Shown here in pieces: positions 1-39,536 of a stretch of DNA of 39,536 bases. The notes beneath the pieces are model-generated. The model searched no databases and had not been told where the DNA came from. It worked only from the letters and a program-made list of their open reading frames with translations. Positions within the stretch are counted from its first letter, which is position 1. Each line of letters starts with the position of its first letter. Source of the DNA: Bacilli bacterium (GTDB taxonomy: Bacteria; Bacillota_I; Bacilli_A; RF39; UBA660); the NCBI GenBank assembly GCA_017542465.1, contig JAFXXB010000022.1, positions 1 through 39,536 of the forward strand, read 5' to 3'. A program made the position numbers and the translations under genes.

Positions 1-165
1 ATTTCTAACAATATTATCTATATCTACTATTTTAGAACTCTTAGGTATTCTAGAATCTATTATTTCATATACTAAATCTACTTGTGGTAATAGTTCTATC
101 ATTTCCTTACGAGCTTTATTCATATGACCTGGAAACCAATTTATATTAGTTTTATTTTCATTCAT
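1..165 (-). CDS. rbgA: Ribosome biogenesis GTPase A, 5' end only
   Basis: The first 55 codons of a gene that runs off the left edge. The protein starts MNENKTNINWFPGHM and continues with KARKEM and a DSRIP motif. The WFPGHM...KAR and (D/E)xRIP motifs are typical of the RbgA/YlqF circularly permuted GTPase, which acts late in 50S subunit assembly. The G-motifs lie outside the window. The start is the ATG at 163-165, preceded by AAAGGAG seven bases upstream. That ribosome binding site lies inside the last codons of rhuM, and the two genes overlap by 8 bp, so rbgA is now translationally coupled to rhuM. Its 5' end is duplicated at 1801-1864. In many Firmicutes rbgA sits next to rplS/lepB; here those genes are about 27 kb away. 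Identification is firm for a fragment of this size. Confidence 0.85.
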   Translation of the reverse strand, partial: MNENKTNINWFPGHMNKARKEMIELLPQVDLVYEIIDSRIPKSSKIVDIDNIVRN

Positions 166-184
166 TTGGATCAACTCCTTTATT
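134..184. repeat. Direct repeat copy A (rbgA start region)
   Basis: A 51-bp stretch matching 1814-1864 at a constant offset of 1680 bp. A 25-bp block (141-165 against 1821-1845) and a 14-bp block (171-184 against 1851-1864) are identical. They are separated by five changed bases (166-170), and there is one further mismatch at 139. It covers the first ten codons and ribosome binding site of rbgA. Confidence 0.85.
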
Positions 185-1156
185 ATTTGGTAATGACTTC
201 ATTAACAAATCAAAATCACTTTGAAGTTCTTTCATTTCTCTTTCTCTATAGATTTGAAATTCTTTTTCTGCTTTTTTTATTGCTTCTTCATGTGATATTT
301 TACCATTACCTTCTAATATCTTTCTTCTATTTAATAATATTTGATTATCTAATTCTTGAACCCAATCATTCATTCTCATTGTTCTTTGCTCTAATGCTTG
401 TAATTCAGCAAAATCCAAAAATTGAGATACTAATAAATTTAATCTTTGTAACTCAATTTCAGATAAATAATTTTTAGCAATCTTAACATCGTCGATAGTT
501 ACATAATTACCTTTAAAATTAGTCATACCAACATACGGCTTTTCATTATCCACTCTATTATATATTAATTCAGCGGCAGTTTGTTCATGTACTGCATAAT
601 GTAATTTATTTTGAACGGTAGCAAAGAACTTTTTTGTTATATCACTTCTAGGATCATAATCTATACTTGTTGCATATATATCTGTAACTTGTTGATAAAA
701 ATTTCTTTCACTAGAACGAATATCTCTAATTCTTTGAAGTAATTCTTTAAAATATCTATTGCCACCTTGTTTTAATCGATTATCATCCATAGTAAAACCT
801 TTTTGTATATATTCATGTAGTCTTGTAGTAGCCCAGATTCTAAATCTAACAGCTACATCAGATTGAACTCTATATCCTAAGGCAATTATCATATCTAAAT
901 TATAATGATCAATATTTCTTTTAACTTCCCTATTACCTTCTTTTTGAACTAACAAGAATTTCTTGTTAGTTGAACTTGGTAATTCTTTATCATTATAAAT
1001 AGAATTAATGTGCTGACTTATATTTTGTTGTGTGGTCTTATATATATCAGCTAATTGATTTTGAGTTAACCAAACATCCTCATCTATAAATTTAACATCA
1101 ACTCGAGTTAAGCCATCTTTATCTTCATATATTAATACCTCGTTTTTATTATTCAT
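158..1156 (-). CDS. RhuM-family protein
   Basis: A 332-residue protein of the RhuM family, named after a Salmonella pathogenicity-island gene. Its biochemical role is not established, and members often sit in mobile or defence-type islands. Diagnostic stretches are VWLTQNQLADIY near residue 30 (an N-terminal helix-turn-helix-like segment), HYNLDMIIALGYRV (about residues 83-96) and RFRIWATTRLHEYIQKGF. The start chosen is the ATG at 1154-1156, because GGAGG lies five bases upstream of it; an in-frame ATG at 1168 lies upstream of that site. It follows the SWIM gene by about 20 bp in an apparent two-gene cassette and overlaps rbgA by 8 bp. It ends in TGA, a stop codon I found on no other intact gene here, and a TAA follows one codon later in frame. 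Both facts fit a foreign origin. Confidence 0.85.
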   Translation of the reverse strand: MNNKNEVLIYEDKDGLTRVDVKFIDEDVWLTQNQLADIYKTTQQNISQHINSIYNDKELPSSTNKKFLLVQKEGNREVKRNIDHYNLDMIIALGYRVQSDVAVRFRIWATTRLHEYIQKGFTMDDNRLKQGGNRYFKELLQRIRDIRSSERNFYQQVTDIYATSIDYDPRSDITKKFFATVQNKLHYAVHEQTAAELIYNRVDNEKPYVGMTNFKGNYVTIDDVKIAKNYLSEIELQRLNLLVSQFLDFAELQALEQRTMRMNDWVQELDNQILLNRRKILEGNGKISHEEAIKKAEKEFQIYREREMKELQSDFDLLMKSLPNNKGVDPNE

Positions 1157-1176
1157 AATTGCCTCCATTTCTATTA

Positions 1177-1623
1177 TTAAATATCATTTCTTCTTACGAA
1201 ATCATTATATACCCAATCAGGTGCATAATCCAAAATATATGATAATTCATCAATTAATTCTTTTTTAGTCATTGAACTAATATACCTTTGCGTCTTATTA
1301 TATAATTTTTCTTGATAATCCTCATATTCATTTTGTAATCTTTCTTGTTCTTCCTCAAATTTCTTTGCTTCTTCAGGAAATGCTGTAAAAAATGTTGCTA
1401 CTATGTGCTTACAAATTATTCTTTTTCCATCTGCAAGTGGGCAAGTACAAGTAGACCTTCTAGGATGAGATACATCTAAATATATATCATAATTATTGGT
1501 ACCGATTGCTGTGCTTGTAAATTCATAATTATTTATTTGTTTTAAATTGTTTATTTTCTTATTTTTGTAATAATCTAATCCTCTCCAACAAGAAGCACCA
1601 CTAGATAATGAAATTATACTCAT
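1177..1623 (-). CDS. SWIM zinc-finger protein
   Basis: A 148-residue protein with a SWIM-type zinc finger: CTCPLADGKRIICKH at about residues 59-73 gives the CxC...CxH ligand pattern. SWIM domains bind zinc and commonly mediate contacts with DNA or protein. The C-terminal half is a charged, Glu-rich helical segment (about residues 81-120). The ribosome binding site AGAGGTG precedes the ATG. It is the first gene of a two-gene unit with rhuM, and the pair lies between 51-bp direct repeats of the rbgA start. I cannot assign a substrate; a role supporting RhuM is inference from the pairing only. Confidence 0.75.
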   Translation of the reverse strand: MSIISLSSGASCWRGLDYYKNKKINNLKQINNYEFTSTAIGTNNYDIYLDVSHPRRSTCTCPLADGKRIICKHIVATFFTAFPEEAKKFEEEQERLQNEYEDYQEKLYNKTQRYISSMTKKELIDELSYILDYAPDWVYNDFVRRNDI

Positions 1624-1800
1624 TTTTACACCTCTTTTTTTATAAAAGTTAGACTCCTGTCACCACACCCAAAATGATATGGCATTTTTGGAGATTTTCT
1701 ATCTATTTTTTGTACTTTTCAGTAATTATTTATCAAAAAAATGTAATCACTAAATACTTAGTTTTTCCCTTATTTTATAGGAGTATCGTGAATAGTTAGA
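1624..1800. other. Noncoding upstream region of the SWIM-rhuM cassette
   Basis: No gene is visible here. The nonamer agttagact occurs at both ends (1647-1655 and 1794-1802), inside the larger repeats. It probably holds the cassette promoter, but I could not settle on a convincing -35/-10 pair. Confidence 0.4.
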
Positions 1801-1845
1801 CTAAATTGTCATCAACCAGTTTATATTAGTTTTATTTTCATTCAT
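1801..1845 (-). pseudogene. Remnant of the rbgA 5' end
   Basis: A 14-codon ORF reading MNENKTNINW and then four unrelated residues before TAG. The first ten residues equal those of rbgA with one synonymous change, AAC for AAT. An AAAGGAG site precedes it and overlaps the stop of the DUF488 gene, which suggests DUF488 and rbgA were directly adjacent before the cassette arrived. Confidence 0.8.
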
Positions 1846-1864
1846 CCCACTCAACTCCTTTATT
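1814..1864. repeat. Direct repeat copy B (rbgA start region)
   Basis: The partner of 134-184. It contains the rbgA remnant start and its ribosome binding site and overlaps the 3' end of the DUF488 gene by a few bases. Confidence 0.85.
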
Positions 1865-2372
1865 TCATTAATTCTTTTAATCTATTTTTATATCTTATTG
1901 GAACAAGTTTTTTAACATTACCTTGTTCATCTACACTTACTTCTGGTATATATATACCTGTTTCAAGTTCTATATAATCTGCAATTATTCTTCTATGGCA
2001 AAATTCATCTATTGGTTCATGACACAATAATATTATATCATTACCAAATTTCTCATTTAATATATAAAGTAACTCTTTAACATCTAAATCTTTTAGTCTT
2101 ATGTCATAATAACTTTTTATATATTCATCTTCTATTTGTTTTCTAAATTCTATATATTCTTTTAATTTAGAGACATCTTTTTTTAATTCTTCTAATACTT
2201 CTAATTTTTCAGCATAAGGTGTATAAGTAACTAGTTTAGGAGCTAATTTTTTATATGCTGGTCCGAAATATCCCCATGCATTACCACCATCACCAGTAAC
2301 GGATACAGTATTACCACTTTTTACATCATAATAATTACCTGTTCCTAAAATTATTTTAGATAAATCACTCAT
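1860..2372 (-). CDS. DUF488-family protein
   Basis: A 170-residue DUF488-type protein. The C-terminal half has the family signature LLCHEPIDEFCHRR at about residues 115-128, with two cysteines and a CHR motif, followed by ADYIE. The N-terminal part has a Gly-rich GDGGNAWGYFGP stretch. The molecular function of DUF488 is not known. The start ATG has GAGGTGA seven bases upstream. The gene lies just behind the acetyltransferase gene and ends inside the ribosome binding site of the rbgA remnant. A close relative of its C-terminal domain, with the cysteines replaced, is fused to an HD domain at 19086-20144. Confidence 0.75.
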   Translation of the reverse strand: MSDLSKIILGTGNYYDVKSGNTVSVTGDGGNAWGYFGPAYKKLAPKLVTYTPYAEKLEVLEELKKDVSKLKEYIEFRKQIEDEYIKSYYDIRLKDLDVKELLYILNEKFGNDIILLCHEPIDEFCHRRIIADYIELETGIYIPEVSVDEQGNVKKLVPIRYKNRLKELMK

Positions 2373-2408
2373 ATTTTCACCTCATTTATTTATAGTAATC
2401 ACCTTATT

Positions 2409-2912
2409 CTATTTAATACTTTTACCATAGTATTCAACATCTATAGTTGTACCATCTGGATAAATATCTGGCATAGTTTTTATATAATCAGTAAATCCAT
2501 ATTTAGTATATATAGCTTTATTCTTTTCTTCTTGTACTTCAACACCTAATGTTACTCTTTCATATCCTTTTTTCTTTAAATCTTCTATCATATATTTAAA
2601 TAGTATAGAAAAATATCCTTTACCTTGATATTCTTCTTTAGTTCTAAAAGCTTGCAGATAAGCAGTTTTATCATCTACTAGATTTTCACTGTTATTTACT
2701 GCATTTGGATCTAATGTTGCAACAGCCTGACTAATTACTTCACCATTTAATTCACCTACATATGTTATTGCTGTACCATTATTGAATCTTTTAATTGCTT
2801 CTTCTTTCCATTTGATCCAATTATCTTTATCATCTTTAGCATTAGCTATTTCATAATCAAAATCATTATTAATATCTTCTAGAGTACCTATTCTACAAAC
2901 ATAATTATTCAT
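2409..2912 (-). CDS. GNAT-family N-acetyltransferase
   Basis: A 167-residue GNAT acetyltransferase. The acetyl-CoA-binding loop EYQGKGYFS (about residues 94-102) fits Q/RxxGxG/A, and KAIYTKYGF near residue 131 is the usual last helix-strand motif. The acceptor substrate cannot be told. The ribosome binding site (GAGATGAT) is weak. An extended -10 element (TGTTATAAT, minus strand, around 2930) lies just upstream, directly after the terminator of the preceding unit. The gene therefore probably starts the transcription unit acetyltransferase, DUF488, SWIM, rhuM, rbgA. Confidence 0.85.
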   Translation of the reverse strand: MNNYVCRIGTLEDINNDFDYEIANAKDDKDNWIKWKEEAIKRFNNGTAITYVGELNGEVISQAVATLDPNAVNNSENLVDDKTAYLQAFRTKEEYQGKGYFSILFKYMIEDLKKKGYERVTLGVEVQEEKNKAIYTKYGFTDYIKTMPDIYPDGTTIDVEYYGKSIK

Positions 2913-2935
2913 ATAATCATCTCAAATAAATTATA

Positions 2936-2964
2936 ACATAAAAAGTAGGAAGACTTCCTACTTT
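2936..2964 (-). terminator. Intrinsic terminator overlapping the stop of the 2958-3593 gene
   Basis: A perfect hairpin with arms AAGTAGGA/TCCTACTT, followed on the minus strand by CTTTTTATG. The TAG stop at 2958-2960 lies in the 5' arm. Confidence 0.85.
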
Positions 2965-3593
2965 GTTAATTTCTTTACTCTACTCTTATTATATAAATAT
3001 TCATTTATAGTTATTTGATGTCCATGATCATTCACATCATCTACACTCTTCATATCATTATACATTCTCATAAAGAAAATATTAAATGGTTTATATGAAC
3101 TTCCTGAATTTCTAAATCTAATTGATATATATCCTTTACTATGAAAATCAGTATCATATTCATCTTTATCTGGTTGAATACTAAAGTTAATTATAAACTC
3201 ATCTTTATCTTTAACTATCTTTAATATATTTGCAGCATCATGTGCTGTTTCATCTGAATACCAAGTAATAGTATTAGTTTCTTTATTATATAACTCATTA
3301 TAATTTGAATAATTTTGTTCTCTATATTTCTTTTTATTTTCTTCTATTTCTTCTTTAGTATAAAACTCATCTTCCGTATATAGATTTATATTATCTATAT
3401 CTATAAATAATTGTTCAAATAATTCATATAATTTAGAATTCTCTTGTGTAATAGTAAATGAGTAATCTTCATTATTAGTTCTTATAAACCAATATAAATC
3501 ACCATTACCGCCGTAATAAATACCAATATATTTATTATCTTCTTTTAATATAATATTATATGTTATTGCATCCTCTTGTTGTATTATTTTCAT
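2958..3593 (-). CDS. Hypothetical protein, 211 aa
   Basis: I do not recognise this protein. It is soluble, with no signal peptide or membrane segment. The N-terminal third contains YIGIYYGGNGDLYWFI, rich in beta-strand and aromatic residues. A charged Glu/Lys linker follows at about residues 85-100, then a C-terminal half with YISIRFRNSG and an HGHQITINEYL segment. The start has AAGGAG seven bases upstream. It is the last gene of a tightly packed unit with the 45-codon remnant and the transglutaminase-like gene: the remnant's stop TAA abuts this gene's ribosome binding site. It ends in a terminator hairpin. Confidence 0.7.
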   Translation of the reverse strand: MKIIQQEDAITYNIILKEDNKYIGIYYGGNGDLYWFIRTNNEDYSFTITQENSKLYELFEQLFIDIDNINLYTEDEFYTKEEIEENKKKYREQNYSNYNELYNKETNTITWYSDETAHDAANILKIVKDKDEFIINFSIQPDKDEYDTDFHSKGYISIRFRNSGSSYKPFNIFFMRMYNDMKSVDDVNDHGHQITINEYLYNKSRVKKLTK

Positions 3594-3602
3594 ATTGTCT
3601 CC

Positions 3603-3740
3603 TTATATTATTATTCCATCTCCATCATATAATAAATATAACTTATCCTTAGATGTTTCTTTTATATTTATTATCTTATAAAATCTATCTTTAAATTCTT
3701 CATTAATAATTCCACATGAAGTTAATATAATATTATTCAT
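3603..3740 (-). pseudogene. 45-codon ORF, possible peptidase E-like remnant
   Basis: The ORF starts MNNIILTSCGIINEEF and ends GDGIII-stop. The opening resembles the first strand-loop of S51/peptidase E-like class I amidotransferase folds (xxLTSxG), whose full members are about 200 residues, so this may be a collapsed copy with most of the gene deleted. It still has a strong ribosome binding site (AAAGGAG), overlaps the stop of the upstream transglutaminase-like gene by 8 bp, and its stop abuts the next gene's site. It could therefore still be translated as a coupling peptide. The family link rests on about 12 residues and is uncertain. Confidence 0.45.
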
Positions 3741-4407
3741 TTATAACTCCTTTATCTTTAGCTGTGTATTCTTTTAAACTTACGACTTCATATTCAGGAT
3801 CTTTATACTCACTTATATCAAAATCTTTAAATACATCTCTCATTATTTTGTTATTATCATTTACTGTATAAGCTCCAAATTCCCAATTATTTAAAGTTTT
3901 TCTATATGCATAGAAATCTCTTGGTAATGATAAGTTATTATAATTATACTTATCATATATAAGTCCTTTAATAGAATCAAATAAATACCACTTATCACTT
4001 AAAAAAATTTCTAAGAATACATGCCCTAGTATTATGTTAGTTTTAGGTCTAGATTGAGATTCTTCTATCCAATCAATCCTACCAGATGAAACAAATACTG
4101 TTGGTATTCCTTTCATTCTTAAAATAGTACTTAATACTAATCCTACATCATTACAGCCTGTATATACTCTTGATTTAATTATTTCTTCTACTGTTCTTTC
4201 AAATTGTTTATATTGTTTATTTTCATCTTTCTTAAATTCATGTTTGAATAGTCTATATAATTTACCAACATCTTCAATAGTATTTATATCTTCTACCATG
4301 TCACAAAATTGTTGTGTGGCTTCACCTATTTCATTTTGCCCATCATTAATTAAGAATCTACTTAAATCTTCTCTATTTATATTACATATTTGATTTAGAT
4401 TATTCAT
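3733..4407 (-). CDS. Transglutaminase-like domain protein
   Basis: A 224-residue protein with a transglutaminase-like papain fold. The catalytic triad is visible as TGCNDVG (Cys85), GHVFLEIF (His129) and WYLFDSIKG (Asp144), with the expected spacing and the ILRMKGIPT helix after the Cys. There is no signal peptide, so it is probably cytoplasmic. Proteins of this type act as cysteine proteases, peptide-bond modifying enzymes or NlpC-like hydrolases, and the substrate here is unknown. The start chosen is the ATG at 4405-4407, with AGGTGA upstream; a GTG nine bases earlier overlaps that site. It heads a three-ORF unit. An extended -10 (TGATATAAT around 4425) lies right after the terminator of the TIR gene. 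Confidence 0.75.
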   Translation of the reverse strand: MNNLNQICNINREDLSRFLINDGQNEIGEATQQFCDMVEDINTIEDVGKLYRLFKHEFKKDENKQYKQFERTVEEIIKSRVYTGCNDVGLVLSTILRMKGIPTVFVSSGRIDWIEESQSRPKTNIILGHVFLEIFLSDKWYLFDSIKGLIYDKYNYNNLSLPRDFYAYRKTLNNWEFGAYTVNDNNKIMRDVFKDFDISEYKDPEYEVVSLKEYTAKDKGVINE

Positions 4408-4433
4408 AATATTCACCTATAAATATTATATCA

Positions 4434-4460
4434 TTAAAAAAACGGATTATTTATCCGCTT
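4434..4460 (-). terminator. Intrinsic terminator of the TIR gene
   Basis: A short GC-rich stem CGGAT/ATCCG followed on the minus strand by seven Ts. Confidence 0.8.
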
Positions 4461-4477
4461 TTATTAATATTTTACAA

Positions 4478-6883
4478 TTATATATCTTCTTCTCTTAAAT
4501 AATCTTTAGCTTTATTCTTTAAATCATCTAATGTATAAATCTTAACTGAATAATATTTACTATTATTAGATATTATTACTCTATCATCTTCAAGTTTAGC
4601 TAAACTCTTTATATGACCTACTTTATTATAATCTTTATCAATTATATATGAATCAGATATATCACCTAAATATATTCTTCCATATTTATCTTTACCATAG
4701 TAATGATTAATTTTACCAACTTTATTAAGATATTTTAATAGTTTCTTATCTTTTGTACTATAAATCGCCACATCTTCATTTGTATAATTAACAAATAATA
4801 ATTCTTGATTTGTATCATAGAATACATTATTAACTAAATTCTTACTTCTTAAATCATATTTTTCTTTTACTTTATCTAATTCAGATGGAGTAATTGATTC
4901 ATCTTTAGGATAATCTATTTTAACATCTTCTTCTTTAATATCATCATTAGTTTTAGGTTCATATAATATTATTCTATTCTCATTATTAGGTATTAGTAAA
5001 TAACCATCTTGAGATATAGCAACTTTAATATAACTATCCATATTGAATTCATATTTACCTTTATATTCAATACTATTCTTATATTCCATATTTATATAAT
5101 TAACATGTCCATTCTTTAAGAATACTAAATATATTTCTTTATTCATAAATGAATATAAATCAATTATTTCACTGTCAGTATGGAATGTTTGAATTAAATC
5201 ACCATCTTTAGCATTAAATACACTAATCTTATCATATGATGCAATAGCTATATGATTCTTACCATCTTCATATGATCTATTTAGGTATTTACCCCATACA
5301 TCATCATAACTCTTAGACCAATTAGTTTTATCATTTAAATAATTATATGAAGTAATAATTGTATTATATTTATTCTTATATGAATTATTTACTAAGATAT
5401 ATGCATTATCACCTATAGTCATAATTCCATTCATATATCCAGCTGTGAATGATATCATATTTATTTCTTTTCCATCACTTGTAGATATAACATGAACAGT
5501 CATTGAATCTTTCACATCTAAACTAAAGTTTTCAACTGTAGTACTAGCAAATAAATATTTACTATCATCTGAATAATATAATTCCTTCATATATTTGTCT
5601 GTTGATGTAGTTTTAGTTACTTCTCTATCATCTTTAACACTATAAATGTGTAAGTTATCACCATCAGTATATGATAAGAATTCTCCATTTGAACTACCAC
5701 AAACAGAAATATAAGACCATTTTTCTTTTTCAAATTCTTTAACTACTTTTCCATCACTTGTATTTACTATTACTACATTACCTTTATCATTAATAAATGC
5801 TAGTTTATCATTTCCTATAAATGAGAATATTCTTTCACTACTTACACTACCATTAGCTTTATAATTAGCTATTACATTTAATGTTTTAGAATCAAATAAA
5901 GTGATTTCTTCTGATTCATCATATACAGCAGCATATTTATTATCAGCACTTGATTTAATAAAATCTGCTACACCCTTAGTTTTTATTTCAGTAATAGATT
6001 TATATGATGATCCAACATCATATACACCTAAACTTTCAGATAAAGCATATTCAGCATCAGCTGTATAAGGCATTCTGACACCCTCAAACTCTGTTAATGC
6101 ATAATAAGCGTTTTTAATAGCATCATATCTGTTATCTATTTTTAAGTTTTCAACTGATTCTCTTGCAAGTGATAATGCTTGATGACTTGCTAATATATTT
6201 GCTTGAGTATTAATCTTAATAAACATAGTAAGTGCAAAAATCGCAAATGCTAAACTAGCAAAAGTAACACCTAAAGAAATATTAAGTATTTGTTTTTGCT
6301 TTCTTAATTTATGTCTTTGTTTTAAATCATCATACTCTAAGTTATACATTGGAGCTATTAATCTTAACTTTTCTTCTTTTATTTTCTTTAATACTATTCC
6401 TTTGTTTTCTCCTCTTACATCTGCTGCAAGTGGTTCAACTAAAGTCTTCTCTATTTTTGCTTTTCCATCTTTTGTCTTAACCATTACCTCATCATATAAT
6501 ACTTCTTCTGGGAAAGACTCATCTGGTTCACCTTCAATTAAAACACAAAAGATATTTTTTCTTCCTCTTAATTTCTTAAATGTTTCAATTTCCTTCTTGC
6601 ACCATAAAGAATCTTTTAATCTAGGAGAACAAATAACAATTAAATATTTAGAATCCTTTAAAGCTTCAATAATTGGATCTTCAAGATTACTTGATAAAGG
6701 TAATTCATCTTGATCTCTAAATACTCTCTTAATAGTTCTTCCTTGAATGTTTAATTTCTTTTTTAATGCTTTAGGTAATTCATAAGTTTCTAATACTTTA
6801 TGTAAATTCTCTGCAACATACTTATCTAAATCACAATGTCTATAACTTATAAAAGCATCATATTTATATTCTCTATTTTCCAT
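4478..6883 (-). CDS. TIR-domain, membrane and beta-propeller-like protein
   Basis: An 801-residue protein in three parts. Residues 7 to about 150 form a TIR domain: YDAFISYRH at the first strand, the RVFRDQDELPLS loop, LIVICSPRLKDS, and WCKKEIE with Glu98 where NAD-cleaving TIR domains keep their catalytic glutamate. A single membrane helix lies at about residues 200-223, and a roughly 560-residue extracytoplasmic region has repeated short beta-rich segments (SxDGK, FDSKTLNVI) like a degenerate WD40/propeller. Such TIR-membrane-propeller proteins occur in many Firmicutes, and a sensing or defence role is inference. The ATG at 6881-6883 is favoured over the one at 6907 because GAGGGTGAT lies just before it. 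An extended -10 (TGGTATAAT, about 6910) follows the upstream terminator, so the gene appears monocistronic. Confidence 0.85.
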   Translation of the reverse strand: MENREYKYDAFISYRHCDLDKYVAENLHKVLETYELPKALKKKLNIQGRTIKRVFRDQDELPLSSNLEDPIIEALKDSKYLIVICSPRLKDSLWCKKEIETFKKLRGRKNIFCVLIEGEPDESFPEEVLYDEVMVKTKDGKAKIEKTLVEPLAADVRGENKGIVLKKIKEEKLRLIAPMYNLEYDDLKQRHKLRKQKQILNISLGVTFASLAFAIFALTMFIKINTQANILASHQALSLARESVENLKIDNRYDAIKNAYYALTEFEGVRMPYTADAEYALSESLGVYDVGSSYKSITEIKTKGVADFIKSSADNKYAAVYDESEEITLFDSKTLNVIANYKANGSVSSERIFSFIGNDKLAFINDKGNVVIVNTSDGKVVKEFEKEKWSYISVCGSSNGEFLSYTDGDNLHIYSVKDDREVTKTTSTDKYMKELYYSDDSKYLFASTTVENFSLDVKDSMTVHVISTSDGKEINMISFTAGYMNGIMTIGDNAYILVNNSYKNKYNTIITSYNYLNDKTNWSKSYDDVWGKYLNRSYEDGKNHIAIASYDKISVFNAKDGDLIQTFHTDSEIIDLYSFMNKEIYLVFLKNGHVNYINMEYKNSIEYKGKYEFNMDSYIKVAISQDGYLLIPNNENRIILYEPKTNDDIKEEDVKIDYPKDESITPSELDKVKEKYDLRSKNLVNNVFYDTNQELLFVNYTNEDVAIYSTKDKKLLKYLNKVGKINHYYGKDKYGRIYLGDISDSYIIDKDYNKVGHIKSLAKLEDDRVIISNNSKYYSVKIYTLDDLKNKAKDYLREEDI

Positions 6884-6921
6884 ATTAATCACCCTCAATA
6901 TCACCATTAATTATACCATAT

Positions 6922-6948
6922 AAAAAAGTAGGATTATACTCCTACTTA
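6922..6948 (-). terminator. Intrinsic terminator of the 6942-7328 gene
   Basis: Arms AAGTAGGA/TCCTACTT followed by six Ts on the minus strand. The TAG stop at 6942-6944 is inside the 5' arm. The stem is nearly the same as at 2936-2964. Confidence 0.85.
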
Positions 6949-7328
6949 ATTATTATTTCAGTACTTATCCTAAAATTATCAAATGATTTTTCTTCCACTG
7001 CTTTATTATTCTCATATGCAACTATCATATCTGGTTTTTCTATATTTATTTCTAATAAATATTTATAATCATTTAATCTAGTTATATATACATCATCTTT
7101 AGACATATCAAACACATATGACATATTATTATAATCTACTTCTGAATCCCAACAAAATAATTCATTAACATTAGTTCTTTCATTGAAAGGTAATTCTTTT
7201 ATCTTATTATACTCATTAGGATTACCATTTAAATATAAAGCAACTTCATTGTCTTTTGAGTAGATTTCAATATTTTCATTATCAGTATCTATTCTATCTA
7301 TTTCATACTCTTTATTATTAAATATCAT
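6942..7328 (-). CDS. Hypothetical protein, 128 aa
   Basis: I do not recognise this small, acidic, soluble protein, which starts MIFNNKEYEIDRID. It is rich in Asn, Asp and Glu and has alternating beta-type stretches (DVYITRL, YLLEINIEK). There is no signal peptide or membrane helix. The ATG at 7328 is favoured over one six codons earlier because GAAGGTAAC lies directly before it. A 31-codon ORF ends four bases upstream and shares the promoter at about 7452. The gene lies between the TIR gene and a truncated HAD gene, in a stretch with several gene remnants. Confidence 0.6.
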   Translation of the reverse strand: MIFNNKEYEIDRIDTDNENIEIYSKDNEVALYLNGNPNEYNKIKELPFNERTNVNELFCWDSEVDYNNMSYVFDMSKDDVYITRLNDYKYLLEINIEKPDMIVAYENNKAVEEKSFDNFRISTEIIIK

Positions 7329-7332
7329 ATTG

Positions 7333-7428
7333 TTACCTTCTTTCATTTTTTGGTTCTGTGTTAACCTTAATTGGTTTTGACCTCTCTTTTATTATTTCTT
7401 TAGAATTATCTTTTTTAATAAAAATCAT
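7333..7428 (-). CDS. Small ORF, 31 aa
   Basis: A short, basic ORF (MIFIKKDNSKEIIKERSKP, then more) with a good ribosome binding site, GAGGTG, six bases before its ATG. An extended -10 promoter (TGCTATAAT) lies about 25 bp further upstream. It ends four bases before the start of the 128-aa gene, so it could be a leader peptide or a small protein coupled to that gene. I see no family resemblance. Confidence 0.4.
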   Translation of the reverse strand: MIFIKKDNSKEIIKERSKPIKVNTEPKNERR

Positions 7429-7451
7429 TAAAACACCTCTTGGTAACAACC

Positions 7452-7460
7452 ATTATAGCA
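7452..7460 (-). promoter_or_regulatory. Extended -10 promoter for the small ORF and 128-aa gene
   Basis: TGCTATAAT on the minus strand, 24 bp before the 31-codon ORF; no clear -35 element is visible. Confidence 0.5.
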
Positions 7461-7471
7461 CATTTCAATTA

Positions 7472-7615
7472 TTATTCTATAAAACCATTACTTACCTCTT
7501 TAATCTTATCTAATTCCAAACTTGTAACCTGATAAGCATTCCATGCATTATGGCAAGTATAACCTGTTGTATGTGATTCAACAATATTACCCCAGTCAAA
7601 TAGTATTAATTTCAT
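7472..7615 (-). pseudogene. Truncated HAD-like hydrolase gene (47 codons)
   Basis: The ORF begins MKLILFDWGNIVESH, the first strand and motif I of a HAD-superfamily hydrolase. The nucleophile position is FDWGN and the usual second Asp is replaced by Gly-Asn. The frame ends in TAA after 47 residues, and no continuation of the roughly 200-residue family is present. The ribosome binding site GGTGAT and an extended -10 (TGTTATAAT, about 7632) upstream are intact, so the fragment may still be expressed. I read it as a gene remnant. Confidence 0.55.
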
Positions 7616-7642
7616 TTTTATCACCATTTTAATTATAACATT

Positions 7643-7669
7643 AAAAAAGATGGATTAATATCCATCTTA
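7643..7669 (-). terminator. Intrinsic terminator of the 896-aa InlB-repeat gene
   Basis: Arms AAGATGGA/TCCATCTT followed by six Ts on the minus strand. The TAA stop at 7667-7669 begins the hairpin. Confidence 0.85.
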
Positions 7670-10357
7670 ATTACTATAATAGTTACCCATCTTTACTTTA
7701 ATATTCTTAAATGTTCCTTTTACAAATCTGAATGGTACTCCTTCTTCATTATAAGTAGCACCAAATGTTAAAGGAGCATCATAAGTAAATGTTGGGTCAA
7801 CATCACTTAAATATTCTAATGGTTCACCATTGAATGAATAATATAACTTATTATTAGCTCTAACTATTCTTACACTTTGTACATCAGGTTCAATTCTAGA
7901 AACTACCGAAGTTCCTTTTCCGCCTTTAATAGAATATGTTATTAAAGGACCTTCATCAAGTCTAAATACAAATCCAGGAACAATATCATTTACATTTACC
8001 AATCCCGACTCATCTTTAGATCCTATCAATGTTTTATGTTTTGAACTATCATCTGGATCATCTAACAATAAGTTATCTATTTCCATATATATTTCGAAGT
8101 CTTTTTCAATGTTTTCTCCATTAAATAGATTTATACCAGTATCAATAAATGTTTTATCTGCATATGCACTACATTCAGCACCAGTCATTTCATTGTATGC
8201 ACCATTAAATGTACATGCACCTAATTGAGAGAATACAACTGGGAATGGATCAGTATCAGACCATCTAGTATATAAAGTCATATCACTTGTTGGAATGTAA
8301 TCATTCTTAATTTCAATTCCACCAGTTAATTCTGTATACCATCCATTAAAATATTTGCCATCTAATGTTGAATTAGGTAAATCATTAATCATTTCACCAG
8401 CATGAACATCAAGTGATGTTGGTGAAACACTTCCTCCATTAGGATTTAATGTAATAGTATATGTAGGATTTAAATATATTTCTTTATAATTAATTCCTTC
8501 GACCACTTCTATTTTATTCTTTAATGTAGTTCTATCTTCAATTTCATCAAATCTACTATAATCTCCAATAGTTGAATTGATACCATTACTTTTACCTAAT
8601 AATACACCATCATACATCTTTAAATTATTTGATGTAGATAAGCCATATGCTTTACCTCTAATATATGGAGTACTATTTGCTACACCATCATTTTTACCTA
8701 TAACTAATACACCAGCATTATTAACACCACTAGATTCTTGAGCAATAATAGTACCATCTTCAATATACATTGTACCTGTTTCAGTATTTTGAACAGCCCC
8801 TCTTTGACTAGTTACATTAGTTAATATTGAGTTTCCTTTAATAGTTAATGTTCCTTCATTATAAACCGCTTGTCTACTACCTGTTCCATTTAAATCAGCA
8901 CCATCGATTATCGCAACAGCATTAGGATAGTTGTTAATAACACCTGCTGGTGCATCACAGTTAAATGTTCCACCAATAATATTTAAAGTTCCATAGTTTT
9001 TAATTGTACTACATGTGTTTTTAGTACATGGATTATTAACAACATAACCTGTTGCATCTAAAACAATATTTCTATTTTCAGGTATAATAATTTGTTCTGA
9101 TACACTCTTAATAATTGTTACCTTTGTTTCATCAGAAGTATCAATAGAATCAAGTGCTTTTTTAATTGATGTAAAGAATTCACCATTTATTTCAGCTACT
9201 GCATCCAATGGTACCCAATTAGCAACATAACTCTTATCACCAGTACTATGAGTTTTAATCTTAACAGACTTACTAGGCTTATTACCATTTGATCCTGTCC
9301 ATCCTCTAAACTCATAATCTTCTTTTGTTGGATTATTTAAAGTGATTGTTTCATCTTCATAAGTATATGTATTAGGATTTAAAGGAGAAACTGTTCCACC
9401 ATCTAAATCGTAAGTTATAGTATAAACAGCAATTAAATACTCACCTTTAATAGACATATTATCATATACTTTTGTATCTGGAAGAACTTCTTCGCCAGCT
9501 TCATCAATCCATCTAACAAATGTATATCCATCTCTTTCTATAGGATCAATTGTTCCAATTACATCACCATATTTATAAATAATAGTTTGAATTATATTAT
9601 TATCATCATCTAAAATATTAATACTATATTCTTCAAATCTACCCTTTACTACAATGTCATTAAAAGAAATAATCATTTCATTTTCTTCAAGTGATCTAGT
9701 GTAATTAATTACAAATGGTATTCCAATTATTATTAAACATAATAGTAATAAACTGCATAATATAATTTTATATTTCTTTTCTAATTTCATTAATAAATAG
9801 ATAATAACAAATAATGCTAAAGTAATAACAAATAGATATATATAAATATTATCACCTGTTGTAGGATTAATAATTATATCATCATCAATAATGATGTCGT
9901 CACCTTTTACTTCTTCTTCAGTAGCATATTTAATAGATATCTTTAAATCTTTAATATCTACACTATCATAATTAATTAACTCATTAGTATATTTTAAAGT
10001 TACAAATATAGATTTAGTTTCTTTAGAATAAAAATAGTTTTCATCATATTCATAAGATATAGAAATGTTAGCATTTGTATTATTATCACTTATAGACTCA
10101 ACCTTATAACCAAAATTATTATTATTTCTAATAACTAATTCGAGAGTTACTGCATCGCCTTTACTGTTAAATGTAATATTACTTGTTATTTCACGAGACG
10201 AGAAAACAGGTTCAACTACATCGATTGTCCCTACTGTTTCCTTGACCTTAACACTATCAACAGTAAAGTCTGCAACGCTAGCATTTACAGTCTTTACACC
10301 TATAATTGATAGTATTAATAATACGATAATTATTAATTTTACGCGTATTTTCGTCAT
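7667..10357 (-). CDS. InlB-repeat, beta-helix and LamG-like surface protein
   Basis: An 896-residue surface protein. In order: signal peptide (1 to about 26); an extracytoplasmic domain shared with the next gene (28-155, containing GTIDVVEP and SSREITSNI); an NPTTGD motif at 164-169; a membrane helix (171-190) followed by KLEKKYK; and a second helix (198-218). Then come two InlB/Flg_new repeats (about 311-382 and 632-699), which flank a right-handed beta-helix-like region (430-600, with YNEGTLTIKGNS turns). A LamG-like C-terminal domain follows (about 735-896). The NPTTGD-helix-basic segment looks like a sortase sorting signal but is internal. Listeria InlB repeats are adhesive, so binding to host or mucus is inference. 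It has its own promoter and terminator and a leader similar to that of its paralogue at 10442-17554. Confidence 0.8.
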   Translation of the reverse strand: MTKIRVKLIIIVLLILSIIGVKTVNASVADFTVDSVKVKETVGTIDVVEPVFSSREITSNITFNSKGDAVTLELVIRNNNNFGYKVESISDNNTNANISISYEYDENYFYSKETKSIFVTLKYTNELINYDSVDIKDLKISIKYATEEEVKGDDIIIDDDIIINPTTGDNIYIYLFVITLALFVIIYLLMKLEKKYKIILCSLLLLCLIIIGIPFVINYTRSLEENEMIISFNDIVVKGRFEEYSINILDDDNNIIQTIIYKYGDVIGTIDPIERDGYTFVRWIDEAGEEVLPDTKVYDNMSIKGEYLIAVYTITYDLDGGTVSPLNPNTYTYEDETITLNNPTKEDYEFRGWTGSNGNKPSKSVKIKTHSTGDKSYVANWVPLDAVAEINGEFFTSIKKALDSIDTSDETKVTIIKSVSEQIIIPENRNIVLDATGYVVNNPCTKNTCSTIKNYGTLNIIGGTFNCDAPAGVINNYPNAVAIIDGADLNGTGSRQAVYNEGTLTIKGNSILTNVTSQRGAVQNTETGTMYIEDGTIIAQESSGVNNAGVLVIGKNDGVANSTPYIRGKAYGLSTSNNLKMYDGVLLGKSNGINSTIGDYSRFDEIEDRTTLKNKIEVVEGINYKEIYLNPTYTITLNPNGGSVSPTSLDVHAGEMINDLPNSTLDGKYFNGWYTELTGGIEIKNDYIPTSDMTLYTRWSDTDPFPVVFSQLGACTFNGAYNEMTGAECSAYADKTFIDTGINLFNGENIEKDFEIYMEIDNLLLDDPDDSSKHKTLIGSKDESGLVNVNDIVPGFVFRLDEGPLITYSIKGGKGTSVVSRIEPDVQSVRIVRANNKLYYSFNGEPLEYLSDVDPTFTYDAPLTFGATYNEEGVPFRFVKGTFKNIKVKMGNYYSN

Positions 10358-10383
10358 ATCTTATTTCCTATCCTATTAAAACA

Positions 10384-10392
10384 ATTATATCA
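10384..10392 (-). promoter_or_regulatory. Extended -10 promoter of the 896-aa gene
   Basis: TGATATAAT, about 27 bp before the ATG and just behind the T-tract of the upstream terminator. The -10 to ATG leader closely resembles that of the 2370-aa gene. Confidence 0.6.
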
Positions 10393-10402
10393 AAAAGGAT
10401 AA

Positions 10403-10440
10403 TAAAAAAAAACAATTATTTTTCAATAACTGTTTTTTTA
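10403..10440 (-). terminator. Intrinsic terminator of the 2370-aa gene
   Basis: A mostly A/U stem (CAGTTATT/AATAATTG with a GAAA loop) followed by nine Ts on the minus strand, immediately after the stop. Confidence 0.7.
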
Positions 10441-10441
10441 A

Positions 10442-13400
10442 TTATTCGATCATATAATCTCTAAAGGCTTGTATTAAATCATCAAGATTTTGTCTTTCTT
10501 GTTGTGTTTGACAATCTTGTACAAACCAACTATATACTCCTCCATCATCATTAATAGAATTATACATATAAACAAATTTTTGATCCTTACTTACACTTGA
10601 ATTAGGATCAGTAGCATAATATCTATGCCTATTAACTAATCCAAAGAAATATGATAATTCATAATCTTCAAGCATATCTTCTTCAGTTACACCTAATAGA
10701 CCTTCAAGTATATATGCTAATGTACCAGTTCTATCAGTACCAATTCTACAATGGAAATATACTTTCTTTCCAGCTATTATATCTTCCATTACTTCTATAA
10801 CTAAATCTCTAGATAATTTATAATTATCATATTGAGTTTGATAATCAATTTGATAATGCTTGATTTCTCTGTGTTTAAATTGATCTGTTGGGAATTGAGC
10901 CTCAGTAGTTGGTATTTCAGAACTCTTTCTTAAATCTATTTCTTCATTAATACCTAACTTAGCTAATTGAGTAACATTATTAGTATCACTATAAAGTCTC
11001 TCACCTCTAAATATTATTCCATATTTAAGAGTTCCATCAACTGTTCCATCACCATCAGTATCAACTTTAAGTCCACCTAAGTCACGTGCATTTCTTACCC
11101 CATTAATATTAAGTGTTCTTCTATTTCCTTCAGCCTTAACTAATCCGTGAACTTGTGGGTCACTATCAAGTTCCCAATAATATGTTTGCCCTGGAATCAT
11201 ATTATATATTACACCATTATCTGATGTAGTATATGTTACAGGACTTCCTTTTTCTTTATTGGCTTCACTTGAATCATAAACATTTATTTGTCCTGTAAAG
11301 CCTGTATCATATCCATTTGGTTTATCACATAGATTTGTGCCAGATGTTGAACATGTGTTTTCATTACACTTACAACCATAATAATTGAAATTTGCATCCA
11401 TATTTGCTTGGAATGTTGATTGATCATTTTTCCAAGTACCAATGCTATTATAATATGCTGTCATAACATCATTAGTCATATTGAAATTATCTATTTCAGT
11501 TGATGCTTCATAATGCCACTTAGCAACATATGTTTCATTACCTTGAGGGATAGTATGCTCATCTACTAATATTCCATCAGTAAGATTTGTATACCATCCA
11601 TCAAAAGTATAAACGCCTCTTGTTGGTGTTGGTAATTGATTACCAATTTCTTGTCCTTTATCAACATGTAATGTATTTGGACTAACTGTTCCACCATTAG
11701 GTTCTAAAGTTACTTTATATGTAGTTGGAGTTAACGAATAATACAATCTATAATAAGTAATAGTGCCTTCAGTAATTGAATCAGTTACTTTGCTTGCTCC
11801 TTCTTCTGTATCTTGAACAGTATCTTCATTCTCAATAGCTGCTTTCTTACCCATAATCATACCATCATATATATTTACATTTCCTTTTATTCCTAGTTGA
11901 TTATTATTTGTTGCATCTGATCCAGATTTAACTTCAATTATATCAGTATCATATATACCATCTTTTTCACCAATATTAACTGTTCCGGATGCATTTAATA
12001 TTGCATTAAAATTCTTAGAATAAATAGTACCACTTAATACAGTTGTTACACCATTATTTAAATTATGAAGCGCAGCTCTATCACCTTTATTTTCAATGTA
12101 TGAATTATCTTTAATAACTACAGTACCACCATTATTATAAACACCTTGTCTACTTCTTGTATTTATAATGCTAGCATTTGAAACATGCAATGTTGAGTTT
12201 GACTGAACATTTACTACACCTTGAGCAATATCACTTGCAATAGTACCATTCTTAATCTCTAAGAATTTAATATTACTATCAATTGCATTTCCAGAAGTAA
12301 CTGTAAATGTTTTATTATTTAAATCTAATATTACATATCTATTTAATTTATTTGAATCTGTTAAATCAATCTTATCAGATGAGAAATCCTTTAATATCTT
12401 TATAGTAGTTTTATCTGCATCAGTTCCAGTTGGATTATTTACAATTGGCACATCAGCAAAAGCAGCTGATAAAGTACTATAAAATGCACCATCTATTTCA
12501 GCGATTGTACCAACAGGAATCCACTTAGCAACAAATGTAACATCACTTGTAATAATAGTTTCTTCAGTTACTTCAGTCGAATAAGTTGAATCAGTATACC
12601 ATCCAGCAAAATCAAAATCAACTTTGCCAGTACTTGGTAATGTACCTATAGCTGTATTCTTAGTTACTTCTATATCTTCAACAGTATCTCCACCTTGTGT
12701 GTCAAAACTTACTACAAATGTATTAGATACTTCATGAACTTTAACATTAACTGTTTTTGTTGTATTAGATATCAATCCAGTTATTGTAATTGTAGTATCA
12801 CCAGCACTTAATGCCATTATAACACCATCAGAATCAACTGAAGCAATAGTACTATCTGTTGATGTGAACTCACGTGGTTCAACCAAATTAATATTGTTAA
12901 TAACAATTCTATCTGATTCACCAACAGATAATATGAAATTGTCTTTTTCTAGAGTCGAATCCTCAACATTAACTGACCATCCAGCGTATAATGTTTCATA
13001 TCCATTTGGAACATATGTTGAATCAATTTGAGTAGTATAATCACTTGATGTGAACCATCCAATAAATTGATGATCAGACTTTGTTGGTGTTGGTAAAGTA
13101 CCTATTGCATCACCTTTATCAATAGCTATTACACTATTTCCTGATAATGTTCCACCATTAGTATTTAATCTAATAATATATTGATCATTTATTAAGTTCA
13201 TTGGAACTTCAATAATAGGTTTAATACAATTATTTGAAGTATTATATTTATCAGATGTTACTTCATCTAATTTTCTTGTATCATTACGATATCTTATTCT
13301 TTTACCATCTGATTCTTGTTCTAACCATGCAGTACTTCTTTCACCTATACCTGAATATAAACTATTTTCAAATAAGAACTCATATCCATTTAATGCACCA

Positions 13401-16400
13401 TCAGTTTTTAGTTCAGAATATGTTTTATTAGTCATATCCTCTATTTCTGATAATCTAATGAATCTAGCAGGTCTATAATCATCAGTTTGTATTTCAAATG
13501 TTACAGGTAAATTACTCCATTGTGTTGTTGTTGGAAGTAATGTTAATGACGTATCATAGTTATAATATACATTTATATCGCTTTGTCCTTTATCACCACT
13601 GAATGTTATATATGATATAAGAACAGCATTATCACCATTATTAGTTACATAATAGAATCTTTGATTATAGCCAGAGCCATCTACATTACAATCAAAAGCA
13701 TCTCCTGGTTTTAACGTATCAGAATCGATTATGTTACCATATTCAATTGTATCACCAGATGAATAACCATTAGCTCTACAACCTTTTCCACTTGCCGAAT
13801 TACATGTTTCAGTATGTAATGTTGTAGATTTAACACATATAGTTCCAATCCACTTAGCAATTAATGTAATATTACCTTCAGGTACATAAGTTGAATCAAC
13901 CTTAATACCATCTGTTAAATTTGTATACCATCCATCAAATGTTTTTCCTGTTTGAGTTGGTGTTGGTAATGTTCCTATAGTATCTCCAATATTTACTGTT
14001 ATCGATGTTGGATTAACACTTCCTCCATTAGCATTTAATGTTACTGTATATACTGAACCCGCTCCATATTCTATTTTGCTCTTTGGTACTTCTATTACAG
14101 GACGGACACCGCCGAAATTCGTATTGTTGGTGCTGCCGTTGCGGATGCTGCGGTAGTAGCCACCTTCATACCAACCGGTGTCAGAGTTAAACGCGTAAGG
14201 CGTTTCTAACCAAGTTCCGGTGTTTCCTATTGTTGATTTTGCGTATCTTGTGTTTTCCATTATATAGTTACAGCTATCTAATTCTCCTGTTGTCTTTCTT
14301 CCTACTTCTGTCAAATTACATCCTGACATTAATTCTTTCGCTGTTAATAGTCTTGCTGCATATCCTTCGTAACTAAAGTCTGTTGGTAGTGTTCCGCCAC
14401 CAGCTACTGTTGGTGAATCATGTGTTGATAGATATTCTGCTAGGATTGCACGTGTATCACTTTTTAAACTAACATTACTCCACTGACTTGTTGTTGGTAA
14501 TTGAGATACTAATGTTCTTGGTCCATGCCAGTTTTCATTACTAGAATCATATGCAAATGTGTTCTTATTACATGATACTCCACTTGTTATATTATTATAA
14601 TATATTAATACTGCTGTACTTGTATCAAATTCTTTTGAAGAAGTATCATAGTAATCACTTACATAATAGAATCTTTCTGTTAATTCATCAAAATCTCCAT
14701 CTCCATTTACATCACATGTAAATGCATCTCCTGAAGTTAATGTTCCACTTGTTCCACAAGATCCATATGTTATTGTACTTGTTCCTTTTGAACCGCTTGT
14801 TGTATATCCTGCACCTGAACAATAATAAGTCTCATCTGTTTGCGAACATGTCTCTTCATGTAGTTTTACTGCTCTTCTACAAACTATTCCATCACCTATT
14901 GTGATGTTTTCGTTATTAGAACATGTATTCTCAGATAATCTTGTTATATTTTCATTATCTGCACATGTTTTTAATTCATCAAATTTAGCATATATTGTTG
15001 TATCTTCCGTTATTGCAGTATTTTCAAAGTCAAATTTAGTTGTATACTGATCAGTTGTATACCAATCATCAAATACATATCCTGTTTTTGTTGGATCAGT
15101 AGTTGGTCTTGTTACTGTACCACCAGAATTAATTGTTTGACTTGGTACTGTTGATCCTCCATCTGTATTAAATGTTACTGTATAAGTATTAATATTATAT
15201 TTAGCGTAAATAGTTGTATCACTTGTTATTATTGTATCAAAATTAAATACTGTACTATATGTGTCATCTGTATACCAGTTATCAAATGTATAACCTGTTT
15301 TTGTTGGATCAGTTGGTTTTGTTATTTTATTTCCATAAATAATTGTTTGATCTGCTACTTCTGATCCTCCATCTGTATTAAATGTTACTGTATATTCTTC
15401 TCTATCATATACATATTCTACTCTAGATTGACCATTTCCATTTATTGTAACTTGTTGTAAGCTTGGTGTCTTAAATCCAGTTCGTGGAATAACTGGTGCT
15501 GATACAGTAGTATCTGTAGTTCCTGTCTCAGTAGCGGTTTCAGTAACATAATCACCATTTAATGTTTCATATTTATGATCAACATAGTAAGTTGTATCAG
15601 TGTTAGCTGTATATAATGGTTCAACACTTACATTACTTGTACCAATAGTTATAGTAGTTTCTTGAGTTGTTGCACCATTTGACCAACCATCAAATGTATA
15701 ACCAGCTCTGTTTATTGCGTTTAATATTACTTGTTCTTCATAATAATATGTTCCAGATTTATCTGCTTCAACATACTCTGGATGGACAATTGTTAATGTA
15801 TATTGATTTCTAGTATATTCATAAGTAATACTTGCTTCTCCATCACCAGTTATTGTTATGTTTTGTTGAGCAGGACTTGTAAATCCTTCTCTTGAAACTA
15901 ATGCTGCTGGAATAGTTGTATCTGTTGTTCCAGTTCCTGGAGCATTTACGGTTTCCCATCCACCATTTAATGTTTCATATTTATGAACTACTAGATATGG
16001 TGTATCAGTATTAGCAGTGTATAATGGTTCAACACTTATATCACTTGTGCCAATTGTTACTGTTATTTCTTGAGTTGTTGCACCATTTGACCAACCATCG
16101 AATGTATAACCAGCTCTAGTCTTTGCATTTAATGTTACTTGTTCTCCATAATAATATGTTCCTGATTTATCTACTTCAACATACTCTGGATGAACAATTG
16201 TTAAATTATACCGATTTCTTAAATATTCATAAGTTATTTCAGTATTTCCAAATCTACTAATTGTTGTAGTTGTTGTTGAAGGAGCAGTAAATCCTTCATA
16301 ATTCTTAACACTTGGAGTAATAACTGCTCCTGTTGTACCAGTTAATTCATCCTTGTCAGATTCTAAATAACTACCATTAATTTGTTGTTGATAATGATAT

Positions 16401-17554
16401 ACAACATATGGTGTATCTGTATTTTCTGTCCATATTGCAAATAATTCTACTGAACCTTCAGTTAATAAATTTTTAATTGCTTGACCATCTGTATAAGAAT
16501 TACCTGTACCAGCAGCAGTTGTATTCCATTCTACAAAATGATATCCAGTATAAGTAAATGCATTAGTAGTTAATGCTTGTTCAACATCATATGTAAATGT
16601 TTGATTGCTCATTGAACCTTCAGCATATTCGTTATTCTTATTGAATGATACTTGATATGTATTGGCTGTATATTTTAATAATACACTTATTGGACCAGTA
16701 ATAATTGTATCTTCAGTTACCTCATTACCATTTTGATCTACATACTTATCAAATACATAACCAGTGATGTCATCATGAGTTAATGCACCTAACTTTTGAC
16801 CATATGTTATTGTTCTTGTTTCAATAACATTACCATCTTTGTCTTTAATTTGTATTTCATAGTCTTCATATTCGCCAACCAATTCAATACTAGTAAATTT
16901 TAATTTTAAAGTAATTTCTTCATTAGCATATGAAGCAATAGGAACAAATACCAATGATAAACATAATATAATTAATCCGCTCTTTATTTTTTTATCCTTA
17001 ACAAAGTAAAGTGAAAGGACAATACCAACAAAAGCAATAACTAACCACATAATATATTTTAAGATTTTATCATTTGTTGTAGGATTGATGATTATATCAT
17101 CACCTTTAATTTCCCCTTCTTCAGAAACTAAAGATAACTTGATAACCAAATCATTTATATCTACTTTATCAACATTCTTTTCTGTTTCTTTATATGTAAA
17201 AGTTATTTTAATATTGGTTGTTTCATTAGGCTGAATATAATCTGTAGAATAATTATAAGTTATAACAAATTTATCATTTGAATTATTATCAGTTATAGAA
17301 TTAATAGCGTACGCTTCAGATTCATTATTTTTAATAGTAACATCAAATGTAACATAGTCATCTTTTTGATTAAACTTAATATTACTTACTACTTCATCAG
17401 ATGATAAAACAGGATCAACTACATCAATTGTTCCACTCTTACTATCAACACTTATATCTTCTACACTAAAGCCATTTGCAGCATATGCATTAGGTATAAA
17501 TAATGCTATAAAAAATATGATTAAAATCAATAATTTCTTGATGTTATTTCTCAT
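10442..17554 (-). CDS. Giant InlB-repeat surface protein with C-terminal tyrosine phosphatase
   Basis: A 2370-residue protein. In order: signal peptide (1-25); N-terminal domain shared with the 896-aa protein (26-150); NPTTND (157-162), membrane helix (167-185) and basic KDKKIKSG; then a second hydrophobic segment (193-210) ending in SYA, like a signal-peptidase site. About nine InlB/Flg_new repeats follow (starting near 300, 448, 584, 720, 790, 1169, 1459, 1613 and 1946) with MucBP-like modules between the early ones. There are two Cys-rich modules, both ending in (V/I)(R/K)PxIEVP (862-1157, 1239-1452), a Big_2-like domain (1532-1607) and a beta-helix-like region (1690-1910). The C-terminus is a Y_phosphatase3-type domain (about 2141-2368) with NARDLGG, DLRKSSE and the P-loop HCRIGTDRTG (2268-2277). 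The domains suggest an adhesin carrying a phosphatase outside the cell, which is inference. Codons for residues 1112-1152 are anomalously GC-rich. Confidence 0.85.
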   Translation of the reverse strand: MRNNIKKLLILIIFFIALFIPNAYAANGFSVEDISVDSKSGTIDVVDPVLSSDEVVSNIKFNQKDDYVTFDVTIKNNESEAYAINSITDNNSNDKFVITYNYSTDYIQPNETTNIKITFTYKETEKNVDKVDINDLVIKLSLVSEEGEIKGDDIIINPTTNDKILKYIMWLVIAFVGIVLSLYFVKDKKIKSGLIILCLSLVFVPIASYANEEITLKLKFTSIELVGEYEDYEIQIKDKDGNVIETRTITYGQKLGALTHDDITGYVFDKYVDQNGNEVTEDTIITGPISVLLKYTANTYQVSFNKNNEYAEGSMSNQTFTYDVEQALTTNAFTYTGYHFVEWNTTAAGTGNSYTDGQAIKNLLTEGSVELFAIWTENTDTPYVVYHYQQQINGSYLESDKDELTGTTGAVITPSVKNYEGFTAPSTTTTTISRFGNTEITYEYLRNRYNLTIVHPEYVEVDKSGTYYYGEQVTLNAKTRAGYTFDGWSNGATTQEITVTIGTSDISVEPLYTANTDTPYLVVHKYETLNGGWETVNAPGTGTTDTTIPAALVSREGFTSPAQQNITITGDGEASITYEYTRNQYTLTIVHPEYVEADKSGTYYYEEQVILNAINRAGYTFDGWSNGATTQETTITIGTSNVSVEPLYTANTDTTYYVDHKYETLNGDYVTETATETGTTDTTVSAPVIPRTGFKTPSLQQVTINGNGQSRVEYVYDREEYTVTFNTDGGSEVADQTIIYGNKITKPTDPTKTGYTFDNWYTDDTYSTVFNFDTIITSDTTIYAKYNINTYTVTFNTDGGSTVPSQTINSGGTVTRPTTDPTKTGYVFDDWYTTDQYTTKFDFENTAITEDTTIYAKFDELKTCADNENITRLSENTCSNNENITIGDGIVCRRAVKLHEETCSQTDETYYCSGAGYTTSGSKGTSTITYGSCGTSGTLTSGDAFTCDVNGDGDFDELTERFYYVSDYYDTSSKEFDTSTAVLIYYNNITSGVSCNKNTFAYDSSNENWHGPRTLVSQLPTTSQWSNVSLKSDTRAILAEYLSTHDSPTVAGGGTLPTDFSYEGYAARLLTAKELMSGCNLTEVGRKTTGELDSCNYIMENTRYAKSTIGNTGTWLETPYAFNSDTGWYEGGYYRSIRNGSTNNTNFGGVRPVIEVPKSKIEYGAGSVYTVTLNANGGSVNPTSITVNIGDTIGTLPTPTQTGKTFDGWYTNLTDGIKVDSTYVPEGNITLIAKWIGTICVKSTTLHTETCNSASGKGCRANGYSSGDTIEYGNIIDSDTLKPGDAFDCNVDGSGYNQRFYYVTNNGDNAVLISYITFSGDKGQSDINVYYNYDTSLTLLPTTTQWSNLPVTFEIQTDDYRPARFIRLSEIEDMTNKTYSELKTDGALNGYEFLFENSLYSGIGERSTAWLEQESDGKRIRYRNDTRKLDEVTSDKYNTSNNCIKPIIEVPMNLINDQYIIRLNTNGGTLSGNSVIAIDKGDAIGTLPTPTKSDHQFIGWFTSSDYTTQIDSTYVPNGYETLYAGWSVNVEDSTLEKDNFILSVGESDRIVINNINLVEPREFTSTDSTIASVDSDGVIMALSAGDTTITITGLISNTTKTVNVKVHEVSNTFVVSFDTQGGDTVEDIEVTKNTAIGTLPSTGKVDFDFAGWYTDSTYSTEVTEETIITSDVTFVAKWIPVGTIAEIDGAFYSTLSAAFADVPIVNNPTGTDADKTTIKILKDFSSDKIDLTDSNKLNRYVILDLNNKTFTVTSGNAIDSNIKFLEIKNGTIASDIAQGVVNVQSNSTLHVSNASIINTRSRQGVYNNGGTVVIKDNSYIENKGDRAALHNLNNGVTTVLSGTIYSKNFNAILNASGTVNIGEKDGIYDTDIIEVKSGSDATNNNQLGIKGNVNIYDGMIMGKKAAIENEDTVQDTEEGASKVTDSITEGTITYYRLYYSLTPTTYKVTLEPNGGTVSPNTLHVDKGQEIGNQLPTPTRGVYTFDGWYTNLTDGILVDEHTIPQGNETYVAKWHYEASTEIDNFNMTNDVMTAYYNSIGTWKNDQSTFQANMDANFNYYGCKCNENTCSTSGTNLCDKPNGYDTGFTGQINVYDSSEANKEKGSPVTYTTSDNGVIYNMIPGQTYYWELDSDPQVHGLVKAEGNRRTLNINGVRNARDLGGLKVDTDGDGTVDGTLKYGIIFRGERLYSDTNNVTQLAKLGINEEIDLRKSSEIPTTEAQFPTDQFKHREIKHYQIDYQTQYDNYKLSRDLVIEVMEDIIAGKKVYFHCRIGTDRTGTLAYILEGLLGVTEEDMLEDYELSYFFGLVNRHRYYATDPNSSVSKDQKFVYMYNSINDDGGVYSWFVQDCQTQQERQNLDDLIQAFRDYMIE
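14101..14220 (-). other. GC-rich patch inside the giant surface gene
   Basis: About 54% G+C over 120 bp (65 of 120 counted), against roughly 28-30% elsewhere. It encodes residues 1112-1152, the end of the first Cys-rich module, with codons such as CGC, GGC, AAC, ACC and ATC that neighbouring regions rarely use. Confidence 0.85.
15404..15811 (-). repeat. 408-bp tandem repeat, copy 2
   Basis: The second copy of a 136-codon unit in the giant surface gene, covering an InlB-like and a MucBP-like module (residues 582-717). It is highly similar to copy 1 at DNA level, for example 15733-15800 against 16141-16208. Confidence 0.8.
15812..16219 (-). repeat. 408-bp tandem repeat, copy 1
   Basis: The first copy of the 136-codon unit (residues 446-581), directly adjacent to copy 2. 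Confidence 0.8.
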
Positions 17555-17581
17555 ATTTATTTTCCTACCCTATACAAAAAC

Positions 17582-17611
17582 ATTATATCATTTTAACCAC
17601 TTTTTATACAA
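17582..17611 (-). promoter_or_regulatory. Promoter of the giant surface gene
   Basis: TTGTAT, an 18-bp spacer and TATAAT, with an extended TGA before the -10, about 28 bp from the ATG. The -35 lies directly behind the T-tract of the upstream terminator. Confidence 0.7.
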
Positions 17612-17647
17612 TAAAAAAAGCAACAATTTTTATAATAATTATCGCTT
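17612..17647 (-). terminator. Intrinsic terminator of the TIM-barrel/SemiSWEET/PEGA-like unit
   Basis: An imperfect stem (AGCGATAATT/AATTGTTGCT) followed by seven Ts on the minus strand. Confidence 0.65.
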
Positions 17648-17653
17648 ATTTTT

Positions 17654-17935
17654 TTACTTGTATTCTATGCCTTTAAATGCGGCTCTTGCAGCTATAAGTC
17701 CCATAGCTACAGCTACCTTTATATCCACTTCTTGATGTTTATCTGTTAGTTCTATTTTTTGATCAATTGTTTCTTCTAAAGATTTAATTGAAACAGTATG
17801 TTCACCATTAGGTATTTCAACAGTTATAGTTGTTCCATTTTTAAGTTTACCAACTTCGTTTCCATCTACAATTGCAGTAAATGGAATAGCAAAACCAAAT
17901 ATAGCCGCTTTTCTAATTATATTTATCTTACCCAT
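17654..17935 (-). CDS. Small PEGA-like protein, 93 aa
   Basis: A 93-residue protein. AFTAIVDG-like text in the middle (PFTAIVDGNEVGKLKNG, then VEIPNGEHTVSIKS) follows the pattern of PEGA or carboxypeptidase-like beta-sandwich modules, in which a small domain ends with G-x-H-x-V-x-I. The C-terminus (VAVAMGLIAARAAFKG) could be a short membrane-associated helix. Function is unknown. The start ATG follows the stop of the SemiSWEET gene without a gap and uses AAAGGA inside that gene's end as its ribosome binding site. It is the last gene of a three-gene unit. Confidence 0.6.
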   Translation of the reverse strand: MGKINIIRKAAIFGFAIPFTAIVDGNEVGKLKNGTTITVEIPNGEHTVSIKSLEETIDQKIELTDKHQEVDIKVAVAMGLIAARAAFKGIEYK

Positions 17936-18208
17936 TTATTTTTTTCCTTTCTTGTTAAATTTATAATATTTTAATATCAATCCATCAACTAGAATTAATA
18001 ATATCATATCTATAATAGTTCCTATATATACTACAATACTTTGTACTGATGTGAATATATATAAACTCCAGCATAATACACCTATGAATTGTAATAATAA
18101 CATTCCCAAAGAATAATCATTACTAGATTTTGTTTTGATTAACTTTATTATTTGAGGAACAGTTTGTATATAACTACATATATAATAAATCGTACAAAAT
18201 ATTACCAT
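17936..18208 (-). CDS. SemiSWEET-type PQ-loop transporter
   Basis: A 90-residue membrane protein with three predicted helices and the PQ-loop motif TVPQIIKLIKTKSSNDYS, typical of bacterial SemiSWEET sugar transporters, which work as dimers and passively move sugars across the membrane. The second helix continues LLQFIGVLCWSLYIF. The ATG at 18206-18208 is chosen because AAGGAGTTT precedes it; an upstream ATG ten codons earlier lies inside the neighbouring gene. The ribosome binding site is made of the last codons of the TIM-barrel gene. That coupling suggests, without proof, a shared sugar-related job. Confidence 0.8.
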   Translation of the reverse strand: MVIFCTIYYICSYIQTVPQIIKLIKTKSSNDYSLGMLLLQFIGVLCWSLYIFTSVQSIVVYIGTIIDMILLILVDGLILKYYKFNKKGKK

Positions 18209-18209
18209 A

Positions 18210-19001
18210 TTAAACTCCTTGATATTTATCTGATACATAATCTATTGATGATAGATAATCATCCAATCTCTCTTCTAATGTATCGCCCTTACAATAATAA
18301 ATATCATATTCATATACTATATTATATTTATAATTAATATTTATTAAAAATAATATACTTTTAATTATCATATTCATATACATATCTCCTTCATATATAG
18401 GTCTATGATCATCTATATAATTCTTAGTATGTATATGAACATTTCTCATTTCCTCTTTCATGTATGAACTTATATCTGTCGGATCTGCCCAATCAGCTAA
18501 CACATGACCTATATCATATGTTAGATATAAATTTTCATCATTTACAACAATATCCTCAATAGCTTCAAGTTCAAGTCTATCCATTCCTTCAGAGTCATTA
18601 AGATTCTCTAAACATATGATTATTTTATTTGGGTCTGTATTTAATACTAAATCACCAATATACTTTAATGTTTCTTCTTTAGATATCTTTTTATCTTCAT
18701 TATAGATTGAATGAATTGTTACATTGATAGGATATCCTAGATATTCAGAATACTTTTCTATATGTTTAAAATATTGTAATTGCACATCATACGGTAAGTT
18801 AATATTAACATGTATTTGTAATATTAAATTGTTTTCTTTTAATTCATCTATTAATTCATTTAAATAAAACATTTCATGATCATTCTCATAATCAAAATAT
18901 GCTTCAACACCTTCAACATGTTTTGTTTTTTTAATTTTCTCAATCAATTCTTTAGGACTGATTGTCATGAATTTATTATTAACAGCTATTAAACTCTTCA
19001 T
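18210..19001 (-). CDS. TIM-barrel sugar isomerase/endonuclease IV-like protein
   Basis: A 263-residue protein of the xylose isomerase-like TIM-barrel superfamily (AP endonuclease family 2). Conserved metal-site features are visible: VEAYFDYE (residues 32-39), LQIHVNI, VTIHSIY, ICLENLND (Glu near 131), LTYDIGHVLAD (Asp/His near 160-163), and RNVHIHTKN near the C-terminal end. Members include sugar epimerases, isomerases and endonuclease IV; the DNA-repair signature is not evident, so a sugar or sugar-phosphate substrate is more likely. The start has AGGTGAT-AAT-ATG. It heads the unit with the SemiSWEET and PEGA-like genes. Confidence 0.75.
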   Translation of the reverse strand: MKSLIAVNNKFMTISPKELIEKIKKTKHVEGVEAYFDYENDHEMFYLNELIDELKENNLILQIHVNINLPYDVQLQYFKHIEKYSEYLGYPINVTIHSIYNEDKKISKEETLKYIGDLVLNTDPNKIIICLENLNDSEGMDRLELEAIEDIVVNDENLYLTYDIGHVLADWADPTDISSYMKEEMRNVHIHTKNYIDDHRPIYEGDMYMNMIIKSILFLININYKYNIVYEYDIYYCKGDTLEERLDDYLSSIDYVSDKYQGV

Positions 19002-19069
19002 ATTATCACCTATTATAATTTTAACATAAGTAATCTATCATATTATTTATAATACCTGTTTATTTACAT

Positions 19070-19096
19070 AAAAAAAGAAGTATTACTACTTCTTAA
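19070..19096 (-). terminator. Intrinsic terminator of the HD-DUF488-like gene
   Basis: Arms AAGAAGTA/TACTTCTT followed by seven Ts. The TAG stop at 19086-19088 lies inside the 5' arm. Confidence 0.85.
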
Positions 19097-20144
19097 TTAT
19101 CTTTTTTATCCTTTGTTTATATCTTATGGGATTAACTCTTTCTATATTATTATCTTTATCAATTATTATCTCAGGCACATATATATTTGTTAATAATTCA
19201 AAATAATCTGCAAGAACTCTTCTATTTGAGAACTCTACAATGTTCTCTTTAGTTACAAGTATTATATTATCACCATATTTATCATATAGTCTTGTTAATA
19301 AACTATTAATATTTAAATGTTTTAATCTATTATTATAATAATACTTAATATATTCATCTTCTATTTGTTGTTTATATAATTCTATATTATCTTTATATTC
19401 TATTAATCTATTCTTATAATTTACAACAGTAGATTCTCTAGGCACTAATTTATTAAATCTAGGAATAAAAGGTATATTTGTATCATCTATCAATACTATA
19501 TTACCTGACTTGCAATTATCTATACTGCTTGTTCCTAATATAATTTTTTTGAAATCATCCTGCATAACTATTCTTTCTTGATCATAATATTTAAATAGTT
19601 GAATTTGTTGTTTAGTATATTCATCTAATAAATAATGAAACTTACTGTTTTGAGCTTTAAGATCAGCTCTTTTAATATCATATAACATGAACATTTCTTC
19701 TTCACTAAAGAGTTGAACAAAGTTTAATAATTGTTCTTCACTAAACTTACCAACATTTATATCATGATACAAAATTAATTTTTCTACTAATTCTTTTAAA
19801 TTATCATTTATATTATTTTTAATTGCAAAGTCATTAAAAATTGTTTTAGATACTTCCCAATGACCTCGCATGTGTCCTACACCATTTTCATCAAATCTAA
19901 ATGTATGAGGTTTACCTACATCATGAAATAATGCCGCTAATCTAGTTGGCAAATTATTATCAACTCCATCTACCACTTTTAATATATGAGTATATACATC
20001 ATATGGATGCCATTCATTATGTTGGTTAAAGTTTTTACATTTCTTTAAATCTGGAATCAATTTAAATAAATCATCCTCTTTAGATAATAAATATCTACTA
20101 GGATTATTCATAGTTAATATTAAAAACAATTCATCTATTGTCAT
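19086..20144 (-). CDS. HD phosphohydrolase fused to a degenerate DUF488-like domain
   Basis: A 352-residue fusion. Residues about 40-150 are an HD domain like those attached to tRNA nucleotidyltransferases: HNEWHPYDVYTHIL, ALFHDVGKP, then GHMRGHWEVS and LILYHDIN. These supply the metal-binding His/Asp residues for phosphohydrolase activity. From about residue 198 (KKIILGTSSID) to the end it is homologous to the DUF488 protein at 1860-2372, sharing IEDEYIK, NRLK, NDI/NIILV, RR-ADY-EL and PIRYK. The signature cysteines are gone: LLCHEP...CHRR becomes LVTKEN...SNRR. The ATG at 20142-20144 has GGTGAT just upstream. Promoter (TGTTATAAT, 20164) and terminator make it monocistronic. The function is unknown. 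Confidence 0.75.
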   Translation of the reverse strand: MTIDELFLILTMNNPSRYLLSKEDDLFKLIPDLKKCKNFNQHNEWHPYDVYTHILKVVDGVDNNLPTRLAALFHDVGKPHTFRFDENGVGHMRGHWEVSKTIFNDFAIKNNINDNLKELVEKLILYHDINVGKFSEEQLLNFVQLFSEEEMFMLYDIKRADLKAQNSKFHYLLDEYTKQQIQLFKYYDQERIVMQDDFKKIILGTSSIDNCKSGNIVLIDDTNIPFIPRFNKLVPRESTVVNYKNRLIEYKDNIELYKQQIEDEYIKYYYNNRLKHLNINSLLTRLYDKYGDNIILVTKENIVEFSNRRVLADYFELLTNIYVPEIIIDKDNNIERVNPIRYKQRIKKIIKK

Positions 20145-20177
20145 ATATATCACCAGTGAAGGTATTATAACATAAAT

Positions 20178-20204
20178 AAAAAAACAAGTCTAAAGACTTG
20201 TTAT
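20178..20204 (-). terminator. Intrinsic terminator of the lipoprotein gene
   Basis: Arms CAAGTC/GACTTG followed by seven Ts on the minus strand, directly after the TAA stop. Confidence 0.85.
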
Positions 20205-20779
20205 TTTACTAATGCATAGAATGAAGTACATTTATTATCTTTATTGAAGTTTGCAGTTAATTTACCACCATTCTTATTAGCCCAAATATAAGTTTTTGAA
20301 TAAGAATCTTTCTTAACTAATATACCATCTACATTACCTAAGTCTGCTTTTATTTCATCATAATAAGCACCCTTATTAACTTTAGCTTTTAAATCATTAG
20401 CTTTAGATAAATCAACTTGATCTTGTTTAACTAAATCATTTGGATATTTAGCTTCTAAATATATAGATTTAGTATCTTCATATCTCTTAGCTTCAATACT
20501 AGTATCTTCAGTTAATTCCCAAGTATATAATTTCCATTTACTTGATGAATCTTCTGCTGATTCTTCTTTTACTCTTCCTTCAAATCCGATTATACCATTG
20601 ATTTCTTCAATAGTATTAGTTGCTTCAATCTTGTTTAAACATTCAAACACAGTACAATTACCTTTAGATGCAACTGTAGTAGTTCCATTATTAGAATTAT
20701 TATTAACTTTCTTATCACATCCAGCAAATAATAAAACAGCTAAAGATAAAACACACATTGTTTTTAAAACATTTTTCAT
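20201..20779 (-). CDS. Lipoprotein with two BLIP/SmpA-like repeats
   Basis: A 192-residue lipoprotein. A lipoprotein signal with lipobox FAGC (Cys22) is followed by an Asn-rich spacer. Two repeats of the BLIP/SmpA-OmlA-like fold follow (about residues 45-115 and 130-190): each has a helix (NTIEEINGIIG; GAYYDEIKADLG), then VKKD/VKEE and an aromatic strand (LYTWEL; TYIWANKNGG). Proteins of this fold usually bind other proteins at the cell surface. The ATG at 20779 is chosen because GGAGGTAAG lies just before it; upstream in-frame starts would destroy the signal peptide. Confidence 0.8.
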   Translation of the reverse strand: MKNVLKTMCVLSLAVLLFAGCDKKVNNNSNNGTTTVASKGNCTVFECLNKIEATNTIEEINGIIGFEGRVKEESAEDSSSKWKLYTWELTEDTSIEAKRYEDTKSIYLEAKYPNDLVKQDQVDLSKANDLKAKVNKGAYYDEIKADLGNVDGILVKKDSYSKTYIWANKNGGKLTANFNKDNKCTSFYALVK

Positions 20780-20831
20780 ATTCTTACCTCCATTTATAAA
20801 TATAATAACTATATGAATAAATAAAAGCAAG

Positions 20832-20857
20832 AAAAAAAGAACAATTAATGTTCTTTT
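20832..20857 (-). terminator. Intrinsic terminator of the DUF5684 gene
   Basis: Arms AAAAGAACA/TGTTCTTTT followed by Ts on the minus strand. Confidence 0.8.
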
Positions 20858-20879
20858 ATCTATCTTAACTATAAAGGAA

Positions 20880-21365
20880 TTATTTCTTCTTTCCTAAGAT
20901 TTCAGCTGCTTTATCCCAAACAGCATCCTTCATAGGAGTAGGTCCCTTATATTCAGCGCTACCAAATGCTAAGATTGGTTCAAATACTATTCCTAATAAG
21001 ATTAATCCAATAGCAAATGAATCTTCCTTACCAAATGAACGAGCTAAACTTACATTAGTTAAAACTAAGAAGTAAATAGAAATAGCTAATGTTAATAAAG
21101 ATCCAATTACAGGAATAACACTTAAGAAGCTTGATAAGTAAACAATTAAAATCCACCAAGGATTAACGCCTACCATCTTACATAAGATGTAATCACTATA
21201 AATAGGAATTAATGCAGCCCATCCAGGTTGTTTTCCTTTTACGAATAATTTCCATTTAACTATAATGCAGAATGCAACGATAGCTAAAATAACTAAAAGG
21301 TAAACAATAAAGAATGCTCCAAATATAGCAGCAGCTCCTGCAGCTTCAGCTCCATTACTAGACAT
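20880..21365 (-). CDS. DUF5684-family membrane protein
   Basis: A 161-residue membrane protein with about four hydrophobic segments. The conserved text KGKQPGWAALIPIYSDYIL, then GVNPWWILI, matches the DUF5684 pattern (W-K-F...PGWAAxIPIYN). This family is predicted to reside in the cytoplasmic membrane and has no known reaction. The ATG at 21363-21365 has AAAGGAG eight bases upstream; a TTG two codons earlier would be too close to that site. An extended -10 (TGTTATAAT, about 21392) lies upstream, and the gene ends in its own terminator. Confidence 0.75.
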   Translation of the reverse strand: MSSNGAEAAGAAAIFGAFFIVYLLVILAIVAFCIIVKWKLFVKGKQPGWAALIPIYSDYILCKMVGVNPWWILIVYLSSFLSVIPVIGSLLTLAISIYFLVLTNVSLARSFGKEDSFAIGLILLGIVFEPILAFGSAEYKGPTPMKDAVWDKAAEILGKKK

Positions 21366-21444
21366 ACTCAAAACTCCTTTCCACTAAAAATATTATAACA
21401 TAATAATTTCCATTTTTTAACAATAAATTTTATCAATTAACAAC

Positions 21445-21480
21445 AAAAATAAAAATATACATTAATTATGTATATTTTTT
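21445..21480 (-). terminator. Intrinsic terminator of tdk, stop codon in the loop
   Basis: Arms AATATACAT/ATGTATATT with the tdk TAA stop in the loop, followed by a T-rich tract on the minus strand. Confidence 0.75.
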
Positions 21481-22082
21481 ATCAATTCTCTTATCTTTGG
21501 TTTCTTGGCAAGTTCTAGATAGCATCTACCACATACAGCCTTATATTTAACTTCAGCTTGTTCATTATCAGGTTGATCAATAACTATCGATTCACCTTCA
21601 AATACAGGTATACCATTTATTAATCTTAAGTTTTGAGTTGCCTTTTTTCCACATGAACAAATATTTTTAAGTTCTTCTATATCATCAGCTAAAGATAATA
21701 ATCTTGCAGATCCAGGGAATGTATTCATTTGAAAATCATTTCTTAATCCATATGTTAATATAGGTACATCTAATTCTTTAGATACTTGATATAATTCATC
21801 TACTTGAAATGGTTGTAAAAATTGTGCTTCATCTACAATAATGGCATCAGGCAAATTATCAACATCTAAATAATCATATACATGATGTTTATCATCTAAT
21901 AAAACATCTACTTTTCTTTCAACACCAATTCTAGATACAACTTTATCTTCTCCTTTTGTATCACTTGCTGGTTTAAATAAAAGTATATGCATCCCTTCTT
22001 GTTCATAATTATATGCAACTTGAATTAACGCAGTTGTTTTACCACAATTCATTGCTCCATATCTATAATATAACTTTGCCAT
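21462..22082 (-). CDS. tdk: Thymidine kinase (type II)
   Basis: A 206-residue type II thymidine kinase, phosphorylating thymidine with ATP in the pyrimidine salvage pathway. The Walker A loop is GAMNCGKTTALI (residues 9-20), the Walker B-like strand is IIVDEAQFL, and GLRNDFQMNTF is the lasso-region substrate motif. Four zinc cysteines appear as CSCGKK and CGRCYLE. Length is normal for the family. The Walker A Cys where Ala or Ser is usual is a small oddity. The ATG at 22080-22082 has GGAGG upstream. It follows the DUF1003 gene closely in one unit and is ended by a hairpin terminator. Confidence 0.95.
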   Translation of the reverse strand: MAKLYYRYGAMNCGKTTALIQVAYNYEQEGMHILLFKPASDTKGEDKVVSRIGVERKVDVLLDDKHHVYDYLDVDNLPDAIIVDEAQFLQPFQVDELYQVSKELDVPILTYGLRNDFQMNTFPGSARLLSLADDIEELKNICSCGKKATQNLRLINGIPVFEGESIVIDQPDNEQAEVKYKAVCGRCYLELAKKPKIRELIKNIHN

Positions 22083-22104
22083 TTTCAAAACCTCCTAAGT
22101 TGTT

Positions 22105-22632
22105 CTATTTCTTCTTGTCTTCTTTAAGTTCCTCTAGCATTCTAATTATTTGTCTTTCATTCTTTAAACTTTCAGTTATTTCTTCATGTAACCTTTCAAG
22201 AATAAGTTCACTTTTTAAATCTATTTGATAATCATTTTGATTTCTAATGCTATCTTTCTTAGCTTGTCTATTTTGACTCATCATAATAACAGGTGCTTGT
22301 AAAGATGCAAGACATGATAACATTAAGTTAAGTAAGATAAATGGATAAGGATCTCCTCCTCCATTTGTTACTATTAATGTATTAATAATAATCCATACAA
22401 TAATGAATATTGAGAATCCAAATATAAATCCCCAAGATCCAGCTATTGCTGATAACTTATCTGCCATCTTATCACCAAATGACAATGACTTATCTTCTTG
22501 CTTATCAACATCAATAGTTATAGGTTTATCTATTAACATCTCAAGTAAATCTTGTTCTTCTTCTATATCAATTTCTTGTTTTAATAGTTTTTTAACTAAT
22601 TCCTTTTTATTTACTACTTGTTTATTTTCCAT
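22105..22632 (-). CDS. DUF1003 membrane protein
   Basis: A 175-residue DUF1003 protein. The family core is clear: FGDKMADKLSAIAGSWGF leads into two membrane helices separated by a loop containing GDPYPFILLNLMLS, then the second helix and SQNRQAKKD. A C-terminal coiled coil (ILERLHEEITESLKNE) follows. The role of DUF1003 is not established. The ATG at 22630-22632 is preceded by GGTGAT. An extended -10 (TGCTATAAT, about 22649) sits immediately behind the upstream terminator. It is co-transcribed with tdk. Confidence 0.85.
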   Translation of the reverse strand: MENKQVVNKKELVKKLLKQEIDIEEEQDLLEMLIDKPITIDVDKQEDKSLSFGDKMADKLSAIAGSWGFIFGFSIFIIVWIIINTLIVTNGGGDPYPFILLNLMLSCLASLQAPVIMMSQNRQAKKDSIRNQNDYQIDLKSELILERLHEEITESLKNERQIIRMLEELKEDKKK

Positions 22633-22657
22633 ATCTATCACCAATTTAATTATAGCA

Positions 22658-22686
22658 CAAAAAAATAAACTTATTACAGTTTATTC
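22658..22686 (-). terminator. Intrinsic terminator of the 22681-23151 gene
   Basis: Arms AATAAACT/AGTTTATT followed by seven Ts. The TAA stop lies in the 5' arm. Confidence 0.8.
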
Positions 22687-23151
22687 TTTTTCTTCATCAT
22701 CTTTGTTATATTGTCCAGTTAAACTCTTAGCTAAATCAACATGTTGTTTAACTGTTAATAAATCACCTACTACAGGAATATCTCTTATCTTATCATTTGC
22801 TGCTTGATATGCTTGATGTCTCATTGGATGAGTTAATGAATCTAATTCCATTTCAGCTTCATCTAAAACCATATTACCAACATCACTTACTACATTGTTT
22901 TGATTCTTTAAATCTTGTACCATAGGCGATGATTGAGCAACCTTAGTAAAAATATCAATATATTCTTGATTTAATGGTGATGTAGGAAATCTTGATTCAA
23001 ACTCAGTTTGATTTTTCATATCCTTACCATATTCGTATATTCTATCAAATAATTCATCTATTTCTTTTTTAAGTTTATCATTTGTTACTTCATATGTATT
23101 GTATATTGCATTCTTTCTTGCATCTATACTTGTTTTAACTAAATCATTCAT
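22681..23151 (-). CDS. Hypothetical helical protein, 156 aa
   Basis: I do not recognise this protein. It is predominantly helical and soluble, rich in Asp, Glu, Lys and Gln, with DIFTKVAQSSPMVQDLKNQN in the middle and MELDSLTHPMRHQAYQAAND further on. There is no signal peptide. The start is AGGTGAT-AAT-ATG. It lies 8 bp behind the inositol monophosphatase-like gene and ends in a terminator hairpin, so it is probably the last gene of that transcription unit. Confidence 0.65.
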   Translation of the reverse strand: MNDLVKTSIDARKNAIYNTYEVTNDKLKKEIDELFDRIYEYGKDMKNQTEFESRFPTSPLNQEYIDIFTKVAQSSPMVQDLKNQNNVVSDVGNMVLDEAEMELDSLTHPMRHQAYQAANDKIRDIPVVGDLLTVKQHVDLAKSLTGQYNKDDEEKE

Positions 23152-23159
23152 ATTATCAC

Positions 23160-23927
23160 CTATACTATATATTTATTATAATCTTCCATCCCATTAGAAG
23201 CTAACACAGAAGATGGATGTAAATAATCTATTTCATTTCCATCTATTGTTGTAAGTGTTCCACCTGCTTCTAAAACTATAATTGATGCACCACAAAAATC
23301 CCATGGTTGAATCTTTAATTCAAAATATACTTCAGCTCTACCTGCTGCTATATTACAAAGTTCAATAACAGCACTTCCAGCTCTTCTAAAATCAGCAGCG
23401 TTAGATGCAAATGATTGTAATAAGCTTAAAGATCTACTTCTTAAATCTTCATAATAAGGAGCGCATCCTGAATAAACAATTCCATCTTTTAATAATTTAT
23501 TAGATACATGAATCTTCTTTCCATTAAGATAAGCCCCTTCATCTTTAATAGCAGTATATAATTCATTAACATATGGTAAATAACATACACCTAAGAAAGG
23601 TTTACCATTTTTTAATAATCCAATTGATATTGCACTTAGTTTTAAGTCTCTTGCAAAGTTAGCTGTACCATCAATAGGATCAACAACAAATAAGTATTCT
23701 TTATTACTTATATTATTGTCATCTCCTTCTTCTCCCATAAATGCAGCTTCAGGCATTATTCTTGCTAAACCTGCTTTTATCTTTTCTTGTATAAGAGTAT
23801 CATAATTCGTTACATAATTACCAATACCATCTTTATTTTCTATATCTATATCATTTCTATCTGCATTAACTATTAATTCACCACATTCTTTAATTAATAC
23901 AATTATTTTATTTAATATATCTCCCAT
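23160..23927 (-). CDS. Inositol monophosphatase-family phosphatase
   Basis: A 255-residue member of the inositol monophosphatase/SuhB family, Mg-dependent phosphatases acting on small sugar or nucleotide phosphates. The metal-site motifs are all present: GEEGDD (residues about 71-76), VDPIDGTANF (81-90) and QPWDFCGASIIVLEAGG near residue 210. Length is typical. Substrate could be inositol phosphate, a sugar phosphate or 3'-phosphoadenosine phosphate; sequence alone does not decide. The start ATG has GAGGTAAG just upstream. It precedes the 156-aa gene by 8 bp. Confidence 0.9.
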   Translation of the reverse strand: MGDILNKIIVLIKECGELIVNADRNDIDIENKDGIGNYVTNYDTLIQEKIKAGLARIMPEAAFMGEEGDDNNISNKEYLFVVDPIDGTANFARDLKLSAISIGLLKNGKPFLGVCYLPYVNELYTAIKDEGAYLNGKKIHVSNKLLKDGIVYSGCAPYYEDLRSRSLSLLQSFASNAADFRRAGSAVIELCNIAAGRAEVYFELKIQPWDFCGASIIVLEAGGTLTTIDGNEIDYLHPSSVLASNGMEDYNKYIV

Positions 23928-23951
23928 ATTCTTACCTCACTTAATTAATTA

Positions 23952-23982
23952 TAAAATAAAAGAGTAGATAATTCTACTCTTC
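23952..23982 (-). terminator. Intrinsic terminator of the DUF1292-like gene
   Basis: Arms AGAGTAGA/TCTACTCT followed by TTTTATTTT on the minus strand. The TAG stop at 23974-23976 is inside the stem. Confidence 0.75.
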
Positions 23983-24228
23983 ATTTCTTATTTTCATTAA
24001 CATTAGTTTTAAGAATGAATCTGCTTCTTCAGGTTTATCTATACTTATAAACTTATCAGTTCCATCTTCTTGTACTACTTCTTTCAAAACTAATTCTTCT
24101 TCATTAATTTCATCTTTAGCAGTATCTACAGGAGACCCTAAAATAAATCTTCTACTTGCAAATTCCATATCATCTAATATATACATTTCAAATCCATTAT
24201 CTAATGTAACTATACTATCTTTATACAT
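23974..24228 (-). CDS. Small acidic protein, DUF1292-like
   Basis: An 84-residue acidic protein. The layout SIVTLDNGFEMYILDDMEF, a mid-loop, then LVLKEVVQEDGTDKFISI resembles DUF1292 proteins, which have two beta hairpins and an acidic C-terminus; the match is by pattern only. The ATG at 24226-24228 has AGGTG upstream. It follows the split repeat protein by 9 bp and ends at a hairpin terminator. The small gene at 26650-26961 on the other side of the repeat gene has a similar feel. Confidence 0.5.
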   Translation of the reverse strand: MYKDSIVTLDNGFEMYILDDMEFASRRFILGSPVDTAKDEINEEELVLKEVVQEDGTDKFISIDKPEEADSFLKLMLMKIRNEE

Positions 24229-24236
24229 ATTCACAC

Positions 24237-25391
24237 CTACCTAGTTATTCCTGTTTGAGATAAACCTTGTACAGCTTCAATTACTTGTTCTTTAGGGAAC
24301 CAAGCATAACCTTTACCTATTAAGTTACCTGCAGCATCTGCTTGTGCCATATGCCACATCTCTTGTCCATTTTTAAGAACTACTGCTTGATCAAATAATA
24401 CATGTTGTCCAGCAGCTGTATTTAATGCAATAGGATTAGATACAGATGATACGCCACCATAATGAAGTGAACTTATATCAACAGTTTGTCCTGATTTAAT
24501 AGCTTGCTCAACAACAGTTGAAGTTGGAACTTCAGGTACTGTAGGAACATCAGGAACTGTTGCAGTTGGTTGAACAGGAACATGAGTACTTGATAAACCA
24601 TAATCAGAGAATGCTTGTGTTGATTGTGTTGGTGTATCCACTACTTCTTGTTTAGCACCATTAATAAATCCTTGAGTATTTTCTTCAATTATTTGAGGCT
24701 CGTGATGAACTTTATCTGCTATATTTTGTAATACTGTTTTACCAGTAAATAATTCTACCATATTACCAGTTAAGTAACCTAATGCTACACCATTAACAGC
24801 ATACTTGATTGGAGTAGATTTAAGCTTAGCTTTAATATTATTAACTCCTCTACCAATTGCTGAATTATTCCATGCATTACCAATATTTGTAGATGTTCTT
24901 TCTACAAACTGTCCTGCTTTACTATTATTAATCTTATTTACTACATTTGCTACTTTTCCATCTGGATGTTTATTAGTCCATGCATTTATTCCTTTATTAA
25001 CAAGTTTAGATGTAAATTGAACTGTCTTAACTGCAGCTAATCCTGTTCTAATAACACCTACACCAGGAACGCATGACATACCTAAACCAGCAGCAAAACC
25101 ACCAGCAAACCATAAACCTTTTTTAAGTAATGCTTTTGCTTTTTCCTTATCAAACTTTTTCTTTTCAGTAGGAACTTCAACAGAAGGTTCCTCCTTCTCT
25201 GGTTCTTCTTCAGTTGGTTCTTCTTCATGTTCTTCTGGAGTTTTTTCAACAGGAGCTTCCTTTTTATTAATATCTAATCCATGTTCTCTTAAGAATTGTT
25301 CGTATTCATCACCTTTTGGTTCATAAATACCTCTTGATATAGCATCGTCAATTTGTTCTTGTGTTAATCTTGGATCCCATTCAAGTTTTTC
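24237..25391 (-). pseudogene. C-terminal part of the interrupted repeat protein
   Basis: Open frame directly downstream of, and in the same frame as, the TAA at 25392-25394. After the stop it reads EKLEWDPRLTQEQIDDAI, an acidic linker, KKGLWFAGGFAAGLGM and a second hydrophobic stretch (KYAVNGVALGYLTGNMVELF), then a Pro/Val/Thr-rich linker and a C-terminal region ending with PKEQVIEAVQGLSQ. The first in-frame ATG is at 25077-25079, about 100 codons in and without a convincing ribosome binding site. There is no in-frame GTG or TTG before it. I therefore read this as the second half of one gene (24237-26657) separated by a nonsense codon. Separate initiation at 25079 (280 aa) is possible but less likely. 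Confidence 0.65.
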
Positions 25392-26657
25392 TTATTCATC
25401 CTTAGTTTCTTCAGCTGGTTCAGTTTTACTTTCTTCAGCAGCTTTAGCTTCCTCTTGTGCTTTTCTTCTTCTATTTAATTCAGCTAATAAATCATGATAT
25501 TCTTTTACCGCTGGATCATCATCTTCTAATTCTCCTGAACTAATACTTTCTCTCCATAGTTCACCAAGTCTTCTATTAATATCCTCTTCACTCATTTTTT
25601 CAAAAGGATTAAATTCTTTTTCTTGTTCTTTTTTTCTTCTATTTAACTCAGCCAATAAATCATGATACTCAATTACTTCTTTATCATCTTCTTCAAATTC
25701 TCCTGAAGCTATTCCACTATTCCATAATTGATTTAATCTTGCATTTATTTCTTCTTCACTCATATGTTCATATGGGTTTTCTTTTACTTCTTCTTCAGTT
25801 TGTTCTTCATCAACTGTTTCCTCTTGAACTTGCTCATCTGGTTCTGGTGTTGGTTCAGATACAGTTGATTGAGGTTGAACTGGAGTTTGAGCAGGTTGTT
25901 GAGGATCAACATGTTTTCCGTCATCATAACTATTAATATTAAAATCATTACCATTGTTTATAGTTTTATAGTATTTTTTCAAATCACCTAATGTAAATCC
26001 TGTATTACTATTATTGTATAATACTACATTCTCATCAGGATCTCCTTGTTTGATATGAGTTGCAAGAGTTGATTCAATAATACTTGTTGGAAAACGTCCT
26101 AATTCACCAACTTTAGATTGATATTTTTCTTCTTTAATCTCTTCCATTCTCATCTTTAAATCGCCAAGTGTGATATCTGGTCTACCTGCATAAGCCACTT
26201 GAACTACATGATCATCTGAATTTCCTTGTCTTGTATATGTATCTATGTCTCTTTGTAAGGACTCTTCATTATATAAACTATCTATTGCAGCTTTTTTAGA
26301 TTCATATTTTTCTTTTTTGATATCTTCCATTCTCATTTTTAAATCACCAAATGTGATATCTGGTCTACCTGCATAAGCCACTTGAACTACATGATCATCT
26401 GAATTTCCTTGTCTTGTATATGTATCTATATCTCTTTGTAAGGACTCTTCGTTATATAAACTATCTATTGCAGCTTTTTTGGAATTATATATATCCTTAT
26501 CGATTTTTTCAATTTGTCTTCTGAATTCTCCTACTGTATAACGTACATTATTAATTTCATAACATTCATAATCATCTGGTCTATTATTATAATTTTTAAG
26601 AATATTATCCATTATCCATTCTCTAGAACAACTATCCAAAAATTCTTGTCTATTCAT
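25392..26657 (-). CDS. Repeat protein, N-terminal part up to an in-frame TAA
   Basis: 421 residues. The first 230 residues consist of four repeats of about 61 residues (R-x-D-I...Y...G-D-L-K-x-R/K); the central two are nearly identical, also at DNA level. After a Pro/Gln/Glu-rich linker, two repeats of about 57 residues follow: MSEEEINARLNQLW...EYHDLLAELNRR and MSEEDINRRLGELW...EYHDLLAELNRR. No signal peptide is present. Then comes TAA, and the same frame continues open for another 385 codons with membrane segments. The ATG at 26655-26657 has GAAGGTG upstream and overlaps the previous gene by 8 bp. I recognise no family; repeats and linkers suggest a scaffold-type protein, which is inference. 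Confidence 0.7.
   Translation of the reverse strand: MNRQEFLDSCSREWIMDNILKNYNNRPDDYECYEINNVRYTVGEFRRQIEKIDKDIYNSKKAAIDSLYNEESLQRDIDTYTRQGNSDDHVVQVAYAGRPDITFGDLKMRMEDIKKEKYESKKAAIDSLYNEESLQRDIDTYTRQGNSDDHVVQVAYAGRPDITLGDLKMRMEEIKEEKYQSKVGELGRFPTSIIESTLATHIKQGDPDENVVLYNNSNTGFTLGDLKKYYKTINNGNDFNINSYDDGKHVDPQQPAQTPVQPQSTVSEPTPEPDEQVQEETVDEEQTEEEVKENPYEHMSEEEINARLNQLWNSGIASGEFEEDDKEVIEYHDLLAELNRRKKEQEKEFNPFEKMSEEDINRRLGELWRESISSGELEDDDPAVKEYHDLLAELNRRRKAQEEAKAAEESKTEPAEETKDE
26116..26298 (-). repeat. 183-bp tandem repeat, copy 2
   Basis: Nearly identical over at least 26171-26298 to 26354-26481 (constant offset 183 bp, 61 codons). It lies in the coding sequence of the repeat protein. Confidence 0.8.
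26299..26481 (-). repeat. 183-bp tandem repeat, copy 1
   Basis: The partner of 26116-26298, with only a few silent or conservative differences, indicating a recent duplication. Confidence 0.8.
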
Positions 26658-26961
26658 TATTAACACCTTCTTCAGCAAACATTTTCTTTAACTCTTCAAC
26701 GTCTATACCATTTGCTTTCATTGAATCTTGTAATCCAATTTGAATTTTAGGATATAATCTATTGATTTCATTTTCATCAGTAACCTTTTGATATTCATTA
26801 TTAGGTAGATGTTTAACTAAATAATACATATCAGTTATATCTGATAAATCATCCTTTAATTCATTGATAAAAGAATAATTACTTCCATTATCTTCTAGAT
26901 TAGTTAAAACCATATTATTCTTTCCATCAATTACTATTATTTCTCCTACTTCGCAGTTCAT
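26650..26961 (-). CDS. Small acidic hypothetical protein, 103 aa
   Basis: A 103-residue soluble protein starting MNCEVGEIIVIDGKNN. Its first half has beta-strand-turn repeats (MVLTNLEDNGSNYSFINEL), then YYLVKHL and YQKVTDENEINRLY, an arrangement reminiscent of DUF1292-type proteins, and a C-terminal helix (IDVEELKKMFAEEG). The ATG at 26959-26961 has AAGGA ten bases upstream; a GTG three codons earlier is too close. It overlaps the repeat-protein gene by 8 bp and so heads that unit. Confidence 0.55.
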   Translation of the reverse strand: MNCEVGEIIVIDGKNNMVLTNLEDNGSNYSFINELKDDLSDITDMYYLVKHLPNNEYQKVTDENEINRLYPKIQIGLQDSMKANGIDVEELKKMFAEEGVNNE

Positions 26962-27068
26962 TAGTCCCACTTCCTTATTTTACATCTTATACTATTATTT
27001 TATTATATTGTATATATATAATCTATAAATAAGGACTTTATTTACATGTGAATATATTTATTCTTTAC

Positions 27069-27094
27069 AAAAAAAGAAGAATTACTTCTTCTTT
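27069..27094 (-). terminator. Intrinsic terminator of lepB
   Basis: Arms AAGAAG/CTTCTT around ATTA, followed by seven Ts. The lepB TAA stop lies in the loop-stem region. Confidence 0.8.
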
Positions 27095-27747
27095 TCTATA
27101 TTTCCAAATTTACTAAATGGTAATAATCTTACTTCTGTAATACCTTTTATTTGTTTTGATTTAACTGCACCAATATCACGAGAGTCAAATGATACCTTAC
27201 GGTTATCACCCATTACAAAGTATTCATCTTCACCAAGTGTTATACCTTCAGTACATAATTTAAAATCTCTATGACATGTATAATTCTTATATTCATCTGC
27301 CACGAATTCTTCTTCTATTTTTCTACCATCAACATATAAAGCATTTTTTATTTGTCCATTTTCTTCATACACATCATACTTTATAGTTTCACCAGGCATA
27401 CCAATTACTCTTTTAATAATAGTCCCTGAATTAGATTTAATAACAACTATATCAAATCTATTAATACCTTTAACATTTCTTTTTAATTTATATAATAATA
27501 AGATATTCCCAGGTTCCAAGGTTGGTTCCATAGAATTTTGTTGTACCCTAACTGGTGATGCAATAAATATTCTTATAATGATTATAAAAGCAATTAGAAT
27601 TAAGAAAGGTACATTTTCCATAAAGATATCTAACTTAGCTCTATTAGTTACTCTCTTAACTTCTTCAGGATCTTTTTCTTTCTTTTCTTCTTTTACTTCT
27701 ATTATTTCTTTTTCTTCCTTAACATTCTTTTTCTTTCTCTTAGCCAT
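27082..27747 (-). CDS. lepB: Signal peptidase I
   Basis: A 221-residue type I signal peptidase that removes signal peptides from exported proteins at the outer face of the membrane. After a Lys/Glu-rich cytoplasmic head (1-40) comes one membrane helix (about 45-63). The catalytic domain has NSMEPTL (Ser72), IIKRVIGMPGE (Lys112) and YFVMGDNR...DSR boxes. A short insert with two cysteines (YTCHRDFKLC) sits before the GDN box. The ATG at 27745-27747 is preceded by GGTGATTAAC. It lies directly downstream of rplS but has its own extended -10 promoter. rbgA, its usual partner, is missing here and found at the left edge. Confidence 0.95.
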   Translation of the reverse strand: MAKRKKKNVKEEKEIIEVKEEKKEKDPEEVKRVTNRAKLDIFMENVPFLILIAFIIIIRIFIASPVRVQQNSMEPTLEPGNILLLYKLKRNVKGINRFDIVVIKSNSGTIIKRVIGMPGETIKYDVYEENGQIKNALYVDGRKIEEEFVADEYKNYTCHRDFKLCTEGITLGEDEYFVMGDNRKVSFDSRDIGAVKSKQIKGITEVRLLPFSKFGNIEKKK

Positions 27748-27763
27748 GTTAATCACCAAGACA

Positions 27764-27772
27764 ATTATAGCA
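27764..27772 (-). promoter_or_regulatory. Extended -10 promoter of lepB
   Basis: TGCTATAAT, just behind the rplS terminator T-tract; no good -35 is seen. Confidence 0.55.
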
Positions 27773-27786
27773 TATATAAGAGCAAC

Positions 27787-27816
27787 AAAAAAGGAAAGAT
27801 ATTAATTTCTTTCCTT
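27787..27816 (-). terminator. Intrinsic terminator of rplS, stop codon in the loop
   Basis: Arms AAGGAAAGA/TCTTTCCTT followed by Ts. The rplS TAA stop is in the loop. Confidence 0.85.
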
Positions 27817-28140
27817 AACTTTGTATTCTTTTTCCATTCTATCGATGAAGTTAAGTTTAGCTCTTCTAACTTTACCTTTTCTAACTACAACGATCTTATC
27901 AATTAATGGAGAATTAACTTTAAATACTCTTTTAACTGCTACAGATCCTGATTTTTTTCTAACTGTGAATGCCTTAGAAACAGATCCACCAGATATAGAA
28001 GTAACTAATCCTTCAAATGCTTGAATTCTATGAGTTTTTCCTTCTACGATCTTGTAATCTACTCTTACAGTATCACCAACACGAAATTCAGGAATATCAG
28101 TTCTAACAGATTTTTCATTAATCTTATCAATTAAATTCAT
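27802..28140 (-). CDS. rplS: 50S ribosomal protein L19
   Basis: The 112-residue ribosomal protein L19, at the 30S-50S interface. Typical sequence: FRVGDTVRVDYKIVEG, RIQAFEGLVTSISGG, FTVRKKSGSVAVKRVF, SPLIDKIVVVRKGKVRRAKL. Length is normal. The ribosome binding site AAAGGAG is strong. It has its own promoter (28231-28259) and an approximately 84-nt leader with a stable hairpin, and is closed by a terminator overlapping the stop. In many Firmicutes trmD lies upstream; here a cohesin-like membrane protein gene does. Confidence 0.97.
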   Translation of the reverse strand: MNLIDKINEKSVRTDIPEFRVGDTVRVDYKIVEGKTHRIQAFEGLVTSISGGSVSKAFTVRKKSGSVAVKRVFKVNSPLIDKIVVVRKGKVRRAKLNFIDRMEKEYKVKERN

Positions 28141-28162
28141 AACTATACTCCTTTCCTATAAC

Positions 28163-28224
28163 ATACACCCACATAATCATAAGTAAAACTCATCGGATTA
28201 CATTTAGCTCTTTTTATCAAAAGC
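28163..28224 (-). promoter_or_regulatory. Putative L19 leader RNA structure
   Basis: In the rplS leader (minus strand), TGTAATC (28196-28202) pairs with GATTATG (28172-28178), and ATGAGT (28188-28193) with ACTTAT (28179-28184). This gives a 13-bp hairpin with a CG bulge and a TTT loop. A second small stem may form at 28206-28224. Many ribosomal protein operons are autoregulated through such leaders, and an L19 leader class is known in Firmicutes; whether this belongs to it needs a covariance model. Confidence 0.45.
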
Positions 28225-28230
28225 AATAGT

Positions 28231-28259
28231 ATATTATCATATTTATAAATAAATATCAA
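28231..28259 (-). promoter_or_regulatory. Sigma-A-type promoter of rplS
   Basis: TTGATA (28254-28259), a 17-bp spacer and TAATAT (28231-28236). The predicted start is near 28224, leaving a leader of about 84 nt. Confidence 0.8.
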
Positions 28260-28267
28260 GTTAAATA

Positions 28268-28292
28268 AGAAAAACAGAGTAATTACTCTGTT
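28268..28292 (-). terminator. Intrinsic terminator of the gap operon
   Basis: Arms AACAGAGT/ACTCTGTT followed by TTTTTC on the minus strand, right after the stop. Confidence 0.85.
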
Positions 28293-29259
28293 ATAATGTA
28301 TCTACATCATCATCGTCATCTTTTTTAATTTCACCATCTTCGATGACTGAATCTTCACCATCATCAAATGCTAATGGATTAATATTGATTAATCCACCTT
28401 CACCCTCTTTAGTTGGATTATCTTTAAACATTTCTTTATCAACTTCAATAGGTTTATTCTTTAATTCTTCATTTGATTCTTCATTTTTAGAAACAAACTC
28501 TGATAATGGCATGATAGTTTTTTCTTCAGGTTCAATAATATCTTGTTTTTCTTTCTTCTTGACCCTAGGGAATGGTCCAACACCTGGTATTGGATAATTC
28601 TTAGGATCTAATTGGTAATCTATTTTACCTTTAATATTACTTTGCTTTCTATTTGGAATCATAATAAATGCAATTGCACCTATAAATATTGCAACACCAC
28701 CTACAATTATAAATGGTAATGCAAAATTAATAGCTCTTTTTACTTTTGTATCTTTATCTATATTAGTTCTTAAAGCTAACATATTATTAGGTCCATCACG
28801 CTTAAGTAAAATATAATAACCTTCTGATCTATATTTAGAACCATCATCATTATAAGCGTATATATCATATATTTTCATTTCAGATGATTTATTAACAGCA
28901 AATTTATTTGTAACTTTAAATACTATTCCACCATATATATTTTTATTAGTTACCATACTTGATGTGAATGTTAATTTATATTCTTTATTTCCACTTGAAG
29001 ACTTTATTTCTTCATAATCTACTTTGCAATTATCACCAGCAAACACAGTATCAAGTTCAATCATATTAGAATCAAATGATATCTTAAATTCATTCTTATA
29101 TGTATCTTCACCCATGAAACCAAAGAATGTAGTTATCTTATTATTTTGATATTCTTCATCCATTTCAAATGTTGGTTCATAATGAGATGCTCTTATACCA
29201 TATACGTTAAAAGTAAATAAACATATAATTAATAATACTATATATCTTAACTTCTTCAT
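28291..29259 (-). CDS. Cohesin-like membrane protein with acidic cytoplasmic tail
   Basis: A 322-residue protein. Signal peptide (1 to about 24), extracytoplasmic beta-rich domain (about 30-165) with cohesin/Ig-like spacing (FKISFDSNMIELDTVF, CKVDYEEI, YKLTFTSSMV, GGIVFKVTN), membrane helix (about 181-206), then a 115-residue cytoplasmic tail rich in Asp, Glu and Pro, ending DDDDDVDTL. The ATG is one base behind the gap stop, so translation is coupled to gap; GAAGGT inside the gap end serves as a weak ribosome binding site. Function is unknown. A surface domain joined to an acidic tail suggests a receptor or scaffold. Confidence 0.6.
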   Translation of the reverse strand: MKKLRYIVLLIICLFTFNVYGIRASHYEPTFEMDEEYQNNKITTFFGFMGEDTYKNEFKISFDSNMIELDTVFAGDNCKVDYEEIKSSSGNKEYKLTFTSSMVTNKNIYGGIVFKVTNKFAVNKSSEMKIYDIYAYNDDGSKYRSEGYYILLKRDGPNNMLALRTNIDKDTKVKRAINFALPFIIVGGVAIFIGAIAFIMIPNRKQSNIKGKIDYQLDPKNYPIPGVGPFPRVKKKEKQDIIEPEEKTIMPLSEFVSKNEESNEELKNKPIEVDKEMFKDNPTKEGEGGLININPLAFDDGEDSVIEDGEIKKDDDDDVDTL

Positions 29260-29260
29260 A

Positions 29261-30265
29261 TTATATTAATACCTTCATTGTTCTTATCATTTGATTAGTG
29301 TAACCTAATTCATTATCATACCAAGCTACTACTTTAACCATATGAGTTCCATCATCTAAATCTAATACATCAGTTAATAATCCATCAACTAAAGCACCAT
29401 GTTTATTACCAATTACATCAGCTGATACAATAGGATCCATAGTAAAATCTAATGTATCATTTACGCTTAATCTAAATGCTTCATTTATACTTTTAACACT
29501 TACTCTCTTTTTAACAATAACTGATAAATCAATCATTGAACCATCTATAGTTGGTACTCTAAATGCACCGCCATGTAACTTACCATCTAGCTTTGGCATT
29601 ACTTTACCTATTGCACTAGCAGCTCCTGTTGATGTTGGAATAATGTTTTCTAATGCTGCTCTACCACGTCTAGAGTATGCTCCTTTTTTATGAAGAACAT
29701 CTAATGTTGTTTGATCATTTGTAGTTGCATGAACAGTTGTCATGTATCCACCTATTATCTTAAAACTCTTATCTAATACATCAAGAACTGGTGCTAAACA
29801 ATTTGTTGTACAAGATGCTGCAGATATAACTTCTTCTTTTCCTGTTAAGGTCTTATGATTTACATTATATACTATAGTCTTACAATCACCTTTTGCTGGT
29901 GCTGATATAATTACATGTTTTGCTCCAGCAGTAATATGTGCTTGTGCATCTTCAACATTTGTATAGAATCCTGTACATTCTAAAACTACATCTACTTTTA
30001 ATTTACCCCATGGTAAATTAGCTGCATCTTTTTCTTTATATATTTTAATTTTTCTTCCTTTATATATAAAATTATCTTCATCATATTTTATTTTAGATGC
30101 ATCAAACATTCTAAAATTAGAATCATACTTAAGTAAGAAATATAAATCCTCAGTAGAACCTAAATCATTTATTGCTACTACTTCAAGTTCTTTATCTTCT
30201 AATAATTCCCTAAAGGCAAGTCTTCCTATTCTACCAAATCCATTTATCGCAATTCTTTTCTTCAT
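29261..30265 (-). CDS. gap: Glyceraldehyde-3-phosphate dehydrogenase
   Basis: The 334-residue glycolytic enzyme oxidising glyceraldehyde 3-phosphate to 1,3-bisphosphoglycerate with NAD and phosphate. The NAD-binding INGFGRIGR opens the protein, the catalytic SAASCTTNCLAP is near residue 150, and HATTNDQTTLD and WYDNELGYTNQM are the usual later motifs. The substrate loop KLHGGAFRVPT is intact. The start has AGGAGG upstream. It lies between the uridine kinase-like gene (9 bp) and the cohesin-like gene (coupled). Confidence 0.97.
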   Translation of the reverse strand: MKKRIAINGFGRIGRLAFRELLEDKELEVVAINDLGSTEDLYFLLKYDSNFRMFDASKIKYDEDNFIYKGRKIKIYKEKDAANLPWGKLKVDVVLECTGFYTNVEDAQAHITAGAKHVIISAPAKGDCKTIVYNVNHKTLTGKEEVISAASCTTNCLAPVLDVLDKSFKIIGGYMTTVHATTNDQTTLDVLHKKGAYSRRGRAALENIIPTSTGAASAIGKVMPKLDGKLHGGAFRVPTIDGSMIDLSVIVKKRVSVKSINEAFRLSVNDTLDFTMDPIVSADVIGNKHGALVDGLLTDVLDLDDGTHMVKVVAWYDNELGYTNQMIRTMKVLI

Positions 30266-30274
30266 AAAAACCTC

Positions 30275-31714
30275 CTAATCATTATATATAGATCCACCTA
30301 TAAATTCTCTTAATATATTATCAGGTGTAATATATTCAGAAGAAATAGGATAAAATACATTTAATGATGCTAATAATCTTCTTGCTTCATCATATGCAGG
30401 CGAATCCATTGAAATATTTTTTAATAATGGTTCACAGAAAACCTTTAATATCCCTATTTCATATATATATGCAGTATTTAATATTACATCAACTGTATCA
30501 GTAAATGGGAATATATATTTTTCTTCTCCATCTCTTACATCTTTCCATGATAAAATAGTTTGCTCTGCTGTTCTTCCTCTAGTTCTAAAATCTCTTATCA
30601 TTCTTCTTAATAATCTATTATCAGTTGTAGATACATAGTTATGTCTATCAATACCTAATGGTGTTAATGGAGATATATATACCTTATATACAACTGATGG
30701 ATCAATCATATTAACTAGTTTAGGATTAATTGCATGTAATCCTTCAACCAATATTACTTCATTTTCTTTTAATTTAACTATCTTACCTGGTTTAGGTTCA
30801 CCTGTTGTAAAATCATATACAGGCAATTGTACTTCTTCACCCTTTAATAATCTAGTTAAACAATCAGTAAAACTATTTATATCTATTGCATCAATAGATT
30901 CATAATCTACTCTACCATCAGGTAATAATGGTTTATGTGCATTATCTAAATAGAAATCATCTAATGATATTGTTATTGCATTATAACCATATGATGCTAA
31001 GAATAATCCTAACTTCTTAGTTGTTGTAGTTTTACCACTTGATGAAGGTCCAGCAAGTAAAACTATTCTCTTTTTATTATCTATTATTTCTCTAGATACT
31101 CCATTTATTTGAGAGTTCATTATAATTTCATTCTTATGTATTAAATCATTAATACCCCCATCAGATATTATTTTATTAATACTTGGAACATATAATATAT
31201 TTAATCTTTGTACCCATTTTTCATATAATAAGAAGTTCTCATATAATTTCTTTTTAAATGTAAAATCCATTTTTCCATCAAATGGATATACTAAAATAAA
31301 TCTATTATTATCAACAAAATATAAATCAAAATATTGTAACACTCCAGTTGAAGCTGGCATATCATGTGTATAAAAATAATTATATTGTCCCTCTAAAGAG
31401 AACATTGATACAACAACATTTGATATATTTAATATATTGAATGCTTTTTCATCATGTCCTTTATTTAAATAAAAATTATATGCATCTTTTTTAGATACTA
31501 TCTTCTTCTCAAAAGGTAGGTTTTGTTGAACCATTCTATTCATGTGTTCTTTTATACTACCCATTGCTACTTGATCTATTTCTTGGGTCGCCTTAATAGA
31601 ACCATATATACCATGGTCCAAACTATGCTCAAAGAATACTTCTCCGTTATATAATCTTTTAACAGCATTAACTAACATAAATTTTAATCCAGCTTGATAA
31701 ACCTTCAAATTCAT
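30275..31714 (-). CDS. Uridine kinase/phosphoribulokinase-like protein
   Basis: A 479-residue P-loop kinase of the uridine kinase/phosphoribulokinase group with a long N-terminal region. Residues 1 to about 205 contain FFEHSLDHGIYG and FEKKIVSKKDAYNFY, similar to the editing-type domain of threonyl-tRNA synthetase, as seen in other two-domain kinases of this kind. Kinase motifs: LLAGPSSSGKTTTTKKL (about 219-235), ISLDDFYLDN, DGRVDYESIDAIDI, VILVEGLHAINP, RRMIRDFRTRGRTAEQT. The substrate is probably a nucleoside but is not proven. The start has AGGGATAAT upstream. In one unit with gap. Confidence 0.85.
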   Translation of the reverse strand: MNLKVYQAGLKFMLVNAVKRLYNGEVFFEHSLDHGIYGSIKATQEIDQVAMGSIKEHMNRMVQQNLPFEKKIVSKKDAYNFYLNKGHDEKAFNILNISNVVVSMFSLEGQYNYFYTHDMPASTGVLQYFDLYFVDNNRFILVYPFDGKMDFTFKKKLYENFLLYEKWVQRLNILYVPSINKIISDGGINDLIHKNEIIMNSQINGVSREIIDNKKRIVLLAGPSSSGKTTTTKKLGLFLASYGYNAITISLDDFYLDNAHKPLLPDGRVDYESIDAIDINSFTDCLTRLLKGEEVQLPVYDFTTGEPKPGKIVKLKENEVILVEGLHAINPKLVNMIDPSVVYKVYISPLTPLGIDRHNYVSTTDNRLLRRMIRDFRTRGRTAEQTILSWKDVRDGEEKYIFPFTDTVDVILNTAYIYEIGILKVFCEPLLKNISMDSPAYDEARRLLASLNVFYPISSEYITPDNILREFIGGSIYND

Positions 31715-31724
31715 ATTATCCCTC

Positions 31725-32534
31725 TTATTCTTTACTTCCTACTGCCCTCTTTATTTCCTCTACATCTAATATTTCAGTCTTATTACCTACATATTCATGT
31801 TTATCTTCAACTTTAAAGTTTGTATTAATATCATGATTATCATCAGGTTTTTGATTAAATGCACTATCAATCATTACAACCTCTTGTGGTTCATCAGATT
31901 GTATTAATTCTGTTTGTACCACTTCAGGTTGTATTAGTTCTGTTTGAACTGTTTCAGGTTGAATTAATTCTGTTTCAACCTTATCTTCTTTTATTTCTTC
32001 TATCTTAATTTTTTCTTTTTCTTCCTCTGGTTGAGGTTCTTCATTTATTTCTTCTTTAATTGGTTCTTTTGTTTTTTCAACAGACTCTTCTTTAACATTA
32101 ATATATTCTCCATTACCCTTGTTCTCTTTTAATGGTTTACTCTCTTCAATCTTAACCATCTCATCTTGATTTTCTTCCACTAAAGATTTAGCTTCTTCTA
32201 TAGTAATTGGAGTATCATCCATATCTTTAATAGGAATATCTATAAAAGGAGATGGTTCATATTCTTCAGTTGATTCTTCTTCCTTAACAGGTTCTTCAAC
32301 TTTTTCTTTGACATCTTCTTTTATTTCTTCAGTCTTTACTTCTTCTTTTTCTTCCTTTATTTCTTCTTTTTTATCTATCGATTCAACTTTTATATCTTTA
32401 TTAACAGGTGTAATAGGCATCAATATAAATTGATTAGCTGGTTTCTTTTTCTTAGATAATAAGAAGATCAACCCTATTACTATTGCTGATAATACTACAA
32501 AAATAATAATTGCTGTTAATGTACTAGTATCCAT
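31725..32534 (-). CDS. Membrane-anchored acidic low-complexity protein
   Basis: A 269-residue protein. One membrane helix at the N-terminus (about 7-28, LTAIIIFVVLSAIVIGLIFLL) is followed by KKKK, then a long Glu/Lys-rich disordered region. Three tandem QTELIQP-type repeats occur near residue 195-215. The C-terminus (EILDVEEIKRAVG) is the only part that looks ordered and could be a docking motif. The ATG at 32532-32534 is preceded by GAAGGGTG. It precedes the uridine kinase-like gene by 10 bp. I recognise no family; it resembles membrane scaffolds of Firmicutes in composition only. Confidence 0.65.
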   Translation of the reverse strand: MDTSTLTAIIIFVVLSAIVIGLIFLLSKKKKPANQFILMPITPVNKDIKVESIDKKEEIKEEKEEVKTEEIKEDVKEKVEEPVKEEESTEEYEPSPFIDIPIKDMDDTPITIEEAKSLVEENQDEMVKIEESKPLKENKGNGEYINVKEESVEKTKEPIKEEINEEPQPEEEKEKIKIEEIKEDKVETELIQPETVQTELIQPEVVQTELIQSDEPQEVVMIDSAFNQKPDDNHDINTNFKVEDKHEYVGNKTEILDVEEIKRAVGSKE

Positions 32535-32578
32535 ATACACCCTTCTACTCTACTATATATTATACTAAATATAAATAA

Positions 32579-32604
32579 TAAAAAAAAGACTAGTAATTAG
32601 TCTT
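32579..32604 (-). terminator. Intrinsic terminator of the RNB gene
   Basis: Arms AAGACTA/TAGTCTT followed by eight Ts. The TAG stop lies inside the stem. Confidence 0.85.
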
Positions 32605-34377
32605 ATACAATTCTTTAACTTTTTGTACACCTTCTGACTGTTCTATACAGTCATTTTCAATTCTTTCAAGCCAATAATCATTGTTTCCAAGTTTATCTAT
32701 CACTAAATCTTTTATTAATCTATCAGTTTCAAGAGAAATATACTCTCTTAATGGATTTCCTATATTGCAATATGGTAATCCATTAAACTTAGCATTTCCT
32801 TCATTTGTTGTTGAATAGAATGTTCTACTCTTTGCTTCAGATAAATCATATAATAAGTTTCTTGAATCCTCATCTACATTGTTTTCATTAAGGAATCTTC
32901 TTAAGCTTCCTAAGTATTTACTCTTATAGTCTTCAGATAAAAAATTCTTAAATGCAAATGGTAATCCAGTTTCATTAAAATATGAGGCAGTTGCAATATT
33001 AGACCATATATTAAATTCATCACAGATAATAGCAGCTTTACCTCTTCTACCAATTGTTTCATCTCTATTACTTCTTAACTTCTTACCCATTTTATACATC
33101 ATATCTAATAGCCAATTATATTCATACATATTATCTCTTAATAATATATCTGCTCTATTGATTGAGAAGTTATCATCTACTCTAATAATCGATTTCATGA
33201 AATGAATATTAAGTATATTACCTTCTTCATCTACATGTATTCTAGTTGTTAAAGATAATCTATCTTTATCTTTTATTAAAGATAAATTTCTAGCTATTCT
33301 ATAAGGTATCATTGGTTCTGTATTATGTTTAATATATCTAGATTCACACATTTCCTTCATATATTTATTTAATTCTTTATCTCTAGGAATATATTCATCT
33401 ACATCTGGTATATGTATATATATAAAATATGTACCATTTGGATTTTGTTGCATTGAGAATGCATCATCAAATAACATATTAAAGTTAGTTGCATATTTAA
33501 CAAAATCAATTGTAAAAGTTTGAAGTTTTCTTAAATCTACCCTCTCCTCAACAGGAGTACCTATAGTTGGTATTTTAACAGGTATTAATTCATTATAGAT
33601 TGTATTATCTTTATTCTTTAATTCAAAATGATTATCGATAATATATTTAATATATTTTAAATGTTTCTTTTTATTGTCATCCTCTTTTTTATCCATTATC
33701 TCAAGTTCTTCCATGACATCTTCTAAATCTAGTTCATCTATTTTTAATTCATCTCTAATTAATATCATAGTAATTACTCTTTTATAATAATCTATATCTT
33801 CATCACTTAATTCATCTATATTTTGTAATACATATCTAATAATATATGATAATAAATGCTCATCATGAATATACATATTAACTATTTCTCTATGATTATC
33901 AATAATATGATATAAAGCATTTGGATCTTTAAGTTCAAATATAATAAACTTCAAAATCTTACTATTATCATCATCATATATATCAATAGCTTTATTCATA
34001 GTAATATTATAATTACCTTCAAGTTCATTCTTTATTCTATTTAATTTATTAAATAATTCATCCTTATCTTTTTGTTTCTTATTATAAGGTTTAATCATAC
34101 TCTTTATTGCACTTATATGCTTTTTAATATAGACTGCAAGTAGTTCTAAATCCTCGGCATTATTAATAGCTTCAGTTAAGTTAAGTAAAAAACAATGATA
34201 GTTATTTACATATCCAGGATATACAACAAGTTCATCACAAGATTCTTCAAAAGTTTGAGTCAAATATGAAAGTAAGTCAGATATACTATCAACATAAAAC
34301 TTAGACAATATCTCATCTATTGTGTAGTGTTGATCATTTATATCTTGCATTACTCTTAAATATAGACTGTTTCTCAT
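32590..34377 (-). CDS. Divergent RNB-domain ribonuclease-like protein
   Basis: A 595-residue protein. The N-terminal half (1 to about 270) is helical and unassigned. The C-terminal half resembles the RNase II/R catalytic domain: IHIPDVDEYI for VHIADVSHYV, NLSLIKDKDRLSLT, FMKSIIRVDDNFS and a late NPLREYISLETDR for SPIRRYADLxxHR. The Asp cluster is altered: Asp291 and Asp304-Asp305 remain, but the segment has about five extra residues and the first Asp of DxDD is Leu302. No S1 domain follows. Activity is therefore uncertain. The ATG at 34375-34377 has AGGTGGG upstream. The gene appears monocistronic. Confidence 0.7.
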   Translation of the reverse strand: MRNSLYLRVMQDINDQHYTIDEILSKFYVDSISDLLSYLTQTFEESCDELVVYPGYVNNYHCFLLNLTEAINNAEDLELLAVYIKKHISAIKSMIKPYNKKQKDKDELFNKLNRIKNELEGNYNITMNKAIDIYDDDNSKILKFIIFELKDPNALYHIIDNHREIVNMYIHDEHLLSYIIRYVLQNIDELSDEDIDYYKRVITMILIRDELKIDELDLEDVMEELEIMDKKEDDNKKKHLKYIKYIIDNHFELKNKDNTIYNELIPVKIPTIGTPVEERVDLRKLQTFTIDFVKYATNFNMLFDDAFSMQQNPNGTYFIYIHIPDVDEYIPRDKELNKYMKEMCESRYIKHNTEPMIPYRIARNLSLIKDKDRLSLTTRIHVDEEGNILNIHFMKSIIRVDDNFSINRADILLRDNMYEYNWLLDMMYKMGKKLRSNRDETIGRRGKAAIICDEFNIWSNIATASYFNETGLPFAFKNFLSEDYKSKYLGSLRRFLNENNVDEDSRNLLYDLSEAKSRTFYSTTNEGNAKFNGLPYCNIGNPLREYISLETDRLIKDLVIDKLGNNDYWLERIENDCIEQSEGVQKVKELYKTNY

Positions 34378-34440
34378 ATTTAACCCACCTACATTTATTA
34401 TAATATATATAATTGTCAATTAAAATAAAATATACATAAA

Positions 34441-34469
34441 ATGACAAGTAAATATAAGTGAAATATGAT
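34441..34469 (+). promoter_or_regulatory. Promoter of the class B-like sortase gene
   Basis: ATGACA (34441-34446), a 17-bp spacer and TATGAT (34464-34469), 30 bp before the ATG. TTGTCA at 34413 and TGACAA at 34442 form an inverted pair between the divergent genes. Confidence 0.5.
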
Positions 34470-34498
34470 ATTATTTATATAGAATAGGAGTATGTTAT

Positions 34499-36142
34499 AT
34501 GAATTATGCACTTGTATTTAGAATTAATTCAACATCTATAACAATAAGTAAGACTACTAGATCTATTGATAAAAAAGGAATCAATAATACAAACATTATT
34601 AATACAAAAGAATTAAAATTTGATCCTGAATATATTGTTGAAAACATAGAACTTGTAGCAACTTTCTTAAATGTTATTATTATTAAAAATAATATAAATA
34701 CTTGTATTATAAATACAAATGAATATATACCTACTCTTGTAGAGTTAACTAATAACTGGGAAAAAATAAACAATCTCATAATAAAAGAAGATGTACAAAT
34801 AACATATGATATATTTATGAAGTTATTAGATAATAATTATTTAACAAACCTTGAATGTTATTCAATACCTTGTTACTTAATGGAAATGTTAGATAAGAAT
34901 AAAAATATTAAAATACATACTAGAGAAAAGAAACAATATACAACTAGATTCATGCAAGACAATTTCTTAAACTCATATTCAGAAATGTTCTATAAGAAAA
35001 CTATAATAATTACATCAGCATTTGATGAACTAGCTTTATATGATTTTAAAAACTTTATAGCAATTAATAAAGGTCTAAAAACTATACGCATAGTTAATTT
35101 CTCTAGTGAGGCTTTAACATCAGTTATGGATGTTTTAAAAGAATATAAGAAAAAGAAAATAGAAATAATTATAGATGAAAAAAATAATGATTTAGATTTT
35201 ATATATAAATCTATTCCATTTGTAAAAAAGACTTATAAAAACTACATAAATGAATGTGGAATTAAATTTAAAATTAAATATTCTCTTGAATATAAAAAGA
35301 ATAACTTCATAAAGGAGATAAATGTTAAAACATTATCCGCCATTATATTAATAATTATATTATTAGTATTAGGTTGTATGGGATTAAATGCATATAAAGA
35401 AGCAAGAGATCAAAATAAAGTTGAAGAACAAATGGATGAAATTCAACAAATACTAGATAATTATACAATTACCGATAATAATAAAGATAATCCTGACACA
35501 CCAATAGATGGTAATGAAGGAGAAGAACAACAACAAGCTGCACCAAGAAGAACTGGTGGTTCACCTGGAACATACTACACTAATTACTCAAGAGTAGTAA
35601 CTGACCTATTAACAATCAATCCTGATACTGTAGGATGGATAAAAGTAAATAATACAAGAATGGATTATCCTGTAGTTCAAGGAACAAACAATGATTATTA
35701 TTTAAATAGAGATTTTAAGAAAAAGAAAAACTCTATGGGTTGGATATTCATGGATTATAGAAATAATAAAGATAACTTGGATAAGAACACAATTATATAT
35801 GGACATAATATAAAAGGTGGAATTATGTTTGGTGGTATAACAAATATGTTCTCAAATTATTATTTATCTAAAGAAGAAAACAATTATATAACATTTAATA
35901 CTAAAGATAAAAACATGAGATGGAGAATCTTCTCTATGTACAAGATAAATGAAACATCAGATTATACCCAAACAGAATTTGAATCAGATGAAGAATATCA
36001 AAACTTTATTAATATGATTCAATCAAGAAGTCAGTATAGATTTGATGTATCTGTTACACCAAATGATAAGATAATAACATTATCAACATGCTTCTCAAGT
36101 AAAACTAGAAGCGTTGTCCATGCAGTATTGGTTAATGAATAA
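34499..36142 (+). CDS. Class B-like sortase with large N-terminal domain
   Basis: A 547-residue protein. Residues 1 to about 272 form a probable cytoplasmic domain of unknown type (alternating beta and alpha, basic near its end); I know of no sortase family with such a part. A membrane helix (about 278-298, LSAIILIIILLVLG) and a linker with an Asn/Asp/Gln-rich stretch follow. The sortase domain (about 365-547) reads DTVGWIKVNNTRMDYPVVQ, IYGHNIKGGIMFGG (His436), TLSTCFSSKTRS (Cys531, Arg537), so the catalytic triad is complete. Class B sortases recognise NP(Q/K)TN-type signals. It is the only plus-strand protein gene here and converges with the adhesin operon. Confidence 0.8.
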   Translation: MNYALVFRINSTSITISKTTRSIDKKGINNTNIINTKELKFDPEYIVENIELVATFLNVIIIKNNINTCIINTNEYIPTLVELTNNWEKINNLIIKEDVQITYDIFMKLLDNNYLTNLECYSIPCYLMEMLDKNKNIKIHTREKKQYTTRFMQDNFLNSYSEMFYKKTIIITSAFDELALYDFKNFIAINKGLKTIRIVNFSSEALTSVMDVLKEYKKKKIEIIIDEKNNDLDFIYKSIPFVKKTYKNYINECGIKFKIKYSLEYKKNNFIKEINVKTLSAIILIIILLVLGCMGLNAYKEARDQNKVEEQMDEIQQILDNYTITDNNKDNPDTPIDGNEGEEQQQAAPRRTGGSPGTYYTNYSRVVTDLLTINPDTVGWIKVNNTRMDYPVVQGTNNDYYLNRDFKKKKNSMGWIFMDYRNNKDNLDKNTIIYGHNIKGGIMFGGITNMFSNYYLSKEENNYITFNTKDKNMRWRIFSMYKINETSDYTQTEFESDEEYQNFINMIQSRSQYRFDVSVTPNDKIITLSTCFSSKTRSVVHAVLVNE

Positions 36143-36174
36143 AAAAAGAGATGTTAAACATCTCTTTTATTTTA
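36141..36174. terminator. Bidirectional terminator between the two sortase loci
   Basis: Arms AAAGAGATGTT/AACATCTCTTT with T-tracts on both strands, serving the plus-strand sortase and the minus-strand membrane protein gene. Confidence 0.85.
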
Positions 36175-36894
36175 TAATAATGAATTCTTTAATCTAGGCA
36201 TTTCAATTTCTTCTTCCTCTTCAAACACTTTTGTATTAACTGTAATTAAAGAAGAACTTTCTTGAATTGCTGGAATTCTTATTTCTTCAACTTGTAAAAC
36301 ATTATGTTCTACAACCTTTTTACTATTTACTCTATTTATTAATAATACATCTACTTTATATATAGCAAGTGATATTAACCACGCTACAAATAAAGCTATA
36401 GCTGCTTCATTCAAACTCATTAGAGTTGGATCAGTAAATACTGAGAATTCATTAAAACTAATATTCATTGTATTTATATTTTCAATTATACATAAGAATA
36501 TAAATGAAATTATAACTGGTATTATTACATTTATAATTTTAACTATTGTATTTTCTTTCTTATTTAATAATGTAATACCCATGATAATAAATGAAATAAT
36601 CATTGTTATCATAAATTCTAATGTTGTTGGAAAGAATATAAATTCCATCAACTTAGTAGATACATTATCAATAAATACAAATAATGTGTCTACATAATTA
36701 ATACTATAAAATACCAATACAACAATACTAGCTAATGAAGAAACTAATTTGATTAATCTCTTATTAATGAACTTACTAAATACTAATGATATTACTAGTA
36801 TAGCTAATTCAAATAAGATTAATACAAATACGTTTGAATGACTCATAGCTGTAACTGTATTTTTAATAATTTGTAATAATGATAATTCTCTCAT
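36172..36894 (-). CDS. Multi-pass membrane protein of the adhesin operon
   Basis: A 240-residue protein with about six hydrophobic segments (about 22-40, 47-66, 92-110, 118-142, 160-185) and a 50-residue cytoplasmic tail with acidic FEEEEEIEMPRL. I recognise no family. It follows the small sortase by 11 bp and is the last gene of the operon, so it may help assembly or placement of the adhesin, by context only. Ribosome binding site GGAAGTGATAT. Confidence 0.6.
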   Translation of the reverse strand: MRELSLLQIIKNTVTAMSHSNVFVLILFELAILVISLVFSKFINKRLIKLVSSLASIVVLVFYSINYVDTLFVFIDNVSTKLMEFIFFPTTLEFMITMIISFIIMGITLLNKKENTIVKIINVIIPVIISFIFLCIIENINTMNISFNEFSVFTDPTLMSLNEAAIALFVAWLISLAIYKVDVLLINRVNSKKVVEHNVLQVEEIRIPAIQESSSLITVNTKVFEEEEEIEMPRLKNSLL

Positions 36895-36905
36895 AATATC
36901 ACTTC

Positions 36906-37547
36906 CTATCCTGCATTATTAATGCTTTCTAGTTCAAATACAAATACTACTTGTAAATGATTATCAGTTCTATGACATGTAATTAATGTTAATGTAGTTT
37001 TTGATGCATCCCTTTTAACTGTAATAGTACCAACCTTAGGAACATCATATCTTGTCTTTAATACATAATTATATAACTTACCATTATAAGTTACGTATGC
37101 ATGTGCGCCATCGTTAAGTTTATATAAATCATTAAAGAACGATACTTTTGAATGTCCATTGTGGGCAGCTAATATAAGATTACCCTTATCTACATCTGGC
37201 ATTGTTGAGCCTTGAACTAACAATACATTATACTTTAATGAGTTATAAGGTGAATCTAATGATGTGAACCCTCTTTTAATATTTACATCAGGAACACTTA
37301 AATAACCTATATAACCATCAGTACTTGGAGTAACGGTCGGTTCTTGTTCTGGAACATCTGGATCAGTGTCCACTGTTTCTAGTTCTTCAGGTAGAACTAT
37401 ATTTTGTTCAAATAACTCTATATTCTTTTCGTTAAATAGATTTGATTTAATTCCTCCAAAATAATTGAATGTAATTAAAATAATACCTATTATAATGAAA
37501 AGAATACTAAGGGTTATCTTAGCATTCTTTTGTAGTCTTAATGACAT
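36906..37547 (-). CDS. Small sortase of the adhesin operon
   Basis: A 213-residue sortase, a membrane-bound transpeptidase that attaches surface proteins. N-terminal membrane helix (about 10-30), a Pro/Asp/Glu-rich spacer, then the catalytic barrel with YIGYLSVPDVNIKRG, LILAAHNGHSK (His129) and LTLITCHRTD (Cys191). Where the catalytic Arg is normally found (N-x-L-R-V-V) this protein has Gln199 (NHLQVVF). The nearby Arg193 may not replace it, so either this belongs to a subfamily with another arrangement or its activity is reduced. The start chosen is the ATG at 37545-37547, overlapping the adhesin gene by 29 bp. Sortase class is uncertain (class D-like). Confidence 0.75.
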   Translation of the reverse strand: MSLRLQKNAKITLSILFIIIGIILITFNYFGGIKSNLFNEKNIELFEQNIVLPEELETVDTDPDVPEQEPTVTPSTDGYIGYLSVPDVNIKRGFTSLDSPYNSLKYNVLLVQGSTMPDVDKGNLILAAHNGHSKVSFFNDLYKLNDGAHAYVTYNGKLYNYVLKTRYDVPKVGTITVKRDASKTTLTLITCHRTDNHLQVVFVFELESINNAG

Positions 37548-39159
37548 AAGCCACACCAGAAATTAATAATGTAATACCTGCAATTGTTAAAATGATTGTT
37601 GATTTACCAGTACTTGGTACAGGTACATCTTCATGTTTTTCAGGTGAATTATAGAATTCTACCATTACACTATCTTCAAAAACCCCATTACTATTCTTAA
37701 CTTGTAAAGAACCATTATCCAATACCTTGAATACTAATATTTCATTACTTATAACATAACCAGCAGGTGCAGCTTTTTCTTCTAATGTGTAAGTACCAGC
37801 ATCTAATGTTAATTGATATACTGAATTACTTGAGATAAATTCCTTAACTACCTTACCGTTAGAATCCTTAATAACCATTGTAGCACCAGCTAAATAATTA
37901 CCATTTGTAGAATCCTTCTTAGCTATAGAAGTTACATCTTTTAATTCATTAATCATATTAATCTTATTTACTGTAACCCATTTACCATTTACTTTTGCAT
38001 AAAGCTTTAAGTCAGCATCAATCTTGAAGTAAATAGTTGTAGTACTTAATTTATATCCTTCTGGAGCAATAGTTTCAGTTAAACTATATTCTCCTTCTTC
38101 TAATGTTATTTTATGTGTTTCATTTGTTGAAACCCATTTATCAACTTGTTTTCCTTTTGCATCCTTTAATACTAAAGTAGCTCCTGGAATTTCTTTTGAT
38201 TGAGTAACATCAGTTTTACTAATATTTATTTCTTTCTTTTCAATATAATTTTTAACAGTTAAAGATATTGAAGCTTCAACTGGCTTAGTTATTACTTCTA
38301 ACTTATCATATAATAATCTTTGATGAGAATCATTAGTATAGTAATAATAAGCTTTCTCTTGAGTATATCCTCCTGAGAATTTAATACTGAAAGTAACTTT
38401 CTTACCTTCTGGAATATCTGATACTGGAATCTTAACTACATATCCACCATCAGCAGCATCCTTGTAAATCTTAGTGTTCTTAGTGGCATTAACTAATGTC
38501 ATTTTCATGTCTCCACTTAAGTTACCAGATTTAACATAAATCTTGCTAGATGTATAATATCCATCTGCTTCAGTAAATGTTACTGAATTTGTTGTTATGT
38601 TGATATAACCATTCTTTTCAACATAATCTTTTCTATAATTATATGCACCTACATATAATTTATAGATTTCCTTAGATACTGCTTTTGTAGTAGCATCTAA
38701 AGTAGTGTTATCAACTTTTGCACCAATAACTATTATTTTCTTGAAATCACTAGGTAAGTTATTATCGTTACCATTTATGTAATCCATATAGTAATAGATA
38801 GCCATTTGTGTGATGTAGAAATCTTTATGAGCATCCCCTGTATGAGGTCTGTTCTTTAAGATATAGTTGATACCTACATCCATCTCTTTAGTCTTTGTAT
38901 ATGTCATATTTCCATCATATTTCTTATGTAGATCAATACAATATACAAATGTTCCGTCAGCTGCTTTCTTAGCAATTAATGCATAATCATCAGTATTACC
39001 ATTTGTAGTCTTATAATTAATATAAGCTAACTTAGTTCTGTCATCAGCATTAGTTACGAATGTAGATGGTAAAATAGTATCGGCATTAGCCTTAATAATA
39101 CCACCAAATAGGAACATTGCTAAGATTGCCATAATAGTAGCAAATCTAAACTTCTTCAT
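37519..39159 (-). CDS. Thioester-domain/SpaA-like surface adhesin
   Basis: A 546-residue surface protein. Signal peptide (1 to about 27), then a thioester (TQXA) domain: FVYCID (Cys74) and ITQMAIYYY (Gln118) supply the residues of an internal Cys-Gln thioester used for covalent host attachment in Gram-positive adhesins. Two SpaA/Cna-B-like modules follow (about 308-380 and 410-480), with ISKTD/AKKDS lysines and YSLTETIAPEGY and YTLEEKAAPAGY glutamates that form isopeptide bonds. The C-terminus is VPSTG (514-518), a membrane helix and KTTKEC: a sorting signal with Val for Leu. The ATG at 39157-39159 follows AAAGGA. Two promoters lie upstream, and the operon continues with a sortase and a membrane protein. 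Confidence 0.85.
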   Translation of the reverse strand: MKKFRFATIMAILAMFLFGGIIKANADTILPSTFVTNADDRTKLAYINYKTTNGNTDDYALIAKKAADGTFVYCIDLHKKYDGNMTYTKTKEMDVGINYILKNRPHTGDAHKDFYITQMAIYYYMDYINGNDNNLPSDFKKIIVIGAKVDNTTLDATTKAVSKEIYKLYVGAYNYRKDYVEKNGYINITTNSVTFTEADGYYTSSKIYVKSGNLSGDMKMTLVNATKNTKIYKDAADGGYVVKIPVSDIPEGKKVTFSIKFSGGYTQEKAYYYYTNDSHQRLLYDKLEVITKPVEASISLTVKNYIEKKEINISKTDVTQSKEIPGATLVLKDAKGKQVDKWVSTNETHKITLEEGEYSLTETIAPEGYKLSTTTIYFKIDADLKLYAKVNGKWVTVNKINMINELKDVTSIAKKDSTNGNYLAGATMVIKDSNGKVVKEFISSNSVYQLTLDAGTYTLEEKAAPAGYVISNEILVFKVLDNGSLQVKNSNGVFEDSVMVEFYNSPEKHEDVPVPSTGKSTIILTIAGITLLISGVAYVIKTTKEC

Positions 39160-39186
39160 AATCCTTTCCCCCTCGAATTGCGTATT

Positions 39187-39215
39187 ATTATACTGCAAGA
39201 ATGGTATAATTGCAA
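39187..39215 (-). promoter_or_regulatory. Proximal promoter of the adhesin operon
   Basis: TTGCAA (39210-39215), a 17-bp spacer and TATAAT (39187-39192), 28 bp before the ATG. Confidence 0.75.
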
Positions 39216-39229
39216 ATTAATAATACTAG

Positions 39230-39247
39230 ATTTTCTAATTAGAAAAT
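39230..39247. promoter_or_regulatory. Palindromic operator candidate
   Basis: The perfect 18-bp palindrome ATTTTCTAATTAGAAAAT lies between the two adhesin promoters. A further half-site TTTTCTAAT occurs at 39265-39273. Confidence 0.5.
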
Positions 39248-39281
39248 GCGCACAACATACTTCCTTTTCTAATGGTTTCAT

Positions 39282-39310
39282 ATTATAGCACATGAAATAG
39301 CAAAATGCAA
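39282..39310 (-). promoter_or_regulatory. Distal promoter of the adhesin operon
   Basis: TTGCAT (39305-39310), a 17-bp spacer ending in TGC, and TATAAT (39282-39287), an extended -10. Confidence 0.65.
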
Positions 39311-39317
39311 AAAAGTG

Positions 39318-39346
39318 TTGCACAAACATTAATAATGTGTTATATT
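39318..39346 (+). promoter_or_regulatory. Promoter of the tRNA genes
   Basis: TTGCAC (39318-39323), a 17-bp spacer and TATATT (39341-39346), ending 20 bp before the tRNA. It stands back to back with the distal adhesin promoter. Confidence 0.75.
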
Positions 39347-39365
39347 TGAGTAGTCAACACGACAT

Positions 39366-39442
39366 GGATCTTTAGCTCAGTTGGTTAGAGCATCCGGCTC
39401 ATAACCGGGCGGTCGTAGGTTCGAGTCCTACAAGATCCACCA
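39366..39442 (+). tRNA. tRNA-Ile2 (CAT anticodon)
   Basis: 77 nt with encoded CCA: GGATCTT acceptor arm pairing with AAGATCC, D-loop AGTTGGTTAGA, anticodon loop CTCATAA, T-loop TTCGAGT. The anticodon is CAT, but the sequence follows the B. subtilis tRNA-Ile(CAT) type closely (CTTTAGCTCAGTTGG...GGCTCATAACC). It also lacks the initiator's unpaired first position, so I call it the lysidine-modified tRNA that reads AUA, a very common codon here. Confidence 0.8.
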
Positions 39443-39451
39443 TTTTTTTTT

Positions 39452-39536
39452 GCGGGTATGGCGAAATTGGCAGACGCACTAGACTTAGGATCTAGCGGGA
39501 TATCCCATGGAGGTTCAAGTCCTCTTACCCGCACCA
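39452..39536 (+). tRNA. tRNA-Leu (TAG anticodon)
   Basis: 85 nt with GCGGGTA/TACCCGC acceptor arm, anticodon loop CTTAGGA, a short variable arm and encoded CCA at the right edge. It follows tRNA-Ile2 after a 9-T spacer, probably on the same transcript. Confidence 0.92.

Follow-up and report, generated by a model that had tools for sequence, protein, structure and literature searches.

Sortase anchoring is taught as a C-terminal process, to which the IgA1 and Zmp proteases of streptococci are the well-known exception. The M26 IgA1 proteases are reported to carry an N-terminal LPXTG that is recognised by sortase A and to be cut 56 residues downstream (PMC9637739), and an N-terminal LPXTG is also found in ZmpB, ZmpC and ZmpD (PMC7939560). 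In donor-strand complementation, which is established for type 1 pili, TasA and archaeal threads, another chain contributes its N-terminal strand and makes an incomplete Ig-like domain whole (PMC9715654). In the system of WxL and WxL-interacting proteins (DUF916-DUF3324), an Ig-like domain on the Gram-positive surface holds its partner non-covalently (PMC10599100).

The window, which is the whole stretch of 39,536 nucleotides that was analysed, comes from a 1.09-Mb draft genome of a Bacilli bacterium (G000) with four anchor-cargo proteins, two of which are encoded here: a giant of 2370 aa (10442..17554) and a second protein of 896 aa (7667..10357), both with InlB/List-Bact repeats among their Pfam matches. 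As in the M26 IgA1 proteases and ZmpB, ZmpC and ZmpD of streptococci and Gemella, a sorting motif is placed near the N-terminus and a giant secreted part follows it. Both proteins have the order of signal peptide, domain of approximately 120-130 residues, NPxT motif, helix, lysine-rich turn, second helix and a large part of extracellular type, which confirms, position for position, the signal peptide, domain, NPTTGD or NPTTND, helix and basic stretch that the sequence-only reading had noticed near the N-terminus.

All features of the two proteins are on the minus strand. In the giant, signal peptide 1 (residues 1-25, 17480..17554), which was placed by a site rule and by alignment, has a conserved alanine at position -1 and is followed by a PapD/MSP-like, Ig-like anchor domain (residues 26-146, 17117..17479; AF2 pLDDT mostly 66-89, with structural matches) and the internal class B-type sorting motif NPTTND (residues 157-162, 17069..17086), identified by profile and conservation. 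Membrane helix 1 (residues 163-186, 16997..17068) leads through the basic turn KDKKIK into membrane helix 2 (residues 193-210, 16925..16978), an internal signal peptide by its features, with a predicted cut after ASYA, the last alanine of which (Ala 210) is located at 16925-16927. The cargo (residues 211-2370, 10445..16924) begins with a conserved strand, NEEITLKLKFTSIELVG (residues 211-227, 16874..16924), the predicted new N-terminus, and contains in its C-terminal end region a tyrosine-phosphatase family domain (10643..11110; PF13350, 3.8e-22). In the 896-aa protein, the alignment places the Ig-like anchor domain at 9908..10276 and the post-hairpin strand region, SLEENEMIISFNDIVVKGRFE, at 9632..9694; between them are the motif NPTTGD (residues 164-169, 9851..9868), membrane helix 1 (9779..9850), LEKKYK and membrane helix 2 (9701..9760). 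A second hydrophobic segment had been noted for both proteins, and it is present in both; the signal-peptide-like ending noted in the giant stands, with its ASYA. In the 896-aa protein, helix 2 is followed by INYTRS and has no convincing signal-peptidase site.

The streptococcal IgA1 proteases with an N-terminal LPXTG are the closest known system; the present proteins would work alike and are not members of that group. The position of the motif is shared, but the motif here is NPxT, of class B type, rather than LPXTG, and no M26 or G5 domain was found among the Pfam matches of the window proteins or of 77 cargos. The second cut, reported about 56 residues downstream of the motif in that family, is predicted here at a median of 47 residues from the motif threonine (IQR 46-49, typically 46-50). 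Unlike in the proteases, the cargo is freely exchanged among members of one bacterial family, the motif has an Ig-like domain before it, and the second site has a conserved strand after it.

To follow these features across relatives, 78 homologues were read from genome stretches, representing 65 clusters at 50% identity, and 31 of the 78 were fetched with a profile not built on them. The internal NPxT is kept in 70 of the 78; five others have a different xPxT (2 SPxT, 2 VPxT and 1 GPxT) and three have none, and the 31 held-out homologues are divided into 28 with NPxT, 2 with VPxT and 1 with SPxT. Conservation of the motif, which had been suggested as a check, was borne out by the homologues. 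In a module alignment of 43 rows with a mean column identity of 22%, P158 and T160 never vary, and beyond these two only A25 (the -1 alanine of signal peptide 1), D66 and N76 (Ig-domain residues), N157 and A210 (the end of helix 2) reach 90%.

The internal segments were also compared with ordinary sorting signals by means of a profile for which 13 C-terminal signals, all from relatives, were the only input. This profile gave 22 bits for the internal segment of each window protein and up to 37 bits in the family, with 25 of 47 family segments scoring at least 12 bits; among 191 control membrane segments, only one exceeded 10 bits. Most of the remaining internal segments belong to a second subtype (NPPTGV and similar), which the profile covers poorly. 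One control helix at 21 bits, in the protein at 36172-36894 of the window (FPTTLEF...), was judged to be a chance match. NCBIfam sortase-target models also match the internal segments, with EF0750_LPXTG on the giant (8e-7) and Rumino_NPXTG and srtB_target on others, and a loose NPxTxD pattern, with a free fifth position and a frequent D at the sixth, is common to ordinary and internal signals. By homology, then, the internal segments are sorting signals. By profile they agree with class B substrates that have a C-terminal NPxT, in the motif as well as in the hydrophobic segment and the basic residues; unlike in those substrates, the signal is internal, in the window proteins as in the full-length cargo-bearing homologues, with a second helix and a large extracellular part coming after it. 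Six clear NPxT signals were found in the window's genome with the C-terminal profile (E <1e-3), of which four are internal and two C-terminal (NPKTND in a 433-aa protein and NPTTGD in a 145-aa protein).

The class B-like sortase that had been noted in the window is a genuine member of that class by its model (34499..36142, (+); TIGR03064, 187 bits, above the cut-off), has a long N-terminal extension and is likely the first enzyme; a further class B sortase of the same genome is on G000:C24. The likely second enzyme, a signal peptidase I (TIGR02227), is encoded at 27082..27759 (-). The window also contains a second sortase at 36906-37556, beside a thioester/SpaA protein ending in PSTGK. Within the 291-genome set, SrtB is present in 18 of 18 genomes with the internal type, although this co-occurrence is weak evidence because approximately 85% of all genomes of the family have SrtB anyway.

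Some homologues can be considered as natural experiments, although they are few in number and come from draft genomes. In G147, a 214-aa homologue ends just past the hairpin with the strand-like end EEKVVINATLDYNY and has no cargo, NPxT or Ala site, and in its genome neither SrtB at E 1e-3 nor an NPxT signal was found. The loss of cargo, motif and Ala site with the terminal strand kept, in a genome where no SrtB was detected, was counted in favour of the anchor-cargo reading. In G408, VPKT replaces NPxT in both copies, a conventional signal is VPNTG, and the only SrtB is divergent (107 bits, below the cut-off). Two cases speak against the anchor-cargo reading, G378 and G146. The motif in G378 is SPKTGD, and no SrtB was detected in this draft, which is 91% complete. 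The SrtB of Clostridioides difficile anchors SPKTG proteins (PMC5569036), so that S at the first motif position is not alien to class B. A tandem pair in G146 has kept the hairpin and the Ala site and lost NPxT, in a genome with SrtB. Homologues that keep the helices and lose the motif, which had been named as evidence against processing, do exist, but they make up only 3 of 78, one of which has also lost its cargo and belongs to a genome without detectable SrtB.

The end of helix 2 resembles a signal-peptidase site in 40 of 47 homologues by rule and in about 44 of 47 by eye; the same is found in 10 of 47 for helix 1, 35 of 211 for control helices and 43 of 45 for true N-terminal signal peptides. 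By alignment column the alanine is kept in 70 of 78, and the proline five residues before it is also among the best-conserved columns. The rule-based finder misplaces some second cuts (e.g. in G000c12, L079 and L127), and the counts by rule, column and eye are therefore kept apart. Apart from the 896-aa protein, the Ala site is also absent from G000c12 (TIIGS). Helix 2 matches, weakly, the signal peptide and strand of three standalone proteins (5.5e-5 to 1.6e-3). The proposal of a polyprotein cut by both sortase and signal peptidase is supported comparatively, by both sites being among the best-conserved residues of the module, but the second site does not hold for the 896-aa protein. We regard the sortase cut as likely to occur, with high confidence, and have equally high confidence in the signal-peptidase cut of the giant. 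For the 896-aa paralogue, good support is limited to the sortase cut; a signal-peptidase cut is improbable, and helix 2 may act as a tether of the cargo.

Directly after the second site there is an alternating stretch, such as LKKIEIKIDSKVEIE or IEEIQIKVNSTVTIN, whose columns are ungapped and have hydrophobic residues at 97, 99, 82 and 79% in four positions that share one face. The stretch has a beta moment of 0.75, compared with 0.37 for the remainder of the cargo and 0.42 after shuffling; the value is 0.47 in 86 other mature N-termini and 0.40 at the anchor's own N-terminus. A fixed strand pattern is found in 61% of the post-cut N-termini and in 0% of other mature N-termini. The cargos that follow are unrelated between homologues (6% mean column identity), and as the strand is conserved in spite of this, it belongs by conservation to the anchor module, though it is located on the cargo.

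AF2 models of residues 1-300 of the giant and of L222, a complete homologue of 434 aa, were built from 8 sequences as uncut chains, with mean pLDDT of 61-63. Both contain a beta-sandwich, the helix hairpin and then a strand (residues 213-220 in the giant and 199-212 in L222), with a pLDDT for the strand block of 62 in the giant and 84 in L222. The domains matched by structure are Ig-like, of PapD, MSP and HYDIN type, with the HYDIN PapD-like domain 2e6j as an example (111 of its 112 residues aligned, Z 9.3, rmsd 2.7); a Z of 8-10 is a modest fold match, and having a fold in common is no demonstration of function. No relative in the PDB was found by sequence. For the giant, all 50 of the listed structural alignments run from residues 20-44 to residues 224-231, and for L222, 49 of the 50 listed end at 210-216. 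As only about 100-120 residues are aligned per match, these alignments have to pass over the hairpin and finish on the strand after the cut. The models and the VIA-align ranges agree in placing the strand in the Ig fold, although the alignment behind the models is shallow, and any post-hairpin strand of an uncut chain lies near the Ig domain by construction. The first 16 or so residues of the cargo appear, in these models, to take the place of the final strand in the N-terminal Ig domain. The sequence-only reading had the products part into a small anchor and a separate secreted protein; they probably stay together instead.

The arrangement that would best account for these observations is an anchor-cargo polyprotein with two cuts, in which the cargo is retained by strand complementation, and we consider this reading probable. 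Signal peptide 1 would start export, so that the Ig-like domain emerges outside, and helix 1 would halt transfer after NPxT with the lysines remaining inside. Helix 2 could then restart export and bring the cargo outside, ending in the signal-peptidase site. A sortase, most likely SrtB, would cut after the threonine of NPxT and link the Ig domain to the cell wall, and signal peptidase I would cut after the alanine at the end of helix 2, the membrane hairpin being the leftover of the two cuts. The Ig domain would lack its last strand, which would be supplied by the first ~16 residues of the cargo, and the cargo would be fixed to the wall by its N-terminus through the nicked Ig domain, with its C-terminus free. 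What the computation shows is the architecture, the conserved state of both sites and of the strand, and that the enzymes are present; the two cuts, the link to the wall and the holding of the cargo are inferred from these. For this retention taken on its own, our confidence is only slightly on the favourable side.

An uncut membrane protein with two helices would need neither enzyme: the hairpin would anchor the Ig domain and cargo outside, and NPxT and the Ala site would be relics or structural elements. The cuts of the anchor-cargo chain are indeed predictions from sequence, the G146 pair, which has no NPxT, and the 896-aa protein, which has no Ala site, resemble viable uncut or half-cut forms, and the post-hairpin strand would complete the Ig fold within a single chain. 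However, a relic would not keep N-P-T and the -1 alanine among the best-conserved residues of a module with 22% mean identity, and a signal-peptidase site is found on helix 2 and is absent from helix 1, so we consider an uncut chain unlikely. The same two exceptions, the 896-aa paralogue with NPxT and no Ala site and the G146 pair with the Ala site and no NPxT, would fit a single cut, made either by sortase, leaving helix 2 as the membrane anchor of the cargo, or by signal peptidase, leaving helix 1 to hold the Ig domain. As both sites are kept in most homologues, this is the least probable of the alternatives for the family.

A complete split with release, in which sortase anchors the Ig domain and signal peptidase frees the cargo as a secreted protein, is the version of the sequence-only reading, which would give linked stoichiometry. 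It agrees with the conservation of both sites, and also with the cargos having no C-terminal anchor of their own and, in some cases, enzyme domains. On the other hand, the conservation of the post-cut strand does not depend on the cargo, the models fit this strand into the anchor domain, and the cargo-less G147 copy still keeps it; release is thus, to our judgement, as doubtful as the uncut chain. The two-cut anchor-cargo polyprotein with a retained cargo is preferred over these readings.

Profile searches of 60, 291, 385 and 245 genomes placed the full-length homologues in one bacterial family, and no full-length homologue outside that family was found in the phylum-wide search. A scan of named genomes with the N-terminus of the giant gave no matches, and a scan with a G006-type alignment gave three loci, in Bacilli bacterium Tb.RUG.273 and an uncultured Bacillales MAG. 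Among the 77 cargos, Pfam matches were found to InlB repeats, DUF285, leucine-rich repeats, tyrosine phosphatase, DUF6273, GLUG and CBM26. A C-terminal helix was present in only 1 of 82 ORFs, which is a conventional substrate. The sequence-only reading had also proposed a search for standalone genes of the domain, and among the homologues read none was found that ends in NPxT and a helix; the domain-only relatives (165-200 aa) have an N-terminal helix and no sorting signal. Matches across a stop codon in G291 and G209 were considered as split genes and rejected, as they are ordinary C-terminal NPQTGV substrates followed by another secreted protein.

Compared with donor-strand complementation, acceptor and donor here would be parts of one chain, parted by excision of the hairpin, giving two partners and no polymer. 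The WxL system is similar in fold (match to 9i1y, Z 9.0) and in the match of the giant's internal signal to EF0750_LPXTG, and neither DUF916 nor DUF3324 was among the Pfam matches of 43 modules at E 0.01. In WxL loci the anchor and its partner are separate genes, unlike the single chain described here. Neither a class B or modular version nor the retention of a cargo by a strand was described in any paper found by a search made mostly outside the subscription literature.

The feature first noticed in the window is real and conserved, and is more interesting than first described. Pipelines that search for sorting signals only at C-termini will overlook the majority of class B substrates in organisms of this sort (four of the six in the window's genome). 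As a tentative generalisation, for which our confidence falls a little short of even, a hairpin with sortase and signal-peptidase sites may interrupt the last loop of an Ig domain, so that its excision nicks the domain and leaves one part covalently on the wall, with the last strand as the N-terminus of any cargo; unrelated giants could in this way be displayed without a covalent link. Dozens of unrelated cargos in one family of small-genome, gut-type Bacilli carry the internal sorting signal as a reusable module, and the nicked Ig fold is possibly a new way of holding a cargo, which, if true, would give these bacteria an unusual N-terminal display of giant proteins.

A conventional sortase substrate of 145 aa (positions 1504-1941 of the stretch L201, G000:C43) ends in NPTTGD followed by a helix and RKKKDK. 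Of the small class B substrates with a C-terminal signal in the genome to which the window belongs, it is the clearest. The class B sortase of the window itself (SrtB, 34499-36142) carries a long N-terminal extension, with approximately 270 residues ahead of the helix at 278-296. Many relatives repeatedly show SrtB open frames of approximately 520-570 aa, alongside ordinary frames of approximately 250 aa.

A sortase fusion of 381 aa was found in G147, a relative from the same family (L218, 4492-5637), in which the sortase comes after a signal peptide, then a helical domain and a further two helices. Its counterpart in another relative, G408, is present as separate genes (L212, 6278-7415), with a similar helical protein (174 aa, with a C-terminal helix) encoded by its own gene directly upstream of the sortase. 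The G147 protein resembles a further case in which a small membrane protein has been joined to the exported protein that follows it.

The Ig-like domain of the anchor-cargo proteins also occurs on its own, in runs of proteins of 165-200 aa in two stretches of related genomes (L097 and L098). These have an N-terminal stretch after the helix, e.g. GYAALSTTLNINGQSTI, and resemble subunits that polymerise via strand exchange, in the manner of TasA.

A second sortase, which is class C/D-like, adjoins a thioester-domain/SpaA protein ending in PSTGK, and this region (window 36906-39198) forms a small locus, of pilus-like or adhesin type, that has a sortase to itself. At window 4478-6907, a TIR domain is fused to a membrane segment and to a WD40-like beta-propeller in one protein, which may serve in defence or signalling.

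Regarding the cargos, the C-terminus of the exported giant protein contains a tyrosine-phosphatase family domain (PF13350; window 10643-11110). As this domain was common to 5 out of 77 cargos, surface phosphatases recur among the cargos.

Follow-up and report, generated by a model that had tools for sequence, protein, structure and literature searches.

Among the systems described so far, those closest to the locus studied here are targets of diversity-generating retroelements (DGRs), represented by TvpA from Treponema (2y3c) and Mtd from a Bordetella phage (1yu1/1yu3), in which a lectin-like domain carries a short GC-rich C-terminal hairpin encoded by NNY codons. In such targets the variable region (VR) is usually placed at the C-terminus, a position that a passage in PMC8144416 explains by cis elements located in the intergenic space. 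The second set covers the DUF6273-type DGR targets of gut phages—the tentaclins and those of Faecalibacterium prophages—with DUF6273 presented in parts of PMC10743442 and PMC11792537 as a C-lec domain bearing DGR VRs. The third is the DGR cassette of locus L126, found in the same bacterial family as the present contig, the target of which ends with ...SFWLGSAGG...YGVRPVIEI and possesses a VR in the form of a GC island.

The window, i.e. the whole contig of 39,536 bases, contains a GC-rich patch that resembles the hairpins of TvpA and Mtd in all the features listed above, but its VR is internal to a 2370-aa repeat protein, and neither a template nor a reverse transcriptase (RT) has been found in the genome. 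The module ending with the patch has its best viral structural matches among the DUF6273-type proteins, although it belongs to a cellular surface protein and no relative of it was found on viral contigs. The L126 cassette shares with it the form of the target end and the GC island, whereas its target represents another module family and has both the RT and the template adjoining. The comparisons reported below indicate that the patch is, very probably, the variable region of a DGR target by origin.

The patch lies on the minus strand inside the open reading frame (ORF) 10442-17554, which encodes the 2370-aa surface protein. In this protein, repeats of the InlB/Listeria-Bacteroides type are combined with two Cys-rich modules and a tyrosine-phosphatase-like C-terminal part, the Pfam matches being Flg_new in nine stretches, Flg_new_2 in six stretches and Y_phosphatase3. 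The tyrosine-phosphatase-like domain (PF13350, residues 2149-2304) stands at the end of a giant surface adhesin, which is an unusual pairing. The first Cys-rich module (268 aa; 14087-14890, minus strand) has a C-type-lectin-like model and known relatives, and the patch closes it. The second, more distant module (13213-13846, minus strand) has an AT-rich tail; its end CIKPIIEVP is indeed written in AT-rich codons, as noticed in the first-pass annotation.

The GC-rich stretch of 120 bp reported there was also borne out with respect to its place, base count and shift in codons. Positions 14100-14219 represent the GC maximum among the 120-bp windows of all 39,536 bases, with 65 of the 120 bases being G or C against a contig-wide mean of 32.6 (s.d. 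6.4); the sole competing peak, 63 at 39394, corresponds to a pair of tRNA genes. In terms of codons, the patch spans 14096-14221 (minus strand) and has a GC content of 0.52-0.54; 25 of its 42 codons, read from 14221 to 14096, end with G or C—20 of them with C—as compared with 231 of 2329 in the remaining ORF. The binomial probability of 25 G/C-ending codons out of 40 at a rate of 0.108 is 5e-15, or 1e-11 after correction for 2331 windows, and 12 consecutive codons, from 14161 to 14126, all end with C. No structural RNA was detected under the patch, Rfam yielding on the whole contig just two tRNAs (39366-39533). Comparison with relatives gives sharper borders than composition does, the divergent part running from 14197 (TAC, following ACG CCT) to approximately 14100 (CGT CC). 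The alignment with the relatives L139, L140 and L141 defines the proposed DGR VR at 14100-14203 (minus strand), its layout being a common ACG CCT start, divergent NNY codons and a common GGY-N-CGT-CC end. The GC-rich end of the VR, GGCGGTGTCCGTCC (14100-14114, minus strand), occupies the place of the initiation of mutagenic homing (IMH) element and is similar to the 3' ends of template repeats (TRs) and VRs in relatives, i.e. GGTGTCCGCCC, GGCGTCCGTCC and GGTGTCCGTCC; it may be regarded as a putative IMH element.

Relatives of the module were found in 25 of the 386 genomes of the bacterial family (E 1e-15) and at 76 loci of the genome_contigs collection, the latter originating almost throughout from gut or rumen metagenome-assembled genomes (MAGs) labelled as Bacilli, Tenericutes or Erysipelotrichaceae. 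No relatives were found in viral_contigs, and the search of PHROGs with the module gave no match. One of the modules with a GC-rich tail (0.59), L190 4381-5202, comes from a record labelled as Methanobacteriaceae archaeon (RUG12825), which is probably a misbinned contig. The nearest relatives are L139 from a sheep ileum MAG (86.9% DNA identity to the module block), L140 from UBA7476, i.e. the record of genome G422 (81.6%), and L141 from goat ileum (~80%). All three have a body rich in AT and, after it, a tail rich in GC (tail GC 0.56, 0.54 and 0.49 versus body GC 0.32, 0.34 and 0.32, respectively), share the end point and differ from each other in the tail residues. The block aligned to the C-terminal end of the L139 surface protein covers 14074-15211 (minus strand), and the L140 alignment spans 15182 to 14074; in both cases the similarity stops at 14074, just before the end of the relative's gene, the two proteins closing with IEVPK[SA]KISY and a stop. 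There are thus nine residues after the VR in L139-L141 and ~1,200 in the 2370-aa protein, making the position of the VR internal in the latter. Since tail and body travel together in L139 and L140, they form one unit, and the patch has not been set into a native module.

The differences between the contig copy and its relatives L139, L140 and L141 were counted at codon positions 1/2/3 separately for the VR and the body, and compared by the Fisher test. Against L139, the counts were 14/19/5 in the VR and 18/16/22 in the body (p 0.01); against L140, 16/19/5 and 29/23/38 (p 0.001). The relatives L139 and L140 compared with each other behaved in the same way (VR 9/16/2, body 23/22/41, p 9e-5), whereas the position test against L141 alone was not significant (p 0.096). 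VR codons that differed at the first or second position kept their third base in 24 of 26 cases against L139 (13.6 expected, p 5e-5), in 24 of 26 against L140 (13.3 expected, p 5e-5) and in 20 of 25 against L141 (10.8 expected), the expectations being derived from permutation; since shuffling predicts values well below those observed, a common preference for C is not the reason. Keeping of the third base was weaker in the body (22/29, 24/39 and 27/53 against L139, L140 and L141), but still above chance in close pairs (22/29 versus 10.5 expected), so the contrast between the VR and the body is one of degree. Changes at positions 1 and 2 of NNY codons with the third base kept, as seen in DGR VRs, are therefore present against L139 and L140 and weaker against L141. 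Judged from the codons, this is the trace that would be expected if AAC and AAT codons of a template had been rewritten to NNC and NNT by an adenine-directed process.

The AlphaFold2 model of the module, built from 59 aligned modules (pLDDT 96.6, pTM 0.94), places the patch in the strands 238-243 and 248-253, forming a hairpin near the C-terminus. Foldseek against the PDB gave no match below E 0.001, and no sequence match to the module was obtained from Pfam or NCBIfam. The second structure comparison retrieved C-type lectins, relatives of the formylglycine enzyme, TvpA (Z 5.3) and Mtd (Z 4.4-4.6) at modest scores, mostly with Z of 4-7, the strongest match being 9qa6 (Z 9.9); the best match among viral models was a DUF6273 protein (E 1e-5). 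With these modest scores, the predicted fold appears to be C-type-lectin-like, i.e. the kind of target domain known from DGRs.

Complete DGRs do exist in the same bacterial family. A match to RVT_1, which covers all kinds of RT, is present in 224 of its 386 genomes, and 32 RT loci, picked for a DGR-like ORF length or for belonging to a module-bearing genome, were inspected; an adenine-biased TR/VR pair was found near the RT in 12 of them (4/20 and 8/12). In the cleanest pairs, 13/13, 14/14, 21/21, 20/20 and 23/24 mismatches are located at template A. The 13 tabulated pairs, i.e. the 12 RT-linked ones plus the RT-less pair of L088, all have a VR GC content of 0.46-0.62 against 0.25-0.29 for the locus, and their VRs rank within the top 1.5% GC of windows of the same length. 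Since all 13 VRs are GC islands, a short GC island is a usual mark of the DGR variable region in these bacteria. The L126 cassette, complete within 3.5 kb, comprises the target (5125-6180), the TR (6361-6468) and the RT (7472-8620), the latter being a 382-aa protein with YMDD that matches phrog_1423, Reverse transcriptase; its VR has a GC content of 0.56 in a locus of 0.27, and 21 of 21 mismatches lie at template A. The second DGR of G422 (L127 2253-5297 and 7084-7231) has as its target a 1014-aa repeat protein, its template being situated after the RT, with template A accounting for 23 of the 24 mismatches.

The diversification of a possible binding face by a DGR-like mechanism, raised in the first-pass annotation, thus finds support in the codon pattern, the TR/VR/RT cassettes of the family and the C-type-lectin-like model. 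According to the mechanism proposed here, the VR would form the hairpin at the C-terminal end of a lectin-like module, with codons that are rewritten at adenines from an RNA template; template AAC and AAT codons would become NNC and NNT, with GC-rich scaffold codons between them, and since both raise the GC content, VRs would stand out as GC islands in AT-rich genomes. A DGR would have written the contig copy, whether the module was already internal at that time or not. Probably, a DGR target gene that ended, as in relatives, nine residues past the VR was fused at this end to further adhesin repeats; the VR would thereby have become internal and is perhaps frozen, unless a cassette absent from the assembly rewrites it in trans.

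The genome of the contig (G000; 87% complete, 46 contigs) yielded no RT with the RVT_1 profile and no match to a profile built from five DGR RTs of the family, the latter having two matches—one clear and one weak—among 11 genomes of the genus. The A-relaxed pattern of 69 nt, allowing up to three mismatches, retrieved from the genome the patch itself alone, and blastn with 321 bp found no second copy there. The pattern from four VRs, applied to the 386 family genomes, recovered just the VRs of G000 and G422 and no template; scanning 28 VRs and the contig VR against the collected loci gave no template for the lineage of the contig VR. The template is likewise absent from the available sequence of the L139-L141 loci, and the contig of a same-genus genome carrying a DGR RT (L129; 3985 bp) has no GC-rich template-like stretch. 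Neither the near-copy with adenine-specific differences nor the RT, both named in the first-pass annotation as things to look for, was found in this genome; the assembly thus showed neither a template nor a DGR RT, and the VR does not have the usual C-terminal position in it. Because of the incompleteness and fragmentation of the genome, however, the absence of RT and template weighs little on the origin of the patch and more on its activity.

The reading according to which the VR is of DGR origin but frozen, its cis elements having been cut off by the fusion and the cassette lost, so that a relic drifts towards AT, seems to us about evenly poised. It agrees with the internal position and with the searches just described, as well as with the paralogues: the genome has five further module copies, all within one long ORF on a single contig (C42), all internal and with AT-rich tails (GC 0.28-0.37). 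The tails of relatives form a GC gradient from 0.63 to 0.26, as expected at different stages of drift; among the 63 loci with anchors (13 of the 76 lacked them), the excess of tail GC over body exceeds 0.08 in 28 and 0.15 in 18, and it is zero or below in five. The patch itself, however, is still strongly GC-rich, so little time would have passed; a missing cassette is weak evidence in such an assembly; and phage VRs near the start of the target are mentioned in a part of PMC10743442, so a non-C-terminal VR could be active. As the fusion would have removed both the end of the gene and the cis elements of the intergenic space, we lean slightly towards a VR that is recent and perhaps frozen.

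A wider scheme, in which the module family is diversified in trans and also archived, with shared templates and an RT on an element that escapes binning, appears unlikely. It would have two stages, with VRs first written at the ends of genes and then archived within repeat proteins. Dispersed targets—at least five in the own genome, at least eight in the genome G201 and those on more than 25 contigs in the rabbit MAG Lapin-016—would use one or a few templates, and fresh VRs would be fused or copied into internal adhesin modules, to be kept there while drifting slowly towards AT. Evidence for the DGR origin of the patch itself also comes from G201 (RUG13868; 96% complete), presumably of cow rumen origin as the label of the RUG set implies, which has at least eight module tails, with a VR GC content of 0.52-0.58 in five of the eight listed. 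It also contains three AAC-rich template-like copies on three contigs, each close to the contig end, that read TGG AGC GTG TTT GGT AAC AAC CGC AAC GTG AAC AAC and preserve W, R and V as the scaffold residues of the tails. The RT that G201 carries at C2 is retron-like, and no RT of the DGR type was observed in this genome. The template-like copy was rejected as the immediate source of the G201 VRs, since in the five tested just 15-19 of 25-37 mismatches were located at A.

Gene conversion, in which a GC-rich donor would have supplied ~120 bp to an AT-rich module and no diversification machinery would have played a part, had been the other suggestion of the first-pass annotation and is now very improbable. 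The change in composition is abrupt and in frame, as such an event would produce, but no donor was found in four collections: distant blastn against phages and plasmids gave chance matches of 30-42 bases (E 0.4-0.5), and of the stretches retrieved by peptide patterns, 14 in viral_contigs and 137 in genome_contigs, none encoded a relative. Moreover, the GC-rich tail and the AT-rich body occur jointly in three species (L139-L141), the tail differences fall on codon positions 1 and 2, and independent events at one site would be needed in dozens of relatives. An ordinary hypervariable loop under positive selection, with GC-rich codons due to chance or translational selection, is hardly more credible; a surface loop of an adhesin might well vary, and variation in AT-rich codons is seen in the tails of paralogues as well, but selection on residues leaves both the keeping of the third base and the gene-atypical codon usage unexplained, the tail GC excess above 0.15 recurs in 18 of 63 loci, and no closer relative was seen with patch differences mainly at third positions. 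The least probable is a false join of two contigs at 14100 or 14220, conceivable in a fragmented metagenome assembly with a multi-copy module family, since both patch borders lie within the unbroken alignments to L139 and L140; a false join at 14074, where the similarity ends, would be possible, but the own-genome paralogues are equally internal.

With the patch seen as a VR by origin, a GC island ending a lectin-like module in AT-rich gut bacteria would mark a DGR variable region even where template and RT have not been assembled, a kind of target that RT-first surveys miss; a passage of PMC8144416 itself places remote targets beyond the detection of that survey's approach. In a limited literature search, no description was found of VRs being recognizable by their GC-richness in AT-rich hosts. 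Provided that internal VRs are either real targets or relics in storage, they would document how surface proteins of uncultured gut Bacilli were diversified in the past.

Several further observations concern the two genomes rich in module copies. In Lapin-016 (bin61, i.e. G181; CANRBB01... records), the more than 20 copies of one genome include the loci L142, L146-L153, L157-L158, L160, L162-L165, L167-L168, L170, L177, L203 and L214; in most of them a short gene closes nine residues past the VR, the tail GC ranging from 0.63 to 0.33. A single RT of 628 aa, the size of a group II intron RT, was found there, leaving many targets with no visible DGR. In G201, the template-like copies at L223 (rc 722), L224 157 and L088 (rc 989) have ~100 upstream bases in common (GTCGACCGATAAAGATTTTAAAAATGGTACTATTGAGTGATTTATAGTATAGGGTATTAC), possibly a conserved leader of the template RNA. 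Finally, a type IV pilin-like leader (GFTLIELLAVIIILGILMIIAIPSV) starts the G201 genes L088 6301-7818, L088 9229-10551 and L224 1047-2447; this leader is shared by genes of the module and by those of another, second lectin-like family, an arrangement that would place diversified ends on pilin-like stalks.
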